From an uncultured Chloroflexales bacterium (GTDB lineage: Bacteria > Chloroflexota > Chloroflexia > Chloroflexales > Chloroflexaceae): a stretch of 37,107 nt of DNA. Below the pieces are notes generated by a model. The model searched no databases, had not been told where the DNA came from, and saw nothing but the letters and a program-made list of their open reading frames with translations. The stretch covers positions 1 to 37,107 of the forward strand of contig CAKZSI010000085.1 of the NCBI GenBank assembly GCA_937918935.1, given 5' to 3'. Of this stretch, positions 1 through 37,107 are shown in pieces. The translations under genes were made by a program, and so were the position numbers. Position 1 is the stretch's first letter. Each line of letters starts with the position of its first letter.

Positions 1-176
1 GAGGCTCTGCTGCTGGATAGTCGCCTGGACAACCGACCGCGGGGGGACGGGGAAGCGCCGTTCATCTGCTAAGACATGTCCCAGAAGGGCGATGCGTTCC
101 ATTGGCTTTGAGTTTCGTTACACAGGCTCGACTTATGCGCCGTGTGAGGGTATTGCCTGGTGATGGCCGGACGACC

Positions 177-286
177 ATGACGACTGAAGTCGTCATTGTA
201 GTTATTCCCTGGATGGACATGGCGTTGTAACGACTTCCGTCGTTCCGGGTAGTGCATGCTGATGGCATGACGACTGAAGTCGTCAT
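177..286. repeat. Cluster of three short hairpins (GACGAC-TGAA-GTCGTC type)
   Basis: Two identical 20-bp palindromes, ATGACGACTGAAGTCGTCAT, lie at 177-196 and 267-286. A related hairpin with arms AACGAC/GTCGTT and loop TTCC lies between them at 229-244. Centres are about 40-50 bp apart. No convincing gene lies in 1-635 upstream of the kinase; the ORFs here simply read through the repeats. Function is unknown; this resembles a small cluster of REP-like elements. Confidence 0.8.
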
Positions 287-397
287 TACGTAGGCTTCGC
301 TTGTGCGGAAAGATCATTCACTTGCAGTCCAGCGTTGTAAAGACTACCACCCGCAAGGTGCAAACAACCTCAATCCGCGCCAGGGGATGGAAACCTG

Positions 398-426
398 GTA
401 GAGACGTTGCAGTGCAACGTCTCTAC
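398..426. repeat. Perfect 29-bp palindrome, AGAGACGTTGCA family, copy 1
   Basis: Fourteen-base arms GTAGAGACGTTGCA and TGCAACGTCTCTAC flank a single central G. A second copy with altered but still complementary outer bases follows at 456-486. It looks like a MITE-like or REP-like element. Confidence 0.85.
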
Positions 427-455
427 CGCGTGGACCACCCTGCCTCGCCCTGGTT

Positions 456-486
456 GGCAGAGACGTTGCAGTGCCACGTCTCTGCC
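456..486. repeat. 31-bp palindrome, AGAGACGTTGCA family, copy 2, overlapping the kinase promoter
   Basis: Arms are GGCAGAGACGTTGCA and TGCCACGTCTCTGCC, with one mismatch and a central G. The outer bases differ from copy 1 on both arms together, so pairing is kept. The right arm lies where the -35 region of the kinase promoter would sit. Confidence 0.85.
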
Positions 487-499
487 TTACTCGCCATAG

Positions 500-508
500 T
501 GCTATAAT
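500..508 (+). promoter_or_regulatory. Extended -10 promoter for the Ser/Thr kinase gene
   Basis: TGCTATAAT is a perfect TATAAT box (503-508) preceded by an extended -10 TG. No good -35 box is present at 17 bp; that position falls in the right arm of the palindrome at 456-486. Transcription would start near 515, leaving about 120 nt of leader before the start codon at 636. Confidence 0.6.
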
Positions 509-635
509 GAGAGTTCACCGCAGAGGGGATGTCAGGAAATCCTGCGGCCCCCGCAACCCTCGCCGAGACGAAGTCTCATTGCAGCATCAGAGAGGGAATG
601 ATAAGAAAGGCTGCCGCTCGCGAAGGAACAACCTG

Positions 636-2306
636 ATGCTCCCGCAGACCATCGGGCGTTACCAGATCCGGGGCGAACTGGGCCGTGGCGGTATGGCCGT
701 TGTCTACCGGGCATACGATCCAGAGGCCGAGCGCGAGGTGGCAGTGAAGGTGCTGCCCCGCGAACTGTTGCACGACCCCGCCTTCCGCGCCCGCTTCCGC
801 CGTGAGGTGGAGGCCGTGGCGGCGCTCGAGCATCCGGCGATTGTGCCCCTCTACGACTCCGGCGAACACGAGGGCCAGCCGTACATGGTCATGCGCCTGA
901 TGACCGGCGGCTCGTTGGCGGACCGCCTGCGCCGCGGCCCCCTGCCCCTGGTTCAGGCGGCGCGGATCATCGGCCAGCTTGCCCCGGCCCTCGACGCGGC
1001 CCATGCTGCCGGGCTGATCCACCGCGACGTCAAGCCCGATAACGTGCTCTTCGACCAGACCGACCAGCCCTACCTGGCCGATTTTGGGGTGGTCAGCGTG
1101 ATGCAGGCTTCAACAAGGCTGACCCGCAGTGTGATTATCGGTACGCCCGATTACATGGCCCCCGAATTGTCCCGGCCCGGGGGCCTGTCGCCGCTGGTAG
1201 ATGTGTATGCTCTGGGGGTCATGCTCTTTGAAATGCTCACCGGGCGGCCGCCCTACTACGCCGATGCACCCCTCGGCACCCTGGTGGCCCACGTCACCGA
1301 GCCGATCCCCGACGTGCGGGCGCGCCGGCCCTGGTTGCCGACTGCGACCCAGATGGTGATGGAACGCGCGCTGGCCAAGGACCCCCGCGCGCGCTACCAG
1401 TCGGCGGGTGAACTGGCAGTGGACCTGATGGCCCTGGCGGCGGGACAGTCTCCGCCGACGCTCAAACTGCGGCCGCCAGTGGAACCCTTCGCGTCCGCCG
1501 CACCCCGCACGCCGACCTTCACCCCGACCACCCCGACCGTTCCGCGCCCCACGACGAGCTTTGTCCCCCGCTCGCCGACGTTTGAAAACCGCCCGACCGG
1601 CTTCGCGCCCTCCGCGCCGGCCAGCGAGCGCGCCGCTCGTGAACGTCCTCCGAGCTGGATATGGCTGTTCGTGGCTATAGCTGTCGTTGCAGGGGTGTTC
1701 TTCTTCTGGTTCCCCGGCCTGTTGCGCCCATCGGCATCGGTTCCGTACCAGGCGCCAATCCCGTACCCGACGTACACACCGGCTGCCGCGGGTCCCTGGC
1801 CATCCGGCGCCGAACGGTCAGAGACCTGGCTGTATTCCACGCCTACGCTGGCGCCGCCCCCCGCTCCCGGCATCTCGATGCCGTATCTCATCAATATGCC
1901 ATCGGTTTCCGAAGCGGCGCCAGGTATGGAGTTCAGTTACTATATCAGTGTTTATGCACAGGATGACTCTGCCCGTGGGGTGACCCTGGTGGATCGGATC
2001 AGTGCTGATCTGGATGTATTGAATGTTGGCACGGAAGCGGGCACGTGCCGCTGGTACCAGGCAATCATTTGCGAGTTGACTGTCAGCCCCGGCGTTCCGG
2101 CCAATGTGCGGATCGATGTGCGGGTACGCGAAACGGTCGCATCAGGTACAATCATCACTAATATTGCTGAACTGAATGGGGCGGCCCCGGTGACCGTATC
2201 GGTCCCGGTGAGCGCGTGGTCGCCTTTCCAGCCCCCACCCACGCTGACGCCGACCGAGGCGCCGCCGCCCCCGCCGACGCCGACGCCGCCCAACCTCGAC
2301 ATCTGA
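636..2306 (+). CDS. Transmembrane Ser/Thr protein kinase with extracellular DUF11-like domain
   Basis: A 556-aa Hanks-type (PknB-like) kinase. The start at 636 is chosen because it has an AAGGA site about 9 nt upstream and the kinase fold begins immediately; an upstream in-frame Met at 471 would precede the promoter. Visible motifs are the glycine loop GRGGMAVVY (16-24), VAVK with the ATP-binding Lys38, HRDVKPDN (129-136), DFG (149-151) and APE (175-177). A Thr/Pro-rich linker (about 280-340) leads to one membrane helix (341-363). The outside part (about 410-520) resembles a DUF11/beta-sandwich repeat, followed by a Pro/Thr tail. Unlike PknB there are no PASTA repeats. It probably senses an envelope signal and phosphorylates cytosolic proteins; the substrate is unknown. 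Confidence 0.93.
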   Translation: MLPQTIGRYQIRGELGRGGMAVVYRAYDPEAEREVAVKVLPRELLHDPAFRARFRREVEAVAALEHPAIVPLYDSGEHEGQPYMVMRLMTGGSLADRLRRGPLPLVQAARIIGQLAPALDAAHAAGLIHRDVKPDNVLFDQTDQPYLADFGVVSVMQASTRLTRSVIIGTPDYMAPELSRPGGLSPLVDVYALGVMLFEMLTGRPPYYADAPLGTLVAHVTEPIPDVRARRPWLPTATQMVMERALAKDPRARYQSAGELAVDLMALAAGQSPPTLKLRPPVEPFASAAPRTPTFTPTTPTVPRPTTSFVPRSPTFENRPTGFAPSAPASERAARERPPSWIWLFVAIAVVAGVFFFWFPGLLRPSASVPYQAPIPYPTYTPAAAGPWPSGAERSETWLYSTPTLAPPPAPGISMPYLINMPSVSEAAPGMEFSYYISVYAQDDSARGVTLVDRISADLDVLNVGTEAGTCRWYQAIICELTVSPGVPANVRIDVRVRETVASGTIITNIAELNGAAPVTVSVPVSAWSPFQPPPTLTPTEAPPPPPTPTPPNLDI

Positions 2307-2386
2307 ATGCACCTACGACCCTCGCCCCTGCTTTCTACCCGCTCTTGCCCGCGCGCGGGCCAGGGGCGCCGGGCGCGCCAGCGGCG

Positions 2387-2407
2387 CGGGGAAACCTGGT
2401 TTCCCCG
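2387..2407. repeat. GGGGAAACC/GGTTTCCCC palindrome (family A), between kinase and korB
   Basis: Arms CGGGGAAACC and GGTTTCCCCG (10 bp, perfect) flank a single T. There is no U-run afterwards, so it is not a classic terminator, though it could attenuate read-through from the kinase. Related copies occur near 4535, 7096, 19824, 21015, 24276 and 31031. Confidence 0.8.
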
Positions 2408-2436
2408 TCTTCCTCCACCCAATCGGAGCAGGAGCT

Positions 2437-3468
2437 ATGACCACTGCACGCCAACCCCTGAATGCCCTCGGTTTGAGCAAAGCCGACTACCGCGGCGCCC
2501 CTTCGACGCTATGCGCCGGTTGCGGCCACGACTCGGTCGCGAGCCAGATCATCGCCGCAGCCTTTGAGCTGTCGCTGCCACCCCATCGGGTGATCCGTAT
2601 GAGCGGCATTGGCTGCTCGAGCAAATCAGCGGCCTACTTTCTGGGGCGCTCGCACGGCTTCAACTCGCTACACGGGCGCATGCCGGCGGTGACCACTGGC
2701 GCGCACGTAGCCAATCACACCCTGATCCCTCTTGCCGTGAGCGGCGACGGCGACACCGGCAGCATCGGGCTGGGCAGCTTCAAGCACCTGCTGCGGCGCA
2801 ACGTGCCAATGGTCTACATCATCGAGAACAACGGGGTCTATGGCCTGACCAAGGGCCAGTTCTCGGCCACCGCCGACGAGGGGGCCAGATTGAAGCACGC
2901 CGGGGTGAACCTGCTGCCGCCGATTGACCTGTGCGCCGAGGCCCTGCTCGCCGGCTGCGGTTTCGTGGCCCGCTCGTTCGCCGGCGATGCGAAGCAGGTG
3001 CGCGAGCTGATCAAGGCGGCCTTCGCCTTTCACGGCACGGCGGTGCTTGACGTAATCAGCCCCTGCGTCACCTTCAATAACCATGATGACTCGACGAAGA
3101 GCTACGCCTACGGCAAGGCCCACGAAGAGCCGCTGCACGACGTGACCTTCATCCCGCGCTATGAGGAAATGGTGGAGGAGTTTGCGCCAGGAGAGGTGCG
3201 CGAGGTGCGGCTCCACGACGGCCCGGTCATCCGCCTGCGCCGCCTGGCGGCCGATCACGACCCCGCTGACCGCCTGGCGGCCCTGATGCTGCTGGAGCAG
3301 GCGCGGGCCGCGGGCGAGTTTATCACCGGCCTGATCTACCTGAGCGAAGGCCGGCCCACCCTGGCCGAGAGCCTGGGCCTCGGGCCGACGCCCCTGGCAG
3401 AGTTGCCCGCCGATGCGCTGCGTCCCCCGCCAGAGGCCCTGGCGGCGGTGAACGACGAGTTTCGCTAG
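2437..3468 (+). CDS. korB: 2-oxoacid:ferredoxin oxidoreductase, beta subunit (KorB/OorB-like)
   Basis: A 343-aa thiamine-pyrophosphate subunit of a 2-oxoacid (probably 2-oxoglutarate) ferredoxin oxidoreductase, which makes or uses acyl-CoA with reduced ferredoxin. Residues CAGCGH (26-31) and Cys60 match the family's cysteine pattern. GDGD (103-106) followed by IIENNGVYGLTKG (128-140) is the TPP/Mg binding region. A GGAG site at 2425-2428 lies 8 nt before ATG. KorB normally works with an alpha subunit (KorA) encoded next to it, but the neighbours here are a kinase upstream and an opposite-strand gene downstream, so the partner must lie elsewhere. Substrate choice (2-oxoglutarate versus pyruvate or branched-chain oxoacids) cannot be fixed from sequence alone. 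Confidence 0.92.
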   Translation: MTTARQPLNALGLSKADYRGAPSTLCAGCGHDSVASQIIAAAFELSLPPHRVIRMSGIGCSSKSAAYFLGRSHGFNSLHGRMPAVTTGAHVANHTLIPLAVSGDGDTGSIGLGSFKHLLRRNVPMVYIIENNGVYGLTKGQFSATADEGARLKHAGVNLLPPIDLCAEALLAGCGFVARSFAGDAKQVRELIKAAFAFHGTAVLDVISPCVTFNNHDDSTKSYAYGKAHEEPLHDVTFIPRYEEMVEEFAPGEVREVRLHDGPVIRLRRLAADHDPADRLAALMLLEQARAAGEFITGLIYLSEGRPTLAESLGLGPTPLAELPADALRPPPEALAAVNDEFR

Positions 3469-3564
3469 AGGGGTGGGAAACTCCCTGGCGGTTGCCTCAC
3501 CGCCTTTCCTGCGAGGCAGTGGAGTGGGAGGCCCTGTGTCTCACACCTCCACACTTCCACAGCC

Positions 3565-4503
3565 CTACAACGCCATCACCCCATACGGGGCATAAGGTAC
3601 GAGGGGCAGCACATGCGGGTCGCTCAGGTTGATGCGCGCAGGCTGGGCAGCGAGGAGCATGGGCACGCCCAGGGCGCGGAGCCACTCTTCGTCGTCATCG
3701 GCGTCGGGCGGCGCCTCATCGCCCCGGTCGCTGATCACCGCCAGATCGCAGGCATCGAAGGCCACCCCGCGCCGCAGGATGTCGCCGGTGTCGAGACCCG
3801 CCACCAGCGTCTCGGTGCGTGGATCGGCGAGAAGTTCACGGGTGACCGCGAAGCTGGCGTGGTCAATCACGACAGGTTGCGCCCCGAGACTGGCCAGTTC
3901 CGCGGCCATACGTTCGACGGCGACGCCCCGCAGCGCCCCGCCGGTCACGGCGACGATGGGGATGCGACCCAGGCGCTCCCAGGGCGGTTGGGGCACGCTG
4001 GCCCCCCGCGCCCGAAGCGGCTCGGGATCGAAGCTCCAGCCGCGCGCGCCGTAGCCGATCTGCACCCACCCATCGGCCCGCGTGAAGCAGGGCAGGTTGC
4101 GCCGCCGGGCCTCGGCGACGAGTTGCAGCGCCGCCACCGGCAGCGCCTCGGCACGGCGCCGGGACTGGAGGGCGAAGAGTGGCCCGTCGCGGTCCCAGGT
4201 CTCATCGCCGCGCGCCTCGGCGCCAATCCCCTCCACCACGTAGGCGCAGAGATCGGCCCCCAGCCGTGGCGCGTCGGTGGTGAAACTGGCGTTCAGCGTG
4301 TAGCCCGCCCCATCGGTGCTGGCCGTAACTTCCAGATAGGCAATGACCAGACCGATAAACTGCGCGCCGTCCTTGATGGCCGCGCGCAGCCGCAGCGAGC
4401 GGTCGCTATCACAGCGCGCCCGCAGCCGCACCCCCGTCCAGGGGCCGTAGATGTGTGGCCCTTCGTAGGCTCGCAGGCGCTGCAGGGCGATTGGTGGCAG
4501 CAT
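3565..4503 (-). CDS. Cyanophycin-synthetase-like protein without ATP-grasp domain
   Basis: A 312-aa protein; the start at 4503 is chosen for its GGAG site 9 nt upstream. The N-terminal half recalls the N domain of cyanophycin synthetase (RLRAYEGPHIYGPW at 9-22; WVQIGYGARGWSFDP at 146-160). The C-terminal part recalls its Mur-ligase-like domain: RIPIVAVTGG (180-189) aligns with the P-loop region and GDILRRGVAFDACDLAVISD (240-259) with the conserved ARGGILRRG stretch. The ATP-grasp domain that should lie between them is missing. The P-loop lysine is also lost: the family GTNGKTTT is here GGALRGVA. Polymerase activity is therefore unlikely; a binding, regulatory or decayed role is possible. The assignment rests on motif recall, not a search. 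Confidence 0.65.
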   Translation of the reverse strand: MLPPIALQRLRAYEGPHIYGPWTGVRLRARCDSDRSLRLRAAIKDGAQFIGLVIAYLEVTASTDGAGYTLNASFTTDAPRLGADLCAYVVEGIGAEARGDETWDRDGPLFALQSRRRAEALPVAALQLVAEARRRNLPCFTRADGWVQIGYGARGWSFDPEPLRARGASVPQPPWERLGRIPIVAVTGGALRGVAVERMAAELASLGAQPVVIDHASFAVTRELLADPRTETLVAGLDTGDILRRGVAFDACDLAVISDRGDEAPPDADDDEEWLRALGVPMLLAAQPARINLSDPHVLPLVPYAPYGVMAL

Positions 4504-4534
4504 AGGCTTCGCTCCGCACTCATGTAAACATAGA

Positions 4535-4560
4535 GAAATCAGGTTTCCTGACGCCCCTAC
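4535..4560. repeat. Family A repeat, half copy with ACGCCCCT tail
   Basis: AAATCAGGTTTCCTGACGCC matches the right half plus flank of the family A element at about 21015-21050 (AAACCAGGTTTCCTCACGCC). The left palindrome arm is degenerate here. It sits just upstream of the minus-strand gene starting at 4503. Confidence 0.55.
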
Positions 4561-4689
4561 CTGTTTGGAGAAAGAATTGTAGCGCAACCGGGAGGGTTAC
4601 GCCCAGGGGTAGCATACCCACGATGCGCCAGCGCGTCAACCGGGTTGTTGCGCTGGCGCCGGAAAGCCTTTTACACTGTTCCATCTGCT

Positions 4690-5412
4690 ATGGCGCACTC
4701 CGATCTCGAAGCGCTGCGCGAACCACACACCGGCCTGTTGCGGGCAGCATTAGAGTTAGCCAGCCCCGCCGGTGCAGGCGCGGCCCTGGACCTGGCCTGC
4801 GGCCCGGGTAGCACGACAGCCTGGCTGGCCAACCAACGACAGCCGGGCGCGTTGATCGTTGGCCTCGACCACGACGCGGCAGCGTTGCGCGCCGCGCGAA
4901 CGACAGCGCCCGTGGCGAGCCTGGTGCGGGCCGATGCGCATCATCTTCCCCTGGGTGACGCAGCGATCGATCTGGTGTGGTGCGTGGCGGCACTGGGATT
5001 GTTCGCCGACCCGGATGCCGCCCTGGCCGAGGCCCGGCGGGTGCTGCGACCCGGCGGCGTGCTGGTAGTGGCCAGCGCCACCCAGCGCTGGGTGCGGCCC
5101 TGTCACTGGCCTGTGGCCCTGCGGCATCTGCCGCCCGACCTGGCGCTCCTCCCCGCCGATGACCTCGGGGCCGACCTGCGCGCCGCGCTCCGCCTGGCAG
5201 GGCTGCGCGAGGTGACCCTGCGGGCTTATCTCCTCGATCCACCCGGCCTTGATCCTATCGCGGCGATGCTGCCCCTACTCTCCTGGCCGGCCCTGGCGCC
5301 GCTTGTAGCTGGCCTCGGCCCTGCCGAACGCGCCGCCTGCGCGGCCATTGCCGCGGAGGAACCCGAACCGGAGCCGTTGCCAGTGCTCCTGCTTGCCGCC
5401 GGACAGAGATAA
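4690..5412 (+). CDS. Class I SAM-dependent methyltransferase
   Basis: A 240-aa Rossmann-fold methyltransferase of the UbiE/Methyltransf_11 type. Motif I is ALDLACGPGSTTAWLA, followed by LIVGLDHD (acidic residue for the SAM ribose), then DLVWCVAALGLFADPDAALA and the post-motif RRVLRPGGVLVVAS. ATG at 4690 is used; a TTG at 4645 would add 15 residues. Neither has a clear Shine-Dalgarno site, so the start is uncertain. The substrate is unknown and the neighbours give no clue. Confidence 0.82.
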   Translation: MAHSDLEALREPHTGLLRAALELASPAGAGAALDLACGPGSTTAWLANQRQPGALIVGLDHDAAALRAARTTAPVASLVRADAHHLPLGDAAIDLVWCVAALGLFADPDAALAEARRVLRPGGVLVVASATQRWVRPCHWPVALRHLPPDLALLPADDLGADLRAALRLAGLREVTLRAYLLDPPGLDPIAAMLPLLSWPALAPLVAGLGPAERAACAAIAAEEPEPEPLPVLLLAAGQR

Positions 5413-5797
5413 CTCCCCTCCCCCAACCGGCGGTCGGTCCTGACCCTGCCCCCAGGGTGGAGGCAACCTCCGCCTCGGGCGGGGGGTGGGGCGGTGTAGC
5501 TGCCCGATAGCATGGTTCGTTGGTTTTGACGGCGCAGTCGCCGAAACCAGCGAACCATGCGGAGTTTTGGGCTTGCCCCGAAGATGTTGCCCGGGCCCTG
5601 CCTTGCCACGGGTCTTTCTTGCTTTAATGTAACATCCAGTATAATAAAACAGCCTGTGGCGCCACAGCTGTCAGTGCAAGCGCTGGCGGGGCCCATGCGG
5701 TTGCGCCGCAGAATGACAGGACGAAAAGAGCTGTTCCTGGGAGAGCGCAGCCCTCCCAGACCCTCCCATCGGGCAATGTTCACCTCAGGAGGAAGCC
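5413..5797. other. Intergenic region with a long hairpin, a family C element and a promoter
   Basis: No gene is seen. A 59-nt imperfect palindrome at 5511-5569 pairs CATGGTTCG...TGGTTT with AAACCAGCGAACCATG. It is followed at 5567-5590 by the ATGCGGAGTTTTGGGCTTGC family C core. A GGGAGAGC/GCCCTCCC repeat (family B) lies near 5750. The promoter at about 5619-5645 serves the next gene. Confidence 0.75.
5619..5645 (+). promoter_or_regulatory. Sigma-70-like promoter for the 5798 gene
   Basis: A perfect TATAAT lies at 5640-5645. The best -35 match is TTGCTT at 5619-5624, with a short 15-bp spacer. The box lies in a locally AT-rich stretch about 30 bp after the family C core. Confidence 0.5.
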
Positions 5798-6340
5798 ATG
5801 TCGTTGAGTCGTGGCAATGGCGATGGTCCGGGGATCGTATGGTACGAGGGCCTGGGGTTCGACATCGGCGCGCGAGTGGAGATCGTTGACCCCACGGAGC
5901 GCGAGGCCGCCGGGGCGGCGGCGGGCAGTGTGGTAGGCTTCGATGCGAGTGGGCCACGACCGGGTGAGAGCTTCATCCGCGTCCTGGTGCAACTGGATCT
6001 GGCCACGCCGACGATCGTCGCCCTGCCCCCGGCGGCTCTGGCGCCCGAGGAAGGTTCGGAGCGGCTGGGGTTGGCCCGCTCGGTGCTGACAGGCATGGAG
6101 CAGTCGCTGGGAGCGAGCTTCGGCGAGTTGCTGGCCTGGTTGAATAGCGAGCAGAGCCGGACCATGGCCGCGGATCCCCAGATCCGACGCCAGCGTGTAC
6201 GGGTGGGCGGGTTGGTGCTGCCGGGGCTGATTCTTCCTGAACTGGTCGAACTGGCGGCCGAGCGGCTGGCCGCAGGAGAGGAGCGGGGACGGCCCACGCT
6301 TCGGGGCTTCATCCCACTCACGCCCCGCCAGGACGATTAA
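5798..6340 (+). CDS. Hypothetical protein, 180 aa
   Basis: I do not recognise this family. The gene is well supported by an AGGAGG site (5787-5792) 5 nt before ATG, by its own promoter, and by GC-rich codon use like its neighbours. It is soluble, with no signal peptide or membrane helix. The N-terminal 75 residues look beta-rich (VWYEGLGFDIGARVEIVDP, then VRVLVQLDL-type strands), possibly a small SH3-like barrel. The C-terminal half looks helical (LARSVLTGMEQSLGASFGEL; LPELVELAAERLAAG). It stands alone, flanked by repeat-rich DNA. Confidence 0.75.
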   Translation: MSLSRGNGDGPGIVWYEGLGFDIGARVEIVDPTEREAAGAAAGSVVGFDASGPRPGESFIRVLVQLDLATPTIVALPPAALAPEEGSERLGLARSVLTGMEQSLGASFGELLAWLNSEQSRTMAADPQIRRQRVRVGGLVLPGLILPELVELAAERLAAGEERGRPTLRGFIPLTPRQDD

Positions 6341-6411
6341 CACTACTTTAGCACTTGCCGCAGGTTCCGCTGCGAAGAGGTTCGGAGGAGCTACACCTCT
6401 CCAGGCTTACC

Positions 6412-6449
6412 TCTTCCTGGTGCGGCGCGGCGAAGTCGCACCAGGAAGA
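6412..6449. repeat. 13-bp-stem hairpin in decayed intergenic DNA
   Basis: TCTTCCTGGTGCG (6412-6424) pairs perfectly with CGCACCAGGAAGA (6437-6449) around a 12-nt loop. It is the first element of a non-coding stretch (6341-6731) that also holds two diverged direct repeats containing CAACCATTGCCCG (about 6470-6505 and 6539-6574). No gene is seen on the plus strand here. Confidence 0.8.
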
Positions 6450-6602
6450 TGAAGATCTGCGGGGGCCGCAGGCGCCCACAACCATTGCCCGGGGCAGCTC
6501 TACACGACGACGCCACCGAGTGAGACTCACGCTCCTGCGCAGGCCCCCGCAACCATTGCCCGCGGCAGCCCTACCGCGAACTGACAAAGCAGGACTGTCC
6601 GA

Positions 6603-6740
6603 TGACGGGCGGGGAGAGCTTTGCCCTCCCGGACCCTGTCGTTCGAGCACGCGCCGGAAGCCTCACTCCTCTGACGGGCGGAGAGAGCTTTGCCCTCCCG
6701 GACCCTGTCGTTCGAGCACGCGCCGGAAGCCTCACTCCTC
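6603..6740. repeat. Two tandem 69-bp repeats
   Basis: The units 6603-6671 and 6672-6740 are nearly identical, with a single G/A difference near the start (GGGGAGAG versus GGAGAGAG). Each carries the family B palindrome GAGAGCTTTGCCCTC. Near identity implies a recent duplication. The second unit overlaps the last codons of the minus-strand gene ending at 6732. Confidence 0.9.
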
Positions 6741-6971
6741 CTTGCGCTCCGATCCAGACGAGTGTGATGGGGCCCGGTGCTCACGCCCGATGGCCGTACC
6801 CCGCGGCACGTTCACAATCTCGGCCACCTCACCTTCCTCGGGGTGCTCTTCTTCCTGCTCGTCGTGGTGAGGCGCGCCGTACTCAGTGACCAGGCTCGCC
6901 GCCCTGATCCGCCGCTCGTACTCCCGATCGATCGTCGCCACCAGGCGACGCCACCAGGATTGCTCGGCCAT
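6732..6971 (-). CDS. Small hypothetical protein, 79 aa, acidic middle
   Basis: Not recognised. The start at 6971 is chosen for GAGGA about 8 nt upstream; a longer reading to 7076 would begin inside a dispersed repeat (ELPKNVVH is repeat-derived). The N-terminus MAEQSWWRRLVATIDREYER is helical and basic, and the middle has an acidic run (DEQEEEHPEEGE). The stop codon and final Glu-Glu lie within the 69-bp repeat unit, so the repeat may have truncated or extended the original C-terminus. It could be a real small protein or a remnant. Confidence 0.5.
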   Translation of the reverse strand: MAEQSWWRRLVATIDREYERRIRAASLVTEYGAPHHDEQEEEHPEEGEVAEIVNVPRGTAIGREHRAPSHSSGSERKEE

Positions 6972-7297
6972 AACGTGGTTCCTCATACTGGCAGAAGGCT
7001 GCTCGCGCCACTGTTCGGGAACGGAAACCCGGCTACTAAGTAGTCTGTGAACTACGTTTTTCGGTAACTCGCCCATCCCCCGCCGGGTCAGAGGCGTGGG
7101 GAAACCTGATTTCCCTTCCTTCGCACCGGAGTTGTAGGGACAGGCTCAACGTTTCCGCCCCATCAGTGCGCTCTCCATGCGCCTGTGATTATACCAGCGC
7201 CGCTAATCCCTGCGGACGACAATCTCCCCTGACGGGCGGGGAAAGTGCGTCTTGACGCGCCCAGGCGCGCCACGCTTGATACTACGCGCGTGGACGC
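6972..7297. other. Intergenic region with family D and family A repeats
   Basis: CTGTGAACTACGTTTTTCGG (7045-7064) continues as TAACTC and matches 30810-30835 at 24 of 26 positions (family D). A family A copy in reverse orientation (GTGGGGAAACCTGATTTCCC) lies at 7097-7116. A CTGACGGGCGGGGA fragment near 7210 repeats the start of the 69-bp tandem unit. No gene is seen. Confidence 0.7.
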
Positions 7298-7468
7298 TCA
7301 GGCGGCTTCCCGATGCAGGCGCGCTTGCTCGTAGAGCAGCTCGCTGACAAGCTCGTCCAGGGTTGCCTCAGCTTCCTGGTAGGTGCGCGCAAAGCCAACC
7401 AGTTCGCCATCGAGGTACATGGCGAAATCACGGGTCTCCGGGTCGTAGATGATCGTCTTCTCGTGCAT
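7298..7468 (-). CDS. Small conserved-looking protein, 56 aa
   Basis: It starts MHEKTIIYDPETRDFAMYLD and ends LLYEQARLHREAA. AAAGG and GGAG lie just before the ATG at 7468. The reading frame has the look of a real compact alpha/beta protein: three short strands (TIIYDP, DFAMYLD, ELVGFAR) and an amphipathic helix (YQEAEATLDELVSELLYEQ). From memory, similar tiny proteins are common in Chloroflexia genomes, but I cannot name a family. It is separated from its neighbours by repeats, so it is probably a single-gene unit. Function unknown. Confidence 0.75.
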   Translation of the reverse strand: MHEKTIIYDPETRDFAMYLDGELVGFARTYQEAEATLDELVSELLYEQARLHREAA

Positions 7469-7701
7469 CTCCGTCGCCTTTCGGAGTCAGTTGCGGTTGA
7501 GGCGAAACATCTTTCGCCGTTGTTCCAGAATAAATATAGCACTTTTGTTCGATTTTTTCAAGGCCCTCGGACGCTGCAAGGTTTGTGCAGCCTTCTTGGG
7601 GCAAGCCCCGCACCCCTTGATGGTTTCGATGGCGCAGCCGCCCCACACCCCGCCCCAGGAGGCGGCTGGCGCTCTAGCCTTCTGAGGACGCCGGCGGCGC
7701 G

Positions 7702-7731
7702 TTGACAATGGTACGCCTGACCGGGTAAGAT
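7702..7731 (+). promoter_or_regulatory. Sigma-70 promoter for the flippase/oxidoreductase pair
   Basis: TTGACA at 7702-7707, an 18-bp spacer and TAAGAT at 7726-7731. A start near 7738 gives a short leader. Because the ATG at 7730 falls inside the -10 box, the real start of the gene must be downstream, supporting TTG at 7772. Confidence 0.75.
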
Positions 7732-7771
7732 GAGTCAATGTCAGTCTCACCGTGGCTTACGGAGGATCGCC

Positions 7772-8827
7772 TTGCGTAGCTGGAAGTTCTGGATTGGCCT
7801 CGGGATCAGCCTGGTCTTCCTCGGCGTCGCCCTGACGGGGCTGGATCTCCAGCACTTCTGGCAGGCCCTGCGTGCGGCCCGGTACTGGTGGTTGCTACCG
7901 GGCATCGGGGTCTATTTCGTGACCGTGTGGGTGCGTACCTGGCGCTGGCGGGCGATGCTCGGTCATCTGCGGCCGGTTCCGCTGCGCCGGCTCTTTCCCG
8001 TGGTCGTTATCGGGTACATGGGCAACAACGTCTATCCGTTGCGCGCCGGCGAGGTGTTGCGCAGTTATGTGCTGCGGCGCAACGAGGGCGTGCCGATGAG
8101 TTCCTCGCTGGCCACGGTGGTGCTCGAACGCATGTTTGACGGGTTGGTGATGCTCCTGTTCGTCTTCGCCACCCTTCCCTTTGCCCCGGCGCCGCCCGTG
8201 TTCCGTGTCCTGGTGATCGGCTTCAGCGCGCTCTTCGGCATCGCTTTCATGGTCTTCATGCTGCTTGCGGCCCGTCCTGAGCGGATGAGCCGCTACTACG
8301 GCTATCTGGTGGATCGACTCCTGCCCGTGGGGTTGCGCCCCCGCGTCCACGGTCTATTTGATCGTTTCGTCATCGGGCTGCAATCCCTGCGTAGTCCGCG
8401 TGACCTGCTGGTCATTCTGGGCGCAACGATCCTGATCTGGCTCGGCGAGACGCTCAAGTACTGGTTCGTGATGCACGCCTTTCCCTTCGAGGTCCCCTTT
8501 ACGGTGCTGATGCTGATGACGGCAGTGGTGAATCTCTTCACCACCATTCCCTCGACGCCGGGCTACATCGGCACCTTCGACGCGCCGGGGATCGCCGTGC
8601 TGACCAGGTTTGGCGTGCCCCATGCCGTGGCGGCAGGCTATACGCTGGTGTTGCATGTGGCCCTCTGGCTGCCGATTACGCTGCTGGGGGCGTGGTACAT
8701 GCTGCGCTTCAGCCTCAACTGGCGCGATATGGAGCGCGCGGCGGCCCTGGTGGAGCATGACGGGGCCGTCGCGCCCGCGCAGCCGCTGCTCGAGCGCGAG
8801 GAACTGGCGCGGAGGGTCACGCCGTGA
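7772..8827 (+). CDS. Lysylphosphatidylglycerol synthase-like / flippase-like membrane protein
   Basis: A 351-aa polytopic membrane protein of the UPF0104/LPG_synthase_TM family (AglD/MprF flippase-domain relatives). TTG at 7772 is taken as start: GGAGG at 7761-7765 with 6-nt spacing fits it exactly, and the upstream ATG lies in the promoter. About eight membrane helices are visible (for example FWIGLGISLVFLGVAL, WWLLPGIGVYFVTVWV, DLLVILGATILIWLGE). The conserved WRAML, GYMGNNVYPLRAGE and ERMFDGL segments match the family. It lacks the MprF catalytic domain, so it probably moves or helps build a lipid-linked product. The stop overlaps the next gene (GTGA), indicating translational coupling. 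Confidence 0.88.
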   Translation: MRSWKFWIGLGISLVFLGVALTGLDLQHFWQALRAARYWWLLPGIGVYFVTVWVRTWRWRAMLGHLRPVPLRRLFPVVVIGYMGNNVYPLRAGEVLRSYVLRRNEGVPMSSSLATVVLERMFDGLVMLLFVFATLPFAPAPPVFRVLVIGFSALFGIAFMVFMLLAARPERMSRYYGYLVDRLLPVGLRPRVHGLFDRFVIGLQSLRSPRDLLVILGATILIWLGETLKYWFVMHAFPFEVPFTVLMLMTAVVNLFTTIPSTPGYIGTFDAPGIAVLTRFGVPHAVAAGYTLVLHVALWLPITLLGAWYMLRFSLNWRDMERAAALVEHDGAVAPAQPLLEREELARRVTP

Positions 8828-10134
8828 GGGTCGCCATCATCGGGGCGGGGATCGCCGGTATGACCGCAGCCTACGAACTGGCCCGCGCCGGCCATACCGT
8901 CGTGGTCTTCGAGGCCGCGCCGGTGGTCGGCGGTCTGGCGTCGGGCTTCCGCGACGAGCGCTGGGCATGGCCCCTCGAACGCTTCTACCACCATATCTTC
9001 CAGACCGACCGGGCCATCATCAAACTGGCCGCAGCCATCGGTTATGCCGATCGGCTCTTCTTCCGCAGCCAGGTGACGGCCCAGTGGTGGAACGGGCGCG
9101 GCTATGACCTGAATGGCCCGCTCCAGGTCCTGCGCTTTCCCGCTCTCCCCTTCGTCGATCGCGTCCGCTTTGGCGCAGTTGCCTTTTACCTGAAGTACCT
9201 CGACTCAAACTGGCGGCGCCTCGAGCGTGCCACTGCCGCTGCGTGGACCTCGCGCTGGGCGGGGCCCAACGCCTACCGGGTGCTCTGGCGCCCCCTGCTC
9301 GAAGGCAAGTTCGGGCGCCACGCCGACGAGGTGAACATGGCCTGGCTCTGGGCGCGCCTGCGCGCCCGTAGCTTCAAGCTCGGCTACTTCGTGGGCGGCT
9401 TCCAGGGATTTGCCGACGCGCTGCTGGCCGCCATCCGCGCCCTGGGGGTCGAGGCGCGCCTCGGCACGCCGATCGGCGCCGTGCGCCAGAGCGCCGCCGG
9501 TTGGGATGTCCTCGCGCCCGGCCTGCCTCCCGAGGCGTTCGACCAGTTGCTCGTCACCGGCTCGCCTACGCTGCTCATGCGTCTCGTGCCGCACCTGCCC
9601 GACGCCTACCTTGGGCGCCTGCGCGAGTTGCGTTCGATGGGTGCGGTGGTGCTCACCCTGGCCCTGACCCGCCCGCTTACCGCCGGGCTGTACTGGGTGA
9701 ATATGCCCAAGGACCAGTTTCCCTATCTGGCGCTGGTCGAACACACCAACTTCATCGAGCCAACCTACTACGGCGGCGACCATCTGATCTACCTCGGCGA
9801 TTATCTTGACCCCGACCACGAATACTTCCGGCTGAGCCACGAGGAGTTACTGGCGCGCTTCCTGCCCTCGCTGCGGCAGGTCAATCCGGCCTTCGAGCCG
9901 GCCTGGGTGCGCAAGAGCTGGCTGCACCGCGAAGCCTATGCCCAGCCGATCGTGCCGGTGAACCATAGCCGTTCCATCCCGCCCCTGCGTACACCGTTGA
10001 ACGGCCTGTTCTGGGCGAGCATGAGCCAGGTCTACCCGTGGGATCGCGGCACCAATTTCGCCGTTGAACTCGGGCAGCGTGTGGCCGGCGAGATGCTGGC
10101 GATTGGCGCCGGGTGCGCCTTGGTACGCGGATAG
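8824..10134 (+). CDS. NAD(P)/FAD-dependent oxidoreductase (amine-oxidase/PPOX-like)
   Basis: A 436-aa flavoprotein starting at GTG 8824, overlapping the preceding stop by 4 nt. The N-terminal dinucleotide fold is clear: VAIIGAGIAGMTAAYELARAG (3-23), then VVVFEAAPVVGGLASG with the GG doublet of the flavin amine oxidase group. Near the C-terminus, GLFWASMSQVYPWDRGTNFA is the usual FAD-contact region. Proteins of this type are often called protoporphyrinogen-oxidase-like and sit beside glycosyltransferase and flippase genes. Coupling to the flippase-like gene suggests a role in an envelope lipid or glycolipid pathway rather than heme synthesis. The substrate is unknown. Confidence 0.88.
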   Translation: MRVAIIGAGIAGMTAAYELARAGHTVVVFEAAPVVGGLASGFRDERWAWPLERFYHHIFQTDRAIIKLAAAIGYADRLFFRSQVTAQWWNGRGYDLNGPLQVLRFPALPFVDRVRFGAVAFYLKYLDSNWRRLERATAAAWTSRWAGPNAYRVLWRPLLEGKFGRHADEVNMAWLWARLRARSFKLGYFVGGFQGFADALLAAIRALGVEARLGTPIGAVRQSAAGWDVLAPGLPPEAFDQLLVTGSPTLLMRLVPHLPDAYLGRLRELRSMGAVVLTLALTRPLTAGLYWVNMPKDQFPYLALVEHTNFIEPTYYGGDHLIYLGDYLDPDHEYFRLSHEELLARFLPSLRQVNPAFEPAWVRKSWLHREAYAQPIVPVNHSRSIPPLRTPLNGLFWASMSQVYPWDRGTNFAVELGQRVAGEMLAIGAGCALVRG

Positions 10135-10408
10135 AGTGCGTTCGCATCTACCGTGTACTCGCCGTAGACGGCGCGGAGGGTTGCAAAAAGCCCGCCTCTG
10201 CGCTCCTTACAGGATGCCCGAACCGGTCCCTGGACAGGGTTTTCGCAAAGTCCATGGGTCAAAGCCCCAACCCCGGTTTTTGGTCTGGCAGCGCAGCCGC
10301 CAGACCCATCGAAAAAGAACCCCCGGGGCAGCGTAGCCGCCCCGGACCCCACTGTGGGAGACGGACGCTGCTCAAGCCCTGAGCTACCTGAGTCACTGGA
10401 AAACGAGT
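10135..10408. repeat. Family C repeat block upstream of infC: two hairpins with the same loop, plus GGAGACGGAC core
   Basis: GGTCTGGC (10282-10289) pairs with GCCAGACC (10299-10306), and CCGGGGC (10323-10329) with GCCCCGG (10339-10345). Both enclose the same loop, AGCGCAGCC or AGCGTAGCC. The block ends with GGGAGACGGACGCTGCTCAA (10356-10375), which recurs at 28238 and 34147. No gene is seen. Confidence 0.85.
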
Positions 10409-10437
10409 TTGACGCCCTTCTTCCCGCCTGTTATAAT
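10409..10437 (+). promoter_or_regulatory. Strong sigma-70 promoter of the infC operon
   Basis: TTGACG (10409-10414), exactly 17 bp, then perfect TATAAT (10432-10437). The start should be near 10444, about 330 nt before the infC start codon. This is the best promoter match in the window. Confidence 0.88.
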
Positions 10438-10443
10438 GTTTTT

Positions 10444-10775
10444 TCGATATCAGCAAGGGTTGTCGGCCCTGCTATGCGCAACTCGTGTTGGCGCGACCTG
10501 CGGGTATCGCTCACACAATCAACATAGCCCTGCCGCGCGGTGACAGGAGTTACGCGCCTGTCTCCAGGCGGGGAGGCGTGGAGGGTCGCAGTGCCTCCAT
10601 GAGCGGTTCCCCCGCCGCGGCGGCCAGCAGGCCCGGCGTAACGCTACAATCGCCACCGCAACGGGAGGGGAACAGGGGAAATGGGGAGGCGCAGCCTCCC
10701 CGCCACCGGGCAGAACCTGTCAGTGAACGGCAGGCGCGCATATGGCCGGCAAGATGAAGACGAAGGAGTCAAGCC
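10444..10775 (+). promoter_or_regulatory. Long 5' leader of the infC-rpmI-rplT operon
   Basis: About 330 nt of untranslated leader, GC-rich, with a hairpin GGGGAGGC/GCCTCCCC at 10683-10701. infC operon leaders in other bacteria bind bL20 or attenuate transcription; this length would fit such control, but I cannot match it to a known leader class. A 25-codon ORF (10742-10819), beginning MAGKMKTKES, overlaps the infC start in another frame. The strong AAGGAG at 10763-10768 serves infC. Confidence 0.5.
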
Positions 10776-11540
10776 ATCAGGGATCGGTTCCGTATCAACA
10801 ATCGTATTCGCGCACGTGAGGTGCGCCTGATCGACGAGAACGGCACGCAGGTGGGGATCATCGGCATCCGCGAGGCCCTCGCCCTGGCCGAGGAACGCGG
10901 CTTTGACCTGGTCGAGGTGGCGCCGAATGCCGTGCCGCCGGTCTGTCGTCTGCTTGACTACGGCAAGTTCCGTTACGAGCAGAGCCAGAAGGAACGCGAG
11001 GCGCGCCGCAACCAGAAGCAGGCCGATCTGAAGCAGATCCGCCTGATGCCGAAAACGGCCGAGCACGACATTACCACCAAGGCGAACCAGGCGAAGAAGT
11101 TCCTGCTCCAGGGCGATAAGGTCAAGTTCAACGTGCGCTTCCGCGGTCGGGAAATGGCGCATCCCGACATCGGGCGTAAGATGCTCGAAGATATCGCCGA
11201 GCAGTTGCGCGACATCGCCGTGGTTGAGCAGAAGCCCTTGCTCGAGGGCCGTGTGCTTTCGCTCTTGCTCGCTCCTAATCCCAGGGTGCTCAAAGCTGCC
11301 CAGCAGGCGCAAAAAGAGCGTGCAAAACTGGCGCGGACCCAGGAAGCGTCTGAGGAGCGCCTCGCTGCCGCAGCGACGCCCGAAGATGATGAGGACCTTG
11401 ATGAGGAGACGGACCTGCAGGGCGACGAGTTCGACGATGAGGCCGATCTGCAGGATGAGATGCTCGACGATGAAGAGCTTGACGCTGATGAGTTTGATGA
11501 TGAGGACGAGCAGGATCTGAGTCCTCGCCTGAAGAAGTAG
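10776..11540 (+). CDS. infC: Translation initiation factor IF-3, AUC start codon, acidic tail
   Basis: A 254-aa IF-3, which prevents subunit joining and proofreads the start codon. The start is AUC at 10776. It is in frame, has AAGGAG at 7-nt spacing, and restores the conserved N-terminus IRDRFRINNRIRAREVRLID. An in-frame TGA at 10755 excludes anything further upstream, and GTG at 10821 would delete conserved residues and lacks a site. Non-AUG starts (AUU in E. coli, AUC in others) are a known device by which IF-3 represses itself. The C-domain is normal through LLAPNPRVLK. The last 70 or so residues are an unusual strongly acidic tail (about 25 Asp/Glu per 50). First gene of a translation operon. 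Confidence 0.95.
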   Translation: MRDRFRINNRIRAREVRLIDENGTQVGIIGIREALALAEERGFDLVEVAPNAVPPVCRLLDYGKFRYEQSQKEREARRNQKQADLKQIRLMPKTAEHDITTKANQAKKFLLQGDKVKFNVRFRGREMAHPDIGRKMLEDIAEQLRDIAVVEQKPLLEGRVLSLLLAPNPRVLKAAQQAQKERAKLARTQEASEERLAAAATPEDDEDLDEETDLQGDEFDDEADLQDEMLDDEELDADEFDDEDEQDLSPRLKK

Positions 11541-11549
11541 GCTCTACCT

Positions 11550-11750
11550 ATGCCAAAGATGAAAACCCACAAGGGCGCCAGGCGCCGCTTTAAGGTGACT
11601 GGCAGCGGCAAGGTGCTGCAACAGAAGGGCGTCCGTGGGAACAAAATCAACCGCTCCGGTCGCTCCCGGCGCCAGTGGGGCAAGGGCTTGCCCTCCGCAC
11701 CTGCGAATCGCTCGCACCTGAAGGTGGCCCTGCCCTACGGTCTGAAGTAG
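11550..11750 (+). CDS. rpmI: 50S ribosomal protein bL35
   Basis: A 66-aa basic protein beginning MPKMKTHKGARRRFKVTGSG, the canonical bL35 N-terminus. It is a large-subunit rRNA-binding protein. It begins 9 nt after the infC stop, so it must be co-transcribed and probably coupled. The length matches the family (about 64-67). No SD better than AGGCT is visible, consistent with coupling to infC. Confidence 0.97.
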   Translation: MPKMKTHKGARRRFKVTGSGKVLQQKGVRGNKINRSGRSRRQWGKGLPSAPANRSHLKVALPYGLK

Positions 11751-11817
11751 AAATATCACCACAGGGGGAGGGTTTGGGAGGGCGCAGCCTTCTCAGAATA
11801 ATCCTCTCTATGCTGTG

Positions 11818-11943
11818 GCTATGCGGCGAAGCCGCATAGCGGACTGAGACAGGCGCACAGATCAGGCCTGTTTTCACGAAGTAATACTGGTTACCGCTCT
11901 ATCGGGCGTAGCTCAGGGATGCAGCCACCCCCTGACCTGCCCG
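11818..11943 (+). promoter_or_regulatory. Structured spacer before rplT (possible ribosomal-protein leader)
   Basis: The 215-nt gap between rpmI and rplT is unusually long for this operon. It holds a perfect hairpin GCTATGCGGC-GAA-GCCGCATAGC (11818-11840). A second two-part structure follows, CGGGC (11903-11907)/GCCCG (11939-11943) enclosing TCAGGG (11913-11918)/CCCTGA (11930-11935), ending 5 nt before the GGGGAGG site of rplT. It may be a bL20 autoregulatory site, or simply intergenic repeats. Confidence 0.45.
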
Positions 11944-11965
11944 TCACAGGGGAGGAATTCCAACC

Positions 11966-12406
11966 ATGGCACGTGTCAAGCGTGGCATCATGACGCACAA
12001 GCGTCACAAGAAGTTGATGAAGCAGGCGAAGGGCTACCGTGGCGCACGCAGCCGCCATTACAAGGTTGCCCACGAGGCGGTGATGCACGCCCTTGCCTAC
12101 GCCTATCGTGATCGCCGCCATCGCAAGCGCGATTTTCGCCGCCTGTGGATCATGCGCATCAATGCCGCGGCGCGCCTTAATGGCACGACCTACAGCCGCC
12201 TGGTGGCGGGGATGAAGCAGGCCGGCATCGAGATCGATCGTAAGATGCTGGCCGATCTGGCCGTGCGTGACCCGAAGGCGTTTAGCGACGTGGTGGCCAC
12301 GGCTATGAACCCGCCCGCCAGCCCGCGTCCGGCTGCCGCCAGCGGGCGCCCGGCCCGCCCGGTCATTATCCCCGCATCCCGGGGCGCCGCCGCCGCCGAT
12401 TCGTGA
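11966..12406 (+). CDS. rplT: 50S ribosomal protein bL20 with extended C-terminus
   Basis: A 146-aa protein starting [20 protein letters not shown], with [20 protein letters not shown] and [20 protein letters not shown] as in all bL20 proteins; it is needed early in 50S assembly. GGGGAGG at 11949-11955 precedes ATG. The normal family length is about 117-120; here about 28 Pro/Ala/Arg-rich residues ([19 protein letters not shown]) are added at the end. Third gene of the infC operon; its stop overlaps the start of the next gene. Confidence 0.96.
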
Positions 12407-13188
12407 TCTCCAGCACTGCCAATCCGCACGTCAAGTTCCTGCGCTCGCTGCGCGATCTCCCCCGGGAGCGCCGCCGCGAGCGCAGCCTCTTTCTCGAAGG
12501 GGTGCGCCTCGTCGCCGATGCCCTCGAGGCCGGGGTTGCCCCGCGGCTGGCGCTGTACGCCCCTGAGCAACTCGAGCGCACCCCCGAGGGGACGCGCCTG
12601 CTCACCCGGCTTGCCGGTCGTCCGGCCTGCTATCAGGCCAGCCCCGCTGTGATTGCCGCCGTCGCCGATACCCCGCACCCCCAGGGCGTGGTCGCGGCCT
12701 TCCCCTGGCCCGAACTCGCCCCACGGGCCGGACTGCGCCTGGTCCTCGATGGGTTGCAGGACCCGGGCAATGTCGGGACGCTGCTGCGCTCGGCCGAGGC
12801 CGCTGGCGTGGGACTGGCCCTCTGCGCCCCCGGCACCGCCGATGTGTACGCCCCCAAGGTGCTGCGCGCCGCCATGGGTGCGCACTTTAACCTGCCTGTT
12901 CGCGCCGATCTCGACTGGGAAGCTATCGGCGCCGAGCTAAGCGTCTGCCCGGCGGTCTACGCTGCCGAAGCGGAGGCGAGTATGCCCTACTACGCCGCCG
13001 ACTGGAAGCAACCCGTGGCGCTGATCATCGGCAACGAGGCCCACGGCGTCAGCCCGGAGGGATTGGCTCGCGCCACCCACCGCATCGGCATCCCCATGGT
13101 GGGCCGCGCCGAGTCGCTCAACGCCGCCATCGCCGGCAGTGTCATCCTCTTCGAGGCCCTGCGCCAGCGCACCCGCGGGCGCACGTGA
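12403..13188 (+). CDS. SpoU/TrmH-family RNA 2'-O-methyltransferase
   Basis: A 261-aa SPOUT-class enzyme that probably methylates a ribose 2'-OH of 23S rRNA (RlmB/TsnR-like). GTG at 12403 overlaps the rplT stop (GTGA). The N-terminal substrate-binding domain has [20 protein letters not shown] and [15 protein letters not shown]. Catalytic motifs follow: motif 1 [19 protein letters not shown], motif 2 [13 protein letters not shown] and motif 3 [20 protein letters not shown]. Position after bL20 is common for this family and fits a role in ribosome maturation. Confidence 0.93.
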
Positions 13189-13400
13189 GGGCTTGCGGTT
13201 GACGCAAAGACACAAAGGTTTTGTATGTATTCCTGATTGAGATGGGGGGCGATGCACTGGTGTGATGCGACGAGCGCGCTAATCAGCGCCAATGGTGCGA
13301 CTGATTCAGTGGGGAAGCGGAGAAGACGAGGGTACAACTTCGGCCGCGTTGTGGTCCATCAACATCGTGCGGAACAAAGATGGCTCCATGAACGACCAGA

Positions 13401-13422
13401 CGCGAGATCGTGCGATCTCGCG
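13401..13422. repeat. Perfect palindrome CGCGAGATCG-TG-CGATCTCGCG
   Basis: A 10-bp perfect stem lying 25 bp beyond the 3' end of the minus-strand tRNA-Arg. It could form a terminator-like hairpin, but the minus-strand sequence after it (TCTGGTCG) is not U-rich. The rest of 13189-13447 shows no gene. Confidence 0.6.
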
Positions 13423-13447
13423 TTTGTCGTCCTGAACCCCTCAATGC

Positions 13448-13523
13448 TGGCGCCCCCGAGCCGACTCGAACGGCTGACACGCGGTTTAGGAAACCGCTGC
13501 TCTATCCTCTGAGCTACGGGGGC
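13448..13523 (-). tRNA. tRNA-Arg (anticodon CCT), CCA encoded
   Basis: A full cloverleaf: acceptor GCCCCCG (13517-13523) with CGGGGGC (13452-13458), D arm GCTC/GAGC, anticodon stem GCGGT/ACCGC with loop TTCCTAA (anticodon CCT, reads AGG), and T arm AGCCG-TTCGAGT-CGGCT. Discriminator G at 13451 is followed by encoded CCA (13448-13450). Confidence 0.96.
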
Positions 13524-13689
13524 AATTATCGTGAGTGTACCACAGATGGCCCCCTGACGCAATGCGACCCTGATCCCGGGTTTGACGCAGGTTCCTGCAA
13601 TCGCTGGCGCATCGGCAGCGCGACGCCCGTGCCCGACACCCGGTACGGGCGGCCACCATGGCCGCTCGCCCGACCATCTCACTGCCGCC

Positions 13690-14128
13690 GTTGATCCCGC
13701 CGTGCGCAGCCGCGCCGGCGCCCGCATCTGGCACTGGACCCGGGTGCGTGAGGGGGGCGTCATCGGCGCCGAACGCATCATCGGCACAGGTTGCGACCTT
13801 GACTCCGGCGTCCGCATTGGTAGCCGCGTCAGGCTCCAGAAGGTCTGACCATCGAGGACGGCGTCTTCGTTGGCCCCCACGTCTGTTACCAATGACAGGG
13901 CGCCCCGAGCCATTAACCCTGATGCTTCCCGCAAAGGCGCGTCAGCCTGGGCGGTTAGCCCCGCCATGATCCGCTACGGCGCGAGCCTGGGCGCCAATGC
14001 GATCATCGTCTGCGGCGTCACCGTCGGCTGCTTTGTGATGGGGGCGGCGTCTCGCCGGCGCCGCAACTGCCACGCCCGAGGCGCGCGTCTGCGCTGCCTG
14101 CGGGCGCATTACGACCGAGGCGAACTGA
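13690..14128 (+). pseudogene. Broken hexapeptide-repeat N-acetyltransferase (WbpD-like)
   Basis: Pieces of one left-handed-beta-helix acetyltransferase are scattered over different frames. ARIWHWTRVREGGVIGAERI and SGVRIGSRVRLQKV run to a stop near 13848. TIEDGVFVGPHVC follows after a loss of about ten residues, then TNDRAPRAINPD, then MIRYGASLGANAIIVCGVTV in a further frame, and finally EARVCAACGRITTEAN ending at TGA 14126-14128. The order matches enzymes that acetylate UDP-3-amino sugar uronates for O-antigen-type glycans. At least three frame changes, an internal deletion and no start codon make it non-functional. Confidence 0.85.
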
Positions 14129-14143
14129 ATTGAGCGGGAGGGG

Positions 14144-14167
14144 CTGGGAGGGCGCCAGCCCTCCCAG
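14144..14167. terminator. Perfect hairpin between convergent units (family B)
   Basis: CTGGGAGGGC (14144-14153) pairs with GCCCTCCCAG (14158-14167) around GCCA. It lies between the pseudogene and the end of the minus-strand gene at 14226. There is no strong U-run on either side, so termination is only suggested. It belongs to the dispersed GGGAGGGC/GCCCTCCC family. Confidence 0.45.
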
Positions 14168-14225
14168 GAAAACCCGATGTTCACTCTAATCGTGTGGGGC
14201 ACAGTCGCGTAGATGCCTCGCCCAT

Positions 14226-15668
14226 TCACCGTGCCGCTGCGCCTATGGTCACCAGCAGCGTTGGGCGGGCCACGGCATTCCAGTCGCCCGTGTCCGAGGT
14301 CACAAAGTACTTGCCGCTGTGGTAGGCGCTGTCTGCCGAGTAGAGGGCCAGACGCAGCGGCGTGCGCGCGGCATGCGCCTCGGCCACGGCGCGCGTTACA
14401 TCGATCTCGCGCGGCACCCCCGGCCAGCCCGAGAAGGTCGCCAGTGGTTCAACCCATCCCGCCCCGACGTTCTCCGTCGCCAGCGGCGCGTTGTTCCAGT
14501 TCGTAGTCCGCTCGTTCCAGTCGGCGCCAACGGTGAGCGCCTGGATCAGCGACGGTCGCGCCTGGCTCGGCTCGGAATTGCCGAACTGATGCAGGACCAG
14601 CCTGGCCGAGACGATCGCCTGACCCGACGGCAACTGGTCGAGGGGGAACGTCACGTAATACCTGGCGAAACACGGCCAGTCGGCAATATCCGATTGATTC
14701 TGGACGTTGAAATCGCCTTTACCGGCATCTCGCGTCGAAACGCCCCACTCACTCCAGAAATCAAGCCCGTCGCCACAGACTGCCCCCCCGCCTACATTCA
14801 CGTCGGGGACGACGGCCCCATTCAGGCCCTGGCGGATCGTAATTGTCTGCGACGATGCCACCGCCGGAGGAGTGTAGCCGGGGAGACCGAACCTGAGCGT
14901 ACCCCACGTGGACGGCGCCTGGAGATCCGCCGCTGGCGGCCAGAATTGATCCGGAATGGGGGTTCCGGCCCGGTCATCTCGGTCGTGAACCGCCAGCGCC
15001 ATTCGCCACAGGGTGCCATCGTTCGGCCGTCCACTGAGACCAAGACTACTGAAGGGCACGCGGAAGGTCATTACCCAGCCGCGATCGTCGGTTTCGTCAT
15101 TCATCCATTCCCCGCGCCAGCCTGGACGGGTAGTAAAAGCCGTAGTGGCAGGGACCCAGGCGCCTCCGCTCGCACGGTATGCGGCCTGGTACTGCGCGCC
15201 GCCATCGCCGCTAAACTGGGCCACGAAGCGATGGCTGCTGGCGCTTGCCGTTGCACCATTGGCGGTATCGAGGTACAGCGTTACAGCGTCCCAGGCGCTC
15301 AAATCAGCGCGCTCCGGGGTGGTGTCGTACCACAGCCGGCGGTCAAAGACCGCTACGTACACGTACAGTTCCGTGTCGTTGTACCCCAGACGGACGTCGG
15401 CGTAATTCTGGGTCGGGGTCACCGCGCCAAACCAGAAGATGGCCAGTTCCGAGAAGCGCTCGTCAATGTCGGCAACGGCAAAGTAGGGTGCGTTGACCCG
15501 CAACCCGCCCGCCGGAGCGGGAGCACCAGAATTACTGCCCGGTGGCCCGACCACCACGGGTAGATACACTGTGGTAGGCGCCGTGAGCGGCGCCGCAACA
15601 ACGGTCATGATGGCAACGAAAGTGAAAAGCAGTCCGACAACCATCGGACCAGGTCCAGATGGGCGCAT
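14226..15668 (-). CDS. Secreted protein with CBM9-like sugar-binding and DNRLRE-like domains
   Basis: A 480-aa exported protein. The start at 15668 is supported by AGGAGGTG 5 nt upstream and by the signal peptide MVVGLLFTFVAIMTVVAAPL (9-28). Right after it comes TTVYLPVVV, a motif shared with other surface proteins in this window. The first domain (about 55-260) resembles the CBM9/DOMON-type domain (DIDERFSELAIFWFG, DVRLGYNDTELYVYVAVFDR, WDAVTLYLDTANG). The second (about 285-480) resembles DNRLRE beta-sandwich modules (ARLVLHQFG, WNERTTNWNNAP, RPTLLVTIGA). It probably binds glycans at the cell surface or in the matrix. Domain calls rest on remembered motifs. Confidence 0.8.
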   Translation of the reverse strand: MRPSGPGPMVVGLLFTFVAIMTVVAAPLTAPTTVYLPVVVGPPGSNSGAPAPAGGLRVNAPYFAVADIDERFSELAIFWFGAVTPTQNYADVRLGYNDTELYVYVAVFDRRLWYDTTPERADLSAWDAVTLYLDTANGATASASSHRFVAQFSGDGGAQYQAAYRASGGAWVPATTAFTTRPGWRGEWMNDETDDRGWVMTFRVPFSSLGLSGRPNDGTLWRMALAVHDRDDRAGTPIPDQFWPPAADLQAPSTWGTLRFGLPGYTPPAVASSQTITIRQGLNGAVVPDVNVGGGAVCGDGLDFWSEWGVSTRDAGKGDFNVQNQSDIADWPCFARYYVTFPLDQLPSGQAIVSARLVLHQFGNSEPSQARPSLIQALTVGADWNERTTNWNNAPLATENVGAGWVEPLATFSGWPGVPREIDVTRAVAEAHAARTPLRLALYSADSAYHSGKYFVTSDTGDWNAVARPTLLVTIGAAAR

Positions 15669-16043
15669 GGACACCTCCTGGGACTGGCTGGCTCCCGGCG
15701 ATGACGTCCCTATGTCACCTCGGCAGAGCCAACTGTTCCGTGCTGGCAGCGTGGCGTCGGGGAGGCGCGCGTCCGTGGTCTTCAGACCGAGAGCGACGAT
15801 GGCTGATCCGTGGTCTTCAGACAAAGAGCAGCGACAGCGAGAATGTGAGGCGCGCACCTCCACGATCGCCCCGCTGGTATGGACCATACCAACCCCAGTC
15901 TGCCAGACGATGGCGCCCGCGGCAATCGGCCAAAGGTCCTCTTTTAACTAATTTTATACTATTACGCCCCGTTACGGGGCCGGCACATTGCCGGCAGCTT
16001 CTGCCGAACCCTCCCGCTGGTGTCGCGCACATTGGGTGAGCTA
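15669..16043. other. Intergenic region with direct repeats, a palindromic operator and a hairpin
   Basis: No gene is seen. CCGTGGTCTTCAGAC occurs twice, at 15773-15787 and 15808-15822. A perfect 17-bp palindrome lies at 15875-15891. An AT-rich patch (about 15945-15965) could hold the minus-strand promoter. GCCCCG-TTA-CGGGGC (15966-15980) next to GCCGGC-ACATT-GCCGGC (15979-15995) may terminate the SulP transcript. Confidence 0.6.
15875..15891. promoter_or_regulatory. Perfect palindrome TGGTATGGACCATACCA, probable operator
   Basis: Eight-base arms flank one central A. The TGGTAT...ATACCA layout is typical of GntR-type regulator sites. It lies about 205 bp upstream of the start of the secreted CBM9-like gene (minus strand, 15668). 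No regulator gene is in the window. Confidence 0.55.
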
Positions 16044-17714
16044 CTACGCGGCTATCGTCAGCGGCTGTCTGGTTGCCAGGCGACCAACCGCCCGCCGCAG
16101 CGCCTCGGCGCGGTCGTGCATCAAATGGTCCGGCGGGATGAGCGCGAAGATCTCCAACCGACTCAACTGCCGGCGCGGCTGCTCGGCGGGGCTGACGATG
16201 AAGACCTCGCTGCCCGCGTCCACGGCGTCCTTGATGGCGTTCTCGATCGCCAGCGAGATCGTGTCATCGATCAATGGAACATTGCTCAGATCGATCACCG
16301 CCGCCTCATACTCGCCGATGGCCGCGTGCTGGCGCGCCACCGCCCGTGAGACGCCGAAGATCATCGGCCCGCTCAGGTAAAAGAGCAGCACACGCCCATC
16401 GCCACGGTTGAGCAGGTCGCGCTCCTCGTCGGAGAGCGGAACGGCGTCGTCGGCATCGCTGATTGCCTTCACATGCTGAGCCTGGAGGGCGCTAAGACGC
16501 TCGATGGTGAGGATGTTGGCGATGAAGATGCCCACACCGACCGCCACGATCAGGTCGACGAAGACCGTCAGCAGCATGACGCCGTACATAATCGCCGCCG
16601 TCTGCCACGAGACGCGGTGGGCGCGCTTGAGCAGGCTCCAGTCGAGGATGTTGAACCCGACGTAGAGGGCGATTCCGGCCAGGACGGCCAGGGGGATCTG
16701 CTCGGTGAGCCGGGCCGCGCCAAGGACTACCACCAGCAGGAGACTGGCCCGGATCATGCCCGCGAGCGGCGTGCGGGCGCCGCTCTGGATGTTGACCACG
16801 GTGCCCATCGTTGCGCCAGCGCCGGGCAGGCCGCCGAAGAGCCCCGACATCAGGTTGCCGATGCCCTGGCCAATCAGTTCCTTGTCCGACTTGTGCTCGC
16901 TGCGGGTCAGGCTGTCGGCGATCATCGCCGTAAGCATTGTGTCAATGCAGCCGAGCATACCCAGGATCAGGCCGTCCAGGATCATGGTGGTGACAAGCTC
17001 AGGGGTGAAGGTGGGCCAGTTGATAGCCGGCAGACCCACCGGGATGGCGCCGATCTGCCGCAGGTCGCGGTCGGCAAAGAAGAGCAGGGCAATGAGGGTG
17101 CCCAGCACGAGGACCACCAGTTGGGGCGGGGCATAGCGCCGCAGGCGCTTCGGGAACAGAAAGAGGATCGCGAGCGTCATCAGGCCCAGAAAGGCCTCGG
17201 CAGGCTGGATGTTGCTCAGCAGCGCAGGCAGGCTGCGCAGGGTTCCCACGACGCCGCCCGGGGGGATCGGCTGGCCCATCAGTGGCGCAAGCTGCAGAAT
17301 GATCAGAATAAGGCCAATCCCGGACATGAACCCGGAGATCACACTGTAGGGCATCAGCGTGATGTATTTGCCGAGTCTCAGCAGCCCGAACAAGATCTGG
17401 AACAGCCCGGCGATCATTACCACCGTGAAAGCCATCGCCAGCCCGTACTCGGGGTTGGCAGCGACCATGGCCGTGACCACCGCCGTCATGATCACTGTCA
17501 TCGGCCCGGTCGGCTCGGAGATCAGAGTGGACGTGCCGCCAAAGAGGGCGGCGAAGAAGCCGACCAGCACCGCTCCGTAGAGGCCCGCCGCCGGTCCCGC
17601 GCCCGAGGCGACGCCAAAGGTCAGGGCCAGGGGCAGAGAGACGATCGCCGTCGTGACCCCGCCGAACAGGTCGCCGCGCAGGTTGTTGAAGCGGACGTGG
17701 TTGATCAACCGCAT
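16044..17714 (-). CDS. SulP-family anion transporter (sulfate/bicarbonate permease) with STAS domain
   Basis: A 556-aa inner-membrane transporter of the SLC26/SulP family. The start at 17714 has GGAGGAGAGGAG upstream. The N-terminus NLRGDLFGGVTTAIVSLPLA and the segment FGGTSTLISEPTGPMTVIMT are family hallmarks, as are the many membrane helices to about residue 415 and the central GLFGGLPGAGATMGTVVNIQSG. The C-terminal part (about 435-550) is a STAS domain (VLLFYLSGPMIFGVSRAVAR, YEAAVIDLSNVPLIDDTISL). The substrate may be sulfate or bicarbonate; sequence alone does not decide. Monocistronic, with an AT-rich upstream region (17755-17815) containing TATAAT-like boxes on the minus strand. Confidence 0.93.
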   Translation of the reverse strand: MRLINHVRFNNLRGDLFGGVTTAIVSLPLALTFGVASGAGPAAGLYGAVLVGFFAALFGGTSTLISEPTGPMTVIMTAVVTAMVAANPEYGLAMAFTVVMIAGLFQILFGLLRLGKYITLMPYSVISGFMSGIGLILIILQLAPLMGQPIPPGGVVGTLRSLPALLSNIQPAEAFLGLMTLAILFLFPKRLRRYAPPQLVVLVLGTLIALLFFADRDLRQIGAIPVGLPAINWPTFTPELVTTMILDGLILGMLGCIDTMLTAMIADSLTRSEHKSDKELIGQGIGNLMSGLFGGLPGAGATMGTVVNIQSGARTPLAGMIRASLLLVVVLGAARLTEQIPLAVLAGIALYVGFNILDWSLLKRAHRVSWQTAAIMYGVMLLTVFVDLIVAVGVGIFIANILTIERLSALQAQHVKAISDADDAVPLSDEERDLLNRGDGRVLLFYLSGPMIFGVSRAVARQHAAIGEYEAAVIDLSNVPLIDDTISLAIENAIKDAVDAGSEVFIVSPAEQPRRQLSRLEIFALIPPDHLMHDRAEALRRAVGRLATRQPLTIAA

Positions 17715-18009
17715 GTGCGCTCCTCTCCTCCAGATGCTGCCATTCCCGAAATACCTCATATATATCACGAATTATAAATCGTATAATAGCATAAAACTAG
17801 CACCCCTTGATATGAGATTCCTGGACCAACGGCATATCCAGCCTGGCGTCCTGCACCTGTGGCGGTAATCAATGGCGGGTTCACCCTGTTACCATTCGGC
17901 TACTCTTGTAACGCTGGCATCATACGCTCACCGTCCGTGGCGCTCACGCCCCTCACTTCGCGGTGCCATGCCGTTCGCCGCGCCCCGGGCGCCAGCGTGT
18001 ACCCTCTAA

Positions 18010-18300
18010 GGACGGCGTGCGACCGAGGGCGGCGAGCCGCGCTCGCTCGCGCCCGTGCCAGCGGGCTGCAGCTTCATCGTAGGGCAGCACCGGGATGGTC
18101 GCGCCGACCACCTGGTTCAAGTAGTTCATAATCCGATCGCGCCGGGTTGAGGATGGCAGTCTTTCACAGCCATACCAGAGCTCATGCCAGACGACGGCGG
18201 CGATCGCGACCTCGCTCTGGTATTGGCGCAAGCGGTCCAGAGTGTTCGGGGCAGGTTGCGGGCGCAGGGGCTCAGAGATGACACAGGTCGCGCTGACACC
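18010..18300 (-). pseudogene. VapC-type PIN-domain toxin remnant
   Basis: Reading the minus strand gives CVISEPLRPQP, then LDRLRQYQSEVAIAAVVWHE, LWYGCERLPSSTRRDRI, IPVLPYDEAAARWHGRERAR and LAALGRTPS. This is the clear middle of a VapC ribonuclease of a type II toxin-antitoxin pair. The N-terminus is ruined: the catalytic Asp expected in LLDTCVISEP is replaced (SATCVISEP), an in-frame stop lies at about 18316, and a perfect hairpin sits there. After TPS the expected FADGQIAAIA and the last 35 or so residues are missing. No antitoxin gene is seen. Confidence 0.82.
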
Positions 18301-18313
18301 AGTCAGCGCGACC
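18286..18313. repeat. Perfect 12-bp hairpin at the broken end of the vapC remnant
   Basis: GGTCGCGCTGAC (18286-18297) and GTCAGCGCGACC (18302-18313) flank ACCA. It lies exactly where the vapC homology stops, so it may be the footprint of an inserted palindromic element or of an excision. Confidence 0.8.
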
Positions 18314-18430
18314 CATCAGGTTACCGTGCCATCGCTGACCACCGCATTGTGCTGCAGCCGGTGGTTCGCGCTGGCTCATTGTGATCTACAGCACCGGAGG
18401 GGGGCTTTCTACGACAACCCATAGCACATC

Positions 18431-18524
18431 CGAGAGCGCGTGGGAGTCGAACCCACCGGCGAGGCTCGTCACCCCGCCCACAGGTTTTGAAGACCAGGGC
18501 AGCCACCGGGCCACTTCCGCTCTC
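18431..18524 (-). tRNA. selC: tRNA-Sec (selenocysteine, anticodon TCA)
   Basis: A 94-nt tRNA with the selC architecture. Acceptor GAGAGCGG (18517-18524) pairs with GCGCTCTC (18432-18439) except its last pair. The 6-bp D stem GTGGCC-CGGT-GGCTGC is typical of tRNA-Sec. The anticodon loop is CTTCAAA with anticodon TCA (reads UGA). The long extra arm is GGCGGGG-TGACGAG-CCTCGCC and the T arm GTGGG-TTCGACT-CCCAC. The anticodon stem CTGGT/ACCTG has one T-T mismatch. CCA is not encoded. It would insert selenocysteine at UGA with SelA/SelB, none of which are in the window. The mismatches and decayed surroundings leave some doubt about activity. Confidence 0.87.
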
Positions 18525-18614
18525 GCCGCGATTCTAGCCCCGGGCCGGGCCCGCTGTCAAACCGGCCGCGCGGAGCAGCGGGGCTGGCCCGGGGTTCGTG
18601 GGGAACGCCCCGGA

Positions 18615-18941
18615 CCCCCCGAAAAACCAGATCGTGACCGTACCGGCAGACACTCCCGAAGGCGCGTATATTGTTACCGTGTATAACCCCGACGATGGCG
18701 CCAGCTACCAGCCTGGCCCCGCCGGGCTGACCGTTGTGCATCCTGGCGACCTGGGAATGCGCGGCTGGGCGGCAACCACGCCGCTGCCCGGTGGGCGCAG
18801 CGGCTTCACCGCGATTGCAACAGCAGGATCAGTGTATGTGATCGGGGTGGCACTCCCTTCCCCGACGATCAGCCGGTGGAGTTCAGCGGTTCGGCGTTGC
18901 CGCCCCGGCTGTACATGCCGCTGATCGGGCGCGACTGGTAG
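18615..18941 (+). pseudogene. Fragment of a secreted Kelch-repeat protein, frameshifted
   Basis: The first part reads IVTVPADTPEGAYIVTVYNP (Ig/IPT-like) then GWAATTPLPGGRSGFTAIAT and GSVYVIG, a Kelch blade start. A frame change follows, after which the other frame reads GTPFPDDQPVEFSGSALPPR and LYMPLIGRDW to TAG 18939-18941. There is no start codon or signal peptide, and most blades are missing, so this is an internal-deletion remnant. The terminal LYMPLI motif resembles the one in other surface proteins here. Confidence 0.75.
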
Positions 18942-19000
18942 TGCCGATGGGCTCTGCGCTTGCAAGCTACGCTTGCGGCCTTGCGATGGCATGAATTAGT

Positions 19001-19025
19001 GCAGGGAGGGTGACGCCCTCCCTGC
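19001..19025. terminator. Perfect hairpin GCAGGGAGGG-TGACG-CCCTCCCTGC (family B)
   Basis: A 10-bp perfect stem lying about 60 bp past the stop of the minus-strand ferredoxin-like gene (19086). It could end that transcript or mark a dispersed repeat. No U-run is visible. Confidence 0.45.
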
Positions 19026-19085
19026 GACCGTCCCTGCCGCGGCGTGGGAGGGTTTTGACCGTCTACGTCCCCTCCCGTCTGGTCG

Positions 19086-19694
19086 TTACGGTGACGGTGG
19101 GCCCTCCTCGGGCGTGTCCGTCTCCCACTGGACACGCTGGACGCGCGGCGGTCGCTCCAGGCGTTCGGCGCCCGTGGCCATGCGCCGTACAACCCGTAGC
19201 GTGTCGCCGAGGAAGCGTTGCCCGTCACGAATGGGGAAGGCGAAGCGCAACGGGCCCACTTTTGCCGCCACGTTGAGCACATTGTTCGGAAAGAGCGCGA
19301 TCTGGTCGCTTACATCACTGATGACCGCCGTGAGCAGCGCCTGGGCGTTCTCGGTGACGGTGGTGCCGGGCGGCGGCATGAGCACGTTGAGCGTCAACTG
19401 GCGCGCTATCTCGATGTGGCTCTGCACGCGGATCTCGCCCTCGCCGCGGATGATGGCCTGGCAGGCCAGGCGTTGCCCATCGGCCAGGCGCGCCTCGGAG
19501 AGCCAGGCGCGCTCGATCTCGCTGGGCGGGCTGAGGTGTTCGCTCCCGGCAAGCACCTGGCAGCGACATGCCTGGCAGGTGCCGATATTGTCGCACAGGA
19601 ATCCGATATGGGCGGCGTTACGCCGGCCAACGTTCAGCAGACGCTCACCTACCTTGGCCTCCATCGCCACGTCGTTCATGATCACCGTAGGCAC
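19086..19694 (-). CDS. 2Fe-2S ferredoxin-like protein with C-terminal extension
   Basis: A 202-aa protein. GTG at 19694 is used, with AAGGAG 5 nt upstream. The N-terminal 90 residues are an adrenodoxin-type ferredoxin: Cys34-x5-Cys40-x2-Cys43 and Cys78 would bind a 2Fe-2S cluster (CDNIGTCQACRC, then LACQA); Cys45 is extra. Residues 95-180 are not ferredoxin: LLTAVISDVSDQIALFPNNV and LRFAFPIRDGQRFLGDTLRV look helical and fairly hydrophobic. Ferredoxin-plus-tail proteins include the chlorosome envelope proteins CsmI/J/X of green sulfur bacteria; whether this is a Chloroflexota counterpart is a guess. It is probably an electron carrier held in a complex or at a membrane. Confidence 0.82.
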   Translation of the reverse strand: MPTVIMNDVAMEAKVGERLLNVGRRNAAHIGFLCDNIGTCQACRCQVLAGSEHLSPPSEIERAWLSEARLADGQRLACQAIIRGEGEIRVQSHIEIARQLTLNVLMPPPGTTVTENAQALLTAVISDVSDQIALFPNNVLNVAAKVGPLRFAFPIRDGQRFLGDTLRVVRRMATGAERLERPPRVQRVQWETDTPEEGPPSP

Positions 19695-19823
19695 GGTAAC
19701 TCCTTCTGTATTCAGTGCGGCATCGTGTTTGGCGATCTCTTTGCTTCACCCTGTCAATTCGCGGTAGCGCCACCGCGAGGGGAGTGAGGGCCGCAGGCCC
19801 CCGGATAGAAATCCTGCTCGCAG

Positions 19824-19855
19824 GGGCGGGGGGAAACCAGGTTTCCCCCCCGCCC
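19824..19855 (-). terminator. Long GC hairpin at the end of the aldolase gene (family A)
   Basis: GGGCGGGGGGAAACC (19824-19838) pairs with GGTTTCCCCCCCGCCC (19840-19855) with one bulged C. It abuts the stop codon of the minus-strand aldolase, a terminator position, but no U-run follows. Palindromic core GGGAAACCAGGTTTCCC as in family A. Confidence 0.55.
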
Positions 19856-20874
19856 TACACCACTTCGATCTGTTCCAGGCCGCCATAGATGGCCCACCAC
19901 GGGCTGGCGCCCCGGGCAACAACCTGGTTAAGCATCTGCAGATTACGCGCGCCGCGGTCCTCGAGCCAGGCTTCGAGGGCCGCCAGGCCCTTTTGCCCGT
20001 AGACGGGCAGGCTCTCTTGCCAGGTGGCGCGGCCGCAAAGCAGGCCGGCGAACGGCACGTCTGATTCGCCGGCCAGTTCGAGGGTTTCGATCAACACTTC
20101 AATGCGCATGCCGGCGCTGAGGTAGATGAAGGGCTTGCGGGCCACGCTGGCGGCCTGGCGGAACAACGCCAGGGCTTCCTCGCGGTCGTAGGCTTTTTCG
20201 CCGCGGAAGGCGCGCATACCCTCCACGTACTGCGCGAGCACCGGCACTTCCACCATCAGCACGTCAACCCGGTACTGGGGCTTCGAGAACTCCTCCATCG
20301 CCGCGCTGACGTAGCGCGGCTTGACGTGGGCAAATTCCACCGAGCGGATGTCCATGCGGTCATCGTAGGCGATCGGTTCGAGAAAAAGGGCGATATCGCT
20401 CGCGGCGCACTCGGCCCCCACACGTTCGACGAACACGTGCTTGCACTCGTTGATCCGCGGGTCGTCGAAGGGATTGTAGTAGAGCAGGAGCTTGATCGCG
20501 TTCGCCCCGGCCTCCTTCAAGCGACGCACGTTCCACAGATCGAGCAGCGCAGGCAGGCGGCCACGGGCGTTTATATCGTAGCCGCTCTTCTCGTAGGCGA
20601 GCAGCACACCCGTATCGGGTGCACGCTGCTCAAGGGCCGGCAGTCCGTACTCCGGATCCATCAGAATTGCGCTGGAGTAGCGCGACAGAATGCGCGTGAC
20701 CGCGATCTTGAATTCCGTCAACGCGCCATCGTCAACCTGCCGGTCATGGACCCGCGCAATCGCGTTTTTCAGCGAACCGCGTTGATCCATCGCCGCGGCG
20801 GCAATCACGCCACGCTCGTCGGCACAGGCCTGAATCCCCTCGAACTTTCCCCGCGTCATGGTCATTCTGGCCAT
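19855..20874 (-). CDS. lacD: Tagatose-1,6-bisphosphate aldolase-like (LacD family) class I aldolase
   Basis: A 339-aa TIM-barrel aldolase. LacD enzymes cleave tagatose-1,6-bisphosphate and usually also fructose-1,6-bisphosphate to dihydroxyacetone phosphate and glyceraldehyde-3-phosphate. AAAMDQRGSLKNAI (26-39), ILMDPEYGLPAL (70-81), GANAIKLLLYYNP (123-135, Schiff-base Lys128), ALFLEPIAYD and FIYLSAGM are family features. AAGGTGG lies just before ATG 20874. There are no lactose or tagatose genes nearby, so here it more likely serves as a glycolytic or gluconeogenic aldolase. Physiological substrate is inferred. Confidence 0.88.
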   Translation of the reverse strand: MARMTMTRGKFEGIQACADERGVIAAAAMDQRGSLKNAIARVHDRQVDDGALTEFKIAVTRILSRYSSAILMDPEYGLPALEQRAPDTGVLLAYEKSGYDINARGRLPALLDLWNVRRLKEAGANAIKLLLYYNPFDDPRINECKHVFVERVGAECAASDIALFLEPIAYDDRMDIRSVEFAHVKPRYVSAAMEEFSKPQYRVDVLMVEVPVLAQYVEGMRAFRGEKAYDREEALALFRQAASVARKPFIYLSAGMRIEVLIETLELAGESDVPFAGLLCGRATWQESLPVYGQKGLAALEAWLEDRGARNLQMLNQVVARGASPWWAIYGGLEQIEVV

Positions 20875-21295
20875 GGTCTGGTCTTCCCACCTTCTGTACG
20901 TTGTACCAATTGTCCAGACGAGCGTTCAATGGTGCATAAGGAAGGTTTCTTTGCTCGAATGGTGAAGAGGGTTTCCGGGAGGGCTTTGCCCTCCCAGACG
21001 CTCCCGTTCAATAACCTGGGGGAAACCAGGTTTCCTCACGCCCCTGCCGGCTGGGAGGGACAGGGAGGAGCGTGTCTCCCCGAAACCCCCTCCAACGAGA
21101 CGGGACGGCGAGGGAACGCTCTCACGGCGTCCCTCTTCCGCCGGGCCGGGGCGAGATCGGGAGGGCCGCGCCTTCCCCGAAAACCTCCTCTTAGAGCGAG
21201 CGAACGTGCCAGACGCACCACAATAACGTATATGACAATTATACCTGAAATAGCACGAAACGTGGTGCAGCGCGTCACAGTGCACAGGGATATGG
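20875..21295. other. Repeat-rich intergenic region
   Basis: No gene is seen. GGGAGGGCTTTGCCCTCCC (family B) lies near 20978-20996. A family A copy (GGGGGAAACCAGGTTTCC) is at about 21018-21035, followed by TCACGCCCCTGCCGG. Further GGGAGGG/CCTTCCCC pieces lie near 21160. ORFs here are produced by reading through repeats. Confidence 0.7.
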
Positions 21296-21301
21296 TACAA
21301 T
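21296..21301 (+). promoter_or_regulatory. Probable -10 box for the 56-aa gene and fadD
   Basis: TACAAT at 21296-21301 in an AT-rich patch; the -35 area at 17 bp (GTCACA, 21273-21278) is a weak match. The start would be near 21308, about 37 nt before the ATG at 21345. Confidence 0.45.
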
Positions 21302-21344
21302 AAGAACGCTGTGCACTTCTAGCACCAGGAACCCTGGAGGACCT

Positions 21345-21515
21345 ATGAAGCAGGTAGTTGGCGCCCTGACGTTTGTGCTCGGGCTGATCTTCGGTTTGAT
21401 CGGCGGCGCAGCGTTGCTGGCCTATGCCTACCAGGCAGCAGGGCTCTACCCGCCGGATGATGCGACGATCAAGTTCATTGCCCGTGAGCGGGGATGGCTT
21501 CGCGACGATGTGTAG
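21345..21515 (+). CDS. Small membrane protein, 56 aa
   Basis: GGAGG at 21336-21340 lies 4 nt before ATG. The peptide is MKQVVGALTFVLGLIFGLIG then GAALLAYAYQ, one long hydrophobic helix (about residues 4-28). A short soluble tail, YPPDDATIKFIARERGWLRD, ends at TAG 21513. No family is recognised. It begins 93 nt before fadD in the same direction and shares its promoter, so it may be co-expressed with the acyl-CoA ligase. Confidence 0.75.
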   Translation: MKQVVGALTFVLGLIFGLIGGAALLAYAYQAAGLYPPDDATIKFIARERGWLRDDV

Positions 21516-21608
21516 CCGTTGGGGGAAATGTCGCCCGGCGCCGGAGCTTGCCGCGCACAGGCGCGTTTCCCCGCTTCAAAAGTGCATGCTAGCACGAGGA
21601 GGTGCCTG

Positions 21609-23351
21609 ATGGAGAAGCCCTGGCTTTCTTCCTACGAAAAGGACGTACCCCCGACGCTCACCTATCCGAACCAGACCCTCAGCGAAATGCTGCTCACTGC
21701 AGCGCGGACCTACCCCGACAAAACGGCCACCAACTTTGTCCTCAAGTATATGCTCGGCGGTCGCTATACCGTTGGCGGGCGGTTGACCTACAAGCAACTG
21801 AATGAACTGGTCGATCGCATGGCGACGGCCCTCTACCAGCTCGGGGTGCGCAAAGGCGAACGGGTGGCGATCATGCTGCCGAATTCGCCCCAGTATATTA
21901 TCGCCTTCTTCGCCGCCATGCGCATCGGCGCGATTGTGGTTAATGTCAACCCTACCTACACCAGCCGCGAGTTGCAGTTCCAACTCAGCGATGCTGGTGC
22001 CGAGACGATCATTCTGCTCAATCTGTTCTGGCCGCGCTTGCAGGAGGTACGCTCCGAGACGCCGTTGAAGCGTGTGATTGTCGCGTATATTTTTGACACT
22101 CTGGGCTTCCCCTCGAACTTCCTGGTCCGCAGCGCCCAGAAGCGCACCCCCGAGTGGGTGGACGTGCTGCCCGAGCAGGATACGTTCTTCTTCCAGCATC
22201 TTCTGGAGAAGTATGGCCCCACCCCGCCCAGAGTGACGGTGGATCCCGGCGATACTGCCCTCTTCCAGTACACCGGTGGCACCACCGGCGTGCCCAAGGC
22301 GGCTATGCTCACCCATCGCAATCTGATCGCCAATGTGCTCCAGGTCAATGCCTGGCTGCCCAGCGGGCGCCCCGGCGGCGAGAAGATGATGGCCGCCATT
22401 CCGTTTTTCCACGTCTACGGCATGACCGTGGCGATGCTCTACTCGATCTATCTGGGATCGGAAATCATCATTGTGCCCAACCCGCGCCCGATTGACAATG
22501 TGATGACCGTGATGCAGAAGGAACGGGCGACGCTCTACCCCGGCGTGCCGGCGATGTACATTGGCATTGTCAACCACAAGGATGTCGCCAAATACGACTT
22601 GCATAGCATCAAAGCCTGCATCTCCGGCTCAGCGCCGCTGCCCATGGAAATCCAGGAGCGCTTTGGCCAGATTACCGGCGGGCGCCTGGTAGAGGGCTTC
22701 GGTATGACCGAAGCCAGCCCCGTCACCCACTGCAACCCCGTCTTCGGCAAGCGCAAGTCGGGCAGCATCGGCGTGCCTCTGCCTGATACTGAGGCTAAGA
22801 TCGTCGATCTGGAGACCGGCGAGTCCCTGCCCTTCGATGGCGAAACCCAGGGCGAGCTGTGCGTTCGCGGGCCGCAGGTGATGAAGGGCTACTGGAACCG
22901 CCCCGATGAAACGGCGGCGACCATCGACGCCGAGGGCTGGCTGCATACCGGCGATATTTGCAAGGTCGATCCCGAGGGCTACTTCTTCGTTGTGGACCGC
23001 AAGAAGGATATGATCAATGTCTCGGGCTTCAAGGTGCTGCCCCGCGACGTGGAAGAGGTCTTGTTCATGCACCCCAAGGTGCTCGAAGCGGTGGTGGCGG
23101 GTATCCCTCACCCGACCCGCGGCGACGATACGGTGAAGGCCTATATCGTGCCCAAACCTGGTGAAAACCCGACTGTTGAGGAGATCAAGGAGTTCTGCAA
23201 GCTGCACCTGGCGCCCTACAAGGTGCCGCGTGAGGTGGAGTTCCGCACCGAATTGCCCAAGACCATGGTTGGCAAGGTGCTGCGGCGCCAGTTGGTGGAA
23301 GAAGAGAAGGCTAAACAGGCCGCCGCAAGCACCGCCACTGCGGCGGTCTGA
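21609..23351 (+). CDS. fadD: Long-chain fatty-acid--CoA ligase
   Basis: A 580-aa ANL-superfamily enzyme that activates fatty acids to acyl-CoA through an acyl-AMP. The start at 21609 is fixed by GAGGAGGTG just upstream. The AMP-binding P-loop is YTGGTTGVPKAAMLTHRN. Further motifs are VEGFGMTEASPVTH (A5), WLHTGDI (A7), FVVDRKKDMINVSGFKVLPR (hinge/A8) and PKTMVGKVLRR with the catalytic lysine near residue 556. The full length is normal for FadD. It may serve beta-oxidation or lipid remodelling; only the small membrane protein upstream is linked to it. Confidence 0.94.
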   Translation: MEKPWLSSYEKDVPPTLTYPNQTLSEMLLTAARTYPDKTATNFVLKYMLGGRYTVGGRLTYKQLNELVDRMATALYQLGVRKGERVAIMLPNSPQYIIAFFAAMRIGAIVVNVNPTYTSRELQFQLSDAGAETIILLNLFWPRLQEVRSETPLKRVIVAYIFDTLGFPSNFLVRSAQKRTPEWVDVLPEQDTFFFQHLLEKYGPTPPRVTVDPGDTALFQYTGGTTGVPKAAMLTHRNLIANVLQVNAWLPSGRPGGEKMMAAIPFFHVYGMTVAMLYSIYLGSEIIIVPNPRPIDNVMTVMQKERATLYPGVPAMYIGIVNHKDVAKYDLHSIKACISGSAPLPMEIQERFGQITGGRLVEGFGMTEASPVTHCNPVFGKRKSGSIGVPLPDTEAKIVDLETGESLPFDGETQGELCVRGPQVMKGYWNRPDETAATIDAEGWLHTGDICKVDPEGYFFVVDRKKDMINVSGFKVLPRDVEEVLFMHPKVLEAVVAGIPHPTRGDDTVKAYIVPKPGENPTVEEIKEFCKLHLAPYKVPREVEFRTELPKTMVGKVLRRQLVEEEKAKQAAASTATAAV

Positions 23352-23415
23352 CGGCAACGCCGGGGCCGGGTAGGGACGAACGCACGCCCCTGTCCGGCCC
23401 TGTCTCATGTTCCCG

Positions 23416-23856
23416 CTAGGGGTCGTTGCTCTCCCGTCGGATCGTGACCACGCGCACGTTGGTGTCGCCAGCCAGCAGGCTGAGCACGGTGGTGACGAAC
23501 GAGATCACCAGACCGCCCCAGAATGCGTCCCAGAAGCTGTCAATGTGGAAGGCAATGTTGAACTGATCCGCCAGCGTCGAGGTGAGGCTCAGCAGGATCG
23601 CGTTGATGACCAGGCCGAAGAGGCCCAGGGTGAGGATCACCAGCGGGCAGGTCAGTAGATAGAGCAGTGGGCGCAGCAGGGCGTTGAGTAGCCCGAAGAG
23701 CAGGGCGATTATGCCGATGTGCCAGCCGGGACCGCTGAAGTGGATCCCTGGCACGATCCAGATGGCGACGAAAATTGCCAGAGAACTGATGAGCCAGCGT
23801 AGAATAAGGCGCTGCCATTCTGGCCGCGCTGGCGCCGGGATCTGCTGATGGTTCAT
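23416..23856 (-). CDS. Phage-holin-family-4-like membrane protein
   Basis: A 146-aa protein with four membrane helices (LILRWLISSLAIFVAIWIVP, WHIGIIALLFGLLNALLRPL, LVILTLGLFGLVINAILLSL, FWGGLVISFVTTVLSLLAG). The pattern GLLNALLRPLLYLLTCPL and LTLGLFGLVINAILL is the hallmark of the mycobacterial-type 4-TMS holin family (PF04020). AGGAG lies 9 nt before ATG 23856. Despite the name, these chromosomal proteins stand outside prophages and their function is unsettled. It converges on fadD. Confidence 0.87.
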   Translation of the reverse strand: MNHQQIPAPARPEWQRLILRWLISSLAIFVAIWIVPGIHFSGPGWHIGIIALLFGLLNALLRPLLYLLTCPLVILTLGLFGLVINAILLSLTSTLADQFNIAFHIDSFWDAFWGGLVISFVTTVLSLLAGDTNVRVVTIRRESNDP

Positions 23857-23929
23857 GAATTCAGGCTCCTGTGGGCCCCTGATGTGGCGTATCGGAGCGC
23901 GTGGGGTGTGATGTGTGTGCCTGTACACG

Positions 23930-24222
23930 CCGCCTCCCGATGGCCCGGCAAGGCCACCCCCACCTCGTAGGGGCGGCGAGGAGGGCCGCCGCTACGGTCG
24001 GAGCGGCCAGGAGGGCCGCCCCATGTCAGGGGCGAAAACCCGCACGCTGTTGGAGGCAGACGGCCTGCCGGGCCGTCTGCCTCCCGCATCTCCACGGTAT
24101 GGGCGCCCGGGGGTATACGACTGTTGCCGGGGGGCGCGGTCGCGCGGGTTGCGTGCAACACATGATGTCACACCCGGATGCGTGCGCGCCGCAGGCCACT
24201 CACATGATACTATACAAACTGC
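23930..24222. repeat. Dispersed ~230-bp element (family E), copy 1
   Basis: Holds GTAGGGGCGGC/GGCCGCC-type inverted repeats. GGGCGCCCGGGGGTATACGA (24101-24120) then leads to TTGCC and CGGGTTGCGTGCAAC, ending near ACAAACTG (24215-24222). The same order, about 75% similar by eye, occurs at 26600-26832. No gene is seen in 23857-24337. Confidence 0.65.
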
Positions 24223-24337
24223 ATAGGGGTGTTCCGCGAAGGGTATCGCCCTTCCAGACTCCCCCACAGGCAGGGGTGTGGGGAGACCAGCTTTCCCCAT
24301 GCTCCTGGCCGGCTGTTGTCACCTCAGTGCATCATCC

Positions 24338-25123
24338 ATGACCACCGATCTTCTCTCAACTCCGCTGTTTAACGCGGTGCAACGGAGCGCCGAAGCCGAT
24401 GGCAAGGCCGCCTACTTCCGCCTGCATCGCCACCGCTTCGCGGCGATGCTGCGGGCAATGGGCGACATCGCCGGCGCGGAGGTGCTGGAAGTTGGCGTCA
24501 CCCCCGGTCATTTCACCGAGTTGCTCGTCGGCGCCGGCGCCCGCGTTCGCGGCATTGATCTCGATCCCGAACGGCGACAGGCGCTCTGGCAACGTCTCGG
24601 CGTCGAGGTGCGCCGGGCCAACCTGGAACGCGAACCGCTGCCCTTCGAGGACGCCTGCGTTGATTGGGTCGTCTTTTCCGAAGTGATTGAGCACCTGCTC
24701 TACTCGCCGCTGCCGGCGCTGCGCGAGTTCCGGCGCGTGCTCCGTCCCGGCGGGCGCCTGCTGATCACCACACCCAATGAACTGTACCTCAAAAGCCGCC
24801 TGCGCACCATTCTGCGCGCGGCCCTCTGGTTGAGCCTGAGCACCCGCACCGAGTTCCGCCATCAGATGCTCCTGGAGGGCGAGGCCCGCTACACCACTCA
24901 TGCCCGTACCTATACAATGGGTGAATTGACCTGGCTGGTGCAGCGAGCCGGCTTTCGGGTAATCCAGCGCCGCTTTGAGGCCCCCTGGGAACGGGTGGGT
25001 CTCGAAGCGGCGCGCCTGCGCACCGCCCCGCTGCGCGTACTGGCCAAGGGCCTCTTTGCCGCCGCCACCGCCGTCGTGCCGCCGACCCGTTCGATGTTGC
25101 TGGTGGTCGGGCAGAAGCCGTAA
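24338..25123 (+). CDS. Class I SAM-dependent methyltransferase
   Basis: A 261-aa methyltransferase. The ATG at 24338 begins MTTDLLSTPLFNAVQRSAEA; no clear Shine-Dalgarno site is seen, and an earlier in-frame start at 24278 adds 20 residues. Motif I is VLEVGVTPGHFTELLVGAGA, where the usual GxGxG is replaced by VGVTPG, then RGIDLD, VDWVVFSEVIEHL and LRPGGRLLITTPNE. The EVIEHL plus TPNE pattern is typical of glycan- or lipid-related methyltransferases. The C-terminal part (RVLAKGLFAAATAVVPPTRS) may contact the membrane. Next functional neighbours are a tRNA and a glycosyltransferase. Confidence 0.85.
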   Translation: MTTDLLSTPLFNAVQRSAEADGKAAYFRLHRHRFAAMLRAMGDIAGAEVLEVGVTPGHFTELLVGAGARVRGIDLDPERRQALWQRLGVEVRRANLEREPLPFEDACVDWVVFSEVIEHLLYSPLPALREFRRVLRPGGRLLITTPNELYLKSRLRTILRAALWLSLSTRTEFRHQMLLEGEARYTTHARTYTMGELTWLVQRAGFRVIQRRFEAPWERVGLEAARLRTAPLRVLAKGLFAAATAVVPPTRSMLLVVGQKP

Positions 25124-25205
25124 GTTCTGGTACAGGATCAGCCGTTCTCGAAGGGCCGGCGTAAGGTCCTCAGGGCACGCCCCAGATACCCCCTGGGGTC
25201 GAAAT

Positions 25206-25238
25206 ATGTGGAGTTTGGGGCTTGTCCAAAGACGTTGC
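25206..25238. repeat. Family C core upstream of the tRNA-CAT promoter
   Basis: ATGTGGAGTTTGGGGCTTGT continues as CCAAAGACGTTGC. The same core lies at 5567-5590 and, inverted, at 28121-28154. Confidence 0.75.
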
Positions 25239-25264
25239 CTTCGCCCCGGGTTGTCGAACCGCGG

Positions 25265-25294
25265 TTGACCTACCCCGCCGGGACGGCATATAAT
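25265..25294 (+). promoter_or_regulatory. Sigma-70 promoter of the tRNA gene
   Basis: TTGACC (25265-25270), an 18-bp spacer and perfect TATAAT (25289-25294). The start would be near 25301, seven bases before the mature tRNA. Confidence 0.85.
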
Positions 25295-25307
25295 ACAGGC
25301 GATGGGC

Positions 25308-25382
25308 GGGCCGCTAGCTCAACGGCAGAGCAATCGGCTCATAACCGACAGGTTCTGGGTTCGAATCCCGGGCGGCCCACCA
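25308..25382 (+). tRNA. tRNA with CAT anticodon (Met elongator, or Ile2), CCA encoded
   Basis: Acceptor GGGCCGC (25308-25314)/GCGGCCC (25372-25378), discriminator A, and encoded CCA (25380-25382). D arm GCTC/GAGC has a short loop; the anticodon stem TCGG/CCGA has loop CTCATAA (CAT); T arm CTGGG-TTCGAAT-CCCGG. It is not the initiator type: position 1 pairs and there is no 3-G:C block in the anticodon stem. A lysidine-modified tRNA-Ile2 cannot be excluded by eye. Confidence 0.93.
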
Positions 25383-25447
25383 GATAAGCGGTGACCGGGT
25401 GAGGGTGTGTTCCGGCACGCCCGTTCACCCGGTCATTATGCATTGGC

Positions 25448-26455
25448 ATGGCAGACCGACCTTCGCTCTCCGCGATCATCCCCACCTGGAACGGCCTCCG
25501 CTACCTCCCGGCCTGTTTGAGCGCGCTGCGGGCGCAACTGACCTCCGATGACGAGATTGTTCTGGTGGACAACTGTTCCCGCGACGGCGCGGGGGCCTGG
25601 GCGCGCCGCTACGCCCCCGATGTGCGCGTGCTCGAACTTCAGGATAACCACGGCTTTGCCGGGGGAACGGCTGCCGGCATCGCGGCGGCGCGAGGCGCCC
25701 TGTTGCTGTTGATCAACGATGATGCCCTGGCCGAGCCGGGCTGTGTGGCCGCGCTCTGGGAAGCCTTGCGCGACGCTCCGGCTGCGGGCGCGGCAGCGGG
25801 GGTGCTCACCTTCAGCCGGCAACCCGATACGGTGGCCTCAGCCGGCATTCGTTTTCAGCGCGATGGAGTGGCAAGCGACCATCTGCAGGGTCTGCTGGTG
25901 ACGGCGCTCCCTCCCCACCCCGAGCCGGTGTTCGGGGCCAGCGGCGGGTTGGCCCTGCTCCGCCGCGACTTGATCGCCGATGTGGGCAGCTTTGAACCGG
26001 CCTTCTTCAACTACCTGGAAGACGCCGACCTGGCCTGGCGTGCCCGCCTGCGCGGCTGGGGGTGCGTGCTGGCCCCGCGGGCGCGGGCGCGGCACGTGTA
26101 CTCGGCCAGCGGCGTCGAGGGCAGCCCCTTCAAGCAACGCCTGCTGGCGCGCAACCGGCTGCGGGTCATCGTCCGCTGCCTGCCCGGGCCGCTGCTCCGC
26201 GCCTGCTGGCCGGCCATCCTCCGCTATGACCTGCTGGCCCTCGCCTACGGCCTGCTGCGAGGGCAACTGGCGATCCTTCGCGGCCGGTTTGAGGCGCTGC
26301 GTGAATTTCCCGCCCTGGCGGCCCAACGTCGCGCCATCCAGGCCGGCCGCACCGCCAGTCTGTCCGATCTGGAGCCCTGGATCGCCCCCCCGGTCCCGCC
26401 CCTGGCAGTGTTGCGCGCCCGCCGCCGCCTGAAGGACGTCCTCGCCCGCGAATAG
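25448..26455 (+). CDS. Family 2 glycosyltransferase (rhamnosyltransferase-like)
   Basis: A 335-aa GT-A enzyme of the WbbL/GT2 group that transfers a sugar from a nucleotide donor onto a lipid-linked or surface glycan. SAIIPTWNGLRYLPACLSAL (8-27), IVLVDNCSRDG (37-47), NHGFAGGTAAGI (67-78), LLLINDDA with the DxD-like metal site (86-93), GASGGLALLRR and FFNYLEDADLAWRARLRGWG (catalytic ED motif) follow the family order. The C-terminal RLLARNRLRVIVRCLP is membrane-associated in relatives. There is no clear Shine-Dalgarno site before ATG 25448. It is isolated from the methyltransferase only by a tRNA. Confidence 0.9.
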   Translation: MADRPSLSAIIPTWNGLRYLPACLSALRAQLTSDDEIVLVDNCSRDGAGAWARRYAPDVRVLELQDNHGFAGGTAAGIAAARGALLLLINDDALAEPGCVAALWEALRDAPAAGAAAGVLTFSRQPDTVASAGIRFQRDGVASDHLQGLLVTALPPHPEPVFGASGGLALLRRDLIADVGSFEPAFFNYLEDADLAWRARLRGWGCVLAPRARARHVYSASGVEGSPFKQRLLARNRLRVIVRCLPGPLLRACWPAILRYDLLALAYGLLRGQLAILRGRFEALREFPALAAQRRAIQAGRTASLSDLEPWIAPPVPPLAVLRARRRLKDVLARE

Positions 26456-26524
26456 CACCGTGCCCGTGGGCGTGCGGCGGGACCAGGGGTCCGTCTGGAT
26501 ACCTTCTTCAGGAGGGTCCAGGAG

Positions 26525-26544
26525 GTCCGGGCCCTCCCGGACCC
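26525..26544. terminator. Hairpin GGTCCGGG-CCCT-CCCGGACC after the glycosyltransferase
   Basis: An 8-bp perfect stem about 70 bp past the stop at 26455. No U-run follows, so it is only a candidate terminator or REP-like element. Confidence 0.4.
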
Positions 26545-26599
26545 GCGCGCGGGGCCTCTGTTCACCTCAACGAGGTGCGGCATGGCCCGGGGTGTGACT

Positions 26600-26832
26600 T
26601 GCATTGTTGCACGGGCCAGCGCCCCACCCGCTGGCCCGGCGCCACCATCCGCCGCCCCGTATGGCCGTAGGGGCAGCCACGAGGTCTGCCCCTGCGGCCA
26701 CGCTACTGCACAGCGTGGACACCATCACGGGCGCCGGGTGGACACGATTGTTGCCAGCGGGTTCATGGGCGCATCGGGTTGCATGCAAACCATGACGCTG
26801 CACCCCATGGCCCCGGCGTTGTTACAAACTGG
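26600..26832. repeat. Dispersed ~230-bp element (family E), copy 2
   Basis: Related to 23930-24222 in the same orientation. It has CGTAGGGGCAGCC near 26668, GGGCGCCGGGTGGACACGAT (26729-26748) followed by TGTTGCC, CGGGTTGCATGCAAAC near 26775, and ACAAACTG (26825-26832). Both copies stand just upstream of a plus-strand gene. The long ORF through this region is not credible as coding. Confidence 0.65.
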
Positions 26833-26852
26833 TACGCCAGACCAGTTATACT
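26827..26852 (+). promoter_or_regulatory. Operator-like inverted repeat overlapping a -10 box, upstream of the histidine kinase
   Basis: AACTGGT (26827-26833) and ACCAGTT (26841-26847) are perfect 7-bp arms 7 bp apart, a GntR/FadR-like layout. The right arm runs into TATACT (26847-26852), a plausible -10. A regulator bound here would block RNA polymerase. The -35 is weak (TTACAA at 26822 with a 19-bp spacer). Confidence 0.55.
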
Positions 26853-26926
26853 ACCAATTATCGCATCCCTGGCGCCGCTTTGCGCTGCCCGGTGGAGGCA
26901 GCGCCCTGGTTCAGGTCTTCCATCCT

Positions 26927-28102
26927 ATGGCATACCCCTTCTCCACGATGAGCAAACTGGAGCCACCGGTCGCTCCGCCACTCAACCATGCCTCTGTCAA
27001 CTCCTCACGTCCCGACCGGTTTGCCGAACTCACAGCGCGCCTCCTGCGCGCCCCATTGGCGTTCCTGATCCTGCCCGAGACCTGCGGGCGGTGGTGCTGC
27101 CCTTCGCTCGCGCTCCCGCCCGATGCCGTGAACCGGGCCCTGGTGGCCTGCATCTACGCCTCCCACAGGGAGCAGCCTCTGGTGGTCGCCGATCTTGGCC
27201 GCGATCCCCGCTTCGTCACCAACCCTTTGCTCCAGGCGCCCCTCAGGATGCGCTTTTTGAGCGTCTGGCCCGTACGCGACAGCAACGCCCATCCTGCGGG
27301 AGCCGTCTGTGTGCTCGACCGCCAGCCACGCGGCCTCGGCGAGGGTGAGCGCGCCATCCTCGAGGGCCTGGCCGCGTTCGCAAGTGGCGAGTTCCTCTCC
27401 GAGCGTGTATGGGCGAATGAGGAGATGTGCCGCCATTTCGCTGCCGAGGTTCATGATGGCGTTGGACAACTGGTGCATAGCCTCTACTCCCATCTGCAGG
27501 TCCTCGAACAGGCTCAACGCTTCGGCGGGCCGCACCAACGCGCCAGCCTGCGCCGCCTGGTCAGGCTGGCGCGGCAGGCGCTCGCCGAGACACGCCGGTT
27601 GATCGAGGGCCTGCGCCCGACGGCCCTGGAAACTCTGGGCCTGGCGGGCGCGTTGCGGCTCCTGGCCGACACGCTGCGCCAGGACGGCTGGACCATCGTG
27701 CTTGACGAGCGGCTTGGCCCCGAGCGATTACCGCCTGCGGTGGAACTGGCGCTCTTCCGCGTGGCCCACGAGGCACTGACGAATGCGGCGAAGTACGCCG
27801 GCGAACGCCGGGCGGCCCTGACACTCGCCCGGGTCGGCGAAGCGGTGTCTCTGGAGGTGCGCGACTGGGGGCCGGGCTTCGATACCGCCCGTCTCGCCAG
27901 GATCACGCGCGTAGGGGAACGTCTGGGTCTGCGGGTGATGGCTGAGCGGCTGGCCGCGCTAGGCGGTGACCTGCGCGTGGAGAGTGCTCCCGGCGTCGGC
28001 ACGCTGGTCGTGGCCCGCGTCCCGGCGCCACGCGGGCCAGGGCGGGTAGACGCGGAGGAGGCGGGTGAGGTCCTACCGACGCCCTCCCGGGAACTGCCCT
28101 GA
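26927..28102 (+). CDS. GAF-domain sensor histidine kinase, NarL-partner type (HisKA_3)
   Basis: About 391 aa, cytoplasmic. The start is uncertain: ATG at 26927 or 26948, neither with a good ribosome site; starts further upstream lie before the promoter. Residues about 25-155 resemble a GAF sensor domain (HREQPLVVADLGRDPRFVTN, MRFLSVWPVRDSNAHPAGAV). The H-box is FAAEVHDGVGQLVHSLYSHL with His176, the HisKA_3 dimerisation form. The ATPase part has VAHEALTNAAKYAGERRA (N-box), VRDWGPGFD (G1) and LGLRVMAERLAALGGDL (G2). Such kinases pair with LuxR-type response regulators; none is adjacent, so this is an orphan in this window. Confidence 0.87.
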   Translation: MAYPFSTMSKLEPPVAPPLNHASVNSSRPDRFAELTARLLRAPLAFLILPETCGRWCCPSLALPPDAVNRALVACIYASHREQPLVVADLGRDPRFVTNPLLQAPLRMRFLSVWPVRDSNAHPAGAVCVLDRQPRGLGEGERAILEGLAAFASGEFLSERVWANEEMCRHFAAEVHDGVGQLVHSLYSHLQVLEQAQRFGGPHQRASLRRLVRLARQALAETRRLIEGLRPTALETLGLAGALRLLADTLRQDGWTIVLDERLGPERLPPAVELALFRVAHEALTNAAKYAGERRAALTLARVGEAVSLEVRDWGPGFDTARLARITRVGERLGLRVMAERLAALGGDLRVESAPGVGTLVVARVPAPRGPGRVDAEEAGEVLPTPSRELP

Positions 28103-28280
28103 TATTCCTCCAGGGCTCATGCAACGTCTTTGGGGCGGGCCCTAAACTCTACATGGTCTCGTTGGTTTTGCGGCTACGCCGCCAGCACCAGCGAACCACG
28201 ACGATACCCGGCGGCTACGCCGCGCCACCTCACTGCTGGAAACGGACTTTGCTCAAGCCCCGGGATACGCCTGAAGTCAC
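28103..28280. repeat. Family C repeat block upstream of hflX
   Basis: It holds the inverted core GCAACGTCTTTGGGGCGGGC (28121-28140), then a hairpin like that at 5511-5569 (TCGTTGGTTTTGCGGC with CAGCACCAGCGAACCA, about 28152-28189). A GCGGCTACGCCGC stem follows, then GGAAACGGACTTTGCTCAAG (28238-28257), which matches 10356-10375. It ends 21 bp before the hflX -35 box. Confidence 0.8.
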
Positions 28281-28309
28281 TTGTCTCGCGGCCCCGCAAG
28301 CGTTATAAT
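28281..28309 (+). promoter_or_regulatory. Sigma-70 promoter of hflX
   Basis: TTGTCT (28281-28286), exactly 17 bp, perfect TATAAT (28304-28309). Transcription would start near 28316. Confidence 0.82.
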
Positions 28310-28337
28310 CACGGTAACTGGCGATGAAGCAAGTGGG

Positions 28338-29753
28338 ATGGCCACGCTATCCCGTACCTCCATCGGCGGACCGTGGCACAAGGAGGCAGCCATCGAAGAT
28401 CTACGAACCCAGGACGGCAAGCGTCTGTACCCAACCGCGGCGCCCCGTATACGCGCGCTGCTGGTCGGCGCCGAGGTGGCCAGTTTCCACAGCCCCTGGA
28501 GCGCCGAGGACTCCCTGCGTGAACTGGCCATGCTGGCTGAAACCGCCGGCCTCGAAGTGGTCGGCCAGGTCTACCAGCGGCTCGATCAGCCCTACCCCAA
28601 GTTCTTCATCGGCCCCGGCAAGGTCAAAGAGGTCGCCGCCCTGCGCGAGCAACTCGGCGCCGGGTTGGTGATCTTTGACGATGAACTGAGCCCCGCCCAG
28701 ACGCGCAATCTCGAAGAGGTGCTCCAGGTAGGAGTGCTCGACCGGACGGCGCTGATCCTCGATATTTTCGCCCAGCATGCCCAGACCCACGAAGGCCGCC
28801 TGCAGGTCGAACTGGCCCAGTACCAGTATTTGCTCCCGCGCCTGCGGCGCCAGTGGACGCACCTGGAACGGCAGGCGGGCACCGGCGGCGGCACCTCGGC
28901 GGGTGGTGTGGTTGGCCTGCGCGGCCCTGGTGAAACGCAGTTAGAAATTGACCGCCGCCTGATCGACCGGCGCATCGCCTGGCTCAAGGTCCAACTGGCC
29001 GATGTGCACCGCCACCGCGAACTGTACCGCAAGCGTCGGCGCCAGAGCGGCATCCCGGTGGTGGCCCTGGTGGGCTACACCAATGCCGGGAAGAGCACCC
29101 TGCTCAACGCGCTCTCGGGCGCCGATGTGTACACGGCGAACCAGCTCTTTGCCACCCTCGACCCGACGACGCGCCAGATCATCCTGCCGGGTGGCCAGGA
29201 GATGCTGCTCACCGATACGGTCGGTTTCATTCAAAAGCTGCCCACTCAGCTCATCGCCGCCTTCCGCGCCACGCTGGAAGAGATTAACGAGGCCGATCTG
29301 CTGCTCCACGTAGTCGATCTGACCCACCCCAACGCCCAGGAACACGCCCAGACCGTCGAGGCGACCCTGCGCGAGCTGGGTGTGGCCGATCGCTCGATGC
29401 TGACCGTGCTCAACAAAGTTGACCTGATGCAGGGATTGCAGGCCGCCGACGTCGCCACCCTGGTGGCCGAGATGGGGCTGCCGAGCGATTTCGTCGCCGT
29501 GTCGGCGCTGAAGGGCTGGGGACTCGACGCACTGCGGGCGCGCATCGAGACGGCCCTGGGCGAGGCGATGGTCACCCTCGACGTGCGCATCCCCTACCAG
29601 CGCAATGACCTGGTATCGCTCTGGCGCCGGCGCGGCGTGGTAGAACGCGAGGAGTACGACAATGCCGGGACCCACATTCTCGGGCGCATCCCGCGCGAAC
29701 TGGCGCGCGAGTTTATGCCCTATGAGAATCGATCAGGAGTAGCCCGACGTTAA
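28338..29753 (+). CDS. hflX: GTPase HflX
   Basis: A ribosome-associated GTPase that splits stalled or stressed ribosomes. About 471 aa from ATG 28338. The N-terminal HflX domain has FFIGPGKVKEVAAL and IFDDELSPAQTRNLEEVL; the glycine-rich linker is GTGGGTSAGGVVGLRGPGET. The G domain has G1 GYTNAGKST (about 246-254), G3 DTVGF, G4 NKVD and a G5-like SAL. Start choice is awkward: ATG 28338 has only AAGTGGG before it, while a much better AAGGAGG (28380-28386) precedes in-frame AUC 28392, exactly where family homology begins (IEDLRTQDGKRLYPTAAPRI). Either start is possible. Own promoter; convergent with the next gene. Confidence 0.93.
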   Translation: MATLSRTSIGGPWHKEAAIEDLRTQDGKRLYPTAAPRIRALLVGAEVASFHSPWSAEDSLRELAMLAETAGLEVVGQVYQRLDQPYPKFFIGPGKVKEVAALREQLGAGLVIFDDELSPAQTRNLEEVLQVGVLDRTALILDIFAQHAQTHEGRLQVELAQYQYLLPRLRRQWTHLERQAGTGGGTSAGGVVGLRGPGETQLEIDRRLIDRRIAWLKVQLADVHRHRELYRKRRRQSGIPVVALVGYTNAGKSTLLNALSGADVYTANQLFATLDPTTRQIILPGGQEMLLTDTVGFIQKLPTQLIAAFRATLEEINEADLLLHVVDLTHPNAQEHAQTVEATLRELGVADRSMLTVLNKVDLMQGLQAADVATLVAEMGLPSDFVAVSALKGWGLDALRARIETALGEAMVTLDVRIPYQRNDLVSLWRRRGVVEREEYDNAGTHILGRIPRELAREFMPYENRSGVARR

Positions 29754-29887
29754 ATCCAGGCTACACACTGGCGGGATGGCGTTCACCTCTACCGACCAGG
29801 TATTCGCTCCGGCGAGCGCGGAGTGACACCGAGGGTTGCAACAGGTTCATCCTCTGCCGGCTCTGCGGTAACATCGAATGGGCCCCT

Positions 29888-30802
29888 TCACGGCAGATGG
29901 GCCGATACCATCCCCTGAAATAACTCCAGGGTCAGGTCTCCGGCGATGCGCAGGCGCGGCAAGGTAAAGGGGTCGCTCTGCGGGCCATCCTGGATGGTCG
30001 TTGTCGCCGAGGTGTAGCCGGCCTCACGGGTAACGGCCACCACCGTCTCGCTGAAGCGCCCCCCGGGGTAGCAAAAACTGACCACCGGCTGGCCGATTTC
30101 GGCGGCGATCAGCGCGCCTGACTGCCCGACCTGCACCCGCAGTTCCTCCAGCCCCAACCCGGTCAGGTCAGGGTGTGAGATGCTGTGCGCCCCGATCTCC
30201 ATCCCTGCGTCGCGCAGGGCGCGGATCTCCTCCCACCCCATATAACCCGGTTGTCCGACAAAACCACTCACAATGTAGAAGGTGGCCACGAAACCGTGGC
30301 GCCGCACGATGGGCAGCGCCGTGGTGAAAGCGTCGGCGTAGCCGTCGTCGAAGGTGAGCGCCACTGCCCGCAGCGGACAGTGGCCCGCGCCACGCATGCA
30401 GGCCGCCAGGGCGTCCATCCGCACCGTTTCGTAGCCTGCGGCCTTGAGCCAGCCAAGCTGCGCGTCGAGTTGCTCGGGCGTTACCGAGAGACTGAAGCCC
30501 AGGGGATCCGCGGCGCGGTCCACATAGCGCACATAGTGGTACATCAGGATGGGGACGTAGGGGCGCGCATCCGGCGGTGCGGGGGTGAAGCCCCGCGGTG
30601 CGACGGGCATCAGCGTGGGCAGCGGTACCGAGACGGGCGGGCTGAGCGGTTCACGCGCGCTGGCGGCAAGGCGGAAGCCGTCGAAGCCGCCCATCGCGGT
30701 GGCCGGGGCAATCCGCCGGTCCGGCGCGCGCTGCGAGATCAGCACCAGTGCCGCAGCGAGGATGATGCCCAGCATCACTGGCAGGAAAAGCTTCATGGTC
30801 AT
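29888..30802 (-). CDS. Membrane-anchored polysaccharide deacetylase (NodB/CE4)
   Basis: A 304-aa protein with an N-terminal anchor or signal (MKLFLPVMLGIILAAALVLI), a Pro-rich stalk, then a NodB domain (about 82-300). YVPILMYHYVRYVD, ALTFDDGYADAF (Asp152/Asp153 catalytic and metal), HSISHPDLT (His206 and His210 metal ligands) and VSFCYPGGRFS are CE4 motifs. It removes acetyl groups from cell-surface glycans outside the cytoplasm. The start is 30802 or 30796; neither has a Shine-Dalgarno site because a family D repeat ends 8 bp upstream. ORF extension beyond this reads repeat DNA. Confidence 0.9.
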   Translation of the reverse strand: MTMKLFLPVMLGIILAAALVLISQRAPDRRIAPATAMGGFDGFRLAASAREPLSPPVSVPLPTLMPVAPRGFTPAPPDARPYVPILMYHYVRYVDRAADPLGFSLSVTPEQLDAQLGWLKAAGYETVRMDALAACMRGAGHCPLRAVALTFDDGYADAFTTALPIVRRHGFVATFYIVSGFVGQPGYMGWEEIRALRDAGMEIGAHSISHPDLTGLGLEELRVQVGQSGALIAAEIGQPVVSFCYPGGRFSETVVAVTREAGYTSATTTIQDGPQSDPFTLPRLRIAGDLTLELFQGMVSAHLP

Positions 30803-31252
30803 TAATACGCTGTGAACGAAGTTTTTCGGTAACTCCGCTTTCTCCCCAACCCTCTCCTGCCGGGAGGGAGGCTGGCTCTTCCCCTCAACGGGGGAAGGTT
30901 GCGATGGGAGCGGAAATACTACGAATCTTACTTTACAGACTAATGAGAGACCACGGTGCAACCCCACGAAAAAAGGGCGTTTATCTCGGGAGGGCTTCGC
31001 CCTTTCACGTCTCCTATCTGGCGGAGGTGCGGGGAACCATGGTTGGCCCACGCCTCTGCTGCCCGGGACATCAGGAACACATATTCTGAACGCCGGTTAC
31101 AATGATACCATACCGTCAAATGGGATTGGCCAGTAAATAGCATTTCCGGCATCCTCCCAGTCTTCTCCTGTTGAGAAGAGGCGCCGGCCTCCCTGACGGT
31201 GCGGGGAAGGGTTGGGGAGGGGGCGGAGGTTTAGCGAAAAACTTACATCACA
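30803..31252. other. Repeat-rich intergenic region
   Basis: No gene is seen. A family D repeat lies at 30810-30835 (TGTGAACGAAGTTTTTCGGT). GGGAGGGCTTCGCCCTTTC (family B) is near 30990, and a degenerate family A copy, GCGGGGAACCATGGTTGGCC, is near 31030. CCCTCTCCTGCCGGGAGGGAGG-type palindromic text lies at about 30850-30875. Confidence 0.7.
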
Positions 31253-32572
31253 TCAATCCGCCACTGCCAACCCCAGGGCCTCGCGCGCTTCAGCGGCCAC
31301 AAAGAGCGAGCCGGTGACGCAGATCAGATCGTGGGGGCCGGCGAACTTGCGGGCTATGGCCAGAGCCGCGGGCAGGTCGGGCGCCAGCAGCAGAGGGCCG
31401 CGCAGGTGCGCGCGCACCTCGGCGGCGATACGGTCAATGTCCATGGCCCGGTTGTGGTGGGAGCGGGTGATCACCACCGCGGCGGCGGGAGGCGCCAGGG
31501 CGGCGGCGATGGCCCCGATGTCCTTATCGCGCGAGGTGCCCAGGACCAGGACGAGCCGCTCGTGGGGCAACTCGACCTCGATGGCGCTGATAAGTTTCCG
31601 GGCCGAGTCGCCATTGTGCGCGCCATCAATCAACACCGGCGGCGCCCCGGGCACGAGTTCGAAGCGTCCGGGCCAGTTTACGCCGGCCAGCCCCACGGCG
31701 AGAGCGGCGTCGGGCAGTTCCAGCCCGCGGTCGCGCAGCAGCATGGCCGTGCCCAGGGCCAGGCGGGCGTTCTCAACCTGGAACGCGCCGCGCAGGGCCG
31801 GCGCCGGTGGCACGGGGTAGGAGCGCAGCGCCGGGCCGTGCTCGTGCACGGAGGCGAGACCGCGCGGCCCGGCGATGAACAGGTCGGCGCCGACGCGGCG
31901 TGCCTCCTCCAGCACCACAGCAGCGGACTCAGGCGAATGGGGCACGGTAACGCCGGGCACGCCCGGCTTGAGGATGCCGGCCTTGTTCCAGGCGATTTCG
32001 CTCAGGGTGCGCCCGAGGATGGCCATGTGGTCGTAGCTGATCGAACTGATCACCGACACCAGCGGGGTGAGCACATTGACGCTGTCGAAGCGGCCGCCGA
32101 GGCCGATCTCCATGACGGCCAGATCGACCTGGCGAGCGGCGAAGTAGCGCAGCGCCAGGAGCAGGCCGACATCGAAGACGCTGGGCCGTCCGAGGGAGGC
32201 GGGATCGAAGGCCTCGAGCACGGGCCGCGTCAGGTTCGTCAGGGCGATCAACTCGGCCCGATCGATCAACATGCGGTTGACCTGGATACGCTCGCGGTAG
32301 GAGTTAAGGTGCGGCGAAGTGAACAGGCCGACGCGCATCCCTGCGGCGCGGGCGATGGCCTCGATCATCGCCGCGGTGCTGCCCTTACCCTTCGTGCCCG
32401 CCACCACCACCGTGCGCAGGCCGTGCTGGGGGTCGCCGGCAGCCGCCAGCAGCCGGCGCATGCGCTCCAGGTTGAGCGCCGCAGCCTCCGGACTGCTCGC
32501 CGCCTTCCGCACCGGATCGACGAAGCCATAGATGTAATCGAGGGCGTCCTGATAGGTGCGAATGGCGGCCAT
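31253..32572 (-). CDS. folC: Folylpolyglutamate synthase / dihydrofolate synthase
   Basis: A 439-aa Mur-ligase-fold enzyme that adds glutamate to (dihydro)pteroate or folates. The P-loop is VVVAGTKGKGSTAAMIEAIA (GTKGKGS 59-65). Then come VGLFTSPHLNSYRERIQVNR (folate and glutamate binding), EIGLGGRFDSVNVL, SISYDHMAILGRTLSEIAWNKAGI (metal-ligand His, carbamylated-Lys loop) and LIDGAHNGDSARKL (Mur C-domain His). GAGG lies 6 nt before ATG 32572. Upstream hairpin GGTATGCGATGC/GCATCATACC (32585-32609) is in the leader. Confidence 0.94.
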   Translation of the reverse strand: MAAIRTYQDALDYIYGFVDPVRKAASSPEAAALNLERMRRLLAAAGDPQHGLRTVVVAGTKGKGSTAAMIEAIARAAGMRVGLFTSPHLNSYRERIQVNRMLIDRAELIALTNLTRPVLEAFDPASLGRPSVFDVGLLLALRYFAARQVDLAVMEIGLGGRFDSVNVLTPLVSVISSISYDHMAILGRTLSEIAWNKAGILKPGVPGVTVPHSPESAAVVLEEARRVGADLFIAGPRGLASVHEHGPALRSYPVPPAPALRGAFQVENARLALGTAMLLRDRGLELPDAALAVGLAGVNWPGRFELVPGAPPVLIDGAHNGDSARKLISAIEVELPHERLVLVLGTSRDKDIGAIAAALAPPAAAVVITRSHHNRAMDIDRIAAEVRAHLRGPLLLAPDLPAALAIARKFAGPHDLICVTGSLFVAAEAREALGLAVAD

Positions 32573-32672
32573 GCAAGCCTCGTTGGTATGCGATGCTTCG
32601 CATCATACCATGCCGATGGCATGGCGGCTGCGGCGCGGGCCGCCAGAAGGAGTTTTCCTGGGCGGGCGCAGC

Positions 32673-32718
32673 CTCGTAGAACAAGAAAGGTTCAGGGAGG
32701 GGAAACCCTCCCTGAACC
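32673..32718 (-). terminator. Intrinsic terminator of the 33193-32777 gene
   Basis: A perfect 13-bp stem, GGTTCAGGGAGGG (32689-32701) with CCCTCCCTGAACC (32706-32718), closed by a 4-nt loop. Read on the minus strand it is followed by TTTCTTGTTC, a U-rich tail. It is the clearest terminator in the window. Confidence 0.8.
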
Positions 32719-32776
32719 TCAATTGTTGACGCGGAGCGGATAGCCGGTCTGGCGCTTCTGGCCGCGACGCCCGCCT

Positions 32777-33193
32777 TCAGAGCCGGATAGTCTCATTCGT
32801 GGCGGGGCGCTCGCTCGTATCGCTGACCGTCATCGGGGCCAGTGGGGCGCTTTGCGGCGCGCTCATCGCCGGGGCGCGGCGAAAACGCGCGACCATGGCC
32901 TGCAGGCGCCCGTCAATGCCGGCCTCGCGGCCCCGCAGCAGCAGGCTCACGCCGCCCAGGATCAGCACGCCCGGGAAGATGAAATCGGCGAGTAGCAACA
33001 CGGCCAGGCCCGCGCCCCAGAGAAGCGCCTGTACCGCTTCACCCACACGCCCGATGGCCCGCTGGCGCTGGTAGATCACTACGCCGCCAGGGGCCAGCAG
33101 CGCCGCCGGTACGAGCCACCACAGCTTGAATACCGCCACGATCCCAAGAACTATCAAAACGATCCCGGTGATCCGGGCCTGCCTGGCTTGCAT
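32777..33193 (-). CDS. Small membrane protein of unknown function, 138 aa
   Basis: Three or four hydrophobic helices in the first 90 residues (ITGIVLIVLGIVAVFKLWWL, VPAALLAPGGVVIY, LLWGAGLAVLLLADFIFPGV, LILGGVSLLLRG) are followed by a soluble tail (about 90-138). The N-terminal half recalls LiaI/LiaF-type small stress membrane domains, but I would not name it. GGAGGGAGAG precedes ATG 33193. Single-gene unit ending at a good terminator. Confidence 0.75.
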   Translation of the reverse strand: MQARQARITGIVLIVLGIVAVFKLWWLVPAALLAPGGVVIYQRQRAIGRVGEAVQALLWGAGLAVLLLADFIFPGVLILGGVSLLLRGREAGIDGRLQAMVARFRRAPAMSAPQSAPLAPMTVSDTSERPATNETIRL

Positions 33194-33345
33194 TGGATCT
33201 CTCCCTCCACCATTCGCGCTGGCCGGCGCCCACTGCGCTGGCCGTCTGACCTTCTGGCAGTGAGACGCCCGTGGAGGCGCGAATGTTGCAGGAGTTCACC
33301 AGTGGGCACAATCCCGAGAGTTATGCCCACAGAACAGACTGCCAC

Positions 33346-33897
33346 TCACCCCTTGAGGCGGGCGGCGAACTGCTTGCGAAATTTCGTCACTTTCGGTGCC
33401 ACGACGAACTGACAGTAGGGTTGACCGCCGTTGTTGACGAAGTACTCCTGGTGGTACTCCTCCGCCGGGTAGAACGCGCTAAAGGGCGCCACCTCGGTCA
33501 CGATCGGGCGTGGCCAGACCTTCGCGACGTTCAACTCGGCGATCATCTGGCGGGCGATCTGCTCCTGCTCTGGCGAGTGGTAGAAGATCACCGAGCGATA
33601 CTGCGGCCCCACGTCGTTGCCCTGGCGATTCAAGGTGGTCGGATCATGGATGCTGAAAAATACCTCCAGGATCTCGCGGTAGCTGATCTGGCGCGGGTCG
33701 AAGCGCACCTGCACCACTTCGGCATGGCCAGTTTTGCCCCCGCAGACCTGCTCGTAAGTCGGGTTGGGCACATGGCCCCCCGAATAGCCTGAGACCACAT
33801 CGGTAATGCCCTGCAACTGGTCATACACCGCCTCAAGGCACCAGAAGCACCCTCCGCCGAGGGTGGCGATGCCCTGTGTCGTTGATGGATCGCTCAT
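33346..33897 (-). CDS. msrA: Peptide-methionine (S)-S-oxide reductase
   Basis: A 183-aa repair enzyme reducing methionine-S-sulfoxide. The start at 33897 is set by GGAGGTG 8 nt upstream; the ORF could be read much longer but into repeats. GGGCFWC (14-20) has catalytic Cys17, with Cys20 nearby. [24 protein letters not shown] and [25 protein letters not shown] follow, as do [13 protein letters not shown] and [11 protein letters not shown]. It is a cysteine form, not the selenocysteine form found in some organisms with selC. Confidence 0.96.
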
Positions 33898-34115
33898 TGG
33901 AAATACACCTCCAGTGTGGGTGTCATACGGTTGCACCCTGAACGTTGGGAACCTGGAAGGGGCGCTCCTGGGATGGGTGTGCCCGCTCATGGCGCAGCCC
34001 GCCAGGGGCATGATGTAGTCTACCCCATTCCCAGGGGCGGGGCAACGAACGACCAGGTCGGGGCAGAGCCGTGGCAAAGGCTCCGGGGCTTGCCACACAC
34101 GCCAGGGGTCCTGTC

Positions 34116-34160
34116 GGGCGGCGCAGCCGCCCCACACCCTGCCGTCGGAGACGGACTTTA
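34116..34160. repeat. Family C hairpin and GGAGACGGACTTTA core
   Basis: A perfect GGGCGGC-GCA-GCCGCCC hairpin (34116-34132) is followed by GGAGACGGACTTTA (34147-34160). The core matches 10356 and 28238 and again lies just upstream of a promoter. Confidence 0.8.
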
Positions 34161-34192
34161 CACCAGCCTTGCAGGTCAGGGCTGGTATAATG

Positions 34193-34201
34193 ACCCCCGG
34201 C
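34193..34201 (+). promoter_or_regulatory. Extended -10 promoter for the 34252 gene
   Basis: TGGTATAAT: perfect TATAAT (34196-34201) with extended TG. The nearest -35 match, TTGCAG (34169-34174), is 21 bp away, so the extended -10 probably carries recognition. Confidence 0.65.
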
Positions 34202-34251
34202 GGGCGCGCGCGCCCTTCTTCGCAAAGTCCTATCCTAGCGCAGGAGCAACT

Positions 34252-35205
34252 ATGCCCACCCAGGCCGAATGGCGCTCTGTTATCGAACGCCAGCTTCCCC
34301 CGCCGGAGCGCTTTTGTGATCGTAACCGGGCCATCACTGCCGCCTACGCCGGCTGGTATCGGCAAGAACCCTGGCTCTTCAAGTGGGCCGGGATGGCGGC
34401 TTTCGCCTCCGACCAGGTGGGGGTGGCACTGGCCACTGCTGAGATGCTTATGGCGCCCCACCGGGCACTACGAGAAGAGGCCATACCGCCGCCCGACACA
34501 GCGTTGCCCGATCTGCTGCGTGACCTGTATGGCCGCGGGGTCAGCGTGGCGCTGTTCGTGCCCATCGCGCTGCACGAGGAGGCCACCGCGCAGCTACTCG
34601 AGGATCTGCGGGTGATCAAGCAGGCCAACGACGCCATCTTCCACGACACCGGCTGGGCCCATCTGGCCTATATCCACCGAGGTCTGGAGGCGCTGGAATC
34701 GTGCCTGACCGCCAGCGAGGAACGCCCGCTGCTGGAAGCGTTTCGCATGCTCGACGAAGGCGCCCATCGGTTGTGCGATCCCTCCACTGTCGAGGAGGGG
34801 CGCGCCCTGATCGATCGGGCCGCAGTGGCCATGTTGCGCCACGAACAGATGACCATTCTCCCGCCGTATATGGAGCGTCTGTCCGACCTGGGCCGGCGTC
34901 TGGCCTCCCTGGGCACCTGGCTTGACTTCGAGGGCGCGCCCGGGCTCATGGGCCAGCCGTCGTTCAGCGGCTACTTCGGCCTCCCGGCGGTGCTCCTGGG
35001 CACGCGCAGCATCACCAACACCCAGGATCGCTGGACGTGGATCGAAAACGACCTGTTGCCCAGGTGGTTCGCCCTGAGCGCCGCATACACTGAAGGTTGC
35101 CCGGTTGACCGCCGGCTGGCGGCGCTTGCCGAGTGCCGACCCACCGCGCTGCAACGCGCCGCCGGGGCGATGGGCGCAGTCTACCAGGCCCTTAGCCTGC
35201 AGTAA
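34252..35205 (+). CDS. Hypothetical protein, 317 aa
   Basis: ATG 34252 has AGGAG (34242-34246) upstream and follows a clear promoter; the longer ORF back to 33916 crosses repeats. Soluble, mostly helical, no signal peptide. Conspicuous stretches are [54 protein letters not shown] and [17 protein letters not shown]. The first recalls DUF2515-type proteins, but I am not confident. Histidine and aromatic content suggest an enzyme-like core. Its last 22 codons are duplicated at 36621-36685, so a second copy of this gene once existed nearby. Confidence 0.8.
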
Positions 35206-35219
35206 GCCGTGGGCGCAAC
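35141..35219 (+). repeat. 3' end of the 317-aa gene, direct repeat with 36621-36699
   Basis: The 79 bp covering the last 21 codons, stop and flank recur 1480 bp downstream with about 7 substitutions and no gap. The two copies flank the minus-strand lipoprotein gene. Confidence 0.88.
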
Positions 35220-35341
35220 TGGCAAGATTTGCGTGCAGAAAAGAAGCCAGGTGTCCTGCCTACGTTTCGGGGATGGAGTGCAAGCCAGCGGGTTGCAGCC
35301 ATCCCCGGGTCCTGGGAATTGCAATAACCCTGCTCGTCTAC

Positions 35342-36430
35342 CTATGGCCAGACGCTCCTGGGAATGCCAAGGTTCTCCAGCACGTCCAGGAAGCCGACAT
35401 CGAAATTCGTCCCCCCTGTGACCCACCTCCAGCCCCCGCGCTCGCGCTTGTAGATGCCCATTTCGGGCGGCTCATGATTCAAGGGGATGCGCCAGAGGCG
35501 AGCATAGGTATAGGTTTCGTCAATCGCTTCGACCTGCACACCAACAGCGAAGTTCCCCGCAGCGCGGATAAGTTCGCTGATCGTATCCCCGGTCTGGCCA
35601 CACTGTCTGGGACCGCACATCTGTCCAATCGGGGCGATTTCACTGATCGGCGTGAAATCGCGCCCGTTGCGCGCGGCAGGCGCCGTCGTTTCCAGAACGG
35701 TCACCTCTACGTAGGAGGTGACCACCGGTTGGAAGCGGACCGGCTGAAACTCCGGCTGCTCGGCGAGCCGGGCCTCGATCGAGCGACCGCCGCTGAAGCT
35801 CAGCCGCACCCGGCGCACGCGCCGATTCTGCCAGAAACGATCCTCACCGCTGGTCGGGTCTATCTTGGCGTAACCCGGCACGATCCAGACTTCGCTCAGA
35901 CGCACGGCCTGGTCAAAGAACAGCAGGACGCTCTCGCCAATGCCATTTCCAGGCACTCGCCAGGCGGTATCGAGATACAGGTCAATCGTATTGTTGGCGT
36001 GATAGTAGACCCTGTTCCCAGCGGCGTCCTGTCCAGGCGGAGCTTCGTTAAAGGCATAGGCGGCGAAGGGGGTGAGTGCGACGAGGGCCGGCATCTCTGT
36101 AGCAGCAGAGGATGCCGATGACGCTTTTGAATAATCTGCCGGAACCTGCTTATGCCCATCGCCTGTAGACGCAGTCGGGTTGGTCGGCAGCGTAACCGCT
36201 GTCACCGGCAACCTGACCGGAGGCGCTGTAGCCGGCATCCGCTCGATCATTGGCGTCTGCGCAGGGCCAGGTGTTGACTGCTGCGCGGCTGGCAGCGGCG
36301 TGGTTGCGCGTAGTTCAGCAGAATCCGGTCTCGCAATCTCGCGGTTGGTCAACTCGCCACTACAGGCAGCCAGCAGCATAGCAAGCAGAAGAACCATCAG
36401 GAGAGAGCGAAGACGTGGGTGAAGGTACAT
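35342..36430 (-). CDS. Lipoprotein with NADase-type glycan-binding (discoidin-like) domain
   Basis: A 362-aa surface lipoprotein. ATG 36430 has AAGGAGGG upstream. The signal is LRSLLMVLLLAMLLAACSG with lipobox LAAC and lipidated Cys23. A Ser/Thr/Pro-rich low-complexity linker (25-135) follows. The C-terminal domain (about 140-270) has NTIDLYLDTAWRVPGNGIGE, VRLSEVWIVPGYAKIDPTSG, FWQNRRVRRVRLSFSGG and YVEVTVLETT, the jelly-roll seen in NADase-type glycan-binding proteins. The last 90 residues are unassigned (VGVQVEAIDETYTYARLWRI). It probably binds envelope sugars. It sits between two copies of another gene's 3' end, which suggests arrival by rearrangement. Confidence 0.82.
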   Translation of the reverse strand: MYLHPRLRSLLMVLLLAMLLAACSGELTNREIARPDSAELRATTPLPAAQQSTPGPAQTPMIERMPATAPPVRLPVTAVTLPTNPTASTGDGHKQVPADYSKASSASSAATEMPALVALTPFAAYAFNEAPPGQDAAGNRVYYHANNTIDLYLDTAWRVPGNGIGESVLLFFDQAVRLSEVWIVPGYAKIDPTSGEDRFWQNRRVRRVRLSFSGGRSIEARLAEQPEFQPVRFQPVVTSYVEVTVLETTAPAARNGRDFTPISEIAPIGQMCGPRQCGQTGDTISELIRAAGNFAVGVQVEAIDETYTYARLWRIPLNHEPPEMGIYKRERGGWRWVTGGTNFDVGFLDVLENLGIPRSVWP

Positions 36431-36620
36431 ATGTCCCTCCTTGAGCGAGACTATCGAAGATGAACCCTTCACCCTGGAGTGTAGCACACCGGTGGCACCA
36501 CCAGAATAATATCGTTTTGCGATCCTCACTCAGGTTCGTGAAGAACATTTCATCGCACCCCTCCGCCATGGTCGACACGGGCCGCGCCCGACGGCGCCTG
36601 ACGCCGCCACACGGGCTGCC
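36431..36620. other. Intergenic region upstream of the lipoprotein gene
   Basis: Contains the leader of the minus-strand lipoprotein gene and an AT-richer patch (36495-36540) with AATATCG and ACATTTC text that may hold its promoter; no clear box pair is seen. From 36560 the sequence is GC-rich and leads into the duplicated gene end. Confidence 0.4.
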
Positions 36621-36685
36621 CCACTGCGCTGCAACGCGCCGCCGGGGTGATGGGCGTGGTCTACCAGGCCCTTAGCCTGCAGTAA
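36621..36685 (+). pseudogene. 3' remnant of a second copy of the 317-aa gene
   Basis: Reads [20 protein letters not shown] then Q and TAA, against [20 protein letters not shown] in the intact gene. The two residue changes (Ala to Val) and silent changes keep the frame, so the lost copy was once under selection or was gene-converted. Everything upstream is gone. Confidence 0.85.
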
Positions 36686-36720
36686 GCTATGGGCGCAACC
36701 CTTCAGGTTGCACCCATAGC
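36686..36720 (+). terminator. 15-bp hairpin after the gene remnant
   Basis: GCTATGGGCGCAACC (36686-36700), loop CTTCA, GGTTGCACCCATAGC (36706-36720), one mismatch. It begins right after the TAA. At the intact gene the same place has only the left arm start, so this copy keeps the ancestral terminator-like hairpin. The U-run is weak (TTCCTCCT). Confidence 0.55.
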
Positions 36721-36739
36721 CTTCCTCCTACAGTTACTC

Positions 36740-37107
36740 TCAATTATCTACCAGTGGGAGGTATGTTGTCTGCCCCTGGTATTGCAACGCCATCCCCTGG
36801 ATGACCATATTACCAGTGCAGGTATCTTCAGCCGCGTTTCCGGCACGAAACATACTGAACATGACGACATCACCCGCCTGCAGCGGTGTGCCACTAACCG
36901 GTGAGACGATCTGGATCTGGGTTGCCTGCGAACTGTTCGCTGTGCCTGGTGCGTTCAGGGTCGTGCCGCCGACGACGGATAGCCCATCCGAAGCTCCCGA
37001 TCCCTGAATATGGTTCTGGCCAGGACGGGCTATGGCAATCGAGTTCGGTCGAAAATTGATGGTACAACTGGTTGAGGGGGTATGCCAGACCATGCGTATC
37101 GTCAGCG
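36740..37107 (-). CDS. C-terminal part of a surface/structural beta-sandwich protein (runs off the window)
   Basis: An open frame from the right edge to TGA at 36740, about 122 residues. No start is visible; MVWHTPSTSC at 37093 is probably internal because LTIR precedes it in frame. Text such as AGDVVMFSMFRAGNAAEDTC and TGNMVIQGMALQYQ resembles the last strands of beta-sandwich modules found in phage-tail-like or S-layer-like proteins (AGDLV...ADTYTGDA...LGV pattern). It ends TTYLPLVDN, sharing the YLPLV motif with other secreted proteins here. Function unknown. Confidence 0.6.
   Translation of the reverse strand, partial: LTIRMVWHTPSTSCTINFRPNSIAIARPGQNHIQGSGASDGLSVVGGTTLNAPGTANSSQATQIQIVSPVSGTPLQAGDVVMFSMFRAGNAAEDTCTGNMVIQGMALQYQGQTTYLPLVDN

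Follow-up and report, generated by a model that had tools for sequence, protein, structure and literature searches.

The question raised by this locus is whether a gene for selenocysteine tRNA (selC), which lies between what look like decayed genes, is still in use or has become a relic. It was found in the window, by which we mean the whole stretch of 37,107 nucleotides analysed here, from an uncultured Chloroflexales bacterium of the family Chloroflexaceae. The host genome, labelled G000, has a size of 4.60 Mb in 85 contigs and is 99.99% complete, with the window on contig C85. A first-pass annotation, made from the letters alone, had read the minus strand as a selC tRNA and had hinted at a dying gene because of two imperfect pairs and the decay around it. 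Based on the partner genes, a conserved target gene, the promoter motif and a comparison with relatives, it is very probable that this is an active, vertically inherited selC.

Identity and structure of the selC gene

ARAGORN typed the gene as tRNA-SeC (tca) (Table 1), and Infernal matched the bacterial tRNA-Sec model RF01852 to 18432-18524 on the same strand with 68.4 bits (E 4.3e-12), against a gathering score of 47. The fold proposed in the first-pass annotation, and the covariance check that it had suggested, were therefore both borne out. The two acceptor strands (5' to 3', GAGAGCGG vs GCGCTCTC) form seven pairs followed by a G.G at pair 8, and the D stem has six pairs with a 4-nt CGGT loop. 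At pair 2 of the anticodon stem (CTGGT/ACCTG) there is a U.U, and this stem carries the loop CTTCAAA (CUUCAAA in the RNA), while the extra arm has seven pairs and the T stem five. The anticodon loop, D stem and extra arm were thus as first described, and both of the imperfect pairs pointed out at that time are real. G1 and the discriminator G73 are both there, the latter being called important for tRNA-Sec in an excerpt of PMC5330540, and CCA is not encoded. The acceptor and T stack has 13 positions, made up of 12 formed pairs and the one G.G, within the 12-13 pairs of a bacterial tRNA-Sec. The selC gene is intact.

A long-arm tRNA-Ser or tRNA-Leu can be misread as tRNA-Sec, and RF01852 did weakly match other tRNAs of this genome. 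There were 12 matches in the whole genome at E up to 0.001, and eight of the 11 others were typed by ARAGORN as tRNA-Ser (four), tRNA-Leu (two), tRNA-Cys and tRNA-Trp, two of these eight being read inside a neighbour's locus; the remaining three were the weakest, at 32.2 bits or less. The second-best match, a tRNA-Ser, scored 49.7 bits, which is above the gathering score and 18.7 bits under selC. With this difference in score, the TCA anticodon, the 6-bp D stem with its 4-nt loop, and the co-occurrence of selA in 31 of the 33 family genomes with selC, the chance of such a misreading is negligible. One selC was found in the genome.

To judge the two imperfect pairs, 49 selC genes were parsed, that of the window and those of 48 out of 119 relatives searched, the latter being partly the best-scoring ones. 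Acceptor pair 8 was mismatched, mostly as G.G, in 36 of 47 genes including the window's (21 of the 29 from the family, 15 of the 18 from elsewhere), with G017 and G115 left out of this count as they were misparsed, the ARAGORN start being two bases off. The pair was C-G in all seven parsed genomes of genus g9. The U.U in the anticodon stem was seen in 6 of the 49, which are all five members of the window's genus and G016. As both are common to relatives, they are inherited features and no fresh damage. The idea of a dying gene on account of the mismatches was therefore rejected, since relatives with selA have the same ones.

Table 1. Features at and around selC. Coordinates are those of the window, except in the last two rows, where they are those of the loci named.
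Feature	Position	Strand	Remark
selC, tRNA-Sec(UCA)	18431..18524	-	ARAGORN and Infernal; sole tRNA-Sec found in genome
-10 element TAGAAT, selC promoter	18531..18536	-	6 nt ahead of tRNA
-35 element TTGACA, selC promoter	18555..18560	-	motif kept in 30/33 family selC
Possible vapC (PIN) remnant	17953..18231	-	selC 3' side; E 0.12, weak
Kelch/TIG remnant, part 1	18631..18846	+	residues 224-294 of G002 frame
Kelch/TIG remnant, part 2	18858..18935	+	residues 556-581 of G002 frame, other frame than part 1
2Fe-2S ferredoxin-like gene	19086..19694	-	begins selC 5' flank common to G002, G003, G004
DeoC/LacD aldolase-like gene	19855..20874	-	shared 5' flank
AMP-binding ligase	21519..23351	+	shared 5' flank
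Serine recombinase, locus L176	9086-10783	-	reaches to 12 nt from selC 3' end
Serine recombinase, locus L181	3715-5391	+	reaches to 12 nt from selC 3' end

Selenocysteine machinery in the genome and the family

The first-pass annotation had remarked that no selA or selB lies near selC, and profile searches for the two gave no match on contig C85. They are located on other contigs: selA on C28 (558.9 bits, cut-off 267.9; 460-aa ORF) and selB on C4 (345.7 bits with in-frame neighbours, cut-off 242.25; 623-aa ORF). A selD gene was also found (376.6 bits, cut-off 125; 347-aa ORF), and NCBIfam agreed. The genome-wide search for these genes had been suggested as a way to recognise a relic, and with all three present as full ORFs the relic reading fails on this point.

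In two family genomes with selC, G038 and G017, no selA, no selB above the cut-off and no selD (E up to 1e-40) was found. In G038, a single contig of 4,684,931 bases, the selC is full length with 70.9 bits (locus L081, 5000-5093, minus) and is an orphan. Therefore, an intact-looking selC alone is no proof of use. The absences are less certain in G017, as this genome is 93% complete and in about 320 contigs. In 8 of the 41 family genomes nothing scored like a selC, the best E being 3.8e-8 or weaker. Four of these (G010, G018, G021 and G028) have none of selA, selB above the cut-off or selD, and the other four (G006, G014, G032 and G037), which are drafts in many contigs, yet have some of the three.

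Two further genomes showed incomplete sets. In G024, selA, selB and selC are there and selD was not found. In G048, which is called 100% complete, selA scores 534 bits and a TGA lies within an Rdx gene (L171), but the best RF01852 match had an E of only 1.3e-6; the selC search across the 119 relatives used stricter filters. G048 may have a variant tRNA-Sec or one that was missed.

A conserved in-frame TGA in a Prx-like gene

Nine AhpC/TSA matches were found in the genome, of which one has a TGA inside and the other eight no stop. The former, a Prx-like gene (C31:74176-74763, minus), is a 196-codon ORF with one TGA (...SDRFF-U-PHCAPQL...), placed at the catalytic (peroxidatic) position FF-U-PHC, residue 82. 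Relatives of its product in named records come from Chloroflexaceae bacterium, Chloroflexi bacterium, Chloroploca and Chloroflexus. The gene was detected in 28 of 41 family genomes (searched at E up to 1e-20), and the in-frame TGA is kept in 27 of these 28, four of the 27 showing one further stop in the aligned stretch and the gene of G020 being in two pieces. The exception is G038, where the sole form is a Cys one (VFCPNC) with no TGA. Among the 31 family genomes that carry selC together with selA, six gave no Prx-like match (G008, G013, G025, G027, G035 and G039), therefore this gene is neither the universal nor the only target in the family. In G024, a Sec copy and a Cys copy of the gene lie in tandem (L106 / L119), and the Cys copy resembles that of G038.

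The 27 sequences after the TGA align without gaps, and RNAalifold gave one hairpin, 12 nt past the codon. Its pair 21-29 is G-C in 12, C-G in 8 and unpaired in 6 of the 26 distinct rows, and the covariation score was reached by none of 500 shuffles and by no slid structure. Two of the five hairpin measures (the number of pairs with double changes and that of further pair types) were equalled by 485 of the 500 shuffles, five of the seven pairs are invariant, one pair bears all the covariation, and the sequences are related. Folded as a single sequence, the stretch after the TGA of G000 shows no gain in stability over shuffles (z 0.30 to 0.81). The search for UGA-containing selenoproteins that the first-pass annotation had advised thus yielded an in-frame TGA with a downstream hairpin and one covarying pair, and the Prx-like gene likely provides the genome with at least one selenoprotein.

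SelD and other selenoprotein families

A selD gene was found in 31 of the 41 family genomes and has a TGA inside in 30 of them (in G013 the gene is in two pieces); G000 is the one without. At the aligned residue, the codon in G000 is TGC (Cys; L133, 531-533) vs TGA in 19 of 19 relatives aligned out of these 30, the TGC being that of one assembly. The hairpin after the selD codon differs as well: the Pro codon in its apical loop is CCG in all 17 of the 19 relatives with Pro there and CCA in G000. RNAalifold gave this hairpin a helix of five pairs, in which there is one double change, and its use as independent proof was rejected as the covariation support is weak. With SelD in the Cys form, the dependence on Sec has shrunk in this genome.

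A Sec-containing formate dehydrogenase was ruled out as a target in G000, as none of the 11 Fdh-alpha matching pieces in the genome has a stop inside. A SelW-like target was ruled out by the lack of any Rdx match across the five genus members; Rdx genes with TGA do occur elsewhere in the order. These searches covered four selenoprotein families, and a further selenoprotein is possible.

The tRNA-Sec could be active in a genome that is early in the loss of the Sec trait, with SelD now Cys and one selenoprotein left, which is compatible with a working selC. The change from the TGA kept by nearly all family selD genes to TGC, the stop-free Fdh-alpha pieces and remaining AhpC/TSA matches, and the missing Rdx/SelW gene would all agree with this. 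However, the result is bounded by the four families covered and by the single assembly behind the TGC. Moreover, Cys forms of SelD are common among prokaryotes according to an excerpt of PMC4561486, and three Sec-to-Cys events in SelD are counted in Table 1 of PMC1794560, therefore the SelD change need not mean trait loss. We regard early loss as a tentative reading, somewhat less probable than its opposite.

According to part of PMC1794560, FdhA or SelD was in every selenoproteome known in 2006. The Prx-like protein may keep the Sec trait here against that generalisation, to which later exceptions are possibly in print. A stronger version would be that the whole Sec apparatus is kept for the Prx-like selenoprotein alone, SelD having gone from Sec to Cys together with the loop change from CCG to CCA, and with no Sec formate dehydrogenase. 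It would break the 2006 rule and, with G038 and G017, the family would show the trait being lost step by step; we give this version just under an even chance.

The neighbourhood of selC

The decayed genes reported on both sides of selC were of unequal standing. For the Kelch gene, the congener G002 has an open TIG/Kelch frame of 581 codons, which opens right beside selC, and the window retains two pieces of it that are out of frame with each other (Table 1), so the gene is dead as described. For the vapC gene on the other side the reading is plausible and the match is weak, with the PIN domain below the Pfam cut-off.

The 5' flank of selC is syntenic in three of the four congeners (G002, G003 and G004). 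In the fourth, G001, 5 kb are available on this side and the match to the window stops about 40 bases past the tRNA. On the 3' side, no match was found in 2.6 to 5 kb of G002, G003 and G004, apart from about 145 bases in G003. Further along the window, a 553-aa ORF (14226-15887, minus) has a CBM96 match and a CBM9 match below the cut-off.

In four relatives (G016, G029, G022 and G007), a serine recombinase gene comes as close as 12 nt to the selC 3' end. It has 566 residues in G016, and in G007 the contig stops within it; both genomes tested (G016 and G022) showed its Resolvase and zinc ribbon domains. Where the frame was read (G016, G007 and G009), it runs on into the antisense of the tRNA. 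Partial copies are present in G020, G026 and G009, the last one being truncated by the end of its contig. Altogether, 7 of 31 family selC loci carry the recombinase or pieces of it, some of the others being short of 3' flank, such as the 112 bases in G001. In G001, G004 and G038, similarity that extends past the 3' end of the tRNA suggests remnants, and the window has no match there.

Repeats of the selC 3' end were rejected as attachment sites, as none of at least 13 nt was found in the 31 loci, several of which are short; the window likewise has no second match to this end with up to 3 mismatches allowed. Judging from the position of the recombinase, the selC 3' end seems to serve as an integration site in the family, and integration there in relatives may explain the decayed surroundings. 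The decayed genes beside selC in the window would then most likely be ordinary turnover next to a tRNA gene.

The selC promoter and the case for an active gene

Directly upstream of selC is a near-consensus promoter, TTGACA-18-TAGAAT. In 30 of the 33 family selC genes the motif has TTGAC(A/G), 17-18 bases and TA(C/G)(A/C)AT at the same place, while in the 11 genomes inspected there is variation in the spacers and in the DNA farther upstream. In G038 the -10 element is GACAAT, vs TACAAT in its near relatives G036 and G039, and G017 has TTGCCA-16-CTCAAT ahead of a selC that scores only 55.1 bits. These two exceptions are the only 2 of the 33 family selC genomes without selA. In the third, G019, no promoter was recognisable at this spot, though selA, selB and a TGA Prx gene are present, which counts against a strict rule tying promoter to trait.

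A relic, in which the tRNA persists and Sec is no longer inserted, would be consistent with the two non-standard pairs, the decayed neighbour, the SelD that is already Cys and the full-length selC that G038 has without its partners. However, the partner genes lost in G038 and G017 are full ORFs in G000, the TGA gene is conserved, the promoter motif altered in those two genomes is intact, and the mismatches are common to relatives, so by comparison the stems are not damaged. This makes a relic very improbable, and the earlier hint of a dying gene is not supported by the same observations. With selA, selB, selD, the conserved TGA gene with its hairpin, the promoter motif and the shared mismatches, the selC of the window is most likely active, as far as genome comparison can indicate.

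In an active system, RNA polymerase would start at the adjacent promoter and the tRNA-Sec would be charged with serine, which SelA would convert using selenophosphate from SelD. SelB would then deliver the Sec-tRNA to UGA codons that have a hairpin after them. G000 has at least one such target, at the putative catalytic residue of the Prx-like (AhpC/TSA) protein. The decayed neighbours would represent turnover next to a tRNA gene, as integration in relatives seems to take place at its 3' end.

Comparison with known systems

The selC of the window resembles bacterial tRNA-Sec (RF01852) in the UCA anticodon, 6-bp D stem, long extra arm, G1, G73, 13-position acceptor/T stack and single copy, and differs in the G.G at acceptor pair 8, which leaves 12 formed pairs. 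In the 12-bp stacks described in part of PMC5330540 there are 7 residues between the T stem and G73, whereas this gene has 8.

The Prx-like gene of G000 is similar to Prx-like/AhpC-TSA selenoproteins, being AhpC/TSA by Pfam with the Sec codon at the peroxidatic position in U-P-x-C. Unlike these, it stays under all NCBIfam cut-offs, the best being SelL_rel_redox with 34.7 of 120 bits.

In enterobacteria, selC is an integration site of tyrosine-recombinase islands. The recombinase gene abutting the selC 3' end in Chloroflexaceae relatives is comparable to this, but the enzyme is a serine recombinase with a frame that runs into selC antisense in the three genomes read, and the window is without a recombinase.

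The use of Sec in Chloroflexi was already reported in 2006, with 3 families and 3 selenoproteins in Table 2 of PMC1794560. Within the open-licence literature, no paper on selenocysteine with Chloroflexaceae or with Chloroflexus aggregans was found. The window therefore most probably holds an ordinary, working selC in a phylum already known for the trait, and its value is comparative. One family includes full users, a user with a Cys SelD, and two genomes that retain selC with an altered promoter and in which none of selA, selB and selD was detected. As this range extends from full users to an orphan selC, the order in which the Sec trait is lost can be tested.
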